Below, piece by piece: positions 1-64,000 of a DNA stretch of 64,000 nucleotides (position 1 is its first letter; each line of letters begins with the position of its first letter). The translations under genes and the position numbers were made by a program. The stretch is from assembly GCA_003225295.1 (NCBI GenBank), contig QHYZ01000090.1, forward strand, positions 1 to 64,000, written 5' to 3'. Source of the stretch: Acidobacteriota bacterium (GTDB lineage Bacteria > Acidobacteriota > Terriglobia > Acidiferrales > UBA7541). The notes beneath the pieces are model-generated. The model saw only the letters and a program-made list of their open reading frames with translations. It was not told the DNA's origin and did not search any database.

Positions 1-250
1 CTTCCTGCGTTTTCTGCGCGGCCTCGGCTTTCTTCTTGGCCAAGGTGCGTTGGCGCGCTTCTTCCCGTTTACGAATGCTTTCCGGTCGGTGCACCGGGAC
101 CGCCGGCGCACGAGGGGAAGGAGTCGGCACAGCTGAAACGATAACAACCCACCTTCGGCCAAGCCCACCACGTCCTTATAGATCTCCAGATCCTTGCGCG
201 CCGGGATCAGCACGTCGATCCCCAGATCGCGTTTGCAATGGCCGATCCAG
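1..250 (-). pseudogene. DDE transposase C-terminal remnant (cut by window edge)
   Basis: Read on the minus strand from about 250 downward, one frame encodes a stretch containing RDLGIDVLIPARKDLEIYKD, which resembles the catalytic-domain region of IS4-like DDE transposases. The reading then shifts frame near 135 and continues with a Pro-rich segment followed by a Lys/Glu-rich tail (ESIRKREEARQRTLAKKK) typical of the end of such proteins. The shift and the abrupt junction at about 250 with an unrelated antitoxin tail on the other strand indicate a decayed insertion sequence. The element continues beyond position 1. The family is assigned from recalled patterns, not a search. Confidence 0.45.
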
Positions 251-365
251 CATCGACGACGTCGAGGCAGGTAAATTCCTCGAATATCAAGGGCGCGAAG
301 GACTAAAGAAGCTTGCAGATGGGGTGAAGGCAAGAGGGCGGCAGCTCCAAGCCCCTGGCAAGTAA
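251..365 (+). pseudogene. ParD-like antitoxin, C-terminal fragment
   Basis: The last 35 or so codons before the toxin gene encode SIDDVEAGKFLEYQGREG and a basic end, like the toxin-binding tail of ParD/CopG-type antitoxins (compare the usual DIEAGRF motif). The ribbon-helix-helix DNA-binding half is missing, replaced upstream by antisense transposase sequence. The frame stays open upstream to an ATG at 36, so a chimeric 109-residue product is formally possible. The stop codon at 363-365 abuts the toxin ATG, which is the normal layout of a toxin-antitoxin pair and supports the assignment. Confidence 0.5.
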
Positions 366-674
366 ATGCGCTACCGTGTCTCACAGGAGGCGGAGCAGGA
401 TCTTGATGAGATCTTCCTCTATGGGGCCAATCGAGCAAGCCTGGAGGCGGCAGACCGAATAATTGATAGCATCACAGAGCGTTTCTGGCTGCTCGGAGAA
501 CATCCCAATGCGGACAAGCCTGCAGGCAACATCGCTCGCGGTGTGAAGTGTTTCCCTGCAGGAAAATACTTAATCTACTATCGCCATACGCGCGGCGCCA
601 CAGATATCCTCCACATTTTTCACGGTGCTCGGGATCAAAGGCGCGCTCTTAGAGCGGCAAAGAAACGCAAGTGA
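366..674 (+). CDS. parE: ParE/RelE-family toxin
   Basis: A 102-residue protein with the usual length and pattern of the ParE branch of the RelE/ParE superfamily: an opening YRVSQEAEQDLDEIF helix, a second helix (DRIIDSITERFWLLGEHP), and the C-terminal strands GKYLIYYRHT and ILHIFHGARD. ParE proteins poison DNA gyrase; related RelE proteins cleave mRNA, and sequence reading cannot fully separate the two. The ATG follows the antitoxin stop with no gap. The toxin frame appears intact although its antitoxin has lost its DNA-binding half, so either the remaining tail still neutralises it, an antitoxin is supplied elsewhere, or the toxin is inactive. Confidence 0.8.
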   Translation: MRYRVSQEAEQDLDEIFLYGANRASLEAADRIIDSITERFWLLGEHPNADKPAGNIARGVKCFPAGKYLIYYRHTRGATDILHIFHGARDQRRALRAAKKRK

Positions 675-804
675 TTGCTACTTCCCGTGGTTATTTTCAA
701 CCCACAACCCAACCCACGACTTGATTTCAGCACGCCTTGGTTTGCGACCCAGTGATTTGCGATCCTGGTCATGATAGAATGACCATGGACAAAAGGAGAA
801 GCCC

Positions 805-1035
805 ATGAAACAGATGCCCGCGGGTGCGTTCAAAGCACAGTGCCTTACCGTCATGAAACAGGTGCAAGCGACAGGAGAGCCGGTTGTCGTCACCAAACGG
901 GGAGTTGCGCTCGTCAAGGTTGTCCCCGCTGAAGCAGAGAACAACGACATCTTCGGATTCATGGTAGGAAGAGTCAAAATCGTCGGAGATATCGAATCCC
1001 CGATCCCCGTAAAGTGGGAGGTCACGAAACGGTGA
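805..1035 (+). CDS. Phd/YefM-type antitoxin
   Basis: A 76-residue protein beginning KQMPAGAFKAQCLTVMKQV and continuing with GEPVVVTKRGVALVKVVP, the standard N-terminal DNA-binding and dimerisation fold of Phd/YefM antitoxins. The C-terminal tail should wrap the cognate toxin. An AAGGAG ribosome-binding site lies about eight bases before the ATG. It overlaps the downstream PIN-domain toxin gene by four bases (GTGA, 1032-1035), so the two are translationally coupled. Phd proteins normally repress their own promoter together with the toxin. A TAGAAT box near 774 could be a -10 element, but no good -35 partner was found. Confidence 0.85.
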   Translation: MKQMPAGAFKAQCLTVMKQVQATGEPVVVTKRGVALVKVVPAEAENNDIFGFMVGRVKIVGDIESPIPVKWEVTKR

Positions 1036-1421
1036 TTTTGCTCGATACCCATGTATTGGTTTGGCTTTCGACGGAACCGACAAAATTGTCGAAACAGGCC
1101 AGCCGGGCTATCCGCAGGGCCTCCCGGTCTGGCGGCATCGCCATTTCCGCGATTACGCTGTGGGAACTGGCCTGGCTTGCCAGTCATGGTCGCGTTGAGA
1201 TCACGGGAACCGTCGAAGCCTACGTCGAAGAAGTCTCTTCAAGAGTGGCGATTCGTCCGCTCACAGCAAAGGTTGCTGTACTCGCCAACCAGCTTCCGGC
1301 AAACTACTCGAGCGACCCGTGCGACCGCCTGATTGGTGCCACGGCGCTGGCCGAGGGAATCGCGTTGGTGACCAAAGACGCGAAGATTCGCAACTGTAAG
1401 CAGCTTTCGACGATCTGGTAG
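1032..1421 (+). CDS. vapC: VapC-like PIN-domain toxin
   Basis: A PIN-domain ribonuclease of about 129 residues. It opens ILLDTHVLVWL, with the first catalytic Asp; a conserved Glu follows in AISAITLWELAWL, and further acidic residues lie in SSDPCDRLIGATAL and LVTKDAKI. PIN domains use these acidic residues to hold Mg2+/Mn2+ and cut RNA; VapC toxins usually cut tRNA or rRNA. The frame is open from a GTG at 1014, but the GTG at 1032 overlaps the antitoxin stop as GTGA and starts right at the core of the fold, so 1032 is preferred. It forms a complete module with the Phd-like gene. Confidence 0.85.
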   Translation: MILLDTHVLVWLSTEPTKLSKQASRAIRRASRSGGIAISAITLWELAWLASHGRVEITGTVEAYVEEVSSRVAIRPLTAKVAVLANQLPANYSSDPCDRLIGATALAEGIALVTKDAKIRNCKQLSTIW

Positions 1422-1604
1422 AAGTGGCTCCACTTTGGCTCTCCTGTTCAACTGGGTCTCCTCGCGGGCTCGCGAGCCCGAAACGAGATCGCCAGCCTGG
1501 GCGGCAAGGCAGTATCGCGACTAACAAACAATCGGCCACGGTACTGTACACAAGTGGACAGACACGAATCTTCGCCGCGTCTAGCATCCTGTTGAGGGGC
1601 GCAC

Positions 1605-2207
1605 GTGAAAGCTCAACCGCAGAAAAAAGCGGACCGAGGATATAGAATCGACAGGTCTATAGTTCTGTATCGTTCGGCAGCGAGGAGTCAGTTCAAAGCG
1701 GAAAGATCACTCCTCGGTGCGGAGCCGTTGTGGCGTCTGGTCCTCGTGGCCCCGCTCTTTCTACGGACACTGCTTCGTCTTGTTTTTGTCTGTCCCCATC
1801 GGCATAAGGGTCCTCCGATAACACTGCGCCAGTCCATCCCTTCCAACCTACCTGGATGCCCATCTGTTTATGGCCGAGAAACCTACGTCACTTGCTTGGA
1901 TTGCGGTCAAAAATTCGCTTACAACTACAAGACCGGGCGACTGGTAGATTTCTGGGGCGTCCATGACGCAGAAGCACTGGGAGGAGTTCGTCGAAGAGTT
2001 GATGGATTCTTTGCGCCTCTTCGAGCTCTAGCTGCCAGTGTCGGCAGGCTGAATATGAGGATTCCGATGAGTCAGCTTGTCAGGTGCGTGCACTGCCTCG
2101 GAATTTTGACCAAGGGCCAATGGACTAAGTCTCGACGCTTGATGGCCAGTAGATGGCTACCTCGGTCAGAGTCGAAACAGACGCAAACCCCACCAGAAAA
2201 CAACTAG
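1605..2207 (+). CDS. Hypothetical Cys-rich protein (possible zinc-binding motif)
   Basis: Up to 200 residues from a GTG start. The middle carries two metal-binding-like elements, VCPHRHKG and VTCLDCGQKFAYNYKTGRL, the second resembling a zinc-ribbon knuckle; a third pair, VRCVHC, lies near the C-terminus. A hydrophobic stretch (LWRLVLVAPLFLRTLLRLVFV) precedes the first. The combination of a short hydrophobic lead and a CPH/CLDCG ribbon resembles small hypothetical proteins I recall from Acidobacteria, but no function is known to me. The N-terminal 40 residues look poorly conserved, so the true start may lie later, near 1700-1730. The gene stands alone between the toxin pair and the tRNA-like remnant. 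Confidence 0.55.
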   Translation: MKAQPQKKADRGYRIDRSIVLYRSAARSQFKAERSLLGAEPLWRLVLVAPLFLRTLLRLVFVCPHRHKGPPITLRQSIPSNLPGCPSVYGRETYVTCLDCGQKFAYNYKTGRLVDFWGVHDAEALGGVRRRVDGFFAPLRALAASVGRLNMRIPMSQLVRCVHCLGILTKGQWTKSRRLMASRWLPRSESKQTQTPPENN

Positions 2208-2567
2208 ACTGCGGGTAAACTCCTCACCAACTCGTCACCGGAACTAGGGCACTTCGGGGGCTTTTTAGGGCTGGTCAGAACCGGAAAAGCAAGACAGACA
2301 AAGGGTCTTAGCTTTCTGACCTGGTAATTGACACGGTAGAAGTCTGGGAGTTCGAGTCCCCACGGGCATACCTATCTGTCGGGTCGCTCAACAGGAATGA
2401 AACTGAAGTAGGCGCAAGGATTGACAATGTCGTTTTGGCTCCCCGCAACATGCGCGGCACCGTGATCGCGGTGTAACCATCGCACGGGTGTGGAATGCCA
2501 CGCTGGAACCCTTAGAAGAGCATTTGTCATCTAACGCTCAGAGGGACCTGGAACCGAGGGTAGTGAT
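2208..2567. other. Intergenic stretch with a tRNA-like remnant
   Basis: No coding potential was recognised. Apart from the tRNA-Leu-like sequence near 2318-2370 listed separately and the ribosome-binding region GAGGG just before the gene at 2568, nothing is seen. Confidence 0.6.
2318..2370 (+). pseudogene. Collapsed tRNA-Leu-like sequence
   Basis: The segment contains a D-arm-like stretch (TGGTAATTGACACGGTAG), then directly a T-arm-like stretch with the invariant-looking GTTCGAGTC and an acceptor-like CCCCACGGGCA. This closely follows the 3-prime end of bacterial tRNA-Leu genes whose acceptor strand ends in ACGGGCA. The anticodon arm and variable arm are absent, and no matching 5-prime acceptor strand is obvious. 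It is best read as a tRNA pseudogene or the scar of an integration event at a tRNA gene; it is not a functional tRNA. Confidence 0.45.
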
Positions 2568-3458
2568 ATGAAAAAAGCTATCTTATTTCGAGTAGTTTTT
2601 GTCCTCGTCGCGATGATTGGGCTCAGTGGGTTGCCGCAGCCGGTGCTGGCCCAACATGGAGGTCACGGTGGAGGAGGATTCCACGGCGGCGGTGGGCTTC
2701 ATGGAGGTGGCGGGGGAGGGTTTCACGGGGGTGGAGGTTTCTCCGGCGGAGGTCACTTTGGTTACGGCAGCGGGCACTCCTCAGGCGGATATCATGGCGG
2801 CGGCTACTACGGCGGTCACGGAGGGTTTGCGTGGGGTGGCCGGGGCCACGGCTGGGGCCAGCGGGGCTACGGTTGGGGCGGTAGACATGGGGGGCACGGC
2901 TACGGCTGGGGATTTGTCTTCGGGTGGCCGTATTGGGGTTGGGGATGGGGATATCCGTATGGCTACGGCTACAGCCCCTGGTATGACGCTCCTTACCTTT
3001 ATGATTCTTACCCATACTATGGTCCTTCAGACTATCCGGCGGACTATCGGGATCCTGACAATGAGAACAACGATCCTCCCCCGGCAGATCCCAGCCGACG
3101 GCCCCAGGCCAACCAGAACGGACCTGCAAGACCCGGGAGACCCCCGGTGCCGGGAGGCGCGGCCAAGACGACCTACGCAAACAGCAACGTCGCGGCCATT
3201 GCACCGCGTTCGCCGGTTCGCTCCGTTGACGGGATAACCGTGACGTCGAGCCGTTATGGCGTCGGACATTCCATGACGGAGAGGGCTACCACCGAGCGAG
3301 CCAACCCCCAATCGCATGCGCCGCTTCGGCCGGAAATGCAGAAAGCGATGCAAAGATTGCGCGAGATGCCGCCGTTTGGGCGCGAGCGCGAAATCGAGAC
3401 CGGTCGCTACCGTCAGTTTTCTCCCGAGGAGAAGCAGATTTTGAGAAATGGCGGGTGA
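2568..3458 (+). CDS. Exported Gly/His-rich protein
   Basis: A 296-residue protein with a clear signal peptide (KKAILFRVVFVLVAMIGLSG, cleavage after LAQ near residue 29). Residues 30 to about 120 are built from short HGGG, GGGF and GGYHGG repeats, followed by a Trp/Tyr/Gly-rich block (WGGRGHGWG to YGYSPWYD, to about 155) and then a Pro/Asp-rich low-complexity middle. The last 60 residues are charged and ordered (RPEMQKAMQRLREMPPFGRER, then FSPEEKQILRNGG). His/Gly repeats may bind metal or form a surface matrix, but this is inference. The gene faces the giant TPR gene tail to tail with 21 bases between. I recognise the type, not a specific family. Confidence 0.75.
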   Translation: MKKAILFRVVFVLVAMIGLSGLPQPVLAQHGGHGGGGFHGGGGLHGGGGGGFHGGGGFSGGGHFGYGSGHSSGGYHGGGYYGGHGGFAWGGRGHGWGQRGYGWGGRHGGHGYGWGFVFGWPYWGWGWGYPYGYGYSPWYDAPYLYDSYPYYGPSDYPADYRDPDNENNDPPPADPSRRPQANQNGPARPGRPPVPGGAAKTTYANSNVAAIAPRSPVRSVDGITVTSSRYGVGHSMTERATTERANPQSHAPLRPEMQKAMQRLREMPPFGREREIETGRYRQFSPEEKQILRNGG

Positions 3459-3479
3459 GCGATACCCCTGCTTGAGCCG

Positions 3480-6400
3480 TTAAGGATGCTGAAAGATCAA
3501 CCTCCACAGCAGAAACAACACCCAGATAATCCACCACCAGCGCATGCTCATCTTCTTTCCGCTGGTCTTCGTGGTATTGGTGAAGCGTAACTTCTCGGCA
3601 GCCCGTTTCCACCACAAGCTCCTCAGCATCTTCTTGTACATCTTGCGGTTGTTCTCTTCCATCGACCGCGCCAGAATCACCAGGTCTGCCAGCAGATACC
3701 TCCGCCGGGGCTCGAACCACTCCGCCTTTTCCAGCTGGCCATTAAAATAGTTTCGATATTCGTTCCACGTTTCCAAAAGTCCCTTCTCGTCTCCCAGCAG
3801 CGCGCACGCCTCCGCTTGCCGATGCACCAGATATTTTGCGCAGTGATCGTGAGGAAGTCCCGTCAGTGCGTCGTGGCAGGCGGAATGCACTTCTCCCAAT
3901 TGTTTTGCCCGCAGCCCCGTCAAACAGTTCACATAGTTCGCAACTGCCCACATCGCTACTCCACTTCGCTCTCGCCAACGCGCCAGCAGGGTTCGTGCCT
4001 CCCCTTTGCGCTTCAGCACGACCAGCGCGCGTGCCGTTTCCGCCCACGCGTCCACGTCAGCCTCCACCTGCGCTTTGTTGTTCTTCCAATACCTCGCAAC
4101 CAGCCGTGCGTACCCCGCATCGCTTAATTCTTTCATCAGACATGCACGGTATCGTTCCTTGGGCCAATCTGCTGCGTCCACCATTTTTTGCAGTTTGACC
4201 AGCTCCCGTGCTCCGCGATCCGGAAGCCAGGTGCGCCAGTAGGGTTGCAGCACGCGCTTTTCCGCTTTCCCCCGCGCCACGGCATACGATGCCAGAATTG
4301 AAAGCGCGCCCAATGTGGGCCGTGTCCCCTGTCCCAGGCGCTCACATGCCTTCTGGTACGCCGCCTCTTCTAACTTTGCGCTCTCAACTGCTTTCCAGGC
4401 GTAGTCAGCGGGCCACCTTGACACTTCACCTTCTTGAAACATAACTCGCAGGACGGCCTCCACGGCCTGCTCTTTTCTAGTTGCGTCGTTTGCCAACACC
4501 TCCGCAAATCGCGCCAGAACATAGGGGCTCTCCGGGTCAATGGGTCGGATAAGCTCTAATACGCAGGCCGCCTCCGCCAGACGTTTGGCGTTTCGCAACG
4601 AGTCGTAACGATGCAGATGCAGCGCCACCTCCTCCGGGAAGTCCTGCAACAGACTGCTCCATTCCAAATCCAGTTCTGCCGCCGGAAGACCGGCCTTCTC
4701 CAGCACCACGAGACGTTGGCGCCGAAACTGCGTGTTGGTTCTTAGTTCTGGGCGAACCGCACCCAGCACGCTTCGCGCCTGTTCCCAAGACTCGTCTTCC
4801 GTGAACCACTCGATCAGCACGCCCCATCCCCAGCTATACCAAGGCATTTCACCCAGCAGCGCCACCATCTCTCCGCGCGCCTCTTTTTTTTCTCCCTTCG
4901 CCCGGTGGATCCATGCCAGACGGCCCATCGCTGGAGAAGGATCGCTAAGTCGTTCCCATATTCTCCGCATCACCTCCTCGGCTTCGTCATATCGACGCTG
5001 CTCCACGAGGAGCATGGCCAACCAGTCAGCCGCCACAAATAGTCCTTCATTCAGCTCCAAGCTTCGCCGCAGACAGGACTCCACCTCCCCTTGCCCCGCG
5101 AAGTGCCCCATCTCACTCAGTGTTCTTCCTAACAGGAACCACAGGTAAGCACCGCGCGGATACACGACGATGCCTTCCCGTGCAACTCCTACTGCGGCAG
5201 CGTTATCGGCGCAATCCGCATAGAGTCGGATGGCCCGCTCACGCCAGGGAACGCTTCTCGGGAATTTCACCGTGGCTTCGTCCACCATCGCTCGGGCCTC
5301 TTTGTGCCGGCCAGCCGCGATCAAAATTCGCGCTTGCACATCGGGGATGTCCACGTTTTGTGGATCGCCGCTTGCCGCACTTGCCAGGGTCTTTAGCGCC
5401 TCATCAATCCTGCCGTGACGCTCGTGCACGCGCGCCAATTGGATTTGCGCTGGAGAATTCTCCGGGTGCCGCCGGATGATCTCCGCCAAAACTTCTTCCG
5501 CTTCCTTGAATTTCCCCAACTTCCTCTGGGCACCGGCCAGCGAAAACCTCAGACCGAGGTGATAAGGAAACTTCTCCACCGCCGGCTGCAACAACTCCAG
5601 AGCGCGCTGCGCGTCCGTTCGTCCATGCCCTTGTTCGAGCAAAAGATCCGCGTACGCCTCAGTTACTTCAGGATCGTCTGGTCTTAACCCTTTCCATGCG
5701 GAAACGGCCCCCTCTGCTTCCACAACCCCGAATCGGCGCGCCACCAGCATGATTGTTTCGCGCACGGCATCCAACCGTCCCGCGTAGCTCATTAGCATGG
5801 TCGAGAGCTCTTGCCAGAGGTCTCTTCTCTGTTCCGCGCTGGATCTTGCTAAGCACTCCCAGACGTGCCGATAGCTATACATGCTGTGCGGTTCAAGTTT
5901 TATGGAGCTCATCCAGTGATCGATCGCCTCGTCCCACTTCCCTCGCACCTCGCACCATTGGGCCCGCACGCGCATGGTTGCCGCGTCCTCCGGCGCCGTT
6001 CGTTCGCACTCCCCGATCAGACCAGGAAGCCGCCGTTTCAATTTTTCCCGGCCCTGCTCATCTTTCGACTCGTAGTCAGCGATGCAATTGAAGACAATCT
6101 GCCGCCAAGCCCATCCATCTTCCGGATTTCTCTGCACGCGCCGCAGCAACACGGCATACCTCTTCCATAGTGGCGCCGACGCCTGCTCCAGATACTGGCT
6201 GTACAGTTGCTCCAGATCATCGTGGCCGGGGTGTTCTGCAAACCATCGCCCTGCCAGCTCCAGGGCAGCTTCCGTTCCATCTCTCTTGACCACCAAGCGC
6301 AGCAGTTCCCGCCTCGCTTCCATGGAAAGAGGCGATTCCTGCACCCACGTCTCCGCATGGTTCAGGGCTCTACTCAGCTCGCCTTTTCGACCATGGAAAT

Positions 6401-8675
6401 CAACCGCCGCTTGGTGATAGAGCGCGGAGTTGCCCGTGCCTTTCAATCGGCTCAGCAGCGCATCCGCTTCTTCCCAGTTGCCCATCCGCGCCAAAAATGG
6501 AACCACGAAGCCAAGCAAATCCGGGGAGCCCTCATGACTCTCCAGTGATTCATGACACGCGGCGAGAGCTCGCTCCGGGTGCCCCCAATCCTCCAGTGCG
6601 TTAATCCACGTGATCCAGGTTCGAAACGCGAGCGAGGATCCGCCGAAAGTCGCGACACGTTTCTCCAGCCACTCCAGCCCTTCTTCCTGCCGTCCTACAT
6701 TTCCAAGTGCATCGCAGTACGCCCGCGCATAATGCTCACTGCTTCCAGCGAGACCTGCTGCGATTCGATATCCCAGAACGGCTCCCTGCAGATCACGCTC
6801 CTCCCACAACAGATCGCCAAGCACATGCCACGCCTGCGCACACGAGCTTTCTCTTGCAATCACGCCATGCAGCAGCGTGCGCGCCTGCTCTCGCGTTTCG
6901 GCGGAAGCACGCAACATATCGGCGTACTCGCTTACGTACGCACCCGGCGGGTATAACCAGGTTTGCTGCGACTGAATCCCCGGCAGTATTCCCCTTTCCA
7001 CAACGCTGGCAAGCGTCCGGCGCATCAGTGCCGCGTCTCCCAGTAAGCGGCAACAACCTAAGAGCCTGGCACGGACGAATGCCGATCCCGGAAACTGATT
7101 CATCAAGTCCTGAAATTCAACCAGTGCCGTGCCCACTCTTCCATCTTCAACCGCTTGCATGGCCTTCAACAGTCTGGTGCTGGGGTGTGCCGGCTGTCGT
7201 TCTGCCAGCTTCTCAACCACTTTCCGTCCAGCCGCGGGTCCGCCTAACACGATTGCTCGATGGTGAGCAGTTCGAGCCGCTACCGCTTCTGCATCCTCCC
7301 TTGGCAACAACTCTTCCAGCAGCGCCACCTTGTTGCTCGGCACCGTGGCCATGCCTCGCGGGCCTAGCGGCGTCTCATTCTTTCCAATGCTTTCCAGCAA
7401 ATACTGAGTTGTACGCAGCGCGGTGGGATCGTGAATGATCAGCGTGCCCGCTGCTTCGTCCAATCCGACCACTGCCACAGCGTGTGCACTGGCATCCGAT
7501 TCCAGCGTTACCACAAACGCGATGCCGTTCTTGATCAGGCGGCTGGCAATTTCCGGTCCTACGGGAAAAGACCTGACAGTTAGTCCTTTCTTTTCGAGCC
7601 ATTCTGCCGCGGCCCATTCCGCTGTTCCTCCAAATGTGATTTCCGCCGCCATGGCCTCGGCATCCACCGGCGTGCCCATCGCCGCAAGGGCTGATGCGAC
7701 ACTGGTCGGCAAACACTCATCATGTTTTTGGATGGCGCGGTGAAACGGCATTCGAATGCGCAGCCCATGCGGGTTCTTGTGCAGATTCTCTAGCACTTTG
7801 CGATGAAACGGAGAGCGCACCTCGTTAGCCCAACGCTCCATGGCCGCACGATCGTCTCTGAGCTCGGCGATATCCAACCGGCCTAGCGCGAACCACGCTC
7901 GCGTCTCGCGGTCCGCCAGTGGTGCTAACTTCGATGCTTGCTCGGCAAGTTCCTCAGCTCTTTGCAATGTTCGGCCGCGCTCCTCGCCCTCCACGATCTC
8001 CGCCAGCGTGCACACGTGCCAGCACGTCAGCTGCGCCACCTCGAACGACTCGCATCCTTGCGCTGCACAGGACAATCGCTCGGCTGCCTCTCGAATTCGC
8101 CGCAGATTCAATAAGCTATTGCCAAGGCTATGCGCCCCGTACGGTGTGCCCGGGTTCATCTCCCAGGAAATCTCTGCGGACTTCAGCGCCTCGTCCCACC
8201 GGTCTTCCAGTCCAAATACATCCGATTCGCAGCTGAATACCCAACTCTCCTTGGTTTCCAGCGACTTGGCGCGCTCAATGCATGCGTGTGCTCGTCGAAA
8301 GTCCCGGAATGACGCCCAAGTTACGGCTTGTGAGGCTAGCCAACTCGCTTGCGTATTGACGTCTGCGTCTGGCAGTTCCGGCTGCACTTCCCAGCTTCGC
8401 AGGTCATCGAACAACTTCCACCCTCGTCGCCGTAGCCCCCACGTGAAGTACCGCACCCGTGCATTCGACGGATCTCGGGCCAATGCCGTTCGAAATAAAC
8501 GGCGAGACAGTCGCCGCCCTCCCAGGCGCACCGCCAGCCTCCCTCCAAAAATTAATTCATCTGCAGAGAGTTGCTCTAATCGTTGGGAAGGCTTCCAGGA
8601 TTCCATGCTTTGGCGGAACGCCTCTAAGAACCGGTTCTGGTCATAGAAGCTTTGAAGTCCCTCAAGGGAGATCAT
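3480..8675 (-). CDS. Giant TPR protein with embedded C39-like peptidase domain
   Basis: A protein of about 1730 residues. Residues 1-300 and about 480-1640 are helical tetratricopeptide-like repeats with recurring A-x3-L/Y-x6-P spacing. Around 310-470 sits a C39-like papain-fold peptidase domain: the Cys in KHDECLPTSVASAL, the His in SAHAVAVVGLDE and the Asp in IIHDPT are in the right order for a catalytic triad. The last 20 residues (MRWWWIIWVLFLLWRLIF) form a single membrane helix, so the protein would be tail-anchored with the bulk in the cytoplasm. A TTG start at 8708 is possible; the ATG at 8675 is preferred. C39 domains typically process Gly-Gly leader peptides, but no substrate gene is visible nearby. 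Confidence 0.8.
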   Translation of the reverse strand: MISLEGLQSFYDQNRFLEAFRQSMESWKPSQRLEQLSADELIFGGRLAVRLGGRRLSRRLFRTALARDPSNARVRYFTWGLRRRGWKLFDDLRSWEVQPELPDADVNTQASWLASQAVTWASFRDFRRAHACIERAKSLETKESWVFSCESDVFGLEDRWDEALKSAEISWEMNPGTPYGAHSLGNSLLNLRRIREAAERLSCAAQGCESFEVAQLTCWHVCTLAEIVEGEERGRTLQRAEELAEQASKLAPLADRETRAWFALGRLDIAELRDDRAAMERWANEVRSPFHRKVLENLHKNPHGLRIRMPFHRAIQKHDECLPTSVASALAAMGTPVDAEAMAAEITFGGTAEWAAAEWLEKKGLTVRSFPVGPEIASRLIKNGIAFVVTLESDASAHAVAVVGLDEAAGTLIIHDPTALRTTQYLLESIGKNETPLGPRGMATVPSNKVALLEELLPREDAEAVAARTAHHRAIVLGGPAAGRKVVEKLAERQPAHPSTRLLKAMQAVEDGRVGTALVEFQDLMNQFPGSAFVRARLLGCCRLLGDAALMRRTLASVVERGILPGIQSQQTWLYPPGAYVSEYADMLRASAETREQARTLLHGVIARESSCAQAWHVLGDLLWEERDLQGAVLGYRIAAGLAGSSEHYARAYCDALGNVGRQEEGLEWLEKRVATFGGSSLAFRTWITWINALEDWGHPERALAACHESLESHEGSPDLLGFVVPFLARMGNWEEADALLSRLKGTGNSALYHQAAVDFHGRKGELSRALNHAETWVQESPLSMEARRELLRLVVKRDGTEAALELAGRWFAEHPGHDDLEQLYSQYLEQASAPLWKRYAVLLRRVQRNPEDGWAWRQIVFNCIADYESKDEQGREKLKRRLPGLIGECERTAPEDAATMRVRAQWCEVRGKWDEAIDHWMSSIKLEPHSMYSYRHVWECLARSSAEQRRDLWQELSTMLMSYAGRLDAVRETIMLVARRFGVVEAEGAVSAWKGLRPDDPEVTEAYADLLLEQGHGRTDAQRALELLQPAVEKFPYHLGLRFSLAGAQRKLGKFKEAEEVLAEIIRRHPENSPAQIQLARVHERHGRIDEALKTLASAASGDPQNVDIPDVQARILIAAGRHKEARAMVDEATVKFPRSVPWRERAIRLYADCADNAAAVGVAREGIVVYPRGAYLWFLLGRTLSEMGHFAGQGEVESCLRRSLELNEGLFVAADWLAMLLVEQRRYDEAEEVMRRIWERLSDPSPAMGRLAWIHRAKGEKKEARGEMVALLGEMPWYSWGWGVLIEWFTEDESWEQARSVLGAVRPELRTNTQFRRQRLVVLEKAGLPAAELDLEWSSLLQDFPEEVALHLHRYDSLRNAKRLAEAACVLELIRPIDPESPYVLARFAEVLANDATRKEQAVEAVLRVMFQEGEVSRWPADYAWKAVESAKLEEAAYQKACERLGQGTRPTLGALSILASYAVARGKAEKRVLQPYWRTWLPDRGARELVKLQKMVDAADWPKERYRACLMKELSDAGYARLVARYWKNNKAQVEADVDAWAETARALVVLKRKGEARTLLARWRERSGVAMWAVANYVNCLTGLRAKQLGEVHSACHDALTGLPHDHCAKYLVHRQAEACALLGDEKGLLETWNEYRNYFNGQLEKAEWFEPRRRYLLADLVILARSMEENNRKMYKKMLRSLWWKRAAEKLRFTNTTKTSGKKMSMRWWWIIWVLFLLWRLIFQHP

Positions 8676-9020
8676 GGGCTTATCGGAAGGACGGAACTGC
8701 AAAAGCAAATATCACACGAATCCCCTTCCTCCGTCAGGCCTCAGCGGACGTTGGATCAGGAATGCATGTCAGACAACGAGACCTGGATGTCTCCATCGAC
8801 TTCAAAACGGCACAATTGTATCCCCATCACGCCGCATGACCACGTTTTGAAAGTGATCAAACGGGAACTGATCGTCCTCATGTTGGCTAGCCTGCCGTCG
8901 TAAGCTCTCACCAGTGAACGTCGATCTATCCGACTCGCCCAAGGGCAGTAGTTAGGCCATGCACGGCGCAACAAGAAAGGAGTTATGGGGGGACTAGTCC
9001 CGTCTCAGGCCGAGGGGTCG
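8676..9020. other. Intergenic stretch between two minus-strand genes
   Basis: No gene is seen. A 12-bp perfect palindrome, GGGACTAGTCCC, lies at 8990-9001 just after the Fic gene stop on its strand; without a T-run it is not a convincing terminator. The promoter of the TPR gene should lie here but no strong boxes were found. Confidence 0.5.
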
Positions 9021-10820
9021 TCAGTAATGCAGATCGTCCGAGTGAATCAGAATAGACCCATCCACTTCGGTGTCGCCAGCAATGTATTTTCGCCGGACCT
9101 CCTGCTCGATGAGCTGGCGGTTCGCTCTGAACACCTCGAGTTTATCCTTACCGTCTCCCTGGAAGTGATCGTCCAGGGCTTCCCTGCTGATGACGCACCG
9201 CACCCACGAGTCGCCATCTTGCCCATAGAAAAGGACAATGTCGCGCTCGAAAACAAAGCTCTCTTTGGGCGCAAGAAATGTCAGGTCGTGCAGCTCAAGG
9301 TGCCATTGCACGCGGCGGACGATAAAGGTTGTGAACGGATGGATGTCCATTTCGATGCTGGCGTGGTCCAGCGCGCTCAGATAAGGCTTGCGATCCCTGA
9401 TGCGAATCACCGTCCAAGGATAGCCGCCCGAAGCCAGCATAACATTCATCAGAAAGCGCGCCATGCGGCCGTTCCCATCCGGGTAGGGGTGGACATAACC
9501 GAAAAGCCAGTGTCCCAACACCGCGCGCACCGAAGGCTCGGGTTCTTTTTCCAGAAGGTCGAAGAATGCCGGCATGGCGTCGCGCACCGCCTCCCACCTC
9601 GGCGGAACGTAGCGCGACCCGCGCAGATACACGGGTATGTTCCTGTATCCGGCCAATGCCCCGGCTTCCACCAGGCCGGCTGTGACGCTGGGCTGAAACA
9701 ATTCGCGATACCAGTCGTTGTGCACAGCGCGCGCGAGCGCAGCGGGGTTCTCACCGGCGATCACTTTCTCTACTTCATTTTTCACCAGCTGGAACGCTTG
9801 CCAGTATCCCCGCGCAGCGAGGGCGTCGTGATTTCTGCGATCACCAGCGTCATGCTGGGGGTCCCAGCCGCCCTGCCGCACTCTCTCCACCAGGGCAGGC
9901 GTGACTGAGTAGCCTTCAATGGACAACGAGTGGTAGGCATCGGTCCGATAGATTTCGCTGACGTAGCGAAGATACGCTTGATTGTCTGTCGGAAGTCCCG
10001 GCGCTTTGGGGAACACCGCGAGAACCTTGCCACGCATCGATTCCCAAAGCATCTCCATGCGACCCACGATCGGAGCGGCGGGACGGCGCAGCCTGCGGAA
10101 TACGTGTCCAGCTTCAAATGGACTGCTCTCTCGCACATCGTATCCGGCACCCTTCATGGCGCGAAGAATCTCGTCCGCGAGGTCGCCGCGCCCGGTTTGG
10201 CGGAAGGCTTTGGCAAGATAACCGGCTTTCGCGGAATGGCCGCCGTTCAGCAGAAGCCGAAGCAGGTCCGAGGCGTCAGCAAGGCTGGCCATCACCACTT
10301 GCGTCTCGACGGGACACAGCTGAAAAAATGATTCCGGCACGCGTACCAAGGCCGCCGCCGGCGAAAACAGACGCAATCCGTCCCTCACCATGAGAGCCCC
10401 GGCCGCCGGCATCTCCGCAACTTTCAGATCGTAAAGCGTTGTGCCGAACAGAAGTTTGATATCGTTATTCGTCGCTTTCGGACTGTGCACAACCAGTTGA
10501 TCCGGGATCACCGTTCTCTCGCCGTGCAAAAAAACGGACTGCTCCGGCGACAGGTGCCATTGTTCGCCAAAGCGCTCGTCACAGTAGCGTGCGCAGAATT
10601 CCCAGAACGAGGCATGCCACGGGGTGCTCTCGCCGGCCTGTGAGTCGGGGCTTGAAGAGATCAGCCAACCCTTCATGACTTCTTGCAGGAAGCCGTTCTC
10701 CACCAGGCGTTCGCGGTGAACCCGGCTCAGGTCGTCGGAACGGAACACACGTCGGTTGCCCTGCTGGAGTGCCTCGAGTACGTCGAGGGATTCAGCCAGT
10801 TTTTCGTTTGGCGAAGGCAT
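9021..10820 (-). CDS. Fic-domain AMPylator fused to DUF1488, with N-terminal HTH-like region
   Basis: About 599 residues. Near residue 445 lies HPYPDGNGRMAR, matching the Fic active-site motif HPFxxGNGRxxR that transfers AMP (or another nucleotide moiety) to target proteins. Near 299 lies SLSIEG, fitting the [S/T]xxxE[G/N] inhibitory helix, so activity is probably autoinhibited (class II layout). Residues 10-60 look like a winged helix-turn-helix of the kind leading some antitoxin/regulator proteins. The last 80 residues (VRCVISREALDDHFQGD, then LEVFRANRQLIEQEVRRKY) match DUF1488. The ATG at 10820 is chosen because a GGGAGG site sits seven bases upstream; the longer open frame to 10904 would translate through a repeat array. 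Confidence 0.85.
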   Translation of the reverse strand: MPSPNEKLAESLDVLEALQQGNRRVFRSDDLSRVHRERLVENGFLQEVMKGWLISSSPDSQAGESTPWHASFWEFCARYCDERFGEQWHLSPEQSVFLHGERTVIPDQLVVHSPKATNNDIKLLFGTTLYDLKVAEMPAAGALMVRDGLRLFSPAAALVRVPESFFQLCPVETQVVMASLADASDLLRLLLNGGHSAKAGYLAKAFRQTGRGDLADEILRAMKGAGYDVRESSPFEAGHVFRRLRRPAAPIVGRMEMLWESMRGKVLAVFPKAPGLPTDNQAYLRYVSEIYRTDAYHSLSIEGYSVTPALVERVRQGGWDPQHDAGDRRNHDALAARGYWQAFQLVKNEVEKVIAGENPAALARAVHNDWYRELFQPSVTAGLVEAGALAGYRNIPVYLRGSRYVPPRWEAVRDAMPAFFDLLEKEPEPSVRAVLGHWLFGYVHPYPDGNGRMARFLMNVMLASGGYPWTVIRIRDRKPYLSALDHASIEMDIHPFTTFIVRRVQWHLELHDLTFLAPKESFVFERDIVLFYGQDGDSWVRCVISREALDDHFQGDGKDKLEVFRANRQLIEQEVRRKYIAGDTEVDGSILIHSDDLHY

Positions 10821-10842
10821 GAAGCCTCCCATGCTGTACAGG

Positions 10843-10938
10843 TCATTACAAGTGTATTGTGATGCGTAAAAACAAGTATATGCTGCTGTGTGATTACAAG
10901 TCAATTGTGCCGTATAAGTGCAAGTATATAATGCTTTT
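10843..10938. repeat. Four tandem 24-bp operator-like repeats
   Basis: On the plus strand the core CAAGT begins at 10849, 10873, 10897 and 10921, exactly 24 bases apart. Each unit also shares a T at unit position 1, AT at positions 14-15 and TG at positions 18-19, so the conserved pattern is T, five variable bases, CAAGT, two variable bases, AT, two variable bases, TG. No fifth unit is found on either side. The array ends 22 bases before the Fic gene start codon, where promoter and operator sequences belong. It may bind the HTH-like N-terminus of the Fic protein; this is inference. Confidence 0.85.
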
Positions 10939-10954
10939 GTCGTAGCTAAGCCCG

Positions 10955-11135
10955 TTCTTGCTCAATTAGTTGCGGACGAGTTTGGTTAACAACCGAGCGC
11001 TCTAACCGTTGAGCCACAAATGAGTTTCGCAGCCAGACAGGCTCGCCTAAGACCCACGGCCGAGCGTCGCATCCTCTGAGCCGCCGTCGGTGTGTTCTTT
11101 CCGAGTGCCCGTGATCCACACAATCCCAAGATGCG
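10955..11135 (-). pseudogene. Degenerate tRNA-like segments
   Basis: Read on the minus strand, 10985-11018 gives GTGGCTCAACGGTTAGAGC followed by GCTCGGTTGTTAACC, which is the D-arm and anticodon arm of a tRNA with a GTT (Asn-type) anticodon; no T-arm or matching acceptor follows. Just upstream on the same strand, two weaker look-alikes are seen: GTAGCTTAGCGGCGCATC leading to a GATTGTG loop near 11110-11130, and CTCAGAGGATGCGACGCTC near 11060-11080. They could be the debris of a tRNA cluster. Only the Asn-like half is reasonably firm. Confidence 0.4.
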
Positions 11136-11161
11136 CCGCTAAGCTACGTTTTCCTTGCCTC

Positions 11162-12166
11162 TCATCGAACAAAGAAATACCGCACAAGGTGAAAAAAAAT
11201 AGGCGCAGCGAAACACAGCGAATCAATACGGTCGAGAATGCCGCCGTGGCCCTCGATGATCGCGCCGAAATCCTTCACGCCAACGTCGCGCTTGATCGCG
11301 CTCATCACCAGGCCGCCGGCGAAACCGAGAAGGGCAATCACGAGCGACATTCCCGCGGCCTGCCACGGCGTGAATGGCGTTGCCCACCAGAGCGCTGCAC
11401 CGAGCGCTGTCGACGCAAGTACGCCCCCGACGAAACCTTCCCAGGTCTTGTTCGGGCTGACCTGTGGCGCGATCTTGTGTCTCCCCGTGAGCTTTCCCGA
11501 TACGTATTGCAGCACGTCGCTCATTTGATCCACGAGCACTAGATACAATAGCAATCTTGCATCATGGCCCTCGAATCCGGGAATCCTCAGGATGAGCAAT
11601 GCTGGAGCGTGACTCAAGCAGTACGAACAAATCATGATTCCGAACTGGATTTTCGCGGCGCGCTCCAGGAAATGCTCGGTGTCGCCGGTCATCGCCATCC
11701 GCGTGGGAATGAAAAGGAACGCCACTGCCGGAACCATGATCGCGAAGAACCCATACCAACGGATTCCGATCAGGTAGTACTGCAACGGCGTAATGACGAA
11801 GAAGCTCCAGACCAGCGTTCGATGATCGCTGCGGCGCGTCGGTATTAGCGTGACGTATTCACGCAGTGCCAGGAGAGACAGAAGTGCGAACAAAACCAGA
11901 GAACCGATTCGACCGATCAGCAGCGTTAGCGCGAAGATCGCGCACATCTTCCACCACGCGCGCATCCTCGCATTCAGATTGTCGATTGTTGCACGCGCCG
12001 TATCGCTCTTTGCTGTTTGCTGGAGCACGGCTCCGATCGTGCTGGCCAGAACAAGAATGCCCAGCACGCCGCCAAAGAGCCATGCCTGCAGCGGATCTTC
12101 CAGGTGAAGAAACCAATGGGTTGTTGCAATTTGCCGTGCTAAATAGCCCGACGAGCGCGTAATCAC
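11162..12166 (-). CDS. Phosphatidate cytidylyltransferase (CdsA family)
   Basis: About 334 residues with roughly eight hydrophobic segments. The C-terminus carries the CdsA signature KRDVGVKDFGAIIEGHGG followed by ILDRID. CdsA enzymes make CDP-diacylglycerol from phosphatidate and CTP in the membrane, the precursor of all CDP-alcohol-derived phospholipids. The GTG at 12166 is chosen because it overlaps the stop of the acyltransferase gene as GTGA and has AAAGGAG just upstream. With the two upstream genes it forms a coupled trio that could convert lysophosphatidate to a CDP-activated lipid and on to a phospholipid. The pairing with a CDP-alcohol phosphatidyltransferase resembles the E. coli ynbA-ynbB arrangement, so it may be an accessory rather than the housekeeping CdsA. 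Confidence 0.88.
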   Translation of the reverse strand: MITRSSGYLARQIATTHWFLHLEDPLQAWLFGGVLGILVLASTIGAVLQQTAKSDTARATIDNLNARMRAWWKMCAIFALTLLIGRIGSLVLFALLSLLALREYVTLIPTRRSDHRTLVWSFFVITPLQYYLIGIRWYGFFAIMVPAVAFLFIPTRMAMTGDTEHFLERAAKIQFGIMICSYCLSHAPALLILRIPGFEGHDARLLLYLVLVDQMSDVLQYVSGKLTGRHKIAPQVSPNKTWEGFVGGVLASTALGAALWWATPFTPWQAAGMSLVIALLGFAGGLVMSAIKRDVGVKDFGAIIEGHGGILDRIDSLCFAAPIFFHLVRYFFVR

Positions 12167-12819
12167 GATTCTCCTTTGCGGCGAAGCGCACACATCGCCG
12201 CGGAAGCCCGTTCCAGGAATTTATGTTTATCCTCGGTTTCTCCAACGTGCATGGGCACTCCAAACGTCAGCAAACTGATCAGCGGCACCGGCAACACTTC
12301 ACCCTTTGGCAGAATCCGATTCAAGTTTTCAAGGTAAGCCGGCACAAGTTCTACTTCGGGCTTCCTCTTCGCGAGGTAATAGAGCCCGCTGCGAAACGGT
12401 GCAATCGTATCTCCAGTCCCTCGCGTACCCTCCGGGAACAGAATCAACGATTCCGTCTCCCCCATCGCCTCTGCGAGCCGGTCGATCAGCGTGCGAGCCG
12501 CTGCCCGAGCCTCCTCCCTGTTTCCTGCTTGCGCTGTTCCCCGGCGATGAACCAAGACAGCGCGAAAGACTTTTTGCGCGAGGTACGCTCTCACGCCCTT
12601 CTCCCAGTAGTCCTGCGCTGCTACTGGCCTCGTTCGCGCGCGAACCTGGCCAGGCAGCGCCGACCACAGCACCACGAAATCCAGGTGGCTGGTGTGATTC
12701 GCAAAGTAAATCCGCTGTTTTTGTTCCCGCCGGCACCCTGCCCAGCGCACTTGCACGCCACTGATCCCGCGCGCTACCGCCGCGATCACGCTCGCCAGGG
12801 GATGGATGCCAGCGCTCAT
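12163..12819 (-). CDS. 1-acyl-glycerol-3-phosphate acyltransferase-like protein (PlsC family)
   Basis: A 218-residue acyltransferase. Motif I is FANHTSHLDFVVLW, an NHxxxxD-type catalytic pair; motif III is LILFPEGTRGTGD, which binds the phosphate of the acceptor; and motif IV-like residues are in LVPAYLENL. PlsC enzymes acylate lysophosphatidate at the inner membrane face to give phosphatidate, the substrate of the CdsA-like protein encoded next. The start codon overlaps the stop of the upstream phosphatidyltransferase gene (ATGA, 12816-12819) and the stop overlaps the downstream GTG, so the three are translationally coupled. The acceptor could also be another lysolipid. Confidence 0.88.
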   Translation of the reverse strand: MSAGIHPLASVIAAVARGISGVQVRWAGCRREQKQRIYFANHTSHLDFVVLWSALPGQVRARTRPVAAQDYWEKGVRAYLAQKVFRAVLVHRRGTAQAGNREEARAAARTLIDRLAEAMGETESLILFPEGTRGTGDTIAPFRSGLYYLAKRKPEVELVPAYLENLNRILPKGEVLPVPLISLLTFGVPMHVGETEDKHKFLERASAAMCALRRKGES

Positions 12820-13436
12820 TTCTTTGAAACCTTCACTGAAAGTTCCTGCAAAGCGCCACGCGCCCTATTAACAATCGTCATGACCAGCAGAAGAATCATC
12901 GCCAAGAGGACGACAGGAATCGCGCGATCCATGTGCACTCGAAACCCGAGCAGCAATCCCATTAGTCCGAAGAGAAATGCACGGTCACTTTTTCCGAGCG
13001 GCCCGTCATAGCGCCGCGAAGCGCCGATCTGCACGCCAAGCACACCAGTCATCTCCGTCAGAACCGAGAGAATTACAACCCCAATTACCAGCCAAGGGTC
13101 GAATTGCGGCACCGCAGCCAACGGCAAGTAAAGCCCGACGTCCGCGATCACATCACCGAGCTCATTGAGGATAGCGCCTAGCGCGCTCTTCTGGTTGTGT
13201 TCGCGCGCGAGAATCCCATCCATGGCGTTCAGTGCCATCCTCACGAACAGCACCGCCGGCAATACCAGCAGCATCCGGCCGCCATGCGTCCGAGCGATCA
13301 TGTGTCCGACAGTGACCGAAAGCAGCAGCGCTGCAATCGTCACCTGATTCGCGGTCACGCCGATTCGCGCGAGGCCATTCACCAGCGGCCGCAGGAGATT
13401 CTGAAATCTAGGCTTTAGATCGTAGATACTCGGCAT
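12816..13436 (-). CDS. CDP-alcohol phosphatidyltransferase (YnbA-like)
   Basis: About 206 residues with five to six hydrophobic helices. The family motif is present but modified: NAMDGILAREHNQKSALG followed by AILNELGDVIAD. In the canonical D-x2-DG-x2-AR-x8-G-x3-D-x3-D pattern the first and third Asp are Asn here. From memory, YnbA-type members show a similar LNExGDV pattern, so this probably marks a subfamily rather than a dead enzyme. The reaction would be transfer of phosphatidyl from CDP-diacylglycerol to an alcohol acceptor. An ATG at 13436 (PSIYDLKP) is preferred over a longer start at 13478. It is first in the coupled trio. Confidence 0.82.
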   Translation of the reverse strand: MPSIYDLKPRFQNLLRPLVNGLARIGVTANQVTIAALLLSVTVGHMIARTHGGRMLLVLPAVLFVRMALNAMDGILAREHNQKSALGAILNELGDVIADVGLYLPLAAVPQFDPWLVIGVVILSVLTEMTGVLGVQIGASRRYDGPLGKSDRAFLFGLMGLLLGFRVHMDRAIPVVLLAMILLLVMTIVNRARGALQELSVKVSKK

Positions 13437-13922
13437 ATCTTTCTTTGCGCCGCAGCTCGCAGCGTCATCAAAAAACAATCATGCTCCAATAGAAAGCGCA
13501 AAAAAGAACCCAGAAAGATTCATACACACGGCGATGCGCGAGGCTGTCCATCCGCGCGACCTTTCGAAGACAGGTTCCCGCAACGCCTGCGAAGATCGTG
13601 TACTTTTTCGTTCGCAGCGTATTCGGGCTGCCGGGGCTACAGTTTATCCAAACGAAAGCGGCGCTGAATATAAACAACGCATCCTCGAGCGCCTCCTAAA
13701 GAGCAAACGCAGATCCCGGAATGGGGGTGTTTACCTCCATGCGCCATCGGGAATTCCTGCACCGCAACGCAAGGAAAGACCCTATTGCACGCAACTTACC
13801 CCCAGCCTAACGTCTCGCCGTCCAAGCCTCAGGTTCTTGACCGTCAACTGCCCGACCGATTGCCGCTTCGCAGGGCGGCACGCGGGTCGTCCGCTTGGAG
13901 CTAAATTGGCGGAGAGGAGAAC
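13437..13922. other. Divergent intergenic region
   Basis: Lies between the start of the phospholipid operon (minus) and that of the choice-of-anchor P gene (plus), so it should hold both promoters. No convincing promoter boxes, repeat or gene was recognised. Confidence 0.5.
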
Positions 13923-13928
13923 GTGCAA

Positions 13929-14552
13929 ATGAAGACCAAGAAAAAGTCGACGATGGCGATCTGCCTGACAGCGATTTTAGCTTTCAGCCCTGTCGCCAGC
14001 TTTGCGCAGGCTACCATCACATTCAGCGGTGAAGCTGTGGCTTTGCGGGCGAAAGCGCTGGGAATCTCGCTCGACCTCTCAGATACCGGACCGCTGGCGG
14101 CTAGCGGCGGGAATCTGAGTACGTCTCTAGCGAGCGTCAATGTCTTGGGCTTGGCCTCGGCTGACGCGCTGAAAAGTACCACGTCTGGCAGTGGCACCAG
14201 CAGTCAGTCGCAATCGTCGGTCGCGAGCCTAAGTCTGTTGGGTGGTCTGGTTACTGGCGATGTCGTGAAATCGAACACCAGCGCTACTTGCAGCAATGGA
14301 CAGGCCGCCGTCACCGGGAATGCTGAGCTCGTCGGCTTGGTCGCCGCGGGCCAATCCATCCTGGTATCCAACCCCAACCTCGCCATCTCGTTGCCAGGCG
14401 GCATCAGCCTCATCGTCAACGAGCAGACCAGCTCGCCGAGCGGAACTAGCGGATCGATCACCGTCAATGCGCTGCACGTCAAGGGACCAAGCACTGACAT
14501 CGTCGTAGCTTCCGCCCAGTCCGGTATCATTTGCTCGCCCTTGATTCAGTGA
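13929..14552 (+). CDS. Choice-of-anchor P family exported protein
   Basis: About 207 residues starting KTKKKSTMAICLTAILAF, a signal peptide cleaved after SFAQ. The mature part is Ser/Gly/Ala-rich beta-type sequence in the pattern of the choice-of-anchor P family: an opening FSGEAVALRAKALGI, two Cys residues (SATCSNG and GIICSPL) and the typical closing block GSITVNALHVKG then IVVASAQSGI. Members are exported proteins of unknown function found across Acidobacteria and Actinobacteria. GAGGAG precedes both the ATG at 13929 and a GTG at 13923, so the exact start is uncertain by two codons. No terminal sorting signal is visible. The gene stands alone. Confidence 0.75.
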   Translation: MKTKKKSTMAICLTAILAFSPVASFAQATITFSGEAVALRAKALGISLDLSDTGPLAASGGNLSTSLASVNVLGLASADALKSTTSGSGTSSQSQSSVASLSLLGGLVTGDVVKSNTSATCSNGQAAVTGNAELVGLVAAGQSILVSNPNLAISLPGGISLIVNEQTSSPSGTSGSITVNALHVKGPSTDIVVASAQSGIICSPLIQ

Positions 14553-14749
14553 CCATTCTCGTCTTGGGGCACGCGGTCTCCAGACCGTGTGCCCTACACC
14601 TGACTGCCCTGTTTTTTCCGCGCTTCTGTCGCAACCTTCTCTTCGGCGCGGCAGCGCTCAGAATTCCTGCTGGGGAAGACCCAGTCTTCAGACTTTCTAT
14701 TGGCAGAGCGTTCCCGCCACTGCAATAAGGTCTCCGACCGACTGCGCCG

Positions 14750-15170
14750 CCTCAACCTGCGTGGAGACCCACGGCGATCCTTCTGAGGAAGGAGCGATCA
14801 CCCCTTACCAGGTAGGAAGCTAAAATGCTGGCTCCCGCGGAATTGCCGGCGATCACCCCACCGCGTTTCAACACATTTCGCAGTTCGCGTTCCACACGGG
14901 TGCCTAAGTACGCATCGGCCAATCGCCATTGCCGTCCTCCATCAATGAATACAAACGTAGCCTGCTTTAATGGCGCGACGAACTCGGCAGAGTCCGCTTT
15001 CACGCGGTCTTTTTGTGTCAAGTACCGACACGTCTTGAACGCCGAAGACTTGTTTTAGCCCATGGACAACTGCGCGGTTGGAATGAGAACGACGTGAGCG
15101 TTCTAGAAGCACTGGGTGCGTAATAGCCGCTTGATGCATTAGGGGCGCGGGGCTGCTGGGGCCTTCGCGG
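14750..15170 (-). pseudogene. Cyanophycinase-like (peptidase S51) gene remnant
   Basis: Two minus-strand frames together give an S51-type sequence: first VVHGLKQVFGVQDVSVLDTK (to about 15020), then after a frameshift DRVKADSAEFVAPLKQA, TFVFIDGGRQWRLADAYLGT and GGVIAGNSAGASILASYLVRGD. The GNSAGA motif holds the catalytic Ser of cyanophycinase and peptidase E, and FIDGG matches the family's conserved FxGG. The N-terminal third is unrecognisable and the C-terminal half, beyond the nucleophile region, is missing, so this is a decayed gene. The parent enzyme would cleave cyanophycin or an Asp-containing peptide. Confidence 0.65.
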
Positions 15171-15304
15171 TCCACTCGCGACGTGGCGTGCGTGTCACCG
15201 AAATTTCACAACCACCGGGCATATTACGAAAGTGAGACTCACCGCACTTCGCGGCGCGATACGGCTAAAATCGGTCCCCGTATCAATTCGCCAGATGGAG
15301 GTCC

Positions 15305-15496
15305 TTATGTGGTTGTTTTCGCGAACGAGACGACCTCCTCAGGAGTATCTTTTACCCATCGAGTATGCCCGTCAGTCATCTGGAGCTCTGTCGTATTCTG
15401 GCCAGCAATGATTGCAACAATTTGGTCAGAATTGACAAAAAGAACGCCCACGTCTTCTCCAGCCTCGTTTGCCTTGCGAAGTTTAATTAGTCCCAT
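15305..15496 (-). CDS. Small hypothetical protein, FlbD-like fold
   Basis: A 63-residue protein beginning GLIKLRKANEAGEDVGVLF, then VNSDQIVAI, ending GHTRWVKDTPEEVVSFAKTT. The pattern of a leading IKL strand, a VNxDxI turn and a closing VKxTPEEVV helix resembles the small FlbD-type proteins and similar short beta-proteins seen near many bacterial genes. No function can be given. A GGAG lies 12 bases before the ATG, which is rather far. The gene is isolated between a pseudogene and an unassigned stretch. Confidence 0.6.
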   Translation of the reverse strand: MGLIKLRKANEAGEDVGVLFVNSDQIVAIIAGQNTTELQMTDGHTRWVKDTPEEVVSFAKTTT

Positions 15497-15927
15497 GTCA
15501 GCTTTTACACTCCCAAGCTGCCATACGAGATACTAAAATTTAAGAAGGAGTGTGAGTGTATCACCGCCAGATCTTGCCTGGGCACCCTTTTGGCGAGGTT
15601 GGGGATCACACCCATCCCGAACTTCAGAAGCGCACAGCGACGGCAGGATCCGCAGAGCCCGGTGTAGTCCAAACACACCTTCTCCGCTCTGAACCTGTCC
15701 TAGCTTAGTCGCTAGCTGCCCCGTCTTGCACGCCCTGAAAACTACCAATTCCGTACTATGGAAGAGGATTTCACTGCGAACGCCAGCAAGTACTTCATCT
15801 CGATGAGCTACTGCTACATGCCGCGATGAAATCATGAAAATAAACATCTCCAATTTGATCTGCAGCAATGAGGCTTGCGCGTGAGTACTGTACAGATGCT
15901 CCTCCCCGCTAATCCAAGCATCAACCG
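15497..15927. other. Stretch without a supported gene
   Basis: An open minus-strand frame of 111 codons crosses 15533-15868 but has no recognisable motif and unconvincing composition. Nothing else was seen. Confidence 0.45.
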
Positions 15928-16605
15928 TTGGTTGCCTGGACTGGTGAGGGTTGGTGCGCTGACTCTCAAGTCGTTGTCAGTGTGGGTGCGGCTCGTGAGG
16001 AGAAGCATGTCATGTCCCTGCGAGCGCAGCGCGACGAAGGCGTGGTGAAGCAGGGTTATGACTTTTCGTGCGGGGCCGCGTCGCTGGCGACGTTGCTGAC
16101 CTACGGACTCAATGACGCCGTCGATGAAAATGCGTTACTGCGCGCCCTGATCAAGCCGCTTTCGAGTGTGCAGTTAGGCGCCCTCCAGCTAAAGGGTCTG
16201 TCGCTGTTCGATCTTCAGCAACTGGCGTAGAAACGCGGCCACAAGGCGCAGGGATTCCGCATTCATGGCCGCCAGCTGGCCAACCTCTCGTACCCCGTCA
16301 TCGTATTCATCAAGCCCCATGGCTATCAGCATTTCGCCGTGTTTAAGGGACTACGCGGCGATCGCGTATACCTAGCCGACCCTTCGCTCGGAAATGTCCG
16401 CATGCCGCTGTACCGCTTCCTGGACATGTGGGCGAATGAGTCGGGCCACGGCGTGATCTTCGCTGTCGAGAGGGCGGACAGCACTTGGCCGGACCGCTTT
16501 GCACTGCAGCTCACCGGCGGCGCCGACCCCCCGCTGGAGGTGCTAAGCGCGGCGAGAATGCGCGAGATTGGGAAGCCATTTTCGCTGATGACCGTGACGT
16601 GGTGA
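15928..16605 (+). pseudogene. C39-family peptidase gene with in-frame amber stop
   Basis: One frame runs through 15928-16605 with a single TAG at 16228-16230. Before the stop it encodes QGYDFSCGAASLATLLTYGL, with the C39 catalytic Cys; after it, KRGHKAQGFRIHGRQLANL, HGYQHFAVFKG with the catalytic His, and YLADPSLGNVRMPLYRF with the Asp. Alignment continuity (DLQQLA, stop, KRGHKAQGF) suggests a Glu or Gln codon became TAG. All three catalytic residues are otherwise intact, so the event is recent, a sequencing error, or read through. The last four bases overlap the beta-barrel gene (GTGA), so translation of the partner may depend on ribosomes passing the stop. The pairing recalls FapD-FapF of Pseudomonas amyloid secretion. 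The N-terminal signal region is not clear. Confidence 0.7.
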
Positions 16606-17858
16606 CCCGTTTGAAGCGCTCTACTGGCCCATGGGCCGTGACTGTAGCCGCTGCGATGACGGCCATTGGGCTGTTGCTAGCCGCATCCACGGCCGCGGCT
16701 CAATCCGTTTCAGACCGTGAGGTGCTGGATCTTGACGAGGCAGCCACGATTTTGCGCGTTGAGCCCGAAGTCGTTCGGGCGCTGGCCGAGTCGCAACGCA
16801 TTCCTGCCCGCCGTGTCGGCGACCAGTGGCGCTTCTGGCACGCCGCGCTGTTGGAATGGTTGAAGGGAGAACCGGTAGAGGTAAGCGGACTGCCAGGGCG
16901 TATGAGCGGCTTGGACCGATCGGAAATGCTCCCGCGCGAATCGCTGGACTTGACTGCGAGGGGCGTGGGGCCGGAGCGGCCCATATCCCAGGCACAATCG
17001 CCGCTGGCCGCGACGCCTCAAGCGAGTTCGACGCCGCCCACCGTGGGCGAGCGCCCGTCGACGCCGACCACCGAGGACATCGCCTTGCGCGACCGCGTTT
17101 TGCTCGGTCGGGGAGCCGCGACCATCGATTTCGGTATGTCCTATGGACGGAGCGGGCAGACCCTGTTTCCGGTCGTTCGGGCTGAGGAGAGGGACATCGG
17201 CGTGAGCGGAACACTGCGCTATGGTCTGGTGGACGATTTGCAGCTCACCATGCGAGTACCCACCACATGGCGCAGCACCACGACATTCGCCGACGCCACG
17301 CTCTCCGGCACGCCTTCGCCGCGCATCACCACGGCGGGTCAAGGTATTGCCGGCGACGCGTCCGTCTCGCTGCTGGGCGTTGGGTGGCGCGAGACGGTGG
17401 GGCGGCCCACCATGGTGTGGAGCCTTGACGGCGTGGTGCCCACCGGAGCCGGGGAGTCAGGCGTGGGCGGCGGCTTCGTTCTATCCAAGAGCTACGATCC
17501 CGCCGTGCTGTTCGCCGGACTTACTTATTTGTATGGTCTGCATGTTAATCCGTCGGACTCGCGTTGGTCGCTGGCGAAGCAGAATTTTGGCTTTCAAGCG
17601 GGTTACACGTATGCCGTCAACGAAACTCTTGCCCTCAGCACTGCGTTTTTGGGCACCTACCGGAACTCGCTCTCGCCGGATGGCGTCGCCATTCCGCCTC
17701 CGCGTGAAAATTACGCCCTGCAAATAGGCACAACTTTGTTGCTCGCGCACGGCCTGTTCATAGAACCCGCTTTGGCGATGGGCATCGGTGGCGATAATCC
17801 GGGTCTAGCGGTTTCTCTCAACTTTTCGCATTCGTTGCACTGGCGAAGTAGGCGCTGA
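16602..17858 (+). CDS. Exported beta-barrel protein with excisionase-like HTH domain
   Basis: About 418 residues. The GTG at 16602 overlaps the C39 stop and starts a signal peptide (WAVTVAAAMTAIGLLLAA, cleavage after AAAQ). Residues 38-90 read VLDLDEAATILRVEPEVVRA, IPARRVGDQWRFWHAALLEW, which is the HTH_17/excisionase pattern normally found in cytoplasmic DNA-binding proteins. A Pro/Ser/Thr-rich linker follows to about 165. The rest is a run of amphipathic strands (TIDFGMSYGRSG, LRYGLVDDLQLTMRVP, GFQAGYTYAVNETLALST) ending LAVSLNFSHSLHW, as expected of an outer-membrane barrel of the MetA-pathway/FapF-like type. In the envelope the HTH fold presumably binds protein or wall rather than DNA; this is inference. 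Confidence 0.78.
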   Translation: MTRLKRSTGPWAVTVAAAMTAIGLLLAASTAAAQSVSDREVLDLDEAATILRVEPEVVRALAESQRIPARRVGDQWRFWHAALLEWLKGEPVEVSGLPGRMSGLDRSEMLPRESLDLTARGVGPERPISQAQSPLAATPQASSTPPTVGERPSTPTTEDIALRDRVLLGRGAATIDFGMSYGRSGQTLFPVVRAEERDIGVSGTLRYGLVDDLQLTMRVPTTWRSTTTFADATLSGTPSPRITTAGQGIAGDASVSLLGVGWRETVGRPTMVWSLDGVVPTGAGESGVGGGFVLSKSYDPAVLFAGLTYLYGLHVNPSDSRWSLAKQNFGFQAGYTYAVNETLALSTAFLGTYRNSLSPDGVAIPPPRENYALQIGTTLLLAHGLFIEPALAMGIGGDNPGLAVSLNFSHSLHWRSRR

Positions 17859-18301
17859 GGGCATCGGAAAATCTCCGCGGCCTACCTGCCGTAGTCAGGT
17901 CGATTCAAAAGTAGCGGCCCCGGGCTACGGTAATAACATGCCCAAACCGTTCATGGGCGATTCACGTCGCCACATTTAGCTCCTACTTCCAGGTGGGCTC
18001 CCCCCGCGTTTCAGGCGCTCAACTTTCAGTAGTTAGTTATATAGTTAGCACCTTATTATTCTTCCTTCGCTTGCTGGCCATCAGTCTACCTTCCATACGA
18101 CCGCCCCCGTGGCCGAATTCGCCCGACCATGGGGCATCCCGTGCGAACCTGACTCTTCGATTTGCACCGGCCCTTGATCCGGCGACACGATGATAATCAT
18201 GTCGACTGCCTTGAACGGCCTGCGAAACCACTTGCATAATGAAAGCGAGTTTGGCATTAAGTGACTTGTGAAATGCAAGTGAAATCGGATATTATCTAGA
18301 G
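17859..18301. other. Intergenic stretch ending in an HxlR operator-promoter
   Basis: No gene is recognised. The last 75 bases hold the inverted repeat and promoter listed separately. Confidence 0.55.
18229..18295 (+). promoter_or_regulatory. Inverted repeat and promoter of the HxlR gene
   Basis: CACTTGCAT at 18229-18237 and its exact complement ATGCAAGTG at 18273-18281 lie 44 bases apart centre to centre, about four helical turns. Extra AAGTG half-sites lie between them. A likely -10 box TATTAT is at 18290-18295 with TTGTGA about 18 bases upstream, so the downstream half-site falls in the promoter spacer and binding would block transcription. With the ATG at 18302 the transcript would have almost no leader. 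Confidence 0.7.
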
Positions 18302-18748
18302 ATGCAAAACAAGGAGACCAGTCCGCAGCGGCGGTCGGGGTGTCCCCTAAATGCGTCGGTGGAGATTCTGGGAGATCGCTGGTCGCTGTTGATTATCCGC
18401 GACATGATGCTGCGGAACTTTTGCAGCTATAAGGAATTCCTGGAATCTCACGAAAGAATTGCAACGAACATATTGGCTGATCGTTTGCGGAAGTTGGAAG
18501 CTCACGGAATCATCACCATCGACCGAGATCCGTCGGATGCGCGAAGAGTGATTTACAGGTTGACAGCAAAAGGCATCGATCTTGCGCCGGTCCTCGCGGA
18601 AATGGTTCTGTGGGCAGCCAGGCACGAAGACACCGGCAATCAAGGGCTTGTTCGGCAAATACAAAAGGACAAGAAGCAATTTCTGGCGGGAGTGCGAAAA
18701 CAGTGGACCGCCAGGACAGTGCGCTCAACGGCTGACCGAGGCGTGTGA
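18302..18748 (+). CDS. HxlR-family transcriptional regulator
   Basis: A 148-residue winged-helix protein. CPLNASVEILGDRWSLLIIR is the HxlR signature, with the Cys that in some members senses aldehydes or oxidants. The recognition region follows (FLESHERIATNILADRLRKL) and the wing (DPSDARRVIYRLTAKGIDL). HxlR proteins are dimeric repressors or activators, often of the neighbouring gene. No divergent or downstream same-strand partner gene is close, so autoregulation through the inverted repeat upstream is the simplest model. The last 30 residues are basic and less conserved. It is followed tail to tail by the ECF sigma gene. Confidence 0.88.
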   Translation: MQNKETSPQRRSGCPLNASVEILGDRWSLLIIRDMMLRNFCSYKEFLESHERIATNILADRLRKLEAHGIITIDRDPSDARRVIYRLTAKGIDLAPVLAEMVLWAARHEDTGNQGLVRQIQKDKKQFLAGVRKQWTARTVRSTADRGV

Positions 18749-18775
18749 AAGCCTTGCATACGTGACATCCATGCT

Positions 18776-20062
18776 TCAACCCGGCCCGGGCGGTGTTGGT
18801 CCTCCTGCGCACGCTCGGGCGCGGTCGAGCAGGAGGTCGCGTTCGCGTGTGTTGCGTGTGAGCGATGCCGCCCGCTCGAACTCGGCCCGTGCTTCGACGA
18901 AGCGACCGAGTTTGAAAAGAAAGTCGCCGCGGACGCTGGGCAAGAGGTGGTAAGCCCGCAGAGACGGCTCCGAGGCCAGTGTGTCGATGCGCTCAAGACC
19001 CGCCGCTGGACCGAAGGCCATGGCCAGTGCCACCGCACGATTCAACTCCACGATAGGCGAGGGCATAACCTGGGCAAGAGCGTCGTAGAGCGTGACGATG
19101 CGTTGCCAGTCCGTTTCTGAGGCCGTGCGCGCACGAGCATGACACGCGGCGATGGCGGCCTGGAGCGCATAAGGCCCGAGGGCGTCTCCGAGTTCTTCGG
19201 CGTGGTGCAGGGCGGCGAGACCGCGATGGATAAGGAGTTGATCCCAGCGCGCACGGTTTTGATCCAAGAGCAGGATAGGCTCCCCCGAGGGACCAACTCG
19301 CGCGCCTGAGCGCGACGCCTGGATCTCCATGAGCGCGACGAGGCCGTGAACCTCCGGCTCGCTCGGAACGAGCTGGGCCAAGATACGCCCGAGACGCAGG
19401 GCATCTTCCGAGAGGGCCGGGCGCAGCCAGTCCTCGCCGGCCGTGGCGGAGTAGCCCTCGTTAAAGATCAGGTAGATGACTTCCAGCACGGAAGACAGAC
19501 GAATGGCAAGATCGGGACCGCGGGGGACCTCAAAGGGGACGCGCGACTCGCTGAGGGTCCGCTTGGCCCTGACAATGCGCTGGGCCACCGTGGGCTCCGG
19601 AACGAGGAAAGCGCGTGCGATTTCCTCCGTTGTCAAACCTCCGAGCAAACGAAGCGTGAGAGCAACGCGCGCTTCCGTAGAGAGAACTGGATGACAGGAG
19701 ATGAACACGAGACGCAGCAGATCGTCGCCGATGTCATCGTCAATCGCGGCGTCGAAATCCGCCACGGCCATCTCCTGCTTCGCCGCTAGCTCGCGACCTA
19801 GTTCCTCGTGCTTGCGCTCGAGACGCTTGTTGCGGCGCCAGAGATCGATGGCCCGATGCTTCGCGGCGGCCATAAGCCAGGCACCCGGGTTGTCCGGGAT
19901 GCCCGACTCCGGCCACTGCTCGAGCGCGGCGACCAGAGCGTCCTGCGCGAGCTCTTCGGCCAGACCCACATCACGCACGATCCGCGCGAGACCAGCAATG
20001 ATCCGGGCGGACTCGATCCTCCAGACCGCGTCGATCGCGCGATGCGTATGGGTAGCCGTCAC
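18776..20062 (-). CDS. ECF42-type RNA polymerase sigma factor
   Basis: A 428-residue ECF sigma factor, about twice the usual length. Region 2 is at the N-terminus (ARIVRDVGLAEELAQDALVA, then NPGAWLMAAAKHRAIDLWRR), region 4 at about 130-190 (LRLLGGLTTEEIARAFLV, VAQRIVRAKRTL). The remaining 230 residues form the helical, TPR-like DUF6596 extension (FNEGYSATAGEDWLRP, LNRAVALAMAFGPAAGLE), which marks the ECF42 group and replaces an anti-sigma factor in control. ECF42 genes are known to sit next to DGPF/YCII proteins, as here. The GTG start at 20062 lies in the centre of a 25-bp palindrome that can fold in the mRNA. Its targets are probably the three promoters upstream. Confidence 0.9.
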   Translation of the reverse strand: MTATHTHRAIDAVWRIESARIIAGLARIVRDVGLAEELAQDALVAALEQWPESGIPDNPGAWLMAAAKHRAIDLWRRNKRLERKHEELGRELAAKQEMAVADFDAAIDDDIGDDLLRLVFISCHPVLSTEARVALTLRLLGGLTTEEIARAFLVPEPTVAQRIVRAKRTLSESRVPFEVPRGPDLAIRLSSVLEVIYLIFNEGYSATAGEDWLRPALSEDALRLGRILAQLVPSEPEVHGLVALMEIQASRSGARVGPSGEPILLLDQNRARWDQLLIHRGLAALHHAEELGDALGPYALQAAIAACHARARTASETDWQRIVTLYDALAQVMPSPIVELNRAVALAMAFGPAAGLERIDTLASEPSLRAYHLLPSVRGDFLFKLGRFVEARAEFERAASLTRNTRERDLLLDRARACAGGPTPPGPG

Positions 20063-20072
20063 GGCTACCCAT
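20048..20072. promoter_or_regulatory. 25-bp perfect palindrome over the sigma-factor start codon
   Basis: Twelve bases, ATGGGTAGCCGT, a central C, then the exact complement ACGGCTACCCAT. The GTG start codon of the sigma gene (20060-20062, minus) is at the centre. As DNA it could be an operator; as RNA it would put the start codon in the tip of a strong hairpin and limit initiation. Confidence 0.75.
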
Positions 20073-20151
20073 CACACCATCTTCAATCCGCCGGTGCAAG
20101 CCGGACGGGTCGCCACTGCCTCTTCGCGTCCGTCCGTACGGGCGAGCGCTG

Positions 20152-20526
20152 CTATGCTTGGGGAGCGAAGTCTTCCGGCCCGAACACCTGGCGAACTTCA
20201 GTCTCGCCCTCCCAGCCCGGCCAGTGTTTCTTGTGCAGTTCCATGAAGCGCAACGCACCTTCGATCGCTTCTTTTTTCGACTTCAACTCAAAAACCGCAT
20301 ACCCGCCGACGACTTCCTTGGCCTCGGTGAAAGGCCCGTCGATCGCGGTTACCTGCCCTCTAGAGAGGCGGACGCGCGTGCTCACCGCAGTGGGGGCCAG
20401 TCCGCCGCTTTCGACCATGGTCCCGGCTTTGACCGCCTCTTCGCTCAGCTTCCCAATGGCGTCCATAAGTTCCTTGGGCGGATGGCCGAAGTTCTCGGCG
20501 TGTTTGACCAGCATCATGAATCGCAT
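20152..20526 (-). CDS. DGPF/YCII-domain protein
   Basis: A 124-residue YCII-related protein beginning RFMMLVKHAENFGHPPKEL and carrying the family's name motif in AIDGPFTEAKEVVGGYAVFE. The fold is a dimeric alpha-beta barrel related to muconolactone isomerase; a conserved His-Asp pair is suspected in catalysis but the reaction is unknown. ECF42 sigma factors almost always neighbour such genes and drive them. An ECF42-like promoter lies about 80 bases upstream (20607-20632). A GGAGATC site precedes the ATG. It lies between the sigma gene and a second, diverged copy. Confidence 0.9.
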   Translation of the reverse strand: MRFMMLVKHAENFGHPPKELMDAIGKLSEEAVKAGTMVESGGLAPTAVSTRVRLSRGQVTAIDGPFTEAKEVVGGYAVFELKSKKEAIEGALRFMELHKKHWPGWEGETEVRQVFGPEDFAPQA

Positions 20527-20606
20527 CGTCAGATCTCCTTTTACTATCGGTTCCGGAGCCGAGTTTCCGGCGGTATCCGCCGGCTCAACCTGGCTCTAAT
20601 TATGCG

Positions 20607-20632
20607 TCGACCAAGAGGTAGCGAAATCGACA
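20607..20632 (-). promoter_or_regulatory. ECF42-like promoter of the first DGPF gene
   Basis: On the minus strand TGTCGA (20632-20627), 16 bases, then TCGA (20610-20607). The same arrangement occurs before the next two genes. Published ECF42 promoters, as I recall, have TGTCGA at -35 and a CGTC/CGA-type -10. Confidence 0.8.
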
Positions 20633-20738
20633 GGTGCGGTAATTTCTCTTGAATTCTGTCGATCGCACGATAGGGCGGCAGAAGCGTCAACGAATGCGGA
20701 TGGGAGCATACGCCCCGGTCCGATGTGCCGCCAAGGCT

Positions 20739-21167
20739 TCACGACGCCTGGCCTTGCTTCAGCTGCTCGCCGAGCGCGGGCTCCTTGCGCCCGGCTTTCT
20801 GGACCTCAGGAGTGAAATCTTCGAACTCCTGCACCTGGCGAACTTCGATCATTTCGTTGTCCGAAGCGGGACAGCGCTTGGCCCATTCCACCGCCTCTTC
20901 CTTCGATTTCACCTGAATCATCCAGTAGCCGCCGAGCACCTCCTTCGCTTCGGTGAAGGGTCCGTCGGTCACATCCGGCTTCCCACAGGAGAACGAGACG
21001 CGCGCGCCCATGGAGGGCGGGTGGAGGCCATCGAGCGCCAGCAGCACGCCGGCCTTCTGCAGGGATTCGGTGTACTTCATCATCGCCGCTACGGCCTGGG
21101 GGTCTGGCATGGCGCCTGGCTTCGCCTTCTCATACCCCTTCGGGATCATCAGCATCATGAATCGCAT
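20739..21167 (-). CDS. DGPF/YCII-domain protein, second copy
   Basis: A 142-residue paralogue of the neighbouring protein, beginning RFMMLMIPKGYEKAKPGAMP and containing VTDGPFTEAKEVLGGYWMIQ. It differs by a longer Met/Pro-containing N-terminal loop and a charged C-terminal extension after DFTPEV that the first copy lacks. The motif DGPFTEAKE is identical in both, suggesting the same chemistry on related substrates. It has its own ECF42-like promoter at 21250-21275, about 83 bases before the start, and GGAGACATAG just before the ATG. The reaction is unknown. Confidence 0.9.
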   Translation of the reverse strand: MRFMMLMIPKGYEKAKPGAMPDPQAVAAMMKYTESLQKAGVLLALDGLHPPSMGARVSFSCGKPDVTDGPFTEAKEVLGGYWMIQVKSKEEAVEWAKRCPASDNEMIEVRQVQEFEDFTPEVQKAGRKEPALGEQLKQGQAS

Positions 21168-21249
21168 AGCTATGTCTCCTTCTGGCTTAGGGTTATCGGC
21201 CGGGCTTCCTCCCGGTCTCGACCGGCTGAACCAAGCCCCTACCTACACA

Positions 21250-21275
21250 TCGAACGACCGGCAGCAAGATCGACA
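21250..21275 (-). promoter_or_regulatory. ECF42-like promoter of the second DGPF gene
   Basis: TGTCGA (21275-21270), 16 bases, TCGA (21253-21250) on the minus strand. The flanks GTTCGA and GTGTAGGTAG are also shared with the promoter at 21675-21700. Confidence 0.82.
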
Positions 21276-21353
21276 AGTACGGTATCTTCTTTGGAAGTAT
21301 TTGTTAAGGGTTGGCCTCCCCTAAGGCCTTATCGCTAAGGCTTGCTGCCCCGC

Positions 21354-21638
21354 CTAGCCAGCCAGCAGGCAAATCAGCGGCCAGACGGATGCGCCAATCT
21401 GTAGTAACTGCTGCAAAAACTTTGAATCCTCAAAAACGTACCACGGTGCAGATGGCCAGCACGCCAGAATAACCGGGCTCAATACCTTAAACGCAGCCCA
21501 TGCTGTCTCGCCAAGAAGGTTGCACCCGCGTGCCGCCGCCTCATCGAGCTTACAAAACAAAGTGGCAAATGCGAACCCAACGATGGCCACTCCCACGATG
21601 AGTTGGCAGTTCCAAGAATAGGTGTACAGTCTTTTCAT
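21354..21638 (-). CDS. Small membrane protein, probable ECF42 target
   Basis: A 94-residue protein starting KRLYTYSWNCQLIVGVAIVG with two or three hydrophobic segments (to ATLFCKL; FKVLSPVILACWPSAPWYVF; QLLQIGASVWPLICLLAG). No family is recognised. The reason to accept it as real is its ECF42-like promoter only 37 bases upstream and the GGAGGCC site before the ATG, together with its place at the head of the sigma/DGPF cluster. Four Cys residues are present, three of them in or beside membrane segments. It might report envelope or membrane conditions, but nothing in the sequence proves it. Confidence 0.6.
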   Translation of the reverse strand: MKRLYTYSWNCQLIVGVAIVGFAFATLFCKLDEAAARGCNLLGETAWAAFKVLSPVILACWPSAPWYVFEDSKFLQQLLQIGASVWPLICLLAG

Positions 21639-21674
21639 ATTTGGCCTCCGCCTTATCTCGGCTCTACCTAGATG

Positions 21675-21700
21675 TCGAACGAGTGGCCACGAGATCGACA
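21675..21700 (-). promoter_or_regulatory. ECF42-like promoter of the small membrane protein gene
   Basis: TGTCGA (21700-21695), 16 bases, TCGA (21678-21675) on the minus strand, followed by CATCTAGGTAG. This is the third copy of the motif with identical spacing. Confidence 0.82.
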
Positions 21701-22090
21701 GATCCAGTGTCTTTTTTTGGAGCTACTGATGGAGCGCTGGGGATGTTTCATTTTGACCGTTTCGGGGATGGGGGACTCTCCAGGGCGTTTGGAGTCGGAA
21801 CAAGCAATCGGGCCGTGGTGTTGCGGGTTTCCCTGCTGGTGGAAAGATTTCTTGCCTAGTTAGAGGCTCCTCACATGCGCCACCAAGAGTGAGGAGAAAA
21901 TCTCAATGTTCTGGAATTCTGTGGCACATCAAGTTCCCCGCGCTTGCCACCTACAGTAATCTCGGTCCTGGCGATCCGAGATTGACCGGAGTGGCGAGCG
22001 CAGGCTCAGCACTTCAGGGCGGGGTAAGCGAGCCTTAAACAGTTAAAATAGTGCGTGCAATTCGGAACGTAATGCTGTTTGTTATACAGC
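21701..22090. other. Intergenic stretch
   Basis: Open frames of 60-70 codons near 21640-21860 show no motif and overlap the promoter at 21675. Apart from the palindrome at 22072-22092, nothing is seen. Confidence 0.5.
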
Positions 22091-22092
22091 AT
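22072..22092 (+). promoter_or_regulatory. Inverted repeat over the start of the small RHH gene
   Basis: ATGCTGT, seven bases, then its complement ACAGCAT, whose last two bases are the first two of the start codon. This is a typical place for an autoregulatory site of a ribbon-helix-helix protein, or for a hairpin hiding the start. Confidence 0.6.
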
Positions 22093-22240
22093 GGGGTACG
22101 AACAAACAAACATCTACCTCTCGAAACCGCAAAAAGCGGCGTTGGAAAAGATTGCCAAGGAAAAGGGCATTTCTGTTGCTGAACTCGTGCGACGAATCAT
22201 AGATAAGGAACTCGACCGTGGGAAGAAACAAAAAGGGTGA
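22091..22240 (+). CDS. Small ribbon-helix-helix (CopG-like) protein
   Basis: A 49-residue protein beginning GYEQTNIYLSKPQKAALEKI and ending in VAELVRRIIDKELDRGKK. A short strand (TNIYLS) followed by two helices separated by KEKGIS is the complete ribbon-helix-helix fold, which binds DNA as a dimer. Such proteins are antitoxins or autorepressors. No toxin gene follows: the next gene encodes an oxidoreductase 160 bases later. An inverted repeat overlaps the start codon. No clear ribosome-binding site is visible. It is either an orphan antitoxin or a small regulator of the sulfite-oxidase-like operon. Confidence 0.72.
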   Translation: MGYEQTNIYLSKPQKAALEKIAKEKGISVAELVRRIIDKELDRGKKQKG

Positions 22241-22349
22241 ACCGCTAATCGCAGTCGCCGGTCATCAGGAAGGGTCTGCTGGGTAGCGGGTTTTCCCTTT
22301 CCTTGTGTAGGTATACGGCAGCGATCCAGGAAGGCAATTCAAGAATAGG

Positions 22350-22379
22350 TTGACACCTCTCACCCGCCCTAGCCAATAG
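22350..22379 (+). promoter_or_regulatory. Possible promoter of the oxidoreductase operon
   Basis: TTGACA at 22350-22355 and CAATAG at 22374-22379 with an 18-base spacer, 22 bases before the oxidoreductase start. The -35 box is perfect, the -10 box weak. Confidence 0.4.
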
Positions 22380-22400
22380 TCGCAAGTCGGAGGGTGCTCT

Positions 22401-23699
22401 ATGAATATGACGGAGCGATGTCTTTCTCGGCGAGGTTTGCTGAAGATTGTGGGAGTGACGAGCAGTGGAATGGCCATCGGTCGATGGCTGGGACCGCACG
22501 TCACGATGGCCCAAGAGCCCGCTCACGGAAAAGGGATGGAGAGTTTCACCGGGCCGGGGGCCAATTCGCACTGGAATTCCGTCGGTCCCTATGTGACCGA
22601 ACCTCAAAAAGTTCCTTTGATCCTGCTAACCGACCGGCCTGTTCAGCTCGAAACGCCACGCCATTATTTCCGCACGGCATTCACGCCCAACGAAGCTTTT
22701 TATGTGCGCTGGCATCTCGAAGCCATCCCCAATGCCGTTGATCTGAAAACCTGGAAGCTTCAGATCGAGGGGAACGTCAGCAAAGCGCTTGCGCTGAGCC
22801 TTCCCGAGCTGATGCAGAAGTTCAAACCGGTTTCACTCGCCGCGGTAAATCAGTGTTCAGGTAACAGTCGCAGTCGGCTGCAACCGCGCGTGCCTGGCGG
22901 TCAATGGGGTAATGGCGCGATGGGGAACGCCATGTGGACTGGAGTGCGGTTGCGAGAGCTTCTCGATATGGCCGGCGTAAAGAAGGGTTCGGTGCTGGTG
23001 CAGTTTCAGGGCTTGGAAACCGGGCCGGGGCCAGAGGGACTCGGCTCAAACCTTTTTCTCAAATCGCTGGACCTTGGGAATCCTGTCCTGGACGAATGCG
23101 TCGTCGCGTATCTGATGAACGGCGAGCCGCTTCCCATGCTCAATGGATTTCCGGTGCGACTGGTCGTTCCCGGATATTTTGCGACCTATTGGACCAAATG
23201 TCTGACGTGGATTCGCATTCTCGACGTGACGGACGAAAATTTCTGGATGAAGACGGGATACCGCGTGCCGGATACGCCGAGAGGGAACACCACCCCCGAG
23301 GAGGTCAAGGCAGGCAAGGTAAAAACCGTACCCATCGAGCGGCTCCCGGTGCGATCTTTCCTCATCTCGCCCGATGGATCTTCGAAGATTCCTGCGGGAA
23401 TGAACGTCACCCTGCGGGGTATCGCTTTTAGTGGGTTCGGCCGGGTGAACCGCGTGGAGGTTTCCGATGACGGGGGAATAAATTGGATGACCGCAAAACT
23501 CGGAGAGGACCATGGCGCGTACTCCTTTCGCACTTGGGAGGCGTCGTGGACCGCAAAATCGCCAGGACGCTACTCGCTGGCGGTGCGCGCGACCGATGAA
23601 AAAAACAACACGCAGCCCGACGAGCCGGTCTGGAATCCAGGAGGGTACCTCTGGAATCGGATCGCGCGGCAGGAAATCGTCGTGGGAGATGCCAGCTAA
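22401..23699 (+). CDS. Sulfite-oxidase-like molybdoenzyme (SorA type)
   Basis: A 432-residue molybdopterin-dependent oxidoreductase. The N-terminus has a twin-arginine signal (SRRGLLKIVGVTSSGMA). The Moco domain holds the ligand Cys near residue 150 in AVNQCSGNSR; the dimerisation domain starts near residue 300 (PVRSFLISPDGSSKIPAG, VNRVEVSDDGGINW). Enzymes of this family oxidise sulfite or reduce sulfoxides in the periplasm. The cytochrome c gene that follows after 13 bases is the expected electron acceptor, as in SorAB sulfite dehydrogenases, which favours the oxidase direction. The substrate has not been proven from sequence. Confidence 0.87.
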   Translation: MNMTERCLSRRGLLKIVGVTSSGMAIGRWLGPHVTMAQEPAHGKGMESFTGPGANSHWNSVGPYVTEPQKVPLILLTDRPVQLETPRHYFRTAFTPNEAFYVRWHLEAIPNAVDLKTWKLQIEGNVSKALALSLPELMQKFKPVSLAAVNQCSGNSRSRLQPRVPGGQWGNGAMGNAMWTGVRLRELLDMAGVKKGSVLVQFQGLETGPGPEGLGSNLFLKSLDLGNPVLDECVVAYLMNGEPLPMLNGFPVRLVVPGYFATYWTKCLTWIRILDVTDENFWMKTGYRVPDTPRGNTTPEEVKAGKVKTVPIERLPVRSFLISPDGSSKIPAGMNVTLRGIAFSGFGRVNRVEVSDDGGINWMTAKLGEDHGAYSFRTWEASWTAKSPGRYSLAVRATDEKNNTQPDEPVWNPGGYLWNRIARQEIVVGDAS

Positions 23700-23712
23700 G
23701 GAGAGAACCACG

Positions 23713-24123
23713 ATGAAAAACAAAGTCCAAGCGTTTTTTCTTGTGATGGGCGGCTTGGTGATAGCAGCGGGCGTCGTTTACGGCCAGTTGAAAAAAGGCT
23801 ATTACTCGCCAGCGGAACTCGGAAGCCTGCGGCAGCCGGCGCCTGTCGAGCTTTTGTCGGATTCGAGCTACCAGGCTGCGGCGTACCCGGTGCCTGTCGT
23901 GGATCTCACCCCCGGAGATGGCCGCCAGGAAGTTCAGATTTACTGCAACACCTGTCACAGCCCACGTTACATCACCATGCAGCCGCCACTCCCGGCGGCG
24001 ACCTGGGAAGCCGAGGTGAACAAGATGAACAAGACCTTCGGCGCAGGCATTCCTGAGGACAGCACGCGGAAAATCATTCTGTACCTCGAAGCCCACTATA
24101 CTGTCGAGAACCGCAAACAGTAG
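23713..24123 (+). CDS. Monoheme cytochrome c, partner of the molybdoenzyme
   Basis: A 136-residue exported protein with a signal/anchor (VQAFFLVMGGLVIAAGVVYG) and a single heme site CNTCH in EVQIYCNTCHSPRYI. A Met that could be the distal ligand lies in ITMQPPLP or NKMNKTFG. The C-terminal helix (STRKIILYLEAHYTV) closes a short cytochrome c fold. The start is the ATG at 23713, preceded by AAGGAGAG. It is cotranscribed with the sulfite-oxidase-like gene and would pass its electrons to the respiratory chain, as SorB does. Confidence 0.85.
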   Translation: MKNKVQAFFLVMGGLVIAAGVVYGQLKKGYYSPAELGSLRQPAPVELLSDSSYQAAAYPVPVVDLTPGDGRQEVQIYCNTCHSPRYITMQPPLPAATWEAEVNKMNKTFGAGIPEDSTRKIILYLEAHYTVENRKQ

Positions 24124-24164
24124 AGTTGAAATGTTGCTGTCCGGCTACGGAGAGAAAACACAAG

Positions 24165-24584
24165 TTAGGATTTGGGCGACCGGCGTTTCTTGCTTTCGAT
24201 CTGCGACACCCGCGCCTTCACCAGTTTCTTAACAAGCGCAGTCGGCAGCGGCTTGTCCGTGGGGAAGTGGATGGTCCCTTTGGATGTGGAGAAGCCCTTA
24301 AGTTCGTTCTTAAACGCTTCGACAACCGAGGCAGTGGGGAACAAACTGCAGTGCTTCGAAAAAGCGGCGAACCACACCAGCACTCCTTTGTACTTGAACG
24401 CAGGCATCCCATAGCTGATGGTTTCGGTAGCCTCCGGTGGCGCAGCGGACCGAATCGCCATGCGCATCTTGCTCAAGGTGCTGCGGGCGGGTTCCGGGAT
24501 ACCAGCAAGGTATTCATCAACGTTTTTCGGAGCCCCGTTGGCTTTCGCCGCAGAACTGGGCCCGCCAGATTTCACTTTTTTCAT
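24165..24584 (-). CDS. DUF1801 (YdhG-like) protein
   Basis: A 139-residue protein with the DUF1801 pattern: VDEYLAGIPEPARSTLSKMR at the start, the central block ATETISYGMPAFKYKGVLVW, FAAFSKHCSLFP, and the closing GTIHFPTDKPLPTALVKKLV. The fold is an alpha-beta domain sometimes called the YdhG or iron-chaperone-like family; its function is not settled. The Lys-rich ends look like additions. It is convergent with the cytochrome gene and stands alone. Confidence 0.85.
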   Translation of the reverse strand: MKKVKSGGPSSAAKANGAPKNVDEYLAGIPEPARSTLSKMRMAIRSAAPPEATETISYGMPAFKYKGVLVWFAAFSKHCSLFPTASVVEAFKNELKGFSTSKGTIHFPTDKPLPTALVKKLVKARVSQIESKKRRSPKS

Positions 24585-24699
24585 GCCCGAGATGCTACAA
24601 AAGCTTCCACTTCAAGTCCATCCTCAGCCACCGTATGTGCCAAAGAGTTCTCACCGGGGATCTCCCGATTATGCGTTATATCGACAAACGGCTACTGAG

Positions 24700-25154
24700 T
24701 CAGTCGAACCTCAGTGCCACCATGGGGTCCACGCGCGCCGCACGTCGTGCCGGCACGTAGCAAGCGAGCGCCGCCACGATCAGCAACACCGCCGCCGTGA
24801 CTGCCAAGGTCGGCGGGTCCGTCGTGCTCCAATGCCCAGCGCCAGCGCCAGCACGGCTATGCCAGTGAACGCCGGATTCTTTCTGAGCATCCGCATTCCA
24901 TAGCGGACATCCTGGACGAAGCTTTCGAGCGCCGCCTCCCACCCAACGTCGCGGACATCCTGTTTCAGCGCTTCCATGCTGCCCATCTCCAGTCGCGCTT
25001 TGCGGAGCGCCTCTTCACGGCTCATGCCCGCTTGCATCTTCTGTGCCACCGCGCTCTCGGCGTAAGCCCGCAATTCTTCGTCAAGATCGCGCTCCGCCTG
25101 CTGCTTTCGGAAAAGCGCTCGCAGCCCGCCGCTGATGATTCTGATCAGGCTCAT
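24700..25154 (-). pseudogene. ADOP-type permease gene with large internal deletion
   Basis: From an ATG at 25154 with AGGAGA upstream, the frame encodes the conserved head of acidobacterial duplicated orphan permeases: [57 protein letters not shown]. Around 24820 it jumps, in another frame, to the extreme C-terminus ([39 protein letters not shown]). Normal members have about 800 residues; roughly 650 are missing. Both ends are clean, so a single deletion removed the middle. The parent is a MacB/FtsX-like permease of unknown substrate. Confidence 0.8.
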
Positions 25155-25480
25155 CACGGTTCTCCTGAAGTCGCTTGCAGTATCCGGGCAATCGCCGCAC
25201 TCTCGGTTTGCCATTCCCGCGCTTCGGACTTGAGTTTCTTGCGCCCCCGCTGGGTGGGCAGGTCATCCTTGGCCCGCCATGCACCTCGAGCAACCCTTGC
25301 CGCTCTAATCGCCGCAAGACGGGGAAGAGCGAGCCGGCGTGCACCGGGAATACGCCCTTGCCTATCTGTTCTATACGCAGCCCCACTCCGTATCCATGCA
25401 GCGGTTCGGAGGGCCAGCGTTCGACCGATAAGCATGTCCAGCTTGCCGTGCACCGCTCCACTCCGCTCTTAGGACACGGC
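25154..25480 (-). pseudogene. PadR-family regulator gene, frameshifted
   Basis: Three minus-strand pieces in two frames assemble a PadR: GKLDMLIGRTLAL, then after a shift LHGYGVGLRIEQIGKGVFPV, HAGSLFPVLRRLERQGLLEV, then back to the first frame [20 protein letters not shown] and IARILQ. Normal members read LHGY, then SLYPALHRLE, then LTxxGRKQL in one frame. The gene ends where the ADOP remnant begins, the usual padR-ADOP layout in Acidobacteria. Both genes of the pair are dead. Confidence 0.75.
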
Positions 25481-25487
25481 CTTCTCC

Positions 25488-25537
25488 TCTAGATTGGCAA
25501 GAGGAGAATATTCCCGTTCTCTAGATTGTCAAGAGGA
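25488..25537. repeat. Two 18-bp repeats before the PadR remnant
   Basis: TCTAGATTG(G/T)CAAGAGGA occurs at 25488-25505 and 25520-25537, differing at one base, with starts 32 bases apart. The place, immediately before the PadR start, and the imperfect symmetry of each copy fit a surviving PadR operator. Confidence 0.7.
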
Positions 25538-25660
25538 AATTGGCAAACGCGGCTCCCCTGGCTGGTCTCCTATCCACGGATAACAGCAGGCGCCAGAATT
25601 TCTCGACCGATGCGCGGTGGCACGAAGCGGGGCCACTCTTTCCAGCGCTTGCCGAGCTCT

Positions 25661-26485
25661 TCAGAGGGTCTGAAATCTTTCTTTCACTTCTCTCACGAAC
25701 TCCAGGAACTTCGGTGAGTTCGTGAGTTCCGGATGCCAGCACATGTCGCGCTCAATGAGGTCATAGGTTTCCTGAATCCGCGCACCGGGGAGGGCCATTC
25801 CGTTGGCCTGGCGATCCCGTCCCATGAGCCACAAGTGATCCGCTACCGTGGCAGCCGCGGTCACGTCGTGGGTGACAACAATGATGGTGTTCAGTTCGTC
25901 CAAGCAGGCAATCTCATTGATCAATTCGCAGACCTTCGCTTCCATCACCACATCGAGGCCGGAGAACGGCTCATCCATCAGCAAGAAATGTTCGCTGCAC
26001 AGAAGCTGCTGCGCGATGGCCACGCGCTGCCGCTGGCCACCGGAAATCTGCGCCGGATAAAGTTGCGACTGGTCCACCATATCCAGCCGCCGGAGGTACT
26101 TCAGCACCCGTTCATGCGCGGCTTCGTGACCCTTTTCCATTTGCTTGGCGGCCAGCATCAGGTTGCTGAAAATCGTGCGGTTTTCGAACAATGGATAATT
26201 CTGCGCGACGACACCTACCATCCCGGCTTTGACCGGGGTCAGCCCGGAATTGACCAGCACCTGGCCCGAAGTGGGGTGATTCAGACCGGCGATGATTCGA
26301 AAGAGCTGTGTCTTGCCGATCCCCGAAGGTCCGAGGAAGCCCACTACCTGGCCTTGCGTGCGGCCCTCGCGCACGATGTCGCGAATTTCCGCGTTCACAT
26401 CCCGAAGGATAACCTTGTCTTCGTAAGAAAGACTGACGTGATCAATCTTAAGAAGCGTTTCGCCGTAGGTGCAGCGCTCGGGCAC
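25661..26485 (-). CDS. ABC transporter ATPase (NitT/TauT-like)
   Basis: About 274 residues. Walker A is GFLGPSGIGKTQLFRII, the Q-loop is VGVVAQNYPLF, the signature SGGQRQRVAIAQQLL, Walker B FLLMDEPFSGLD, and the switch His is in IIVVTHDVTAA. The Walker A Ile in GPSGIGKT and a late insertion IVREGRTQ near residue 40 are slight deviations. The GTG at 26485 is preferred: GGAGG precedes it by eight bases, whereas the longer frame overlaps the permease gene. It is the last gene of a five-gene operon and should energise the adjacent permease. The family resembles nitrate/sulfonate/taurine importers; the substrate is unknown. Confidence 0.88.
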   Translation of the reverse strand: MPERCTYGETLLKIDHVSLSYEDKVILRDVNAEIRDIVREGRTQGQVVGFLGPSGIGKTQLFRIIAGLNHPTSGQVLVNSGLTPVKAGMVGVVAQNYPLFENRTIFSNLMLAAKQMEKGHEAAHERVLKYLRRLDMVDQSQLYPAQISGGQRQRVAIAQQLLCSEHFLLMDEPFSGLDVVMEAKVCELINEIACLDELNTIIVVTHDVTAAATVADHLWLMGRDRQANGMALPGARIQETYDLIERDMCWHPELTNSPKFLEFVREVKERFQTL

Positions 26486-26513
26486 GGGTGGTCCTCCGCA
26501 GATCCATGAGTTA

Positions 26514-27392
26514 CTATCTTTTTTCAAGCTGCAAATCGGCGTAGGGGAACAAAAATTTCTTGGCCAACCCCAGCGCGTAATCCTGGAACAATCCAATCAA
26601 CAGAATTGCGATTTGAATCGCAAACACGGCCTCCAGACGGAAGTGCTTGTTCTGATTCAGCAACAACGCCCCGATCCCACCCTCGGACCGCGAGATACCC
26701 TCGACCATGGTGAGCATCATCCAACCCATGGCCGCGTTCTGACGCATGGCATCGAAAGCCGCGTCGGCTTTACCGAGCACAATCACTTCCCAGACGACGC
26801 GCCACTCGCCCATGCGCAGCGTGCGTGCCAGGTCAAACTTTTCTTTGGCGATTTGCGCGACCACGTCGATCATGCTGGTCACAAAAAAAACCGCCACACC
26901 AAAAACTAACAAGCTTACTTTCAGCCGGTGTCCGCTGGAAAAAATGATAGTGAAAAAGAACGTGAGTCCCACCATTCCGAGGAAACGACCCTTGGAAATG
27001 GCCAGCACGATCGGCTGGAACACGGGAACCACGGTGAGGTAAGCAAGCCCCAGCGAAATGACCGTCGCCCAGGCCATGGCCTGCACATTCAACAGGAAAC
27101 TGACGATCAGTTCTTGGCCCAGTCCCTGGTGAGTCCAGAGGTCCACGAAGGCCCGCCACACATCCATTGGTTTCGGCAGGAAAACATAGGTCGAAGTCGC
27201 CCAGACCACCAGCAGCACGGCAATCTGGAACGCTATGATGAAACGCAGTGCCGCCTTGGAAATCACCCGGTTGGGGGAAAACGCGCCGAGAATCTCGTGC
27301 CAAAAGCTGCCACCGCCGGCTGTGGCCATGTGATTTGCGGCCGCCGTTGTGCTCGTTCCCATCGCTCCGGCCGCCGGTTTCATGGGACTCAC
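26514..27392 (-). CDS. ABC transporter permease (NitT/TauT-like)
   Basis: A 292-residue membrane protein. After a 30-residue Gly/Ala-rich cytoplasmic lead, about six membrane helices follow (RFIIAFQIAVLLVVWATSTY; VISLGLAYLTVVPVFQPIVL; GMVGLTFFFTIIFSS; VSLLVFGVAVFFVTSMIDVV; AVFAIQIAILLIGLFQ). The coupling-helix region near 190-220 (RVVWEVIVLGKADAAFDAMR) is the EAA-like loop that contacts the ATPase. The arrangement LPKPMDVWRAFVDLW before helix 2 is typical of the SsuC/TauC group. It lies 9 bases after the OmpA-fused binding protein gene and 28 bases before the ATPase gene. Confidence 0.85.
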   Translation of the reverse strand: MSPMKPAAGAMGTSTTAAANHMATAGGGSFWHEILGAFSPNRVISKAALRFIIAFQIAVLLVVWATSTYVFLPKPMDVWRAFVDLWTHQGLGQELIVSFLLNVQAMAWATVISLGLAYLTVVPVFQPIVLAISKGRFLGMVGLTFFFTIIFSSGHRLKVSLLVFGVAVFFVTSMIDVVAQIAKEKFDLARTLRMGEWRVVWEVIVLGKADAAFDAMRQNAAMGWMMLTMVEGISRSEGGIGALLLNQNKHFRLEAVFAIQIAILLIGLFQDYALGLAKKFLFPYADLQLEKR

Positions 27393-27401
27393 GTGGGTTT
27401 C

Positions 27402-29249
27402 CTATTCCTTGCCCGACAGAATGATTTCCACGCGGCGGTTTCTGGCGCGGCCATCCGCGGTGGCATTGGAGGCCAGCGGCTTGGAATCGCCATAGGCGTG
27501 AATTCGAAAACGGTTGTCGGGAAAGTTCGCGGGAGCTTTTCTCTGCAGCCAATCTCTCACTGCCTGGGCACGCCGCTCCGCCAAATCCATGTTTGCTTCG
27601 CGGGTCCCGGTATTGTCGGTGTGTCCATTCAAAGTGACGAACAATGCGCCGGCAATCGCCAGGTCGTCCTTGATCTCGTACATCTTGCGTTCGCCGTCCG
27701 CGGTGAACGAGGCCTTCCCCGTGTCGAACTCGATGCTCCAGTCGCGTTTCGAAACGACCGTGCCGGTGTCACCGCTCGAAGTGAAGCTGGCGACATCGGC
27801 TTCCGCACCGCTCTGCGAGAGCATGGAAGACGCTCCGAGAACATAAGAAGTATCGAGAATTTCCTTCACGTCGGGAATCTTGTTGGCGTCCTTGAACAAT
27901 TCCGGGTATTGCTGTGTCGCAATATTTCCGAACACCGTGTAGGTGGAGCGGAAATTGTTATTGGCCCCGGGCTGCAATCCGAACAGCAGCAGATTGTCGT
28001 TCAGATTGTTGACGGCAGAACCACCGAGCTCCACCATGTTGCCGGTTTTATCCTGTTCGCGCGTTCCCAGATAATACTTCAGCCAGTAGTCGCCGTTCTG
28101 CTCGTTGTACACTTTGGCGCTGATCGCCGCCGCACGCTTGAGCGCCTCTGGGTAGGCTTTGAGTTGATCTGCTGCTTCAAAGCTGGCTGCCAGCATTCCC
28201 TGAACTTCGTTGCGATGGTCCTGGTTGAACTTCTTGATGCCAATAATGACGTCCGGCATCTGCGAGCGGTACTGCTTCGAAGAGACGATGGACACCAGTC
28301 CCCCGCGGCCATGAGCCACGTTGACGTCGCCCGGCGTCCAGGTGACCACGCCGTTCACGCAGACGTTCTTGGATTCCCCGGTCAGCCGGCCGTCGTGAAC
28401 CACTTTGCGGTCTTCGCAGGTATTGGCGTTATAGATTTCCGCGGCCTTGATGTAGTCCGGGGCATTGACCCAATTGAGAGCTTCGGAGTCCCACGTCTTT
28501 TCGTCCGGATTGTTCTTGATTTGGTTGTCTGCGGCCCACTTCATGGCGATATTCCAATCGCCGTCGCGAAGGACTCCAGCGACCAGCCCGCCCTTGGCCG
28601 CCTGGGGGTCAGACTTCCATTCGGGCGGACCCATCAGCTTGTCTTCCCCGCGCGAGTACCCCGTCGAGCCGATGACCTGGGCGATGTATTCACTGGCGCC
28701 GTTGTCCAGTTTCTTAAGCTGCGGATTGACCGCGGCAAAAAATTGGCCAGAGCCATCGCCCATGATCATTACGTAGTTCGCACCGGAGGAACATTGACTT
28801 GCGCCATCGTGAAGCTCTTTCGCACAGGCAATCAAGTCGTTCTGCATCTGGCTGGTGTCATCCTGGCGGATCAGTTTCACGTTGGCATTGTGTTTTTCCA
28901 TCAGGCTGTTGCGCGTCGTCTCCGGGCCGCCATTGGCGTAGATATAGTTCATTTGTGCGTTCCAGGCCCATAATTCGGTGCGTATCAACGGCGCTTTGAC
29001 GGAGGCCGAAGCCGCTTCCGGGAAAGGCGCTGGTTCGACGTTGGCCACCACTGCTTCTTTCAAGTCCGGCAAAGCGGCTTTCGTCGGAATGAGCGCTTTG
29101 GCAATGCCCGGCGCAGGAATCCAGCCGCGGCTCACCGCCGTGCGGAAACCGAAGAAAAGGACTGCCCCGACAACCAGCAGCAGAATAATCTTCGCTCCCG
29201 GCTTCAACCTGTGCCCTGTCGGTGGTGTGGAGATTTTGTTGTCAAACAT
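27402..29249 (-). CDS. Periplasmic binding protein fused to an OmpA-like wall-binding domain
   Basis: A 615-residue protein. Residues 18-42 are a membrane anchor (KIILLLVVGAVLFFGFRTAV). A solute-binding domain of about 380 residues follows (IRTELWAWNAQMNYIYANGG, GLVAGVLRDGDWNIAMKWAA, IIGIKKFNQDHRNEVQGMLA), of the type annotated as phosphate or NitT/TauT binding. From about 500 comes an OmpA C-terminal domain: SIEFDTGKASFTADGE, LNGHTDNTGTREANMDLAER, YGDSKPLASN and GRARNRRVEI, with the Asp and Arg that hold diaminopimelate of peptidoglycan. The protein would thus be tied to both the inner membrane and the wall while serving the ABC permease encoded next. Four Cys residues occur in the binding domain. 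Confidence 0.85.
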   Translation of the reverse strand: MFDNKISTPPTGHRLKPGAKIILLLVVGAVLFFGFRTAVSRGWIPAPGIAKALIPTKAALPDLKEAVVANVEPAPFPEAASASVKAPLIRTELWAWNAQMNYIYANGGPETTRNSLMEKHNANVKLIRQDDTSQMQNDLIACAKELHDGASQCSSGANYVMIMGDGSGQFFAAVNPQLKKLDNGASEYIAQVIGSTGYSRGEDKLMGPPEWKSDPQAAKGGLVAGVLRDGDWNIAMKWAADNQIKNNPDEKTWDSEALNWVNAPDYIKAAEIYNANTCEDRKVVHDGRLTGESKNVCVNGVVTWTPGDVNVAHGRGGLVSIVSSKQYRSQMPDVIIGIKKFNQDHRNEVQGMLAASFEAADQLKAYPEALKRAAAISAKVYNEQNGDYWLKYYLGTREQDKTGNMVELGGSAVNNLNDNLLLFGLQPGANNNFRSTYTVFGNIATQQYPELFKDANKIPDVKEILDTSYVLGASSMLSQSGAEADVASFTSSGDTGTVVSKRDWSIEFDTGKASFTADGERKMYEIKDDLAIAGALFVTLNGHTDNTGTREANMDLAERRAQAVRDWLQRKAPANFPDNRFRIHAYGDSKPLASNATADGRARNRRVEIILSGKE

Positions 29250-29273
29250 GGTGATCCTTCCTCCGCCTGCTCG

Positions 29274-30305
29274 TCACTTGATCAAATCGCTGTAGTCGTC
29301 TTTCTTGTTCGCGGGCGTAGCCGAAGACTGGTCCAGTACGCCACCCGGCACCGCGGTTACCGATGCGGGCAATAGCTTTTGCTGAAACTCTGACAATTGT
29401 TTGACGGCCTCATCGTTGATGGCCCCGGTTTCCAGGTCCATGTTGGTCATCAGCTTGTTGGCAAGACGATTGAAGTCTTCCATCTCCCCGAGCATCTGCC
29501 CGGCGTCATCTGCCAGGTATTCCAGGGTCTGGTCGTAAATCTGGTTGGCCACCGGATCGCCGCGGAAAATCTTCTTGGCCGCCTGGAACACGGAGTAGGC
29601 CTTTTTCAGCGCCTTCCTCCGCATCTCTTCCTCACTGACGCGGTTCTCCTTGTCGGTGACCTGGAACTCTGCCGTGGCTCGCCAGCGTATGAGTTGGTCG
29701 TAGAGTATCTTCAGCTTGTCGCGCAAGTCGGTGAGCGACTTGTTGATGTTGATCAGGCTCGCGGCGTGGCGCTGGTTGGTGACTTTGGCGGACATGTACT
29801 GCTGCTGATCGAGCGAGGTGAGGCCGCCCGCGGCCATCTTCTTGTCGGCTTGGTTAGCCAGCGCCATGCTGTGCTCGGCATCTTTTTGATTCGCATCGAT
29901 CTGGTTTTGAAGCGTGCGGATCGAGCCATTCAAGTTGCCGAGTTGCTCGTCCATAATCCCGAGATTCTTTTTCATCTCCCCAATGTAGTTCTTCAGGATG
30001 CCAATGGGGTCAAGCTCGATGAACAGGCCGGTCAGAAAGCGCATGACGCTCTGGAAAATGAGCTTCCCCAGAGTCAAAACGCGCTTGTCCGTGACGATGA
30101 AGATCAGCAGCAGAATGGCCCCGATCAGAATCGCGAGGTGCAACGTATCGGTCGCCGCGGCGATCAAGAACGGGAGAATCTGCACGAATCCATACGCTGC
30201 CGCGATGCCGCCGAGGACCAGCACGACTTTCCCGACGGTTCCTTCCGGCCGCTGCCAGAAATTCTTCAAGCCCTGCATTACCGGGGAACCCGAATTGGTT
30301 GCCAT
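29274..30305 (-). CDS. Membrane-anchored coiled-coil protein of the ABC/OmpA operon
   Basis: A 343-residue protein with two membrane segments near 25-75 (VGKVVLVLGGIAAAYGFVQI; LHLAILIGAILLLIFIVTD). A long helical, coiled-coil region follows (GIMDEQLGNLNGSIRTLQNQ, then SLININKSLTDLRDKLKILY), and a helical C-terminal part ends in a flexible tail (SATPANKKDDYSDLIK). No enzyme motif is seen. The shape recalls membrane-linked scaffold proteins. Its position, 24 bases before the binding-protein fusion and 9 bases after another coiled-coil gene, shows it belongs to the transporter operon. It could form a scaffold or gate around the importer; this is inference. Confidence 0.75.
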   Translation of the reverse strand: MATNSGSPVMQGLKNFWQRPEGTVGKVVLVLGGIAAAYGFVQILPFLIAAATDTLHLAILIGAILLLIFIVTDKRVLTLGKLIFQSVMRFLTGLFIELDPIGILKNYIGEMKKNLGIMDEQLGNLNGSIRTLQNQIDANQKDAEHSMALANQADKKMAAGGLTSLDQQQYMSAKVTNQRHAASLININKSLTDLRDKLKILYDQLIRWRATAEFQVTDKENRVSEEEMRRKALKKAYSVFQAAKKIFRGDPVANQIYDQTLEYLADDAGQMLGEMEDFNRLANKLMTNMDLETGAINDEAVKQLSEFQQKLLPASVTAVPGGVLDQSSATPANKKDDYSDLIK

Positions 30306-30314
30306 GGCGTCTCC

Positions 30315-30941
30315 CTATCCCAAAATCGTTTCAAATTCCTTGCGTTGCTGGTGAATCTCGGCGCGCCGCCGTTCCAGCGCCGCCGCAAAACTGCTCTTGG
30401 CCTCCTGCAGTTTCGCGCGCGATGCCTCGGTCTGCGATTGCATGGATTTCACCTGCTGCTCGAAGTCGGTGATCTCTTTCTGTTTTTGCTGAATGGCTTC
30501 ATTGAGGTCGCTGATTTTGGCAATCTTGGCATCGACTTCGGTTCGCGACACGTCGTCGGTTTGTTTGTTAAACGTGCTCGCCGAGGAATTCAGAACACCC
30601 AGCAAAGCGTCAAAACCTTTCAAAATCGCCTCTTTGGTCAAGCCACCCTGCGACTGCGCGGTGGCCAGGGCCGCCTTGTACCTCAAGGCCTTGTCCGTGA
30701 TGACCGCCGCGAGTGGTGCCGCAAAGGCCTCGATCTTGGCCAGCTCCGGAACGGCGGAGAGTTCCGTCTGCTTGGCCAGCCGCGTGTAGAACTGGTTGTC
30801 GCGCGTGCCCGCGGGGACATAGGCAGGAGCCGGGTCGAGAGGCCGCGGCGCCGCTGGGCTGGGCGCGGGCTTGGCGGGCGGCTGCCCCGCCTGCGGCTCC
30901 TCTTCAAAAATCGCTTTCTTGATCAGGTCCATGAACGGCAT
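30315..30941 (-). CDS. Cytoplasmic coiled-coil protein heading the ABC/OmpA operon
   Basis: A 208-residue protein. The first 50 residues are Pro/Ala-rich (EEEPQAGQPPAKPAPSPAAP) after a short amphipathic start (PFMDLIKKAIFEEE) that could touch a membrane or a partner. A helical middle (ELAKIEAFAAPLAAVITDKA) leads to a strong coiled coil from about 130 to the end (AIQQKQKEITDFEQQVKSMQ, AKLQEAKSSFAAALERRRAE). No signal peptide is present. It resembles PspA/ESCRT-like helical proteins only in general shape; no family is claimed. AAGGA lies eight bases before the ATG. As first gene of the operon it is likely cotranscribed with the transporter. Confidence 0.75.
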   Translation of the reverse strand: MPFMDLIKKAIFEEEPQAGQPPAKPAPSPAAPRPLDPAPAYVPAGTRDNQFYTRLAKQTELSAVPELAKIEAFAAPLAAVITDKALRYKAALATAQSQGGLTKEAILKGFDALLGVLNSSASTFNKQTDDVSRTEVDAKIAKISDLNEAIQQKQKEITDFEQQVKSMQSQTEASRAKLQEAKSSFAAALERRRAEIHQQRKEFETILG

Positions 30942-31330
30942 GTGTCACGTCCTTCAGGCTTCCGTCCCAGGGTGCCACTGGCTTCGAGAACGCGGCCGGA
31001 AAGCACGCCAGTCCTCACCCTTTTCGAGGCCCAGCACGACCGGACCTGCAGTACCAAATCGGTCCACCATCCGCGCGCATTGTATCCTATAGATAAGCGA
31101 ACTCTGCTGTTGTACTTGGGATATGCGGCCATCGTAGACCGTGCCTGCTTGCTTTTTCAATAAGGAAATTGCCGCCGTATCACATTCCATAAACCGGCAA
31201 TCTCCCGGGCCTCCAATGCCCTCATTAAACCGCCTATAGGGAAAGCATGCAATTCAGCTACAATCGACACTTTCCCGGTTCAAAATGATGCCGTTTTTGA
31301 ACTGACAAACTTTCGACGAGGGACTAGCCT
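30942..31330. other. Divergent control region
   Basis: Holds the promoters of the ABC/OmpA operon (minus) and the CII-like regulator gene (plus). The clear element is the palindrome at 31278-31302. A minus-strand TACAAT near 31080 may be a -10 box. Confidence 0.55.
31278..31302. promoter_or_regulatory. Palindromic operator before the CII-like regulator
   Basis: GTTCAAAA at 31278-31285, nine bases, then the exact complement TTTTGAAC at 31295-31302. It lies 28 bases before the GTG start of the regulator and about 340 bases upstream of the ABC/OmpA operon. Confidence 0.7.
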
Positions 31331-31795
31331 GTGGCTGCCAGGACGCTAGCCGCGGTATTGAGCCAGGTTGTCGAGGCCAGAGCCGAATACGACACCCGGC
31401 TCCTGGCCCAGCAGCTGGGAACGAACTACCGCTCGCTGATGTATTGGCTGAGAGGCGACCGCCCCATCCCTGCGGACCTGCTGCCGCGAATTTGCGTGCT
31501 CTTGAAGAACTTCGAACCTCTGGATGTTCTCGAATCACAGGCAGGAAGAGTGGCGTTCAAGATTCCAGATCCGCGGCAGACCAGTGAAAAAGAGTTTTTG
31601 GTTATTTCCAACCTTATGAAAGATGTGGGCGCGGCGCTGGAGAGCATCGCCAATACGCTAGCCGATGGGGTGGTGGACGAACACGAATTGAATAATACCA
31701 TCCCCAAACTGGAGGCCGTCATTCGGGAATGCGCCTCTGTGAAATACCTGTTGGAAACTCTGTACAAGAATAGAAAGAGAAAGACCACCAGGTAG
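31331..31795 (+). CDS. Phage CII/CP76-like regulatory protein
   Basis: A 154-residue protein. Residues 20-55 (TRLLAQQLGTNYRSLMYWLR, GDRPIPADLLPRICVLLKNF) form a Cro/CI-like helix-turn-helix, as in the phage regulatory protein CII (CP76) family. The C-terminal half is helical (EFLVISNLMKDVGAALESIA, NTLADGVVDEHELNNTIPKL, LETLYKNRKRK) and probably dimerises. In phages, relatives control lysogeny; here no other phage gene is visible, so the gene has been domesticated or belongs to a wider regulator class. It starts with GTG and lacks a strong ribosome-binding site. The palindrome upstream suggests autoregulation, and the divergent ABC/OmpA operon is a possible second target. Confidence 0.72.
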   Translation: MAARTLAAVLSQVVEARAEYDTRLLAQQLGTNYRSLMYWLRGDRPIPADLLPRICVLLKNFEPLDVLESQAGRVAFKIPDPRQTSEKEFLVISNLMKDVGAALESIANTLADGVVDEHELNNTIPKLEAVIRECASVKYLLETLYKNRKRKTTR

Positions 31796-31812
31796 GCCCG
31801 TGGGTTTGGCCC

Positions 31813-33234
31813 TTAGTTTGGCGAGGCCTCCAGGCCAAACTCGCGGTGCGCCGTATTCAGAGCCGTTTTCACCGCCTTTTCGTCGATCACGAAGGAAATG
31901 TTGCATTCCGACGAACCCTGGGCAATGGCGATCAGGTTCACCTTTTCACGCCCCAGGGCATTGAAGGTTCTGCCGGCGATCCCCGGGGTTCCGCGCATGT
32001 TCTCGCCCACCACGGCCACGATCGCGACACTCGAATCCACGGTGATGTGTTCCACTTTGTGGTGCGCCAGATCTTGCGCAAATTCTTTGCGCAGTGCTTC
32101 CACCGTGCGCTGAGCATCCACGGTGGAAACGATGAAGCAGATATCGTTCTGCGAGGAAGACTGCGAAATCAGAAGGACGTTGGCGCGGACTTCGGCGGTG
32201 GTCGAAAACGTGCGCCCGAGCACGTCCGGCAATCCCACGATCCCCGGCCCGCCCACACTGATTAATGTTACGTCGCGGATGGCCGTCAGCGCTTTTACCC
32301 CGCCGCCGATGCTGCGCCCTTCCGGCGTAATCTTCGTGCCCGGCCGCTCGCACGCAAAGCTGTTTCGAATCCACACGGGAATGGCTGCCTGCACCACGGG
32401 GTTCAGCGTTTTCGGATGCAGCACTCTGGCGCCAAAGTAAGCCAGCTCGGCGGCTTCACGGTAGGAGATCACCGGAATCGTGCGCGCTTCCTCGACCAGC
32501 CGCGGGTCCGCCGTCAGCACGCCGTCGACGTCGGTCCAGATGATGACTTCGTCCGCATCCATGGCGGCGCCCAGAATGGTCGCCGAATAGTCGGAGCCTC
32601 CCCGGCCGAGAGTGGTCAGTTGGCCTTCCAGGGTTGCGCCGATGAAGCCCGTCACCACCGGCGCGATGCCTTTCTCCAACAGCGGCCGCAACCGCGCCTG
32701 GGATTTCTTGCGCGTCAATTCCATGTGCGGTTCCGCCCCGCCGTGAAATGCGTCCGTTACAATCAGTTCTGTCGCTTCGATTGCTTCGCTTGGTAGCCCA
32801 CGTTCTCTCACGGCGGCCGCCACCAGCGGCGCGGAAAGCCTTTCCCCTAGGCTCGAAATCGCGTCGAGGGTACGCGGCGTAAGTTCCCGCAACAACGCCG
32901 TACCTTCGCAGAGCCGGCGCCCTTCGCCGAGCACCTCGTCCATCCGCTGCCGGATCCGCACGCGTTCCTCCTGGTGCTGGATCAGGCTTGTTAGCGCAGC
33001 TTCATGTTGCTGCCGCAGCGCATCGACGACCGCGGCAGCCTCACCGGAATTTCCTGTCTGCGCTTTTTTGGCCGCCTCGATCAATCGGTTGGTCACCCCG
33101 CTCATCGCCGAAACCACCGCGATGCAGCCGTTCTGTTTCGCCGCCTGCGCAATGATTTCGACCGCGCGCGCGATACAGGAGGCATCGCCCACCGACGTAC
33201 CGCCGAATTTCATCACCTGGAGCCGCGCTTTCAT
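31813..33234 (-). CDS. lysC: Aspartate kinase
   Basis: A 473-residue monofunctional aspartokinase. The start VMKFGGTSVGDASCIARAVE is the kinase signature; SAMSGVTN, GERLSAPLV, TTLGRGGSDYSATILGAAM and TDVDGVLTADPRLV complete the amino-acid-kinase core. Two ACT domains follow from about 320 (VTLISVGGPGIVGLPDVLGR and VAIVAVVGENMRGTPGIAGR), which bind lysine or threonine for feedback control. It makes aspartyl phosphate for the lysine, threonine and methionine pathways. The ATG at 33234 with AGGAAGAG upstream is chosen; a longer frame to 33381 has no family similarity. It is convergent with the CII-like gene. Confidence 0.95.
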   Translation of the reverse strand: MKARLQVMKFGGTSVGDASCIARAVEIIAQAAKQNGCIAVVSAMSGVTNRLIEAAKKAQTGNSGEAAAVVDALRQQHEAALTSLIQHQEERVRIRQRMDEVLGEGRRLCEGTALLRELTPRTLDAISSLGERLSAPLVAAAVRERGLPSEAIEATELIVTDAFHGGAEPHMELTRKKSQARLRPLLEKGIAPVVTGFIGATLEGQLTTLGRGGSDYSATILGAAMDADEVIIWTDVDGVLTADPRLVEEARTIPVISYREAAELAYFGARVLHPKTLNPVVQAAIPVWIRNSFACERPGTKITPEGRSIGGGVKALTAIRDVTLISVGGPGIVGLPDVLGRTFSTTAEVRANVLLISQSSSQNDICFIVSTVDAQRTVEALRKEFAQDLAHHKVEHITVDSSVAIVAVVGENMRGTPGIAGRTFNALGREKVNLIAIAQGSSECNISFVIDEKAVKTALNTAHREFGLEASPN

Positions 33235-33618
33235 CTCTTCCTGACGGCCTCCCTCTATGGACCGGCAAATTGCTTTTTTTGGGCCAAACTTTTTCGCTTC
33301 CCCGCGTCTTGCTGCTCTGAGTTTACCTTCGGAACCGCCCAGCCGCACACCACTCCCTCCTGCGGGTGTTCTTCCCTCCAACCTGCCATCCTTTATTGTT
33401 CTTCGCGTTGACTTGCTTGGCCGCGCCGCCTAGCATTTCGCCAGCAGGATCACCACTGGCGCAGACCGGGCCATGTGCTCGGGCGCCATCGCGGGGCGAG
33501 GCACGCATTGACTTTGTTTCTGCCGCACACCTAACATGGCACGCGGAAATTCCCTGCCCATCAGGCTCGGCCAAGCGATCTCCGATCGGAGCGGCGGACG
33601 TAGGAAAGGCGGTTGGGC
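33235..33618. other. Divergent intergenic region
   Basis: Separates the aspartate kinase gene (minus) from the quinoprotein gene (plus). No gene, repeat or strong promoter was recognised; AGGAAAGGCGG just before 33619 is the ribosome-binding site. Confidence 0.5.
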
Positions 33619-35712
33619 ATGAACACACGGCGCATTCTCGGTCTGGCTCTCGTCGTGGTCGCCATGGGGGTTGCCATTGTGCTGCGCTCTGCGGCAGACA
33701 GTGCCGCGAAGCCCGGTGACGTGAACGAGGCTCGCGTGCTGTCCGATGCCGCCACCGGGAACAACTGGTTGCTCAACGGCCGCACGTTTGACGCCGGTCA
33801 TTTCAGCCCGTTGCAGCAAATCACCGACAAGAATATCGGTGGGCTGGGTCTGGCCTGGTTCTTGGATATCGATGGCGCGATGGGCGTGGTATCGGAGCCC
33901 ATCGTTGTCGATGGGGTGATCTACCTTAGTGCGCCGCTTTCGAAGGTTTATGCCGTGGACGCAGCCACCGGGAAACTGCTGTGGAAATTCGATCCCCAGG
34001 TTCGTTTGGATCAGGCCATCAACGGTTCCTATTCCGCGCGCGTCAACGGCGGCGTCGCGGTCTGGAATGGCAAGGTGTACGTGGGCACGGGCGACTGCCG
34101 CTTGGTGGCCATCGATGCCGCAACGGCACAAAAAGTGTGGGAAGCAATGGTCTGTGAACCAACGCAAACCGGCATCACCGGCGCACCGCATGTCGCGAAA
34201 GGAAAGATCTTGATGGGCTTCAACGGATCGGACGACGGCGTGCGCGGGGCGTTGGTCGCCTATGATGCAGAAACCGGGAGGGAAGCGTGGCGCTTCTGGA
34301 CTGTTCCGGGTGATCCGGCCAAGCCATTCGAAACGAAAGCGCTGGAAATGGCGGCAAAAACCTGGGCCGGCGACGGATGGTGGCGGGTCGGCGGTGGCGA
34401 CGTTTGGAACGCCATCACTTATGACCAGGCCACCGGCCTGGTCATCTTCGGCACGGCGGGTGTCGGCGTGGACTACGGAGAGTTCCGACTCATCAAGGCC
34501 ACCGGTGACCGGCTTTTCGGCGAATGCATCATCGCCGTGAACGCCGACACCGGTGAGTACGTGTGGCACTACCAGACCGGCACCGAGGGTGTGCACTCCG
34601 AGAACAATCACATTTTGATGGCCGACCTGGTCATCGATGGCGAAAAACGGCACGTGGCCATGACCGCGCCGAAAAACGGATTCTTCTTCGTGCTGGATGC
34701 CAAGACCGGCAAACTTCTTTCCGCGAAACCGCTCGTCAACGTCATTTGGGCCTCTTCCATCGATCTTCAGACCGGACGCGCCGTGCTCCTTCCGCGATCG
34801 CCGGGTGGCGGAAGGCAGTGGACCGTTCACAACTGGTGGCCCATGAGCTACAACGCGCGGACCGGATTGGTTTACGTACCAACAACCGATCGCCGTCCGG
34901 ACGCCAGTGCCGCGGCCGATTCTGGAGAAGGCGGCCAAGGTCTGTTCGGCCGCCTCATCGCCTGGGATCCCGTGGCTCAGTCTCGACGCTGGTCCGTCGA
35001 GGAAGAAATCGCCACCAATGGCGGCGTTCTCTCCACCGCCGGCAACTTGGTTTTTCAGGGACAAGGCACGGGTGAATTCGCGGCTTACGCCGCTGACACC
35101 GGGAAGAAACTTTGGTCGGTCAAGACCGGTTCGGCCATCGAGTCGATTCCCGTCACATTTTCTGTGAAAGGCGAGCAGTATGTCGTCACCCCTGTCGGAT
35201 GGGGCTCGGGCTCGCGCTTGTTCGCTCCCGCCCGTACCATGGCCACCCCCGAATCGAAACGTGGGCCAGCGCGACTCTATGCATTCAAGCTGGGTGCCAC
35301 CAGGCCTTTTCCTTATCCGAAGATTGTGATTCCGCCGGTGCCGAAGCCTCCGGAACAAAAAGCGAGCGCGGAAATCATTCACCAAGGCGAAACGCTCTAT
35401 GGAACATTTGTGTGCGACGGCTGCCATTCACCCGGCCTCGACGGCAGCGGCGCCTGGGTTCTCGACGGCGCGGTTCCCGATCTCCGTTATATGCCCCCCG
35501 ATGTTCACAAGGATTGGTATCAAATAGTCCTGGGCGGCAGCCATTGGAACAAAGGCATGCCCGGTTTCGCCGATCCTCCGAAGTTCGCATTCCCGCATGA
35601 CAAGATGACCGTCAAGGATGCGGACGCGATTCACGCTTACGTCATCGATGGGGCCTGGAAAGCGTACAACAGCCCCCAAGAAGCGGCGCACTCCCGGCAC
35701 GAGAAACCATAG
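33619..35712 (+). CDS. PQQ-dependent dehydrogenase with C-terminal cytochrome c
   Basis: A 697-residue exported quinohemoprotein. After a signal/anchor (ILGLALVVVAMGVAIVL), eight propeller blades follow with the docking motif repeats (VYAVDAATGKLLWKFDP, LVAYDAETGREAWRFW, AAYAADTGKKLWSVKTG). GGGDVWNAITYDQATG is the region that in alcohol dehydrogenases carries active-site residues. The C-terminal 100 residues hold a cytochrome c with CDGCH near residue 600 and a Met-containing MPGFADP as possible distal ligand. Type II quinohemoprotein alcohol dehydrogenases have this layout. The adjacent Cys-Cys disulfide typical of methanol dehydrogenase is not seen. The substrate is unknown. The GH32 gene begins 53 bases later on the same strand. 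Confidence 0.85.
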   Translation: MNTRRILGLALVVVAMGVAIVLRSAADSAAKPGDVNEARVLSDAATGNNWLLNGRTFDAGHFSPLQQITDKNIGGLGLAWFLDIDGAMGVVSEPIVVDGVIYLSAPLSKVYAVDAATGKLLWKFDPQVRLDQAINGSYSARVNGGVAVWNGKVYVGTGDCRLVAIDAATAQKVWEAMVCEPTQTGITGAPHVAKGKILMGFNGSDDGVRGALVAYDAETGREAWRFWTVPGDPAKPFETKALEMAAKTWAGDGWWRVGGGDVWNAITYDQATGLVIFGTAGVGVDYGEFRLIKATGDRLFGECIIAVNADTGEYVWHYQTGTEGVHSENNHILMADLVIDGEKRHVAMTAPKNGFFFVLDAKTGKLLSAKPLVNVIWASSIDLQTGRAVLLPRSPGGGRQWTVHNWWPMSYNARTGLVYVPTTDRRPDASAAADSGEGGQGLFGRLIAWDPVAQSRRWSVEEEIATNGGVLSTAGNLVFQGQGTGEFAAYAADTGKKLWSVKTGSAIESIPVTFSVKGEQYVVTPVGWGSGSRLFAPARTMATPESKRGPARLYAFKLGATRPFPYPKIVIPPVPKPPEQKASAEIIHQGETLYGTFVCDGCHSPGLDGSGAWVLDGAVPDLRYMPPDVHKDWYQIVLGGSHWNKGMPGFADPPKFAFPHDKMTVKDADAIHAYVIDGAWKAYNSPQEAAHSRHEKP

Positions 35713-35765
35713 ACGAGCAGTTCGTGGTGCGCCGGGCCTAAACAAACTAGGTAAGGATAACTGCC

Positions 35766-37289
35766 ATGCGCATTGTGCGACGCGATTTCGTGCGGGCTTT
35801 GGGCGCCTCTGGTGCCTGCGCATCTCTGCCGCCGCCACTTTGGAAGGGTGCGGCCCAGGATTGGCGTGAGCGTCTGGCCGCCGATCCGCTTCGCCCGCAA
35901 TATCATCTGCTCCCGGCGAAAAATTGGATGAATGATCCCAACGGGCCCATGCACTGGAATGGCCGGTACCACATGTTTTTCCAATACAACCCCAACGCCG
36001 CCGTCTGGGGTGATATGCACTGGGCTCACGCGGTGAGCGAGGACATGATTCACTGGCGTCATTTGCCGATTGCCCTTGCTCCGTCCCCCGGACAGAGTGA
36101 CGCGGATGGATGTTTCACCGGAAGCGCCGTGGACGATCACGGCACCGCGACGATTCTCTACACGGGTGTAAAGACCGTCGCTCCCGAACAAGCCACTCTC
36201 CGCGACGGCGTGCACTATTTTCGCGAGGTCCAATGCCTCGCTACCTCCTCCGATCCGCAGCTTCTCACCTGGACGAAATGGAATCAGCCCGTGCTCCAGC
36301 CGCCAAGGGACCCTCGTCTGGCGGGATTCCGCGATCCCTTTCTCTGGCGCGAGGGTCGAAACTGGTATCTCGGCGTCGGCTCGGGTCTCTTCAAGCAAGG
36401 CGGCCGAGTGCTTCTCTATGGGTCGAGGGATTTGCGCCAGTGGGGATTCCTGCACCCGCTGGCCTCCGGAGAGTGGACAGGAAAGGAATCCCTCAATCCC
36501 GTGAACTCCGGCGAGATGTGGGAGTGCCCGGATTTTTTCCCGCTGGGAAAGAAGCACGTTCTTCTCTATTCGACCGCGGGCCGGGTGATTTGGGAATCCG
36601 GCGTGCTCGATCCCAAGGAATTGGTCTTCCATTCCGAGAGGCGCGGAATCCTTGATTACGGCGCCTACTACGCGCCAAAGACGCAGCTGGACGCCCAGGG
36701 CAATCGCATCCTCTGGGGATGGATACCGGAAACACGCCCGGAAGCTGAATTTAGCGCCGCCGGTTGGGCCGGCTGCATGGCCCTGCCCAGAGTTCTGTCG
36801 CTCGGTTCCCGTGGTGATGTGCTCATGCACACGGTGCCGGAAGTGCATGCGCTGCGCGCAAAATCCTTTATCCGCCAAGGACCTCGCGCCGCCGTTTCGC
36901 AGATTGCGGATGTCAAAATCGAAGATCTGTGCGGTGAAATTCTGTGGAGCACGGCGTCCTCTCGATGCAACTTTATTCTGGAAGATCGGAGTGGACCTTG
37001 GTGGTCCGTTGAGTCTCTACCCCAGGGATCTTCTGCGGCCAGAGTCACCGTCAATGGAATCTCCGCCGAGGTGCCTTGGGCATCCCATCACCATTTGGAA
37101 TTCCACCTGTTCCTCGACGGTTCAGTGGCCGAATTGATTTGCAACCACATGCATGCATTCACCGTGCGCATCTATCGCCCACCAAACGGACCTCTTCGCT
37201 TTCGCCCGAACGATGGCCCTCTGACCGCCTTCCGTTCGCTACAGGCTTGGCAGTTGCTCCCCATCTCTCCCGATCGCCTGACCACGTGA
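35766..37289 (+). CDS. Glycoside hydrolase family 32 (levanase/invertase-like)
   Basis: A 507-residue beta-fructosidase-like enzyme. The nucleophile motif is NWMNDPNGPMHWNGRYH near residue 57; the RDP motif is AGFRDPFLWREG; the acid/base motif is MWECPDFFPLG. The N-terminus (RRDFVRALGASGACASLP) looks like a short twin-arginine export signal. A C-terminal beta-sandwich from about 370 (DLCGEILWSTASSRCNFILE, FHLFLDGSVAELICN) completes the family plan. It would release fructose from sucrose, levan or inulin-type glycans in the periplasm. It may be cotranscribed with the quinoprotein gene upstream. Confidence 0.92.
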   Translation: MRIVRRDFVRALGASGACASLPPPLWKGAAQDWRERLAADPLRPQYHLLPAKNWMNDPNGPMHWNGRYHMFFQYNPNAAVWGDMHWAHAVSEDMIHWRHLPIALAPSPGQSDADGCFTGSAVDDHGTATILYTGVKTVAPEQATLRDGVHYFREVQCLATSSDPQLLTWTKWNQPVLQPPRDPRLAGFRDPFLWREGRNWYLGVGSGLFKQGGRVLLYGSRDLRQWGFLHPLASGEWTGKESLNPVNSGEMWECPDFFPLGKKHVLLYSTAGRVIWESGVLDPKELVFHSERRGILDYGAYYAPKTQLDAQGNRILWGWIPETRPEAEFSAAGWAGCMALPRVLSLGSRGDVLMHTVPEVHALRAKSFIRQGPRAAVSQIADVKIEDLCGEILWSTASSRCNFILEDRSGPWWSVESLPQGSSAARVTVNGISAEVPWASHHHLEFHLFLDGSVAELICNHMHAFTVRIYRPPNGPLRFRPNDGPLTAFRSLQAWQLLPISPDRLTT

Positions 37290-37334
37290 TTTTCCGCGAG
37301 TCCCTGGCGGTTGGCCGGGAGAAGAGGCTTCTGT

Positions 37335-37694
37335 CTATCGGGCCGCGCCGGCAAAACCGGCGGCCAGACTGAGGAGTCCAACTCCGAGGTGGATGAAATT
37401 GAAATGCGTGTTCAAATCCAGTTGGATGGGACCGAAATCGCGCAGACCAGCGAACCCGGCGATGGCCACCAGCGTATAGATGGCTCCCAATATCTGGCCA
37501 AACCGCCGCACCGCATTGGCGTTATTCCTGAGCCCGGCCCACAGACCGATGGCGCCGCTAACGAGGTGAAATACGTTATGGGCGGGAGGAAACCTAAGGT
37601 TGAACATTTCGTGACGAAAGAATCCCACCACACCAACCACCAGCAAAATTGCCGCGCTCAACACCACATAGATCCTTGCCAATGTGCTTCCCAT
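37335..37694 (-). CDS. DUF4383-like four-helix membrane protein
   Basis: A 119-residue protein with four membrane helices (IYVVLSAAILLVVGVVGFF; HNVFHLVSGAIGLWAGL; GQILGAIYTLVAIAGFAGL; FNFIHLGVGLLSLAAGFAG). The paired motifs HNVFHLVSGAIGLW and NFIHLGVGLLSLAAG, each with a His, are typical of DUF4383. Function is unknown; members occur widely in Actinobacteria, Cyanobacteria and Acidobacteria. It is convergent with the GH32 gene, 45 bases away. Confidence 0.85.
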   Translation of the reverse strand: MGSTLARIYVVLSAAILLVVGVVGFFRHEMFNLRFPPAHNVFHLVSGAIGLWAGLRNNANAVRRFGQILGAIYTLVAIAGFAGLRDFGPIQLDLNTHFNFIHLGVGLLSLAAGFAGAAR

Positions 37695-37856
37695 TTCGCC
37701 CTGGCCACCCTTCCATTCGCAACGAGATAAAGATGGAATCGCAGAATTTCATGGAGCTTATGGCTCGTCGGGACATGCCGTCAAGTCCATCGCCAGCGGC
37801 AGGAATCTTGACGGCTCGGAAATGGATGGGTTTTAAGGCTATAATTTCCGCCCATC

Positions 37857-40529
37857 GTGAATCTACCTGCTGGGAACAGGCTTGGTCCTTATGAGATTGT
37901 CGGGCCGCTGGGCGCGGGCGGCATGGGCGAAGTTTATCGCGCGCGGGATACTCGGCTGGAACGCATGGTGGCGATCAAGATTCTTCCTGCGCGTCTTTCT
38001 TCCGATGCCGCCCACAAGCAGCGCTTCGAGCGTGAAGCCAAAGCCATCTCCAGTCTGAATCATCCGCACATCTGTGTACTGCACGACGTCGGCCATCAGG
38101 ACGGCATCGACTATCTGGTCATGGAATGCGTGGAAGGCGAGACGCTGGCGAAGCGCCTGGAGAAAGGTCCGCTCTCGCTCGAGCAAGTCCTAAGATTCGG
38201 CGGCCAGATCGCCGGCGCACTCGACAAAGCGCATCGCAGTGGCGTCGTGCATCGCGACCTGAAACCCGGCAACATCATGCTGCCTCCGACCGGAGCGAAA
38301 CTCCTCGACTTCGGCTTGGCGAAGCCTGCAGTAGCGCTCACGACCGGCGCCACCCTCACAGCAGCGGCCAAGCAGACGACGCCGGTGACGCAGCAAGGCA
38401 CCATTCTCGGCACCTTTCAATACATGTCGCCGGAGCAGATCAAAGGCCATGAGCTGGACGGCCGCAGCGACATTTTTTCGCTGGGGACAGTGCTTTACGA
38501 AATGCTGACGGGGCAGCGCGCATTTCAAGGCCAGAGCCAGCTGAGCGTGGCCTCGGCAATCCTGGAGAAAGAACCCGCGCCGATCAGCACCGCAAAACCC
38601 CTCACTCCGCCCGCACTCGATCATGCCATCCGCCGCTGCCTGGCGAAGGACCCCGAAGAGCGCTGGCAAAGCGCCCGCGACCTTGGACTCGAACTGAAGT
38701 GGATCGCGGAAGCAGGATGGCCATCGGGCACGGCGGCTCCCGCGAGGGAGCGTAGCAGAAAATTCGAGCGCATGATGATGGCCGCATTGGCCGTTACCAC
38801 CGCCGCCGCCGTGACTCTGGGAGTTCTGTACGCGAGACGGCCTCGGACCGATACCGGCGTCGCGCGCACTTACATCAAGCCGATGGCGAATTCGAGCTTT
38901 ATTTTCAGCGGTACAGCGGCGGGATTTGCGCTCGCACCGGATGGTCGACTGCTGGCCTATGTGGGCTCAACGCCGGATGGGAAATCCGTTTTGTGGGTTC
39001 GTCCCATGGATTCCTTGCAGGCCCAGCCCCTCGCCGGCACAGAGGGCGCCACGTACCCCTTTTGGTCGCCGGACAGCCGGTTCATCGGATTTTTTGCCGG
39101 AGGCAAGCTCAAGAAAATTGAATCTTCCGGTGGCCCGCCGTTTACCATCTGCGATGCTTCCGACGGGCGAGGCGGAACCTGGAATCGGGAAGGGGACATT
39201 CTTCTTACCCCGTCGGTCAACACCACCATTTTCCGCGTTTCTGCCTCGGGCGGCCCGCTCGTTCCCGTGACCACCCTGGACCCTTCGAAAAATGAAACCA
39301 CCCACCGGTGGCCCTATTTCCTGCCGGACGGCCGTCACTTTCTCTATTTCACGGGGAGCGTTTTTTCTCCCCGAGAAACGCTTACAAACTCCGTGTTGTT
39401 GGGTTCGCTCGATTCGAAGGAAAACAGGCTTCTGCTTCATTCCCACGCCAACGCCATCTACGCTTCCGGTCATATCCTATTCATGCGGCAATATACACTC
39501 ATGGCCCAGCCGTTCGACACCCGGAGCCTGCAATTAACGGGCGATGCCCTTCCGATTGCCGATCCCGTTCAGGAGGGCCGGAGCGTTGCCAAAGGCGTGT
39601 TCTCTGCCTCTGAGAATGGGCTGCTCACCTATGTGGAAGGTGCGGGAGGTGCGGACCGGCAGCTGGTGTGGTTTGACCGCGGCGGAAAAGAGCTAGGGGC
39701 GATTCCAGGAGCGGATGCGTTTGCCGGCGTGCGCGTGTCGCGGGACGGAAAGAGAATCGCATACTATCTGGATTCTTCCGGCTACGACATCTGGAGTTAC
39801 GACCTCTTGCGCGGCGTGAAAACGGCGCTGACGTTTGGGTCCGGTTCGGCACAGGGAAACCTTTATCCGGTGTGGTCGCCCGACGGCCGCAGGATCGTTT
39901 ACACCTCCTTTCGCAACGGAAAGTATGGTCTTTATCGGAAGGCTTCCGACGGGTCCGGCACGGAAGAGGCCCTTTTGGAGGCGGTGGACCGCATCAGATT
40001 CCCCGCGGATTGGTCCCCGGATGGCAAGTTCCTCACTTACATCGAAGGGGCCGTGGGCGGTTGGTCGATCTGGATGCTCCCGCTCGATGGCCAACGCAAA
40101 CCCTACCTTTTTCATCAATCCCAATTCGCAGAACGCGAAGCCAGTTTCTCACCGGACGGCAAATGGGTGGCCTACTGCTCGAATGAATCGGGCGAGTATA
40201 GGGTCTATGTCGTACCATTCTCCGGCTCGGGCGGGAAGTGGCAAGTCTCGCCCGGAGGGGGCTGCGGACCACGCTGGCGGGGTGACGCCAAGGAGATTTT
40301 CTATTTTTCCTCGGACAACAGAATGATGGCGGCCGAAGTGAAGGCCAGCGCATCCAGTTTTGACGTTGGCCCCATTCACGTACTTTTTGGAACGCGGCCC
40401 TACGGGGTCTTCGGGAGATTCGATGTCTCCGCTGACGGTCAGCGATTTGCTATTCCCTACGAAACCGGGCAACCCAGCGCGGCCATCACGCTAGTCATGA
40501 ATTGGCCTGCCGAGCTGAAAAAGAGATGA
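37857..40529 (+). CDS. Ser/Thr protein kinase with TolB/WD40-like propeller
   Basis: An 890-residue PknB-type kinase. The kinase domain spans about 10-280: GPLGAGGMGEVYRARD (P-loop), VAIKIL (ATP Lys), HRDLKPGNIML (catalytic loop), LDFGLAK (Mg2+), GTFQYMSPEQIKG (activation segment). A membrane helix lies near 305-325 (MMMAALAVTTAAAVTLGVLY). The outer 560 residues form six or more PD40/TolB blades with the repeated pattern WSPDxxxIxF (FWSPDSRFIGFFAGG, VWSPDGRRIVYTS, DWSPDGKFLTYIEG). This domain plan is very common in Acidobacteria. The propeller probably senses an extracytoplasmic ligand. A GTG start is used. Confidence 0.92.
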   Translation: MNLPAGNRLGPYEIVGPLGAGGMGEVYRARDTRLERMVAIKILPARLSSDAAHKQRFEREAKAISSLNHPHICVLHDVGHQDGIDYLVMECVEGETLAKRLEKGPLSLEQVLRFGGQIAGALDKAHRSGVVHRDLKPGNIMLPPTGAKLLDFGLAKPAVALTTGATLTAAAKQTTPVTQQGTILGTFQYMSPEQIKGHELDGRSDIFSLGTVLYEMLTGQRAFQGQSQLSVASAILEKEPAPISTAKPLTPPALDHAIRRCLAKDPEERWQSARDLGLELKWIAEAGWPSGTAAPARERSRKFERMMMAALAVTTAAAVTLGVLYARRPRTDTGVARTYIKPMANSSFIFSGTAAGFALAPDGRLLAYVGSTPDGKSVLWVRPMDSLQAQPLAGTEGATYPFWSPDSRFIGFFAGGKLKKIESSGGPPFTICDASDGRGGTWNREGDILLTPSVNTTIFRVSASGGPLVPVTTLDPSKNETTHRWPYFLPDGRHFLYFTGSVFSPRETLTNSVLLGSLDSKENRLLLHSHANAIYASGHILFMRQYTLMAQPFDTRSLQLTGDALPIADPVQEGRSVAKGVFSASENGLLTYVEGAGGADRQLVWFDRGGKELGAIPGADAFAGVRVSRDGKRIAYYLDSSGYDIWSYDLLRGVKTALTFGSGSAQGNLYPVWSPDGRRIVYTSFRNGKYGLYRKASDGSGTEEALLEAVDRIRFPADWSPDGKFLTYIEGAVGGWSIWMLPLDGQRKPYLFHQSQFAEREASFSPDGKWVAYCSNESGEYRVYVVPFSGSGGKWQVSPGGGCGPRWRGDAKEIFYFSSDNRMMAAEVKASASSFDVGPIHVLFGTRPYGVFGRFDVSADGQRFAIPYETGQPSAAITLVMNWPAELKKR

Positions 40530-40563
40530 GCCTGCTCATGCCGGGATGGAGAAGGGCTGGAAT

Positions 40564-40689
40564 ATGAAAGCCACTGAAGCGAACTCCAACACCCGCGGCT
40601 GGTGGGCCAATGTTTTCAGTGATATTCATTTTTGGGTGCCCGTCGCCGTCTTGATGGGTGGATTGCTGCTGCTTCGATTTATTCGCTGA
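40564..40689 (+). CDS. Small single-helix membrane protein
   Basis: A 41-residue protein, KATEANSNTRGWWANVFSDI then HFWVPVAVLMGGLLLLRFIR. It has a short polar N-terminus, a Trp pair, and one membrane helix ending in two basic residues. The ATG at 40564 follows AGAAGGGCTGGAAT, a usable ribosome-binding site. It stops 18 bases before the sugar-transporter start and lies in the same operon. Such mini-proteins often accompany and stabilise transporters; that role is inference. It could be dismissed as chance, but composition and placement support it. Confidence 0.6.
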   Translation: MKATEANSNTRGWWANVFSDIHFWVPVAVLMGGLLLLRFIR

Positions 40690-40707
40690 TTTTTGGATGG
40701 GAGCAAA

Positions 40708-42006
40708 ATGCCGCCAGTCTCGTCTTCCCACGCTGTAGTCCAAGACGCGTCACGTGCGAGAAAGCTTCAGCTGCTGGGCATCCTTTGCGGCTTCGCTGCG
40801 GGAGCCTGGCTCGGCGCTGCGGAGGCACCCACCAAGCTTGTTTCCACGGGCATCTCTCCGATGGTCATTTCCTTCATCATGGTTATCGGTGTTTTTCTCG
40901 CACGCTGGAGCCTGCCCGCCCTGATCCTGGGCACTTCGTCGGTCCGCGCCGATGTTCGCCGGGCGCCGCACCTGATCATCTGGGCGTTGCTGGCAGGCTG
41001 TCTTTGGGCCGTGGCCAACACATTAACGATTTTCGCAATCCGCGACATCGGCTTGAGCATCGCCTTTCCGCTTTGGAACTCCAACAGCCTCCTGGGCATC
41101 CTTTGGGGTTTTCTTTTTTTCAATGAGCTGCGCCAGGCCGGATGGCGCCGTCGTGCCGGTGTCTTGGGCGGCGCGCTGGTCATGTGCGCAGGCGCAACAC
41201 TCTTAGCCGTCGCGTCGTCAGGACGCGGCCCCGCCGCGCATTCTCTCCACGGCGTCTGGGCTGCCCTGGGCGCCGGAATTCTTTGGGGCACCATGTACAT
41301 CCCGTACCGCAAAGCCTACCTGACCGGCATGAATCCTCTTTCCTTCGTGACTTTCTTTTCCTTCGGCGAATTGGGTATGATGGCGCTCCTCTCCGTCAGC
41401 TCCCTCGGCCTCGCTCCGCTGTGGCACGAATTGCAGAGCTCCCGCACCGTCATTTTCTGGCTGATGCTCGGCGGTTTCGTCTGGGTCATCGGCGACGTCT
41501 TCCAGCAGTACGCCGCCAAATACATCGGCATCAGCCGCGGCATCCCGCTTTCCAACTCCAATCAACTCTGGGGCTTGTTGTGGGGGATTCTTGTTTTCGG
41601 GGAGTTGCACGGCCGGAGTACTTCCATCTACCTGGAAGTTATCGGGGGATCCCTCCTCATGATGCTAGGAGTTGGCGCCATTGCGTTTTCTTCGGCAACC
41701 GGCCAGGAGCAGACCCGCTGGAAAGAGGCGGCTATCCGGGAAAGCGACCGCTACGGGGTTGCCGCAGACTTCGTCGAAGCCCGCATGGACGGGCGCCAGG
41801 TCCTCGGTGAAGCTAAGCCTTCCCGCGGCGGCCTGGACTGGCTGTTGGTGGTCGCCGCCACCAGTGTGTTCGTGATCTTTGCGACCATGGCGCGCGTCCC
41901 GCAGATGTCTGTCGCCTGGGGACCAGCCGCGCTTTTGACTGCGGTCCTGGTCTTGTTTCTCGTTATTTGCGGCCTGGCCCTGTGGCGCACCACGCGCTTC
42001 AATTGA
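40708..42006 (+). CDS. GRP/RhaT-type sugar transporter
   Basis: A 432-residue protein with ten predicted membrane helices in two related halves. Each half contains a similar block: IAFPLWNSNSLLGILWGFLF in the first and IPLSNSNQLWGLLWGILVFG in the second, the internal repeat of the drug/metabolite transporter superfamily branch that includes GRP glucose/ribose and RhaT rhamnose carriers. A polar loop of about 70 residues precedes the last two helices. The ATG at 40708 has GGGAG five bases upstream; a TTG at 40693 is possible. The PfkB kinase gene follows after 18 bases, so imported sugar is probably phosphorylated at once. Confidence 0.85.
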   Translation: MPPVSSSHAVVQDASRARKLQLLGILCGFAAGAWLGAAEAPTKLVSTGISPMVISFIMVIGVFLARWSLPALILGTSSVRADVRRAPHLIIWALLAGCLWAVANTLTIFAIRDIGLSIAFPLWNSNSLLGILWGFLFFNELRQAGWRRRAGVLGGALVMCAGATLLAVASSGRGPAAHSLHGVWAALGAGILWGTMYIPYRKAYLTGMNPLSFVTFFSFGELGMMALLSVSSLGLAPLWHELQSSRTVIFWLMLGGFVWVIGDVFQQYAAKYIGISRGIPLSNSNQLWGLLWGILVFGELHGRSTSIYLEVIGGSLLMMLGVGAIAFSSATGQEQTRWKEAAIRESDRYGVAADFVEARMDGRQVLGEAKPSRGGLDWLLVVAATSVFVIFATMARVPQMSVAWGPAALLTAVLVLFLVICGLALWRTTRFN

Positions 42007-42024
42007 TGGGCCACCGCCTTTGAC

Positions 42025-42966
42025 ATGACGCACGCAACCAAGCTTGATGTTGTCGGCGTGGGGCTCAACGCCACCGACACGCTGATTCCCGTCGCACACT
42101 ATCCCGCGCGTGGGTCCAAAGTCGAATTTCGTTCCGCGAAAGTGTTGCCCGGCGGCCAGGTCGCTACCGCCATGATTGCTTGCCAGCAGTGGGGCTTGGG
42201 CACGCGCTACGTGGGCAAGGTCGGGGACGACAGCGCGGCATCGCTCCATCGAGCGGAATTTGCGCAATCCGGCGTCGAGGCTCATCTCCTGGTGGCTCCC
42301 GGGTGTCCCAGCCAGCAAGCCTTCATCCTTGTCGATGACTCCGGCGAGCGCACCGTTCTTTGGAAACGCGACGACCGCTTGACTTTGCGTCCGGAAGAAC
42401 TCCACCGCGAATGGATCGTCAATTCCCGCGCTCTTCATGTGGATGGACACGATACCGCCGCCGCGGCTGCCGCTGCCGGCTGGGCGCGCGCCGCCGGCAT
42501 TCCGGTCATCGCCGACGTGGATGAACTCTACCCCGGCGTGGAGGCGCTCTTGAAGAGCATCGACTACCTCATCACCAGCAGGGATATTCCCGGGCGGCTC
42601 ATGGAAGAATCGGATTTGCGGAGGTCCCTGCCCGCGCTCCGGGAACGATTTGACTGCCGACTTACCGCTGCAACCCTGGGCGAAGAAGGCGTCTTGGCCT
42701 GGGACGGGACGCAGTTCCACTACGCCAGTGCCTTTCGCGTGCAGCCGGTCGACACCACCGGCGCAGGCGACATTTTCCACGCCGGCTTCATCTATGGACT
42801 TCTGCAAGGCTGGCCGCTGTCACGGCAGCTCGATTTCGCCTGCGCCGCCGCCGCACTGAACTGCACCGCCGTCGGCGCCCGCGGCGGCATTCAATTCATC
42901 GACAGCATCGAGCGCCTCATGGCCACTGGCGCACGCCACCCCGCCGCTTACCCGTCCCAGCCGTAA
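42025..42966 (+). CDS. PfkB-family sugar kinase
   Basis: A 313-residue ribokinase-type kinase. The first signature is KVLPGGQVATAMIACQQWGL, with VGKVGDDSAA following; the second, DTTGAGDIFHAGFIYGL near residue 240, holds the catalytic Asp and the anion hole. VDGHD and TLGEEGVLAW match the nucleotide-binding part. Substrates of this family include ribose, fructose, ketodeoxygluconate, tagatose phosphate and nucleosides. With the GRP-type carrier upstream, a free monosaccharide is likely; the nearby GH32 enzyme would make fructose a candidate, but the sequence does not decide. A strong terminator follows. Confidence 0.88.
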   Translation: MTHATKLDVVGVGLNATDTLIPVAHYPARGSKVEFRSAKVLPGGQVATAMIACQQWGLGTRYVGKVGDDSAASLHRAEFAQSGVEAHLLVAPGCPSQQAFILVDDSGERTVLWKRDDRLTLRPEELHREWIVNSRALHVDGHDTAAAAAAAGWARAAGIPVIADVDELYPGVEALLKSIDYLITSRDIPGRLMEESDLRRSLPALRERFDCRLTAATLGEEGVLAWDGTQFHYASAFRVQPVDTTGAGDIFHAGFIYGLLQGWPLSRQLDFACAAAALNCTAVGARGGIQFIDSIERLMATGARHPAAYPSQP

Positions 42967-42977
42967 AGCCCCGGCGT

Positions 42978-43002
42978 GCGGCTATAAGCCGCTTTCTTTT
43001 TT
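42978..43002 (+). terminator. Intrinsic terminator of the sugar operon
   Basis: GCGGCT, loop ATA, AGCCGC (42978-42992) followed directly by TTTCTTTTTT. This is a standard rho-independent terminator 11 bases after the PfkB stop. Confidence 0.85.
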
Positions 43003-43132
43003 GGCGCTCGGGGAGGAACGCAGCGGACCAGCACGGGCTCCGTCGGAATCCTCTCCCTTGAGGGCCCCTTTTGGGGACAGGAGGATCTGTCAAGGTTGAG
43101 CCTTCGCCGACGCGGGTGTTATCCTGCCTGCT

Positions 43133-45274
<2,142 letters not shown>

Positions 45275-45312
45275 CCCCACCCGCGTACTCCCCGTTGCTT
45301 CCGACGCCTGAC

Positions 45313-45330
45313 TTGATGTGCCGGCATCAA
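45313..45330. terminator. Hairpin between convergent genes
   Basis: TTGATG, six bases, CATCAA, between the sigma-54 activator and the PilZ gene ends. The stem is AT-rich and the following T-run short (TTTG), so it is a weak, possibly two-way terminator. Confidence 0.35.
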
Positions 45331-45360
45331 TTTGCCCGAGAGACACCGGAAAATGAAGCC

Positions 45361-46509
45361 TCAAATCGGCGGACACCCGGTCTTGTCCAGCTCTGCCAAT
45401 CTTTTGATGGCTACCGCGTTCCGCTTTTCAGAAGCCATCAGCAATAGCAGTCTCGCCTGGGTGCAATTCTGAGGGACGCCGTCGCCCTTGATGTAGAGTT
45501 CAGCCAGCGCTGCCGCAGCGTTGCTGTTGCCGGCTTGCACCAAGACCCACAACTGCGGAGCGCTCAGGGAAGTTTTTTGCCGGCTGGTGTTGCCGCTCAA
45601 ACTTGGCTGCCTAGGTGCCTGCGCCGCTGGCATTGACGCCGTGGCCTCCTCTGCGGGAGGACTAGGGTGCCCGCCGGTTTCCGTTGCCAGTATGCTTGGC
45701 GGGCGGGCCCCTGTGGCTCTCTTTTTCTGATTGCCCCTCCCGAAGATATCTGCGGAGGCGCTGCCCGCAGTAGTTGGATTGATCGGCGGCCCCGGCAATG
45801 CCGCTCCCCTGCTTGTTGGTGCCGCTAATTCCACCGGAACTTTTGCCAAGTCCCTGTTTTGGTAGAGATAATTCGAATACTTGATCGCTGCTATGGCAAT
45901 CGTCGCAGAAATGCAGGTGCCGAGTAATAAGCCGACCATGAGCTGCCGTCGCATTTGGGAGAGATGCCGTTCGAGTGGCACAAGCTGGGTGGAGTCCAAC
46001 TTCTGCGGCACGGGGAATAGCGTGCTCGCATTTACCGCTGCCCCCGCGGCGGACACACTCGCCGCTTCTCGGGGACGCGCTTTGGGCACCAACCGGGCGG
46101 TCGCGTCTGTCTCGGGCACCTCCATACTGGCGGGCAGTTCCTTCGCCGTTCCCCAGCTCAAAAATTCCTCGTCAGGAGCTGCTCTCAAAGCCGGCTGGCA
46201 CATCCACTCGCGAATCTGCGCGCTACCTTCCTCCGACAGGCGCAGAAACTTAAGCCCTCCGCACTTTTTCGCGGCATTGATCCAGGCCACTTCACCCCAC
46301 GCCTCGATCTGTTCCCGAAGATTGAGCGAAAACCAAAAATGAAGTGGTCCGGTTTCGCGCACGGGGGCAAACGTTTCAAAGCGCAAACCACGTTCAGAGA
46401 CGTCCAGCACGGTTCCGCCGTCATCCCCCTCCAATTGCAAAAATGCAAATTTGTCCGGTACCTTCCGGTATTCTTGACGCCGATCCAGGTTTATGTTCCT
46501 CAGGTTCAT
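45361..46509 (-). CDS. PilZ-domain membrane protein with Sel1-like tail
   Basis: A 382-residue protein. Residues 8-115 form a PilZ domain, the c-di-GMP receptor fold: RRQEYRKVP at the start supplies a basic RxxxR-like motif and VLDVSERGLRF the D/NxSxxG motif. A Pro/Ala-rich linker leads to a membrane helix at about 193-212 (LMVGLLLGTCISATIAIAAI). The outer part ends in one Sel1/TPR-like unit (ALAELYIKGDGVPQNCTQAR, LLLLMASEKRNAVAIKRLAE). It would couple cytoplasmic c-di-GMP to a periplasmic interaction. It is divergent from the large helicase gene across a 343-base control region. Confidence 0.85.
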   Translation of the reverse strand: MNLRNINLDRRQEYRKVPDKFAFLQLEGDDGGTVLDVSERGLRFETFAPVRETGPLHFWFSLNLREQIEAWGEVAWINAAKKCGGLKFLRLSEEGSAQIREWMCQPALRAAPDEEFLSWGTAKELPASMEVPETDATARLVPKARPREAASVSAAGAAVNASTLFPVPQKLDSTQLVPLERHLSQMRRQLMVGLLLGTCISATIAIAAIKYSNYLYQNRDLAKVPVELAAPTSRGAALPGPPINPTTAGSASADIFGRGNQKKRATGARPPSILATETGGHPSPPAEEATASMPAAQAPRQPSLSGNTSRQKTSLSAPQLWVLVQAGNSNAAAALAELYIKGDGVPQNCTQARLLLLMASEKRNAVAIKRLAELDKTGCPPI

Positions 46510-46610
46510 GTTTTTATGAGAGGCGTTTTTTATTTTCTAGCGACCTTCAACCGCGCGGGATGAAGGAACGCCGAATCGGTGGGCCCCGGGTGGGTGTGGG
46601 GTCGAGCCTG

Positions 46611-46642
46611 CTGGCCTCACGCAGGCCAGTATAGTCTATACT
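46611..46642. promoter_or_regulatory. Adjoining hairpin and 15-bp palindrome
   Basis: CTGGCCT, five bases, AGGCCAG (46611-46629), overlapped by the perfect palindrome AGTATAG-T-CTATACT (46628-46642). The second is well suited to a dimeric regulator. It is 100 bases from the PilZ start and 210 from the helicase start. Confidence 0.6.
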
Positions 46643-46762
46643 CTTCCCGGCCAGCATGGAAAAGCATTCGGGGCATTCGGGGCCGGTGGCCGGTATGCAC
46701 TCCTTGAAGAGCGCCTCCTCAGCCAACTTTTTCCCAGTCGCTCTGGTTTGCTCTCGGTTCTA

Positions 46763-46793
46763 TTGACAGCCTATCGCGAAACGCTGGTATCCT
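46763..46793 (+). promoter_or_regulatory. Likely promoter of the helicase-nuclease gene
   Basis: TTGACA at 46763-46768, then GTATCC/TATCCT at 46787-46793 after 18-19 bases. The -35 box is perfect, the -10 box fair. The leader would be about 55 bases. Confidence 0.5.
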
Positions 46794-46852
46794 GAACGTC
46801 TCACCAGCTAATGCCCAGCCTCTACACCGGTGGTGAATAGAGGCAGTGAGTC

Positions 46853-49800
46853 ATGACTCCAGAGAAACTCCGCGTCGCGCGTGAAAAGCTCACCCGCGTC
46901 TTCCGCTACCTGGAAGCCCTCAACCAGCATCGCAATCCAGCCAAGCGCCAGATTCGCGAACAGCTCTGGAGCTTCTGGTTGCACGATCTTCCGGACCATC
47001 CCTCCATCAAACGCGGCGGCACCAAATCCGGTCCCGCAAAAAACAAACCCGCGGAGTTTCCGAATGGAGACACCGGCTCCAGCGGATTCTTTCTGAAGGT
47101 GCAGCGCCCGGCGCTCAGTTCTCCACCTGAACCTCCCAGCAGCGTGGCTACCTGGCTGGAAGCCGGATGGGACGACCCGTCAAAGGAGCCGTTGGTCAGT
47201 GCTTCCCGGAACGAATCGGATCAAGGGGGCGAAACACGCATGGCCAACTTCGCCGATGTGGCGGGAAGGCTGGCCGCTTTGCAGAGTTGGAAAGCGGCGC
47301 GCGAAGAATGGGCCAAAAACGAAAAGCCCGCTCGCGCGGCCATGAAAATCTTCGAGACCCTGTATTCGCTGTATGGCCGCATCGACCGCGAAGCCGAGCG
47401 CGTCGAGCTGGTTCTCGGAGATGGCCTGCTCAGTTGGCAGCGCTCCGAAGGCAGCATCTACCATCCCATTCTGCTGCAGCGCTTGCAACTTCAGTTCAAT
47501 GCCGCGGTACCCGAATTCACGCTCACGGAAGCCGACCACCCGGTCGAACTTTATTCTGCCCTCTTCCAATCGATGACCGACGTGGACGGACGCGCCATCG
47601 GCCGTTGCCGCGAGGAGTTGGAGCAGGAAGGCTTTCATCCGCTCATCAATGGCGCCACCTCCGGCTTTCTCAAGCGTCTGGTGGTTCAGCTCTCGCCGCG
47701 CGGCGAGTTGCTGGAGGACCGTGCACCTGCCGGTGAAGCCACTGATCCCCAGATCGGGCGAGATCCGATTCTATTCCTGCGCGGCCGCACCTTGGGGTTC
47801 GCCGCTGCCATCGAAGGCATCCTGGCGGACCTTCGAACGCGCGAAGACTTGCCCTGGTCTCTGTTGAATATCGTCGGCGAGGAGTCTCCTCTTCCTGATA
47901 CGGCAGAAACGGATCCTTCCACCGATCGTTACAGCGAAGCCGAAGCCGGAGTTCTGCTCAGCAAACCCGCGAATCCCGAACAGATCCGGATTGCCAAACA
48001 ACTCGAGGAATACGGCGGCGTGCTGGTTCAAGGCCCGCCAGGCACGGGAAAGACGCACACCATCGGCAATCTGATTGGCCACTTACTGGCCCAGGGGAAA
48101 AGCGTCCTGGTCACCAGCCATACGACAAAAGCGCTGCGCATGGTGCGCCATCACATCGTTCCTGAGCTGCGTCCGCTGTGCGTCAGCCTTCTCGAAAGCG
48201 ACCTGGACAGCCGCAAACAATTGGAAAGCGCGGTTGGCTCCATTGCGGAAAGATTGTCGCGCGCCGATGCCGGTTCGCTCGAAATCGAATGGAAGAAATT
48301 GGAAGCCGAGCGCAGCGAACTGCTCAAAAAGCTCGATGATGTCCGAAACCTATTCGCTGACGCCCGCGCCGATGAGTATCGCGACATGGTCATTGCCGGA
48401 AAATCCTGGGCCCCGGCCGATGCCGCTCGCAAAGTAGCGCAGGAAAAAGAGACTCTCGGATGGATCCCCGGTCCCGTCGCCGCCGTAGCTCCCCTGCCCC
48501 TGTCTCCTCCTGAGTTGGCGGATCTATATCGCACCAATGTTACCGTCACGCGGGAAGATGAAACCGAGCTCTCCGGACACCTCCCGGAGCTCCACGATCT
48601 TCCCAGGCCCGAAGACTTCGAGGCCTCCGTCAGCGAGCGCAATCGCCTGGGTATGGAGGACTTGGAGCTGCGTTCCGATCTTTGGCAAGCCAGTTCGTCT
48701 CCCGGCTCACCACATGATTTGGAATCCCTGGCTAGCAGCTTGACCCAAGCCGTCGAGCCTCTCTCAGGAAAGGAGAAGTGGAAGCTCGCCGCGGTTTACG
48801 CTGGGAAATATGGGGACGCGCATCGCCAGCCCTGGGATCAATTGGTCAGCTTCGTCCGCCTGGTTCACCGCGAAGCCGCCAACGCCCAGGAATCCTTCGT
48901 CAAGTACGGCCCACAGCTTTCTGCGGAACATGCGCTCGAAGATCAGGAGCGCATCGCGGGCGAAATCCTCGGCCACCTTGAAAATGGCGGCAAACTCGGT
49001 TCGTTCACGCTGCTCACGCACAAATCCTGGAGCCATTTCATAGAATCCGCAAGGGTGAACAACGCGCACCCGCGCCTCCCGGAACATTTCCACGCACTGC
49101 GGAAACTGTCGCACCTCAAGACTCTTCGCCAGGACCTCGCCGGCCGCTGGGACCGCCAGGTGGCGGTCCTCGGGACACTCCCTTCGACGGACATGGGCGA
49201 AGAAGTCGAGAAAACGCTGATGCAGTTTTGCGATTCCATCGACAATTGCCTCGGCTGGTATGAGCACACCTGGCTCCCTCTCGAACAGCAACTCGAAGAC
49301 CTCGGATTTCGCTGGGAGAAGTTCCTGGCCGAACAACCCGCGGTGGTCGGCCCGGACGGCGAATTGGTGCGCATCGGCAGGGCGGTCCATAACTCCTTGC
49401 TGCCGATCTTGGACTCGCGTTATAAAAAGCTGAAGCTGCTCCAGCTCGAAGAAGAAATCCGCGATCTCAAGAACCTCCTCAAGCTTGCTGCGCGCCTGGC
49501 CAAGTCTTCGAAAGCCACCGCCAAACTCCTGGCGGCCGCGAAAGACGAAGATGCCAATCAGTACCGTGACGCCTATGAGCGGCTCCTCGAACTCAAGAGC
49601 CGCCAAGCCGACCTCGATCTGCGCCGCGCCTTGCTCACCAAGCTTGAGGGTGCTGCCCCGGCGTGGGCCAGAGTGATCCGTGACCGCACCGGAGTCCACG
49701 GCCGCGGTGAGCCGCCCCGTGACCCCGCCGCAGCCTGGATTTGGCGCCAGCTCAATGACGAGCTCGACCGCCGCGCCGGCGTCTCCCTCGAAGGGCTGCA

Positions 49801-51463
49801 GACCAAGAGCGAAAAACTTCGTGAACAGCTTCGCCGCGTCACCGTCGGTCTCATTGACAAGCGCGCCTGGTCCGCTCAGGCCCGTCGCACTTCTTCCCGC
49901 CAGCGCCAGGCGCTCGTCGGATGGCTGGACACCATTCGGCGCATCGGCAAAGGGCACGGCATTCGCGTTTCTCTCTTGCGTGCCGAAGCCGCCAGGAAAA
50001 TGTCCGAATGCCGCAGCGCCGTTCCCGTCTGGGTAATGCCTCTTTCCCGCGTGGTCGAAAACTTCGATCCGCGCACCACCCGTTTCGACGTGGTCATCAT
50101 TGACGAGGCCAGCCAGAGCGATGTCATGGCGCTCGTCGCTCTCTATCTTGGAAAGACCGTGCTCGTCGTTGGAGACCATGAACAAGTCAGCCCCTCGGCC
50201 GTCGGCCAGGATCTGGGCATCATCCAGAACCTGATCTTCCAGTACCTCCCGGGAATCCCCAATTCCGATCTCTACGATGGTCAGATTTCCATCTACGACC
50301 TCGCGCGCCAGTCCTTCGGGGGCACCACTTGCCTGGTCGAACATTTCCGTTGCGTTCCGGAAATCATCCAGTTCAGCAACTTGATTTCGTACGATTACCG
50401 CATCAAGCCTTTGCGCGATGCCAGTCGTGTCCATCTGCGGCCGCACACGATCGCCTATCGCGTCTCCGGCTCAAGCCGCGATGGCAAAATCAACCGCCAG
50501 GAGGCCCAAGCCCTGGCCTCGCTCCTGGCCGCTGCCATCGAACAGCCCGAGTACGAGAAAAACGACGCTGGCCAGCCGACTAGCTTCGGTGTGGTCTCTC
50601 TGGTCGGCGATGAACAGGCCATCGAGATTGACAACCTTCTTCGCTCCCATCTCTCGCCCGACCGCTACGAACTCCATCGCCTTCTGTGCGGCAACGCCGC
50701 TCAATTTCAGGGCGACGAGCGCGATGTCATTTTCATCTCCCTGGTTGACACCGCGCAGCGCGGCCCGCTCTCGCTCCGCGACCAGGAACTGTTCAAGCAG
50801 CGCTTCAACGTGGCCGCCAGCCGCGCCCGCGACCAGATGTGGATTGTGCACTCTCTTAGTCCCAACCACGACCTCAAGGCCGACGACCTTCGCCGCCAAT
50901 TGATCGAGCACGCGCAAGATCCAAGCCGCCTGATGCGCGCGCTCGAAGAAAAGGAGAAGCGCACACAGTCCACCTTTGAGCGCGAAGTCATGAAGCGCCT
51001 CAGCGCTGCCGGCTATCGCGTCGCTCCGCAATGGCGTGTCGGTGGGTTTCGAATCGACTTGGTCGTCGAAGGCGACGGCCGCCGCCTGGCCATCGAGTGC
51101 GATGGCGACCGTTATCATCCGCTTGAAAAACTTCCGGAAGACATGGAACGCCAGTCGGTTCTCGAGCGCATGGGCTGGATCTTTACGCACGTCCGCGGCA
51201 CGGAATTCTTCCGCAACGCAGACCGCGCCATGAAACCCATTTTCGAAAAACTCCAGCTGCTTGAAATTTCTCCGAACGGCGCCGCTTCCGATGCCAGCAG
51301 AAAGAAACTGCCTTCTGGCGATCTCATCGAACGCGTCATCCGCCGCGCAGAAGAACTTCGTACCAAGTGGTCGGGCCCTGCGGAGGCCGCCATGCGCCGC
51401 CATCGGGAACCTCGCGAAGCCCCGCCGCCCGATCCAGCAGTCTCACGGGAACGCCATGAATGA
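46853..51463 (+). CDS. Very large SF1 helicase fused to a DUF559/Vsr-like nuclease
   Basis: A 1536-residue protein. Near 390 is Walker A, VQGPPGTGKTHTIGNLIGHL, of the Upf1-like SF1 (COG1112) helicases. A long coiled-coil insertion of roughly 550 residues follows. Near 1080 is Walker B, DVVIIDEASQSD, then GDHEQVSPSA and the C-terminal helicase motifs (VEHFRCVPEIIQFSN, NAAQFQGDERDVIFISLVDT, FNVAASRARDQMWIVHSL). From about 1378 a PD-(D/E)XK nuclease of the DUF559/Vsr group is fused: FEREVMKRLSAAGY, FRIDLVVEGDGRRLAIECDG, with the D and ExD catalytic residues, then ERMGWIFTHVRGTEFF. Related fusions occur in phage-defence loci, but no partner gene is present. It stands alone with its own promoter. 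Confidence 0.88.
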   Translation: MTPEKLRVAREKLTRVFRYLEALNQHRNPAKRQIREQLWSFWLHDLPDHPSIKRGGTKSGPAKNKPAEFPNGDTGSSGFFLKVQRPALSSPPEPPSSVATWLEAGWDDPSKEPLVSASRNESDQGGETRMANFADVAGRLAALQSWKAAREEWAKNEKPARAAMKIFETLYSLYGRIDREAERVELVLGDGLLSWQRSEGSIYHPILLQRLQLQFNAAVPEFTLTEADHPVELYSALFQSMTDVDGRAIGRCREELEQEGFHPLINGATSGFLKRLVVQLSPRGELLEDRAPAGEATDPQIGRDPILFLRGRTLGFAAAIEGILADLRTREDLPWSLLNIVGEESPLPDTAETDPSTDRYSEAEAGVLLSKPANPEQIRIAKQLEEYGGVLVQGPPGTGKTHTIGNLIGHLLAQGKSVLVTSHTTKALRMVRHHIVPELRPLCVSLLESDLDSRKQLESAVGSIAERLSRADAGSLEIEWKKLEAERSELLKKLDDVRNLFADARADEYRDMVIAGKSWAPADAARKVAQEKETLGWIPGPVAAVAPLPLSPPELADLYRTNVTVTREDETELSGHLPELHDLPRPEDFEASVSERNRLGMEDLELRSDLWQASSSPGSPHDLESLASSLTQAVEPLSGKEKWKLAAVYAGKYGDAHRQPWDQLVSFVRLVHREAANAQESFVKYGPQLSAEHALEDQERIAGEILGHLENGGKLGSFTLLTHKSWSHFIESARVNNAHPRLPEHFHALRKLSHLKTLRQDLAGRWDRQVAVLGTLPSTDMGEEVEKTLMQFCDSIDNCLGWYEHTWLPLEQQLEDLGFRWEKFLAEQPAVVGPDGELVRIGRAVHNSLLPILDSRYKKLKLLQLEEEIRDLKNLLKLAARLAKSSKATAKLLAAAKDEDANQYRDAYERLLELKSRQADLDLRRALLTKLEGAAPAWARVIRDRTGVHGRGEPPRDPAAAWIWRQLNDELDRRAGVSLEGLQTKSEKLREQLRRVTVGLIDKRAWSAQARRTSSRQRQALVGWLDTIRRIGKGHGIRVSLLRAEAARKMSECRSAVPVWVMPLSRVVENFDPRTTRFDVVIIDEASQSDVMALVALYLGKTVLVVGDHEQVSPSAVGQDLGIIQNLIFQYLPGIPNSDLYDGQISIYDLARQSFGGTTCLVEHFRCVPEIIQFSNLISYDYRIKPLRDASRVHLRPHTIAYRVSGSSRDGKINRQEAQALASLLAAAIEQPEYEKNDAGQPTSFGVVSLVGDEQAIEIDNLLRSHLSPDRYELHRLLCGNAAQFQGDERDVIFISLVDTAQRGPLSLRDQELFKQRFNVAASRARDQMWIVHSLSPNHDLKADDLRRQLIEHAQDPSRLMRALEEKEKRTQSTFEREVMKRLSAAGYRVAPQWRVGGFRIDLVVEGDGRRLAIECDGDRYHPLEKLPEDMERQSVLERMGWIFTHVRGTEFFRNADRAMKPIFEKLQLLEISPNGAASDASRKKLPSGDLIERVIRRAEELRTKWSGPAEAAMRRHREPREAPPPDPAVSRERHE

Positions 51464-51668
51464 CCCCATGGCGAGCGCCAGCCCGGCGTGCAGGGCGGGG
51501 TAAGAGGGCCGAGCGCTGTTTCTCCGCCCTCCCCGATCTTCTTGCTTTCGAACGTCCGTTACATGAGGCCCGGCGCGGCGTTGCCAACCGGACCAACGGC
51601 TCGGTGGACCACACCACGCTCCTGGTGCGCGTGCCCAACCGGCCAGGTCAAATCCAGCTATACTGCGT

Positions 51669-59715: not shown

Positions 59716-61446
59716 TTGCATCGGATGGTGATCCTCATGCATCTACACACCGCGAGCACGGCGGCATTCATGTTAAGAATTACAACCGAGAAGAAACGCG
59801 GAAAGACTTTCCTTACCGTCGAGGGTCGGCTGGCAGGGCCCTGGGTGGCAGCGCTCGAGCAGTGTTGGCGGGAGCTGCACGCGGCCTCGCCGCGCGAGAA
59901 GTTTCACGTGAATCTCTGTGCCGTGAGTTTCATCGATGCTGCCGGAAAAGCATTGCTGATGGAAATCCACCGCCAGGGTGGCCAGTTGGTCGCGGAAGGC
60001 TGCCTGAATCAAGCCATCGTGCACGAAATCGTGGCGCGCGAGAAGCAAGATGCCAGCCCGGGAGCCAAGGAACGTCCCAAGCGCTCGCACATTATTTTTT
60101 ACACGGCGTTGCTCAGTTTGGTCCTGGGGCCCACGGTGGCGCATGCCCAGGGTGGAAACAAGCAGAGCACCTTGCCGGGGAAGGCACCCACCGAGGTGCT
60201 GCGGCTGACCCTGGATCAAGCCGTGGGGCTGGCGCTTAAGCAGAATCCCACGGTGCAAATCGCGATTTTGCAAGCAGCCCAGAGCGAACAAGACCGCAAC
60301 ATTCGGCGCGCCGATCTTCTGCCGCAAGCGAATGCCAAGGTCTCCGACGAAGCGCAGAAAGTAAACCTGCAGGCGCAGTTCGGAGGCCAGACGCCGTTTC
60401 CCGGATTTCCCAAGAGCCTTGGACCGTATCAAGTGTTTTCCGCGGGTCCCCGCTTCGGCACGCCGGTTTTTGACCTGACACTATGGCGGAGATACCAAGC
60501 GGCGCGAAATACGGTGAGCTCCAGCAAAGCGACCAGCCTTTCGACGAGAGAGCAAGTGATTCTGTTAGTGGTTTCGCAGTACATCGGGACGCTGCGCGCG
60601 GTGGCCAATGTGCAGGCATCAGAATCGCGCGTGAGCCTGGCGCAGGCGCTGTACGACCAGGCGGCGGACTTACAAAAAGAGGGCGTGGGTACAGGGATCG
60701 ACACGCTGCGCGCCAATGTGGAGCTGCAAAACGAAAAGCAACGGCTAATCGAGGCAGAAACGGACCGTCAGACATCGCTCTTCGCACTCATCCGTTTGTT
60801 GAATCTGGATCCGCGGCAGGCCATTGAGCTGGGGGATTCTTTGAGTTTTTTTGATACCCCGCAGCCGGAAGTCCAGCCGAGCATCGAACTCGCGCTGGCG
60901 GAGCGCCAGGAGTGGAAGGCGCTCGAATCCGAGATCAAGGCCGCGGAATATCAGAAGAAGGCATCGCAAGATTCGCGGCTGCCTTCGTTGCGGTTCGACG
61001 GGGATTTCACATACTTGGGCACCTCGGGAAACACTACGCTGCCCACCTACACCTATCAAGCCAGCGTCAATATGCCGCTGTTTACCGGTGGCCGGATACA
61101 CGCGGAGATCGTCCGCGCGGACCTGGAGATCAAAAAGCTGGGCCAACAGAAAGACGACTTGAGGAACCAGATCGCCCTGGATGTGAAAACGGCGCTGCTG
61201 AATCTGCAATCGGCGCGCAATGAAGTGCAAGTGGCGAACCTGGGCGTGCAACTGTCGAAGGAAGAAGTAGATCAGGCCCGGGACCGCTTCAAAGCGGGAG
61301 TGGCGAACAACATCGAAGTGATTCAGGCGCAGGATTCGCTGGCCCGCGCGCATGACAACCAGATTGCGGCGCTATACCGCTTCAATCAGGCGCGTGCGGA
61401 CCTGGCGCGTTCGATAGGACAAATGGAAAAAGTTTACGCCAAGTAA
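59716..61446 (+). CDS. STAS domain fused to TolC-like outer-membrane efflux protein
   Basis: A 576-residue open frame. Residues 19-110 form a STAS domain (RGKTFLTVEGRLAGPWVAAL, FHVNLCAVSFIDAAGKALLM, AIVHEIVAREK); the position usually phosphorylated (DSSG) is DAAG. At 125-147 comes a basic-hydrophobic segment with AQ end (SHIIFYTALLSLVLGPTVAH) that looks like a signal peptide. From about 155 the TolC plan follows (LRLTLDQAVGLALKQNPTVQ, VSLAQALYDQAADLQKEGVG, YQASVNMPLFTGGRI, VDQARDRFKAGVANNIEVIQ). Either the STAS part is made and clipped in the cytosol, or a second start (GTG near 60019 or 60031) makes the plain TolC. ATGs at 59725, 59737 and 59770 are alternative first starts. EmrA- and EmrB-like genes follow. 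Confidence 0.82.
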   Translation: MHRMVILMHLHTASTAAFMLRITTEKKRGKTFLTVEGRLAGPWVAALEQCWRELHAASPREKFHVNLCAVSFIDAAGKALLMEIHRQGGQLVAEGCLNQAIVHEIVAREKQDASPGAKERPKRSHIIFYTALLSLVLGPTVAHAQGGNKQSTLPGKAPTEVLRLTLDQAVGLALKQNPTVQIAILQAAQSEQDRNIRRADLLPQANAKVSDEAQKVNLQAQFGGQTPFPGFPKSLGPYQVFSAGPRFGTPVFDLTLWRRYQAARNTVSSSKATSLSTREQVILLVVSQYIGTLRAVANVQASESRVSLAQALYDQAADLQKEGVGTGIDTLRANVELQNEKQRLIEAETDRQTSLFALIRLLNLDPRQAIELGDSLSFFDTPQPEVQPSIELALAERQEWKALESEIKAAEYQKKASQDSRLPSLRFDGDFTYLGTSGNTTLPTYTYQASVNMPLFTGGRIHAEIVRADLEIKKLGQQKDDLRNQIALDVKTALLNLQSARNEVQVANLGVQLSKEEVDQARDRFKAGVANNIEVIQAQDSLARAHDNQIAALYRFNQARADLARSIGQMEKVYAK

Positions 61447-61457
61447 GCGGGGGAACC

Positions 61458-62756
61458 ATGAGTGTTGAGATCGAAGTTGGATTCGAAAATGCGACAAAAA
61501 TGCCGCGGGTTACAGAAGAGTTGTTGCTCGAGGAGAAGCCCAAAGGGTTGGCCAACCCCAAGGTGAAGCGGCTGCTCATGGGGGGCGGGGCGGTGGTACT
61601 GGCGACGATAGCCGGTCTCTTCGTCTATTACCATAACCGCGAGACCACCGACGACGCGCAGGTGGACGGACACATCACGCCGCTGGCATCGAAAGTCTAC
61701 GGGCGCGTGGCCCAAGTACTGTTGGACGACAACCAGGCGGTGAAGACCGGGCAAGTGCTGGTGAAGATTGATGCGCGCGATTACCAGGCGGCAGTGGACC
61801 AGGCCAAGGCGTCGCTGGCGCTGGCAGAGAGCGAAGCGCGTTCCGCGGGAGTGGACGTGCCGCGCACACGGGAAAACGTGGCCAGCGGGAGTTCCAGTGC
61901 AGATGCGCAGTTCCTGGGGGCGCAGGCGGACCTAGCCCGAGCACAGGTTACCTACGAGCAGGCACAGACGGCAGATCTGGCGTGGGCGCAGGCCAACGTG
62001 GAGAAGAGCCGGGCGAATGCCGAGCTGGCCAAGGCGGATCTGGCGCGCTACTTGCCGCTGATGCAGAAGGGTGAGATTTCAAAACAGCAGTACGACGCAG
62101 CGAAAGCCAATGCGGATGCGACCGCGAGCGCGCTTAAGGCGGACCAAGAAAGACTGGCGCAGGCCGAGCGCAACGTGGACGTTGCCAAGGCGCAACTGGG
62201 TGCCGCCAAGGCACGAGTCGAGCAGGCGCGAGCGGGAGTGGCCTCGGCGCACGCGGATATCAAGCAGGTGAGCATGAGGGCCGCGGATGCGCAGGCGAAA
62301 CTCGCCAAGGTCGAACAGGCACGAGCGGCGCTCCAAGCGGCGGAATTGAATTTGAGCTACACGGAGATCACCGCTCCCATCGATGGCGTGGCCACGCACA
62401 AGCAGGTGGAGCCGGGACAGATCGTCCAGGCAGGGCAAGGATTGCTGGTGGTCGTGCCCCTCGAGAACGTGTGGGTGACGGCGAATTTCAAAGAGACCCA
62501 ACTGCGGAACATGAAGGCCGGGCAGAAAGCAGAAGTGAAGGTGGATACCTACGGCAAGACCTTCAGCGGACGAGTGGATTCGATTGCCGCGGCCACCGGA
62601 TCCCTGCTGAGCCTGCTCCCTCCGGAAAACGCCACCGGAAATTACGTGAAAGTGGTGCAGCGGATTCCCGTCAAGATCGTGCTGGACCCGATCCCTTCCC
62701 GGCAGGCGGTCTTGCGGCCGGGAATGAATGTGGACGCGACGGTGATTACCAATTAA
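61458..62756 (+). CDS. EmrA/HlyD-family membrane fusion protein
   Basis: A 432-residue periplasmic adaptor. One membrane helix (LLMGGGAVVLATIAGLFVYY) near 38-57 is followed by the lipoyl half-motif DDAQVDGHITPLASKVYGRV and KTGQVLVKIDARDYQAAVDQ. A very long Ala-rich helical hairpin (residues 110-285) suits docking to a TolC-like channel. The second lipoyl half and barrel are NLSYTEITAPIDGVATHKQV and VWVTANFKETQLRNMKAGQK. EmrA-type adaptors work with DHA2-family MFS pumps, matching the next gene. It starts 11 bases after the TolC-like stop. Confidence 0.92.
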   Translation: MSVEIEVGFENATKMPRVTEELLLEEKPKGLANPKVKRLLMGGGAVVLATIAGLFVYYHNRETTDDAQVDGHITPLASKVYGRVAQVLLDDNQAVKTGQVLVKIDARDYQAAVDQAKASLALAESEARSAGVDVPRTRENVASGSSSADAQFLGAQADLARAQVTYEQAQTADLAWAQANVEKSRANAELAKADLARYLPLMQKGEISKQQYDAAKANADATASALKADQERLAQAERNVDVAKAQLGAAKARVEQARAGVASAHADIKQVSMRAADAQAKLAKVEQARAALQAAELNLSYTEITAPIDGVATHKQVEPGQIVQAGQGLLVVVPLENVWVTANFKETQLRNMKAGQKAEVKVDTYGKTFSGRVDSIAAATGSLLSLLPPENATGNYVKVVQRIPVKIVLDPIPSRQAVLRPGMNVDATVITN

Positions 62757-62822
62757 CCGGGAATAAGGAAAGGGATTTGAACGGTAATACGTAGTAACAG
62801 CCGGGACCGAGATTCGATTGCC

Positions 62823-64000
62823 ATGCGAGACAGGATACTAGCCAAGTTGCGGATGCCGGACGGGACCATCAATCCCTGGGTGATCGCCGTCTCCGTGACG
62901 CTGGCGACCTTCATGGAGGTGCTGGACACCTCCATCGCCAACGTGGCCCTGCCGCATATTGCGGGAAACCTGTCCGCGGGTACAGATGAATCGACTTGGG
63001 TGCTGACGTCGTATCTGGTTTCCAACGCCATCGTGTTGCCGCTTTCAGGATGGTTTTCGGGATTAATCGGGCGGAAGCGGTTCTACATGACGTGCGTGGC
63101 GATTTTTACGCTGAGTTCGTTCTTGTGCGGGCTTGCGCCGAGCCTGGGCGTGCTGGTGATTTTCCGGATCTTGCAGGGCGTGGGCGGCGGGGGGTTGCAG
63201 CCGAGCGAGCAAGCGATCTTGAACGACACTTTCGCGCTGGAGAAGCGTGGCATGGCGTTTGCGGTGTATGGGCTCGCCGTGGTTGTGGCGCCAACCATCG
63301 GGCCGTGGCTGGGAGGATGGATTACCGACAACTTTTCGTGGAGATGGATTTTTTACATCAACGTACCGGTGGGGATCGTTTCGCTGGTGCTGACCAACTT
63401 TTTGATCAGCGACCCGCCGTATATGAAGAAAGCGAATGTGAGAGCGGGATTCCGGATCGACTACATCGGCATCGGGTTGATCAGCCTGGGCCTCGGGAGC
63501 ATGCAGATTATTCTCGACAAGGGACAGCGCGAGGACTGGCTGTCGTCGAATTTCATTCGCGTTTTTTTCGCGCTGATGATTTTTGGGCTGATCGCGGGAA
63601 TCCTCTGGGAATTGCGTGAGAAGGAGCCGGTGGTGGACTTGCGGATGCTGAAAGACCGCAATTTTGCGATCGCCACGGCGGCCATGTTCTTTCTGGGGTT
63701 CGTGCTGTATGCCAGCACGGTATTGATTCCACAGTTTCTCCAACAACTGCTGGGATACACCGCGCAACTGGCGGGCATGGCGCTGTCGCCGGGCGGCGCG
63801 GTGATCATGTGCATGATGCCGGTGGTGGGAATTTTGGTGTCCAAGGTGGACACCCGGGTGCTCATTACCTTTGGGTGCATGGTGTCGGCGTCGGCGCTGT
63901 TTGTGATGGCCGGCTGGGACCTTGGGTTGGACTATGGACACGCGGTGCGGGCGCGCATGCTGCAGAGCTTTGGGCTGGCGTTTCTTTTCATTCCCATCAA
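62823..64000 (+). CDS. EmrB/QacA (DHA2) multidrug MFS transporter, partial
   Basis: An open frame from ATG 62823 to the window end, so the C-terminus is missing. It begins RDRILAKLRMPDGTINPW and continues with helices of the 14-helix DHA2 family. The diagnostic motif in helix 1 is FMEVLDTSIANVALPHIAG (motif D1: D-x-T-x-x-N-V-A-L-P), followed by STWVLTSYLVSNAIVLPLSG. The pump would expel hydrophobic drugs or metabolites by proton antiport through the EmrA-like adaptor and TolC-like channel encoded upstream. No clear ribosome-binding site; it is 66 bases after the adaptor gene. Confidence 0.92.
   Translation, partial: MRDRILAKLRMPDGTINPWVIAVSVTLATFMEVLDTSIANVALPHIAGNLSAGTDESTWVLTSYLVSNAIVLPLSGWFSGLIGRKRFYMTCVAIFTLSSFLCGLAPSLGVLVIFRILQGVGGGGLQPSEQAILNDTFALEKRGMAFAVYGLAVVVAPTIGPWLGGWITDNFSWRWIFYINVPVGIVSLVLTNFLISDPPYMKKANVRAGFRIDYIGIGLISLGLGSMQIILDKGQREDWLSSNFIRVFFALMIFGLIAGILWELREKEPVVDLRMLKDRNFAIATAAMFFLGFVLYASTVLIPQFLQQLLGYTAQLAGMALSPGGAVIMCMMPVVGILVSKVDTRVLITFGCMVSASALFVMAGWDLGLDYGHAVRARMLQSFGLAFLFIPI

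Follow-up and report, generated by a model that had tools for sequence, protein, structure and literature searches.

A putative huge-phage-type envelope complex on an acidobacterial chromosome, built from a wall-tethered ABC importer and two coiled-coil partners

Within the window, the whole 64,000-nucleotide stretch of acidobacterial DNA analyzed here, positions 25661–30941 of the minus strand hold five close-packed open reading frames (ORFs) that we propose to specify a single envelope complex of the kind found in huge phages, today part of a bacterial chromosome and working by the mechanism outlined below, a reading that we put at close to an even chance. If it is correct, huge phages, the larger part of whose genomes lacks an explanation, would gain a conserved multi-gene envelope machine, PspA/ESCRT-III membrane remodeling would be linked to an ABC importer, and a whole membrane complex would apparently have passed from phage to host and been kept there.

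Operon layout and protein architecture

An earlier note on this DNA had claimed a five-gene operon, and all five ORFs lie where it placed them, in the order cc1, cc2, SBP-OmpA, permease, and ABC ATPase (Table 1). As that note also stated, two coiled-coil genes precede the gene of the binding protein (SBP), one product having two transmembrane (TM) helices and the other being cytoplasmic by hydropathy, with 9 nt between cc1 and cc2 and 24 nt between cc2 and the SBP gene. A further 9 nt separate the SBP and permease genes, and the permease–ATPase gap measures 28 nt when the ATPase is read from the GTG at 26485, which gives 274 aa as in locus L012, instead of from the upstream TTG at 26596. The carrier of the operon is a soil bacterium.

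Table 1. Features of the operon and its upstream region in the window
Feature	Positions	Strand	Basis
cc1, cytoplasmic coiled coil, 208 aa, first gene of the operon	30315..30941	-	ORF
cc2, two-TM PspA/Vipp1-related (suggestive) coiled coil, 343 aa	29274..30305	-	Pfam, hhalign, model
SBP-OmpA, 615 aa: N-terminal TM anchor, binding domain, OmpA domain	27402..29249	-	Pfam, model
ABC permease, 292 aa, start codon uncertain	26514..27392	-	weak PF00528 and SaoP matches
ABC ATPase, 274 aa from GTG (ORF open from TTG 26596)	25661..26485	-	PF00005
Divergent intergenic region, conserved in carriers of this genus	30942..31330	.	DNA identity
CP76/CII-like regulator, divergent from the operon	31331..31795	+	PF06892, E 2e-8

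The SBP combines a membrane anchor with an OmpA domain, as the earlier note had read it: hydropathy gives one TM segment at residues 21–39 and Pfam places PF00691 on residues 508–605 (E 6.8e-18), while Pfam finds nothing in the remainder at E 1. Its structure model (pLDDT 87) resolves a TauA/NrtA-type binding domain at about residues 83–475 between the anchor and the OmpA peptidoglycan-binding domain (about 500–612), and aligns with TauA at Z 27.4 (rmsd 3.0, 289 aligned residues), followed by CmpA (Z 25.1), NrtA (23.9), and SsuA (23.0); the OmpA domain model matches 7rjj at Z 18.2. Judged by this model, the SBP is a type II binding protein of the TauA/NrtA fold.

The permease matches known families weakly, with E 0.007 for PF00528 (BPD_transp_1), below the cut-off, and E 2.8e-10 for the NCBIfam family SaoP, far below its cut-off. 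The ATPase matches PF00005 (E 2e-25) and has all four of the Walker A, signature, Walker B, and H-loop patterns, the motifs of a competent ABC ATPase; the first three patterns are kept in 41–43 of 43 viral and 46–47 of 47 bacterial ATPases, the H-loop pattern in just 28 and 38, respectively. The suggestion that the set may not be a transporter at all is weakened, without being removed, by the resemblance of the SBP model to TauA and by these retained motifs. Homologues of cc1, which has no TM segment by hydropathy, were found by iterative HMM search in 76 of 96 loci (the window's own, L001, counted), the weak ones being uncertain because cc1 is a coiled coil, and its profile matches in the PDB, likewise mostly coiled coils, assign it to no known family.

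Relation of cc2 to PspA and Vipp1

The two TM segments of cc2 lie near its N terminus. Its match to PF04012 (E 2e-4) reaches 21.5 bits against a cut-off of 33.9, and we therefore call it a relative and not a member of the PspA/IM30 family; of the 45 members of the cc2 family, just 4 reach 0.01 against PF04012, and PspA is absent from the matches of a cc2 profile search against PDB sequences. Comparing the cc2 family with the neighboring PspA by hhalign gave 79.8 in one direction and 88.7 in the other, against 0.2 and 1.0 for reversed profiles and 2.6 for the best of 30 column shuffles. Since unrelated coiled-coil family pairs reached 51.2 (A4–A6, over 3 columns), 37.2 (A7–A4), and 33.0 (A6–A4), values of 80–89 are suggestive and not proof, and single cc2 proteins of named phages scored 0.6 (L009) and 4.4 (L011) against PspA. 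The cc2 model contains a helical hairpin (100–158/164–248), and its Foldseek ranks 1–5 are all Vipp1, none at E < 0.001; the best alignment is with Vipp1 (Z 12.8), but other helical chains come to Z 11–12, and values around 12 lie near background. Profile comparison suggests that cc2 is a membrane-anchored PspA/Vipp1 relative, the match going beyond the coiled-coil background.

Even phage G, which is in culture, has parts of the set, and function could be tested there together with its host. Phage G gp247 scored 77.4 against PspA over 209 columns as query and 21.9 in the reverse direction, and 75.4 and 5.8 by direction against the cc2 family (controls: at most 1.6 reversed, at most 5.2 in 50 shuffles); it has no Pfam match at 0.01. 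This protein is probably a PspA relative, by a comparison that depends on direction.

Relatives in huge phages and bacteria

The identical five-gene order recurs in 33 of 42 loci from IMG/VR, 3 of 4 from named phages, and 15 of 49 from bacteria, some of the misses being loci truncated where a contig stops; its carriers include a 735-kb phage and a Lak megaphage. The earlier note would have had to be abandoned had the coiled-coil genes not been conserved beside the transporter genes elsewhere; they are, which supports the two coiled-coil partners as conserved parts of the set and rules out an ordinary importer with chance neighbors.

The viral labels mostly rest on IMG/VR, and bacterial contigs could have been miscalled. 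For the nearest relatives, this is countered in part by phage genes in the flanks: the contig of L065 carries a terminase large subunit, the families listed for 83 flanking proteins of 10 viral loci include tail collar, NAMPT, NAD ligase, DnaB, and HNH, and those listed for 61 proteins of two contigs include portal, tail sheath, DNA polymerase, and RNR. These scans took 83 of 86 listed viral-flank and 62 of 79 acidobacterial proteins, and the family tables give the first 25 of 137, 59, 79, and 51 families. Single markers were insensitive: Terminase_6N was found in 8 of 40 records (7 over cut-off), the sheath marker in 3 of 40 (1 over cut-off), and the L065 terminase, used as query, matched in 3 of 46, of which one was the query record itself and another came from an acidobacterial genome. 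The 479-kb contig L069, labeled viral, groups with an armatimonad copy in the trees and may be either miscalled or a transfer. Recoded stops were rejected as the source of the split genes in L093, L095, and L096, as reading TAG as Q changed nothing and reading TGA as W did not restore the SBP.

In the tree of SBPs of at least 480 aa, the window and gp1 copies group within a clade of 22 rows, 13 of them viral (SH-aLRT 100). A single all-bacterial clade is rejected (p-AU 1.6e-76) on 55 of 90 rows, the 35 left out including L069 (the viral row that falls within the bacterial clade) and the long named-phage rows. The cc2 tree, built without L008, L009, and L011, agrees with a 17-row set containing 9 viral rows (support 98) and gives p-AU 0.00045 for gp1 and gp2 as one clade; both groups subjected to AU tests were named after a first tree had been seen. 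The permease tree was restricted to proteins of 230–330 aa without 33 named loci, and the branches joining its permeases to the outgroup carry 5 changes per column. Going by the trees, the closest copies outside the window's own lineage and gp1 are on phage contigs, and the nesting of the window copy among phage copies is apparently new. We infer that two acidobacterial lineages captured the module, in the phage-to-host direction.

Among 61 relatives, five carry the operon, all of them among the 36 genomes of the same genus, and the shared unit of about 6.1 kb lies at different sites. The CP76/CII-like regulator, which in this genus belongs to that unit and for which DNA binding is likely from its family, stands beside the operon in four of the five and, among the loci compared, only in genomes of this genus and in no viral locus; the stretch 30901–31345 is 77–79% identical in L113, L114, and L115, with a partial 74% match in L116. 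Compared with four copies from the genus, the five genes give dN/dS values of 0.025–0.16, which indicate purifying selection in at least the window's lineage. With a GC content (57.3%) like that of the window (59.0%), the operon gives no hint of a recent arrival. DNA matches to each window flank, some of them short, occur in 35 of the 36 genus genomes (its own included), but among the matches listed no genome had both flanks together and no clean empty site was found.

Proposed function and known systems

We propose that the five products function jointly: the permease and the ATPase would import a small solute delivered by the wall-tethered SBP, the PspA-like cc2 would polymerize under the membrane around the transporter and stabilize or repair that patch, and cc1 might be an adaptor or regulator. 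Such a scaffold with a wall-tethered importer could help to keep the inner membrane intact, so that a phage would have an envelope that stays supplied and does not leak over a long infection; host lineages would then have captured the module, with at least the window's lineage keeping it and adding its own CII-like regulator. A bolder version, which we regard as doubtful, holds that an envelope machine akin to ESCRT-III and incorporating a wall-tethered importer became diverse among huge phages, which use it to repair and feed the host envelope during long infections, and that bacteria captured it on three or more occasions (in gp2, in gp1, and in the ancestor of the operons of Armatimonadota, Myxococcota, and other Acidobacteriota).

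A plain nutrient importer, through which a phage raises the intake of a single limiting anion or cofactor precursor, its partners doing no more than cluster and anchor it, would fit the resemblance of the SBP model to taurine, bicarbonate, nitrate, and sulfonate binders and the match of phage G gp249 to NMT1 (E 6.1e-12); we consider it rather unlikely, as it leaves unexplained why cc1, the PspA-like protein, and the wall tether persist across very different phages and phyla. Superinfection exclusion, with phages blocking other phages at the envelope and bacteria capturing the set as anti-phage protection, draws on its phage-borne nature, its patchy presence in the genus as the same unit at different sites, and the CII-like regulator alongside; in the text available, PMC7824862 proposes this role for membrane Ter systems of jumbo phages and PMC7162821 suggests that membrane-localized proteins of huge phages may affect infection by other phages. 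Exclusion would not need a complete importer, however, the flank families listed for gp1 and gp2 are mostly ordinary bacterial ones, and PADLOC, applied to six proteins, yielded partial matches (ZorB on the OmpA domain, mad3 at E 3.2e-22 and others on the ATPase, PbeC/LmuB on the coiled coil) but no complete defense system, which rejects a known system within that set; we consider the idea as a whole unlikely. The force or distance sensor of the earlier note, in which the double anchor reads the membrane–wall distance and gates the ATPase, could appeal to a TM anchor and an OmpA domain on one protein and to D545 and R560 of the latter, invariant in 49 of 49 rows, but is very improbable given that the SBP residues linking the binding fold to the OmpA domain (about 477–497) form neither helix nor strand in the model. 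What endures of that note's overall reading is the anchored NitT/TauT-type binding protein and, by the order counts, the conserved coiled-coil partners; the PspA relation of cc2, the phage-contig relatives, and the AAA+ operon published in PMC11237479 had escaped it.

With the NitT/TauT importers (TauABC, SsuABC, NrtABCD, CmpABCD), the window set shares the SBP fold, the ATPase, and, going by weak matches, the permease, but it has an extra OmpA domain, an N-terminal anchor, and two coiled-coil partners, none of which, to our knowledge, ordinary importers of this kind possess. Like PspA/Vipp1, the bacterial ESCRT-III, cc2 appears to have a hairpin and preceding helix that align, and it has a controlled profile match, whereas its two added TM helices and its score under the Pfam cut-off set it apart. 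ZorB of Zorya, a MotB-like stator acting with ZorA, is no counterpart, as ZorB models match just SBP residues of about 530–611 and no other Zorya model reached E 0.001 among the six proteins scanned.

Among huge phages, PMC12363816 describes a pspA-like gene adjoining terD in gut Jug phages, which thus share a PspA-like protein with the window type, though beside terD; a word search of its available text gave no match for transporter, ABC, OmpA, or envelope. No phage report of the five-gene operon was found in the literature, including word searches of PMC7824862, PMC7162821 (which points to its supplement for membrane proteins), PMC13282480, PMC12363816, PMC8346664, PMC8281802, PMC6784885, and PMC10747093, with supplements and most subscription papers outside this scope. 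In the main text of PMC11237479, "phages", "virus", "huge", and "jumbo" are absent and "viral" occurs twice, in a reference and in the legend of a phyletic figure that has a viral column. As described there, a related bacterial operon comprises PspA/Snf7, AAA+, ABC ATPase, permease, and a PBPB-OmpA protein. Our loci L030 (PspA, PF04012 E 3.3e-15) and L059, both with an AAA+ protein (PF00004 E about 1e-20), presumably represent that operon. Eleven bacterial loci have the AAA+ cluster c7; no gp1 or gp2 locus is among these, and the cluster is absent from the viral loci. Other AAA proteins (PF00004) account for 2 of 83 viral-flank proteins. The window set has the PBPB-OmpA fusion together with permease, ABC ATPase, and a PspA-related partner in common with the operon of PMC11237479; in contrast, the window and phage type is without the adjoining AAA+ (the window's neighbors are CP76 and aspartokinase) and soluble PspA, and has its own cc2 with two TM helices, an AAA+-less form that in huge phages is apparently new.

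Operon anatomy and kinship of cc2

The operon encodes a 208-aa coiled coil without transmembrane (TM) segments (cc1), a 343-aa coiled coil with two such segments in its N-terminal region (cc2), a 615-aa binding protein (SBP) with one at residues 21-39, a permease, and an ABC ATPase, separated by 9, 24, 9, and 28 nt (the last gap presuming an ATPase start at the GTG at 26485). OmpA (residues 508-605) is the sole Pfam match on the SBP. The earlier note's picture of a binding protein with membrane anchor and OmpA domain, closely preceded by one two-helix and one cytoplasmic coiled-coil protein, is correct.

Operon in the window and its counterparts in phage G
Feature	Location	Strand	Basis
Five-gene operon	30941-25661	minus	ORFs
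Phage G permease	gp243		
Phage G ATPase	gp245		
Phage G cc1-like	gp246		HMM only
Phage G probable PspA-like	gp247		Score with gp247 as query 77.4, over 209 columns; in opposite direction 21.9
Phage G SBP-OmpA	gp249 and gp250 (L010 11854-15059)		

No family assignment was reached for the coiled coil cc1. We class cc2 as a relative of PspA, though not a member of Pfam family PF04012, which matches it below the cut-off (E 2e-4) and was seen in only 4 of 45 cc2 members. When hhalign was used to compare the cc2 family with a soluble PspA, the one standing at the equivalent point of the operon in other Acidobacteria, the score was 79.8, and 88.7 in the opposite direction (reversed controls, 0.2 and 1.0; 30 shuffles, at most 2.6). 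The predicted cc2 structure (mean pLDDT 70 overall) has a helix at 74-98 and then a hairpin at 100-158/164-248, and its top five Foldseek matches are Vipp1 (best E 0.0069). Against this kinship count the hhalign values of other coiled-coil family pairs, which reach 51.2 (over 3 columns), 37.2, and 33.0, and the model's Z of 12.8, close to helical background; a cc2 sequence-profile search against the PDB did not return PspA.

Distribution among phages and bacteria

All five genes occur in the same order in 33 of 42 IMG/VR loci, 15 of 49 bacterial loci, and 3 of 4 named-phage loci (LR756500, the 735-kb LR756501, and Lak-A1), so that the coiled-coil genes are kept beside the transporter elsewhere and the condition under which the earlier note would have counted its reading as refuted does not hold. 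Permease and SBP homologues occur together in 15 Prevotella Lak records, and phage G has the operon's parts in a different order. Its gp249 is an SBP homologue matching NMT1 (E 6.1e-12) and OmpA; gp249 and gp250 are adjoining paralogues despite the Gram-positive host.

The 49 bacterial loci are a lower bound that comes from scanning 84,980 species genomes for the SBP; of 199 genomes spread over the phylum, one, the window's own, had a cc2 match. Beyond the acidobacterial clade with the window copy (gp2) and a second one (gp1), bacterial loci fall in Acidobacteriota, Armatimonadota, and Myxococcota; frequent additions there are a further TM coiled coil (c6; 25 loci, including IMG/VR locus L069) and an AAA+ protein (c7; 11 loci). 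We take this form with c6 or c7 to be the bacterial operon mentioned in section 18 of PMC11237479. Armatimonad assembly JAFDWS holds two divergent copies (L041 and L060), and a 162-aa open frame in L095 and L096 (8001-8477) covers only the SBP middle (query residues 163-314), the other four genes not being found at either locus.

Genomic setting and probable transfer

The window looks chromosomal because DNA matches, some short, lie on each side in 35 of 36 genomes of its genus and because gp1/gp2 flank proteins belong mainly to ordinary bacterial families among the matches listed (62 of 79 proteins scanned). Relatives labelled viral adjoin phage genes, namely tail collar (L002), NAMPT, NAD ligase, DnaB, and HNH (83 proteins, 10 loci). 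The contigs of L003 and L062 jointly encode portal, tail sheath, tail fibre, DNA polymerase, and RNR, according to a scan of 61 proteins (each at least 240 aa long, from eight 20-kb stretches, families pooled over both contigs). On the L065 contig lies a large terminase subunit that exceeds its Pfam cut-off and whose motifs were recognised by eye; for the remaining relatives, viral status is the IMG/VR label. Outside its own record, this terminase (L097 1-1543) is most similar to sequences from the acidobacterial genome that holds L017 (46-51% identity), a hint that the L065-contig phage may have an acidobacterial host.

In a quick SBP tree of 90 rows, gp1 and gp2 lie inside a clade of 22 rows, 13 of them viral (SH-aLRT 100), while the 37 other bacterial rows stand apart in a 38-row set (support 97) whose one viral row is L069. 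In the permease tree both clades keep their viral neighbours (support 90); the cc2 tree agrees. Rooting the permease tree on TauC/SsuC put the root among viral rows, which we do not trust because the branches are very long. On 55 rows, without L069, the AU test rejected a single all-bacterial SBP clade (p-AU 1.6e-76, with a log-likelihood lower by 286), and for cc2 it rejected a single gp1+gp2 clade (p-AU 0.00045); both groups had been picked after seeing a tree. The simplest reading is two entries from phage, a direction that we infer. L069 itself (478,840 bases) is labelled viral, yet for both SBP and permease it sits close beside the armatimonad chromosome copy L060, and its gene order is of the bacterial type, c6 included; it is either a miscalled contig or a second transfer.

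The operon was found in 5 of 61 relatives, all among the 36 same-genus genomes (own included). Three genomes match it over 6.1 kb (83-85% DNA identity) together with CP76, a divergently oriented CII-like regulator gene; the match to a fourth genome stops in the intergenic region, and of ten neighbouring genes tested there CP76 alone matched, the other nine having no match. CP76 was in no viral locus among those examined. Similar regulators lie at L111 8228-8692 and L112 4497-4946 in two genus genomes without a detected operon, one contig ending there. Values of dN/dS are 0.025-0.16 for the operon genes (dS 0.55-1.47) and 0.066-0.087 for CP76 (three genomes); operon GC is not unusual. Unlike in gp2, the site seems stable in gp1 loci L016, L017, L052, and L056, since the operon there follows shared genes upstream of cc1 (c13 and c14, by eye radical-SAM and NADP-binding).

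Proposed mechanism and known systems

The analysis shows the anatomy, modelled fold, motifs, gene order, kinship, and selection. The five proteins may form one complex that would import a small solute, with a PspA-like polymer surrounding the importer and the wall tether holding it in place, which might be advantageous during long infections. Limited mainly by its functional part, this mechanism as a whole falls just short of an even chance. The AlphaFold model of the SBP (49 rows, pLDDT 87, pTM 0.83) resembles TauA (Z 27.4), CmpA (25.1), NrtA (23.9), and SsuA (23.0), and its predicted OmpA domain also finds a structure match (Z 18.2). Within that domain, D545 and R560 are invariant across 49 rows; in a wider set of 54 rows that includes named phages, R560 stays invariant and D545 is at least 90% conserved. 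Their 15-residue gap equals the spacing of the diaminopimelate-binding Asp/Arg pair in Acinetobacter OmpA.
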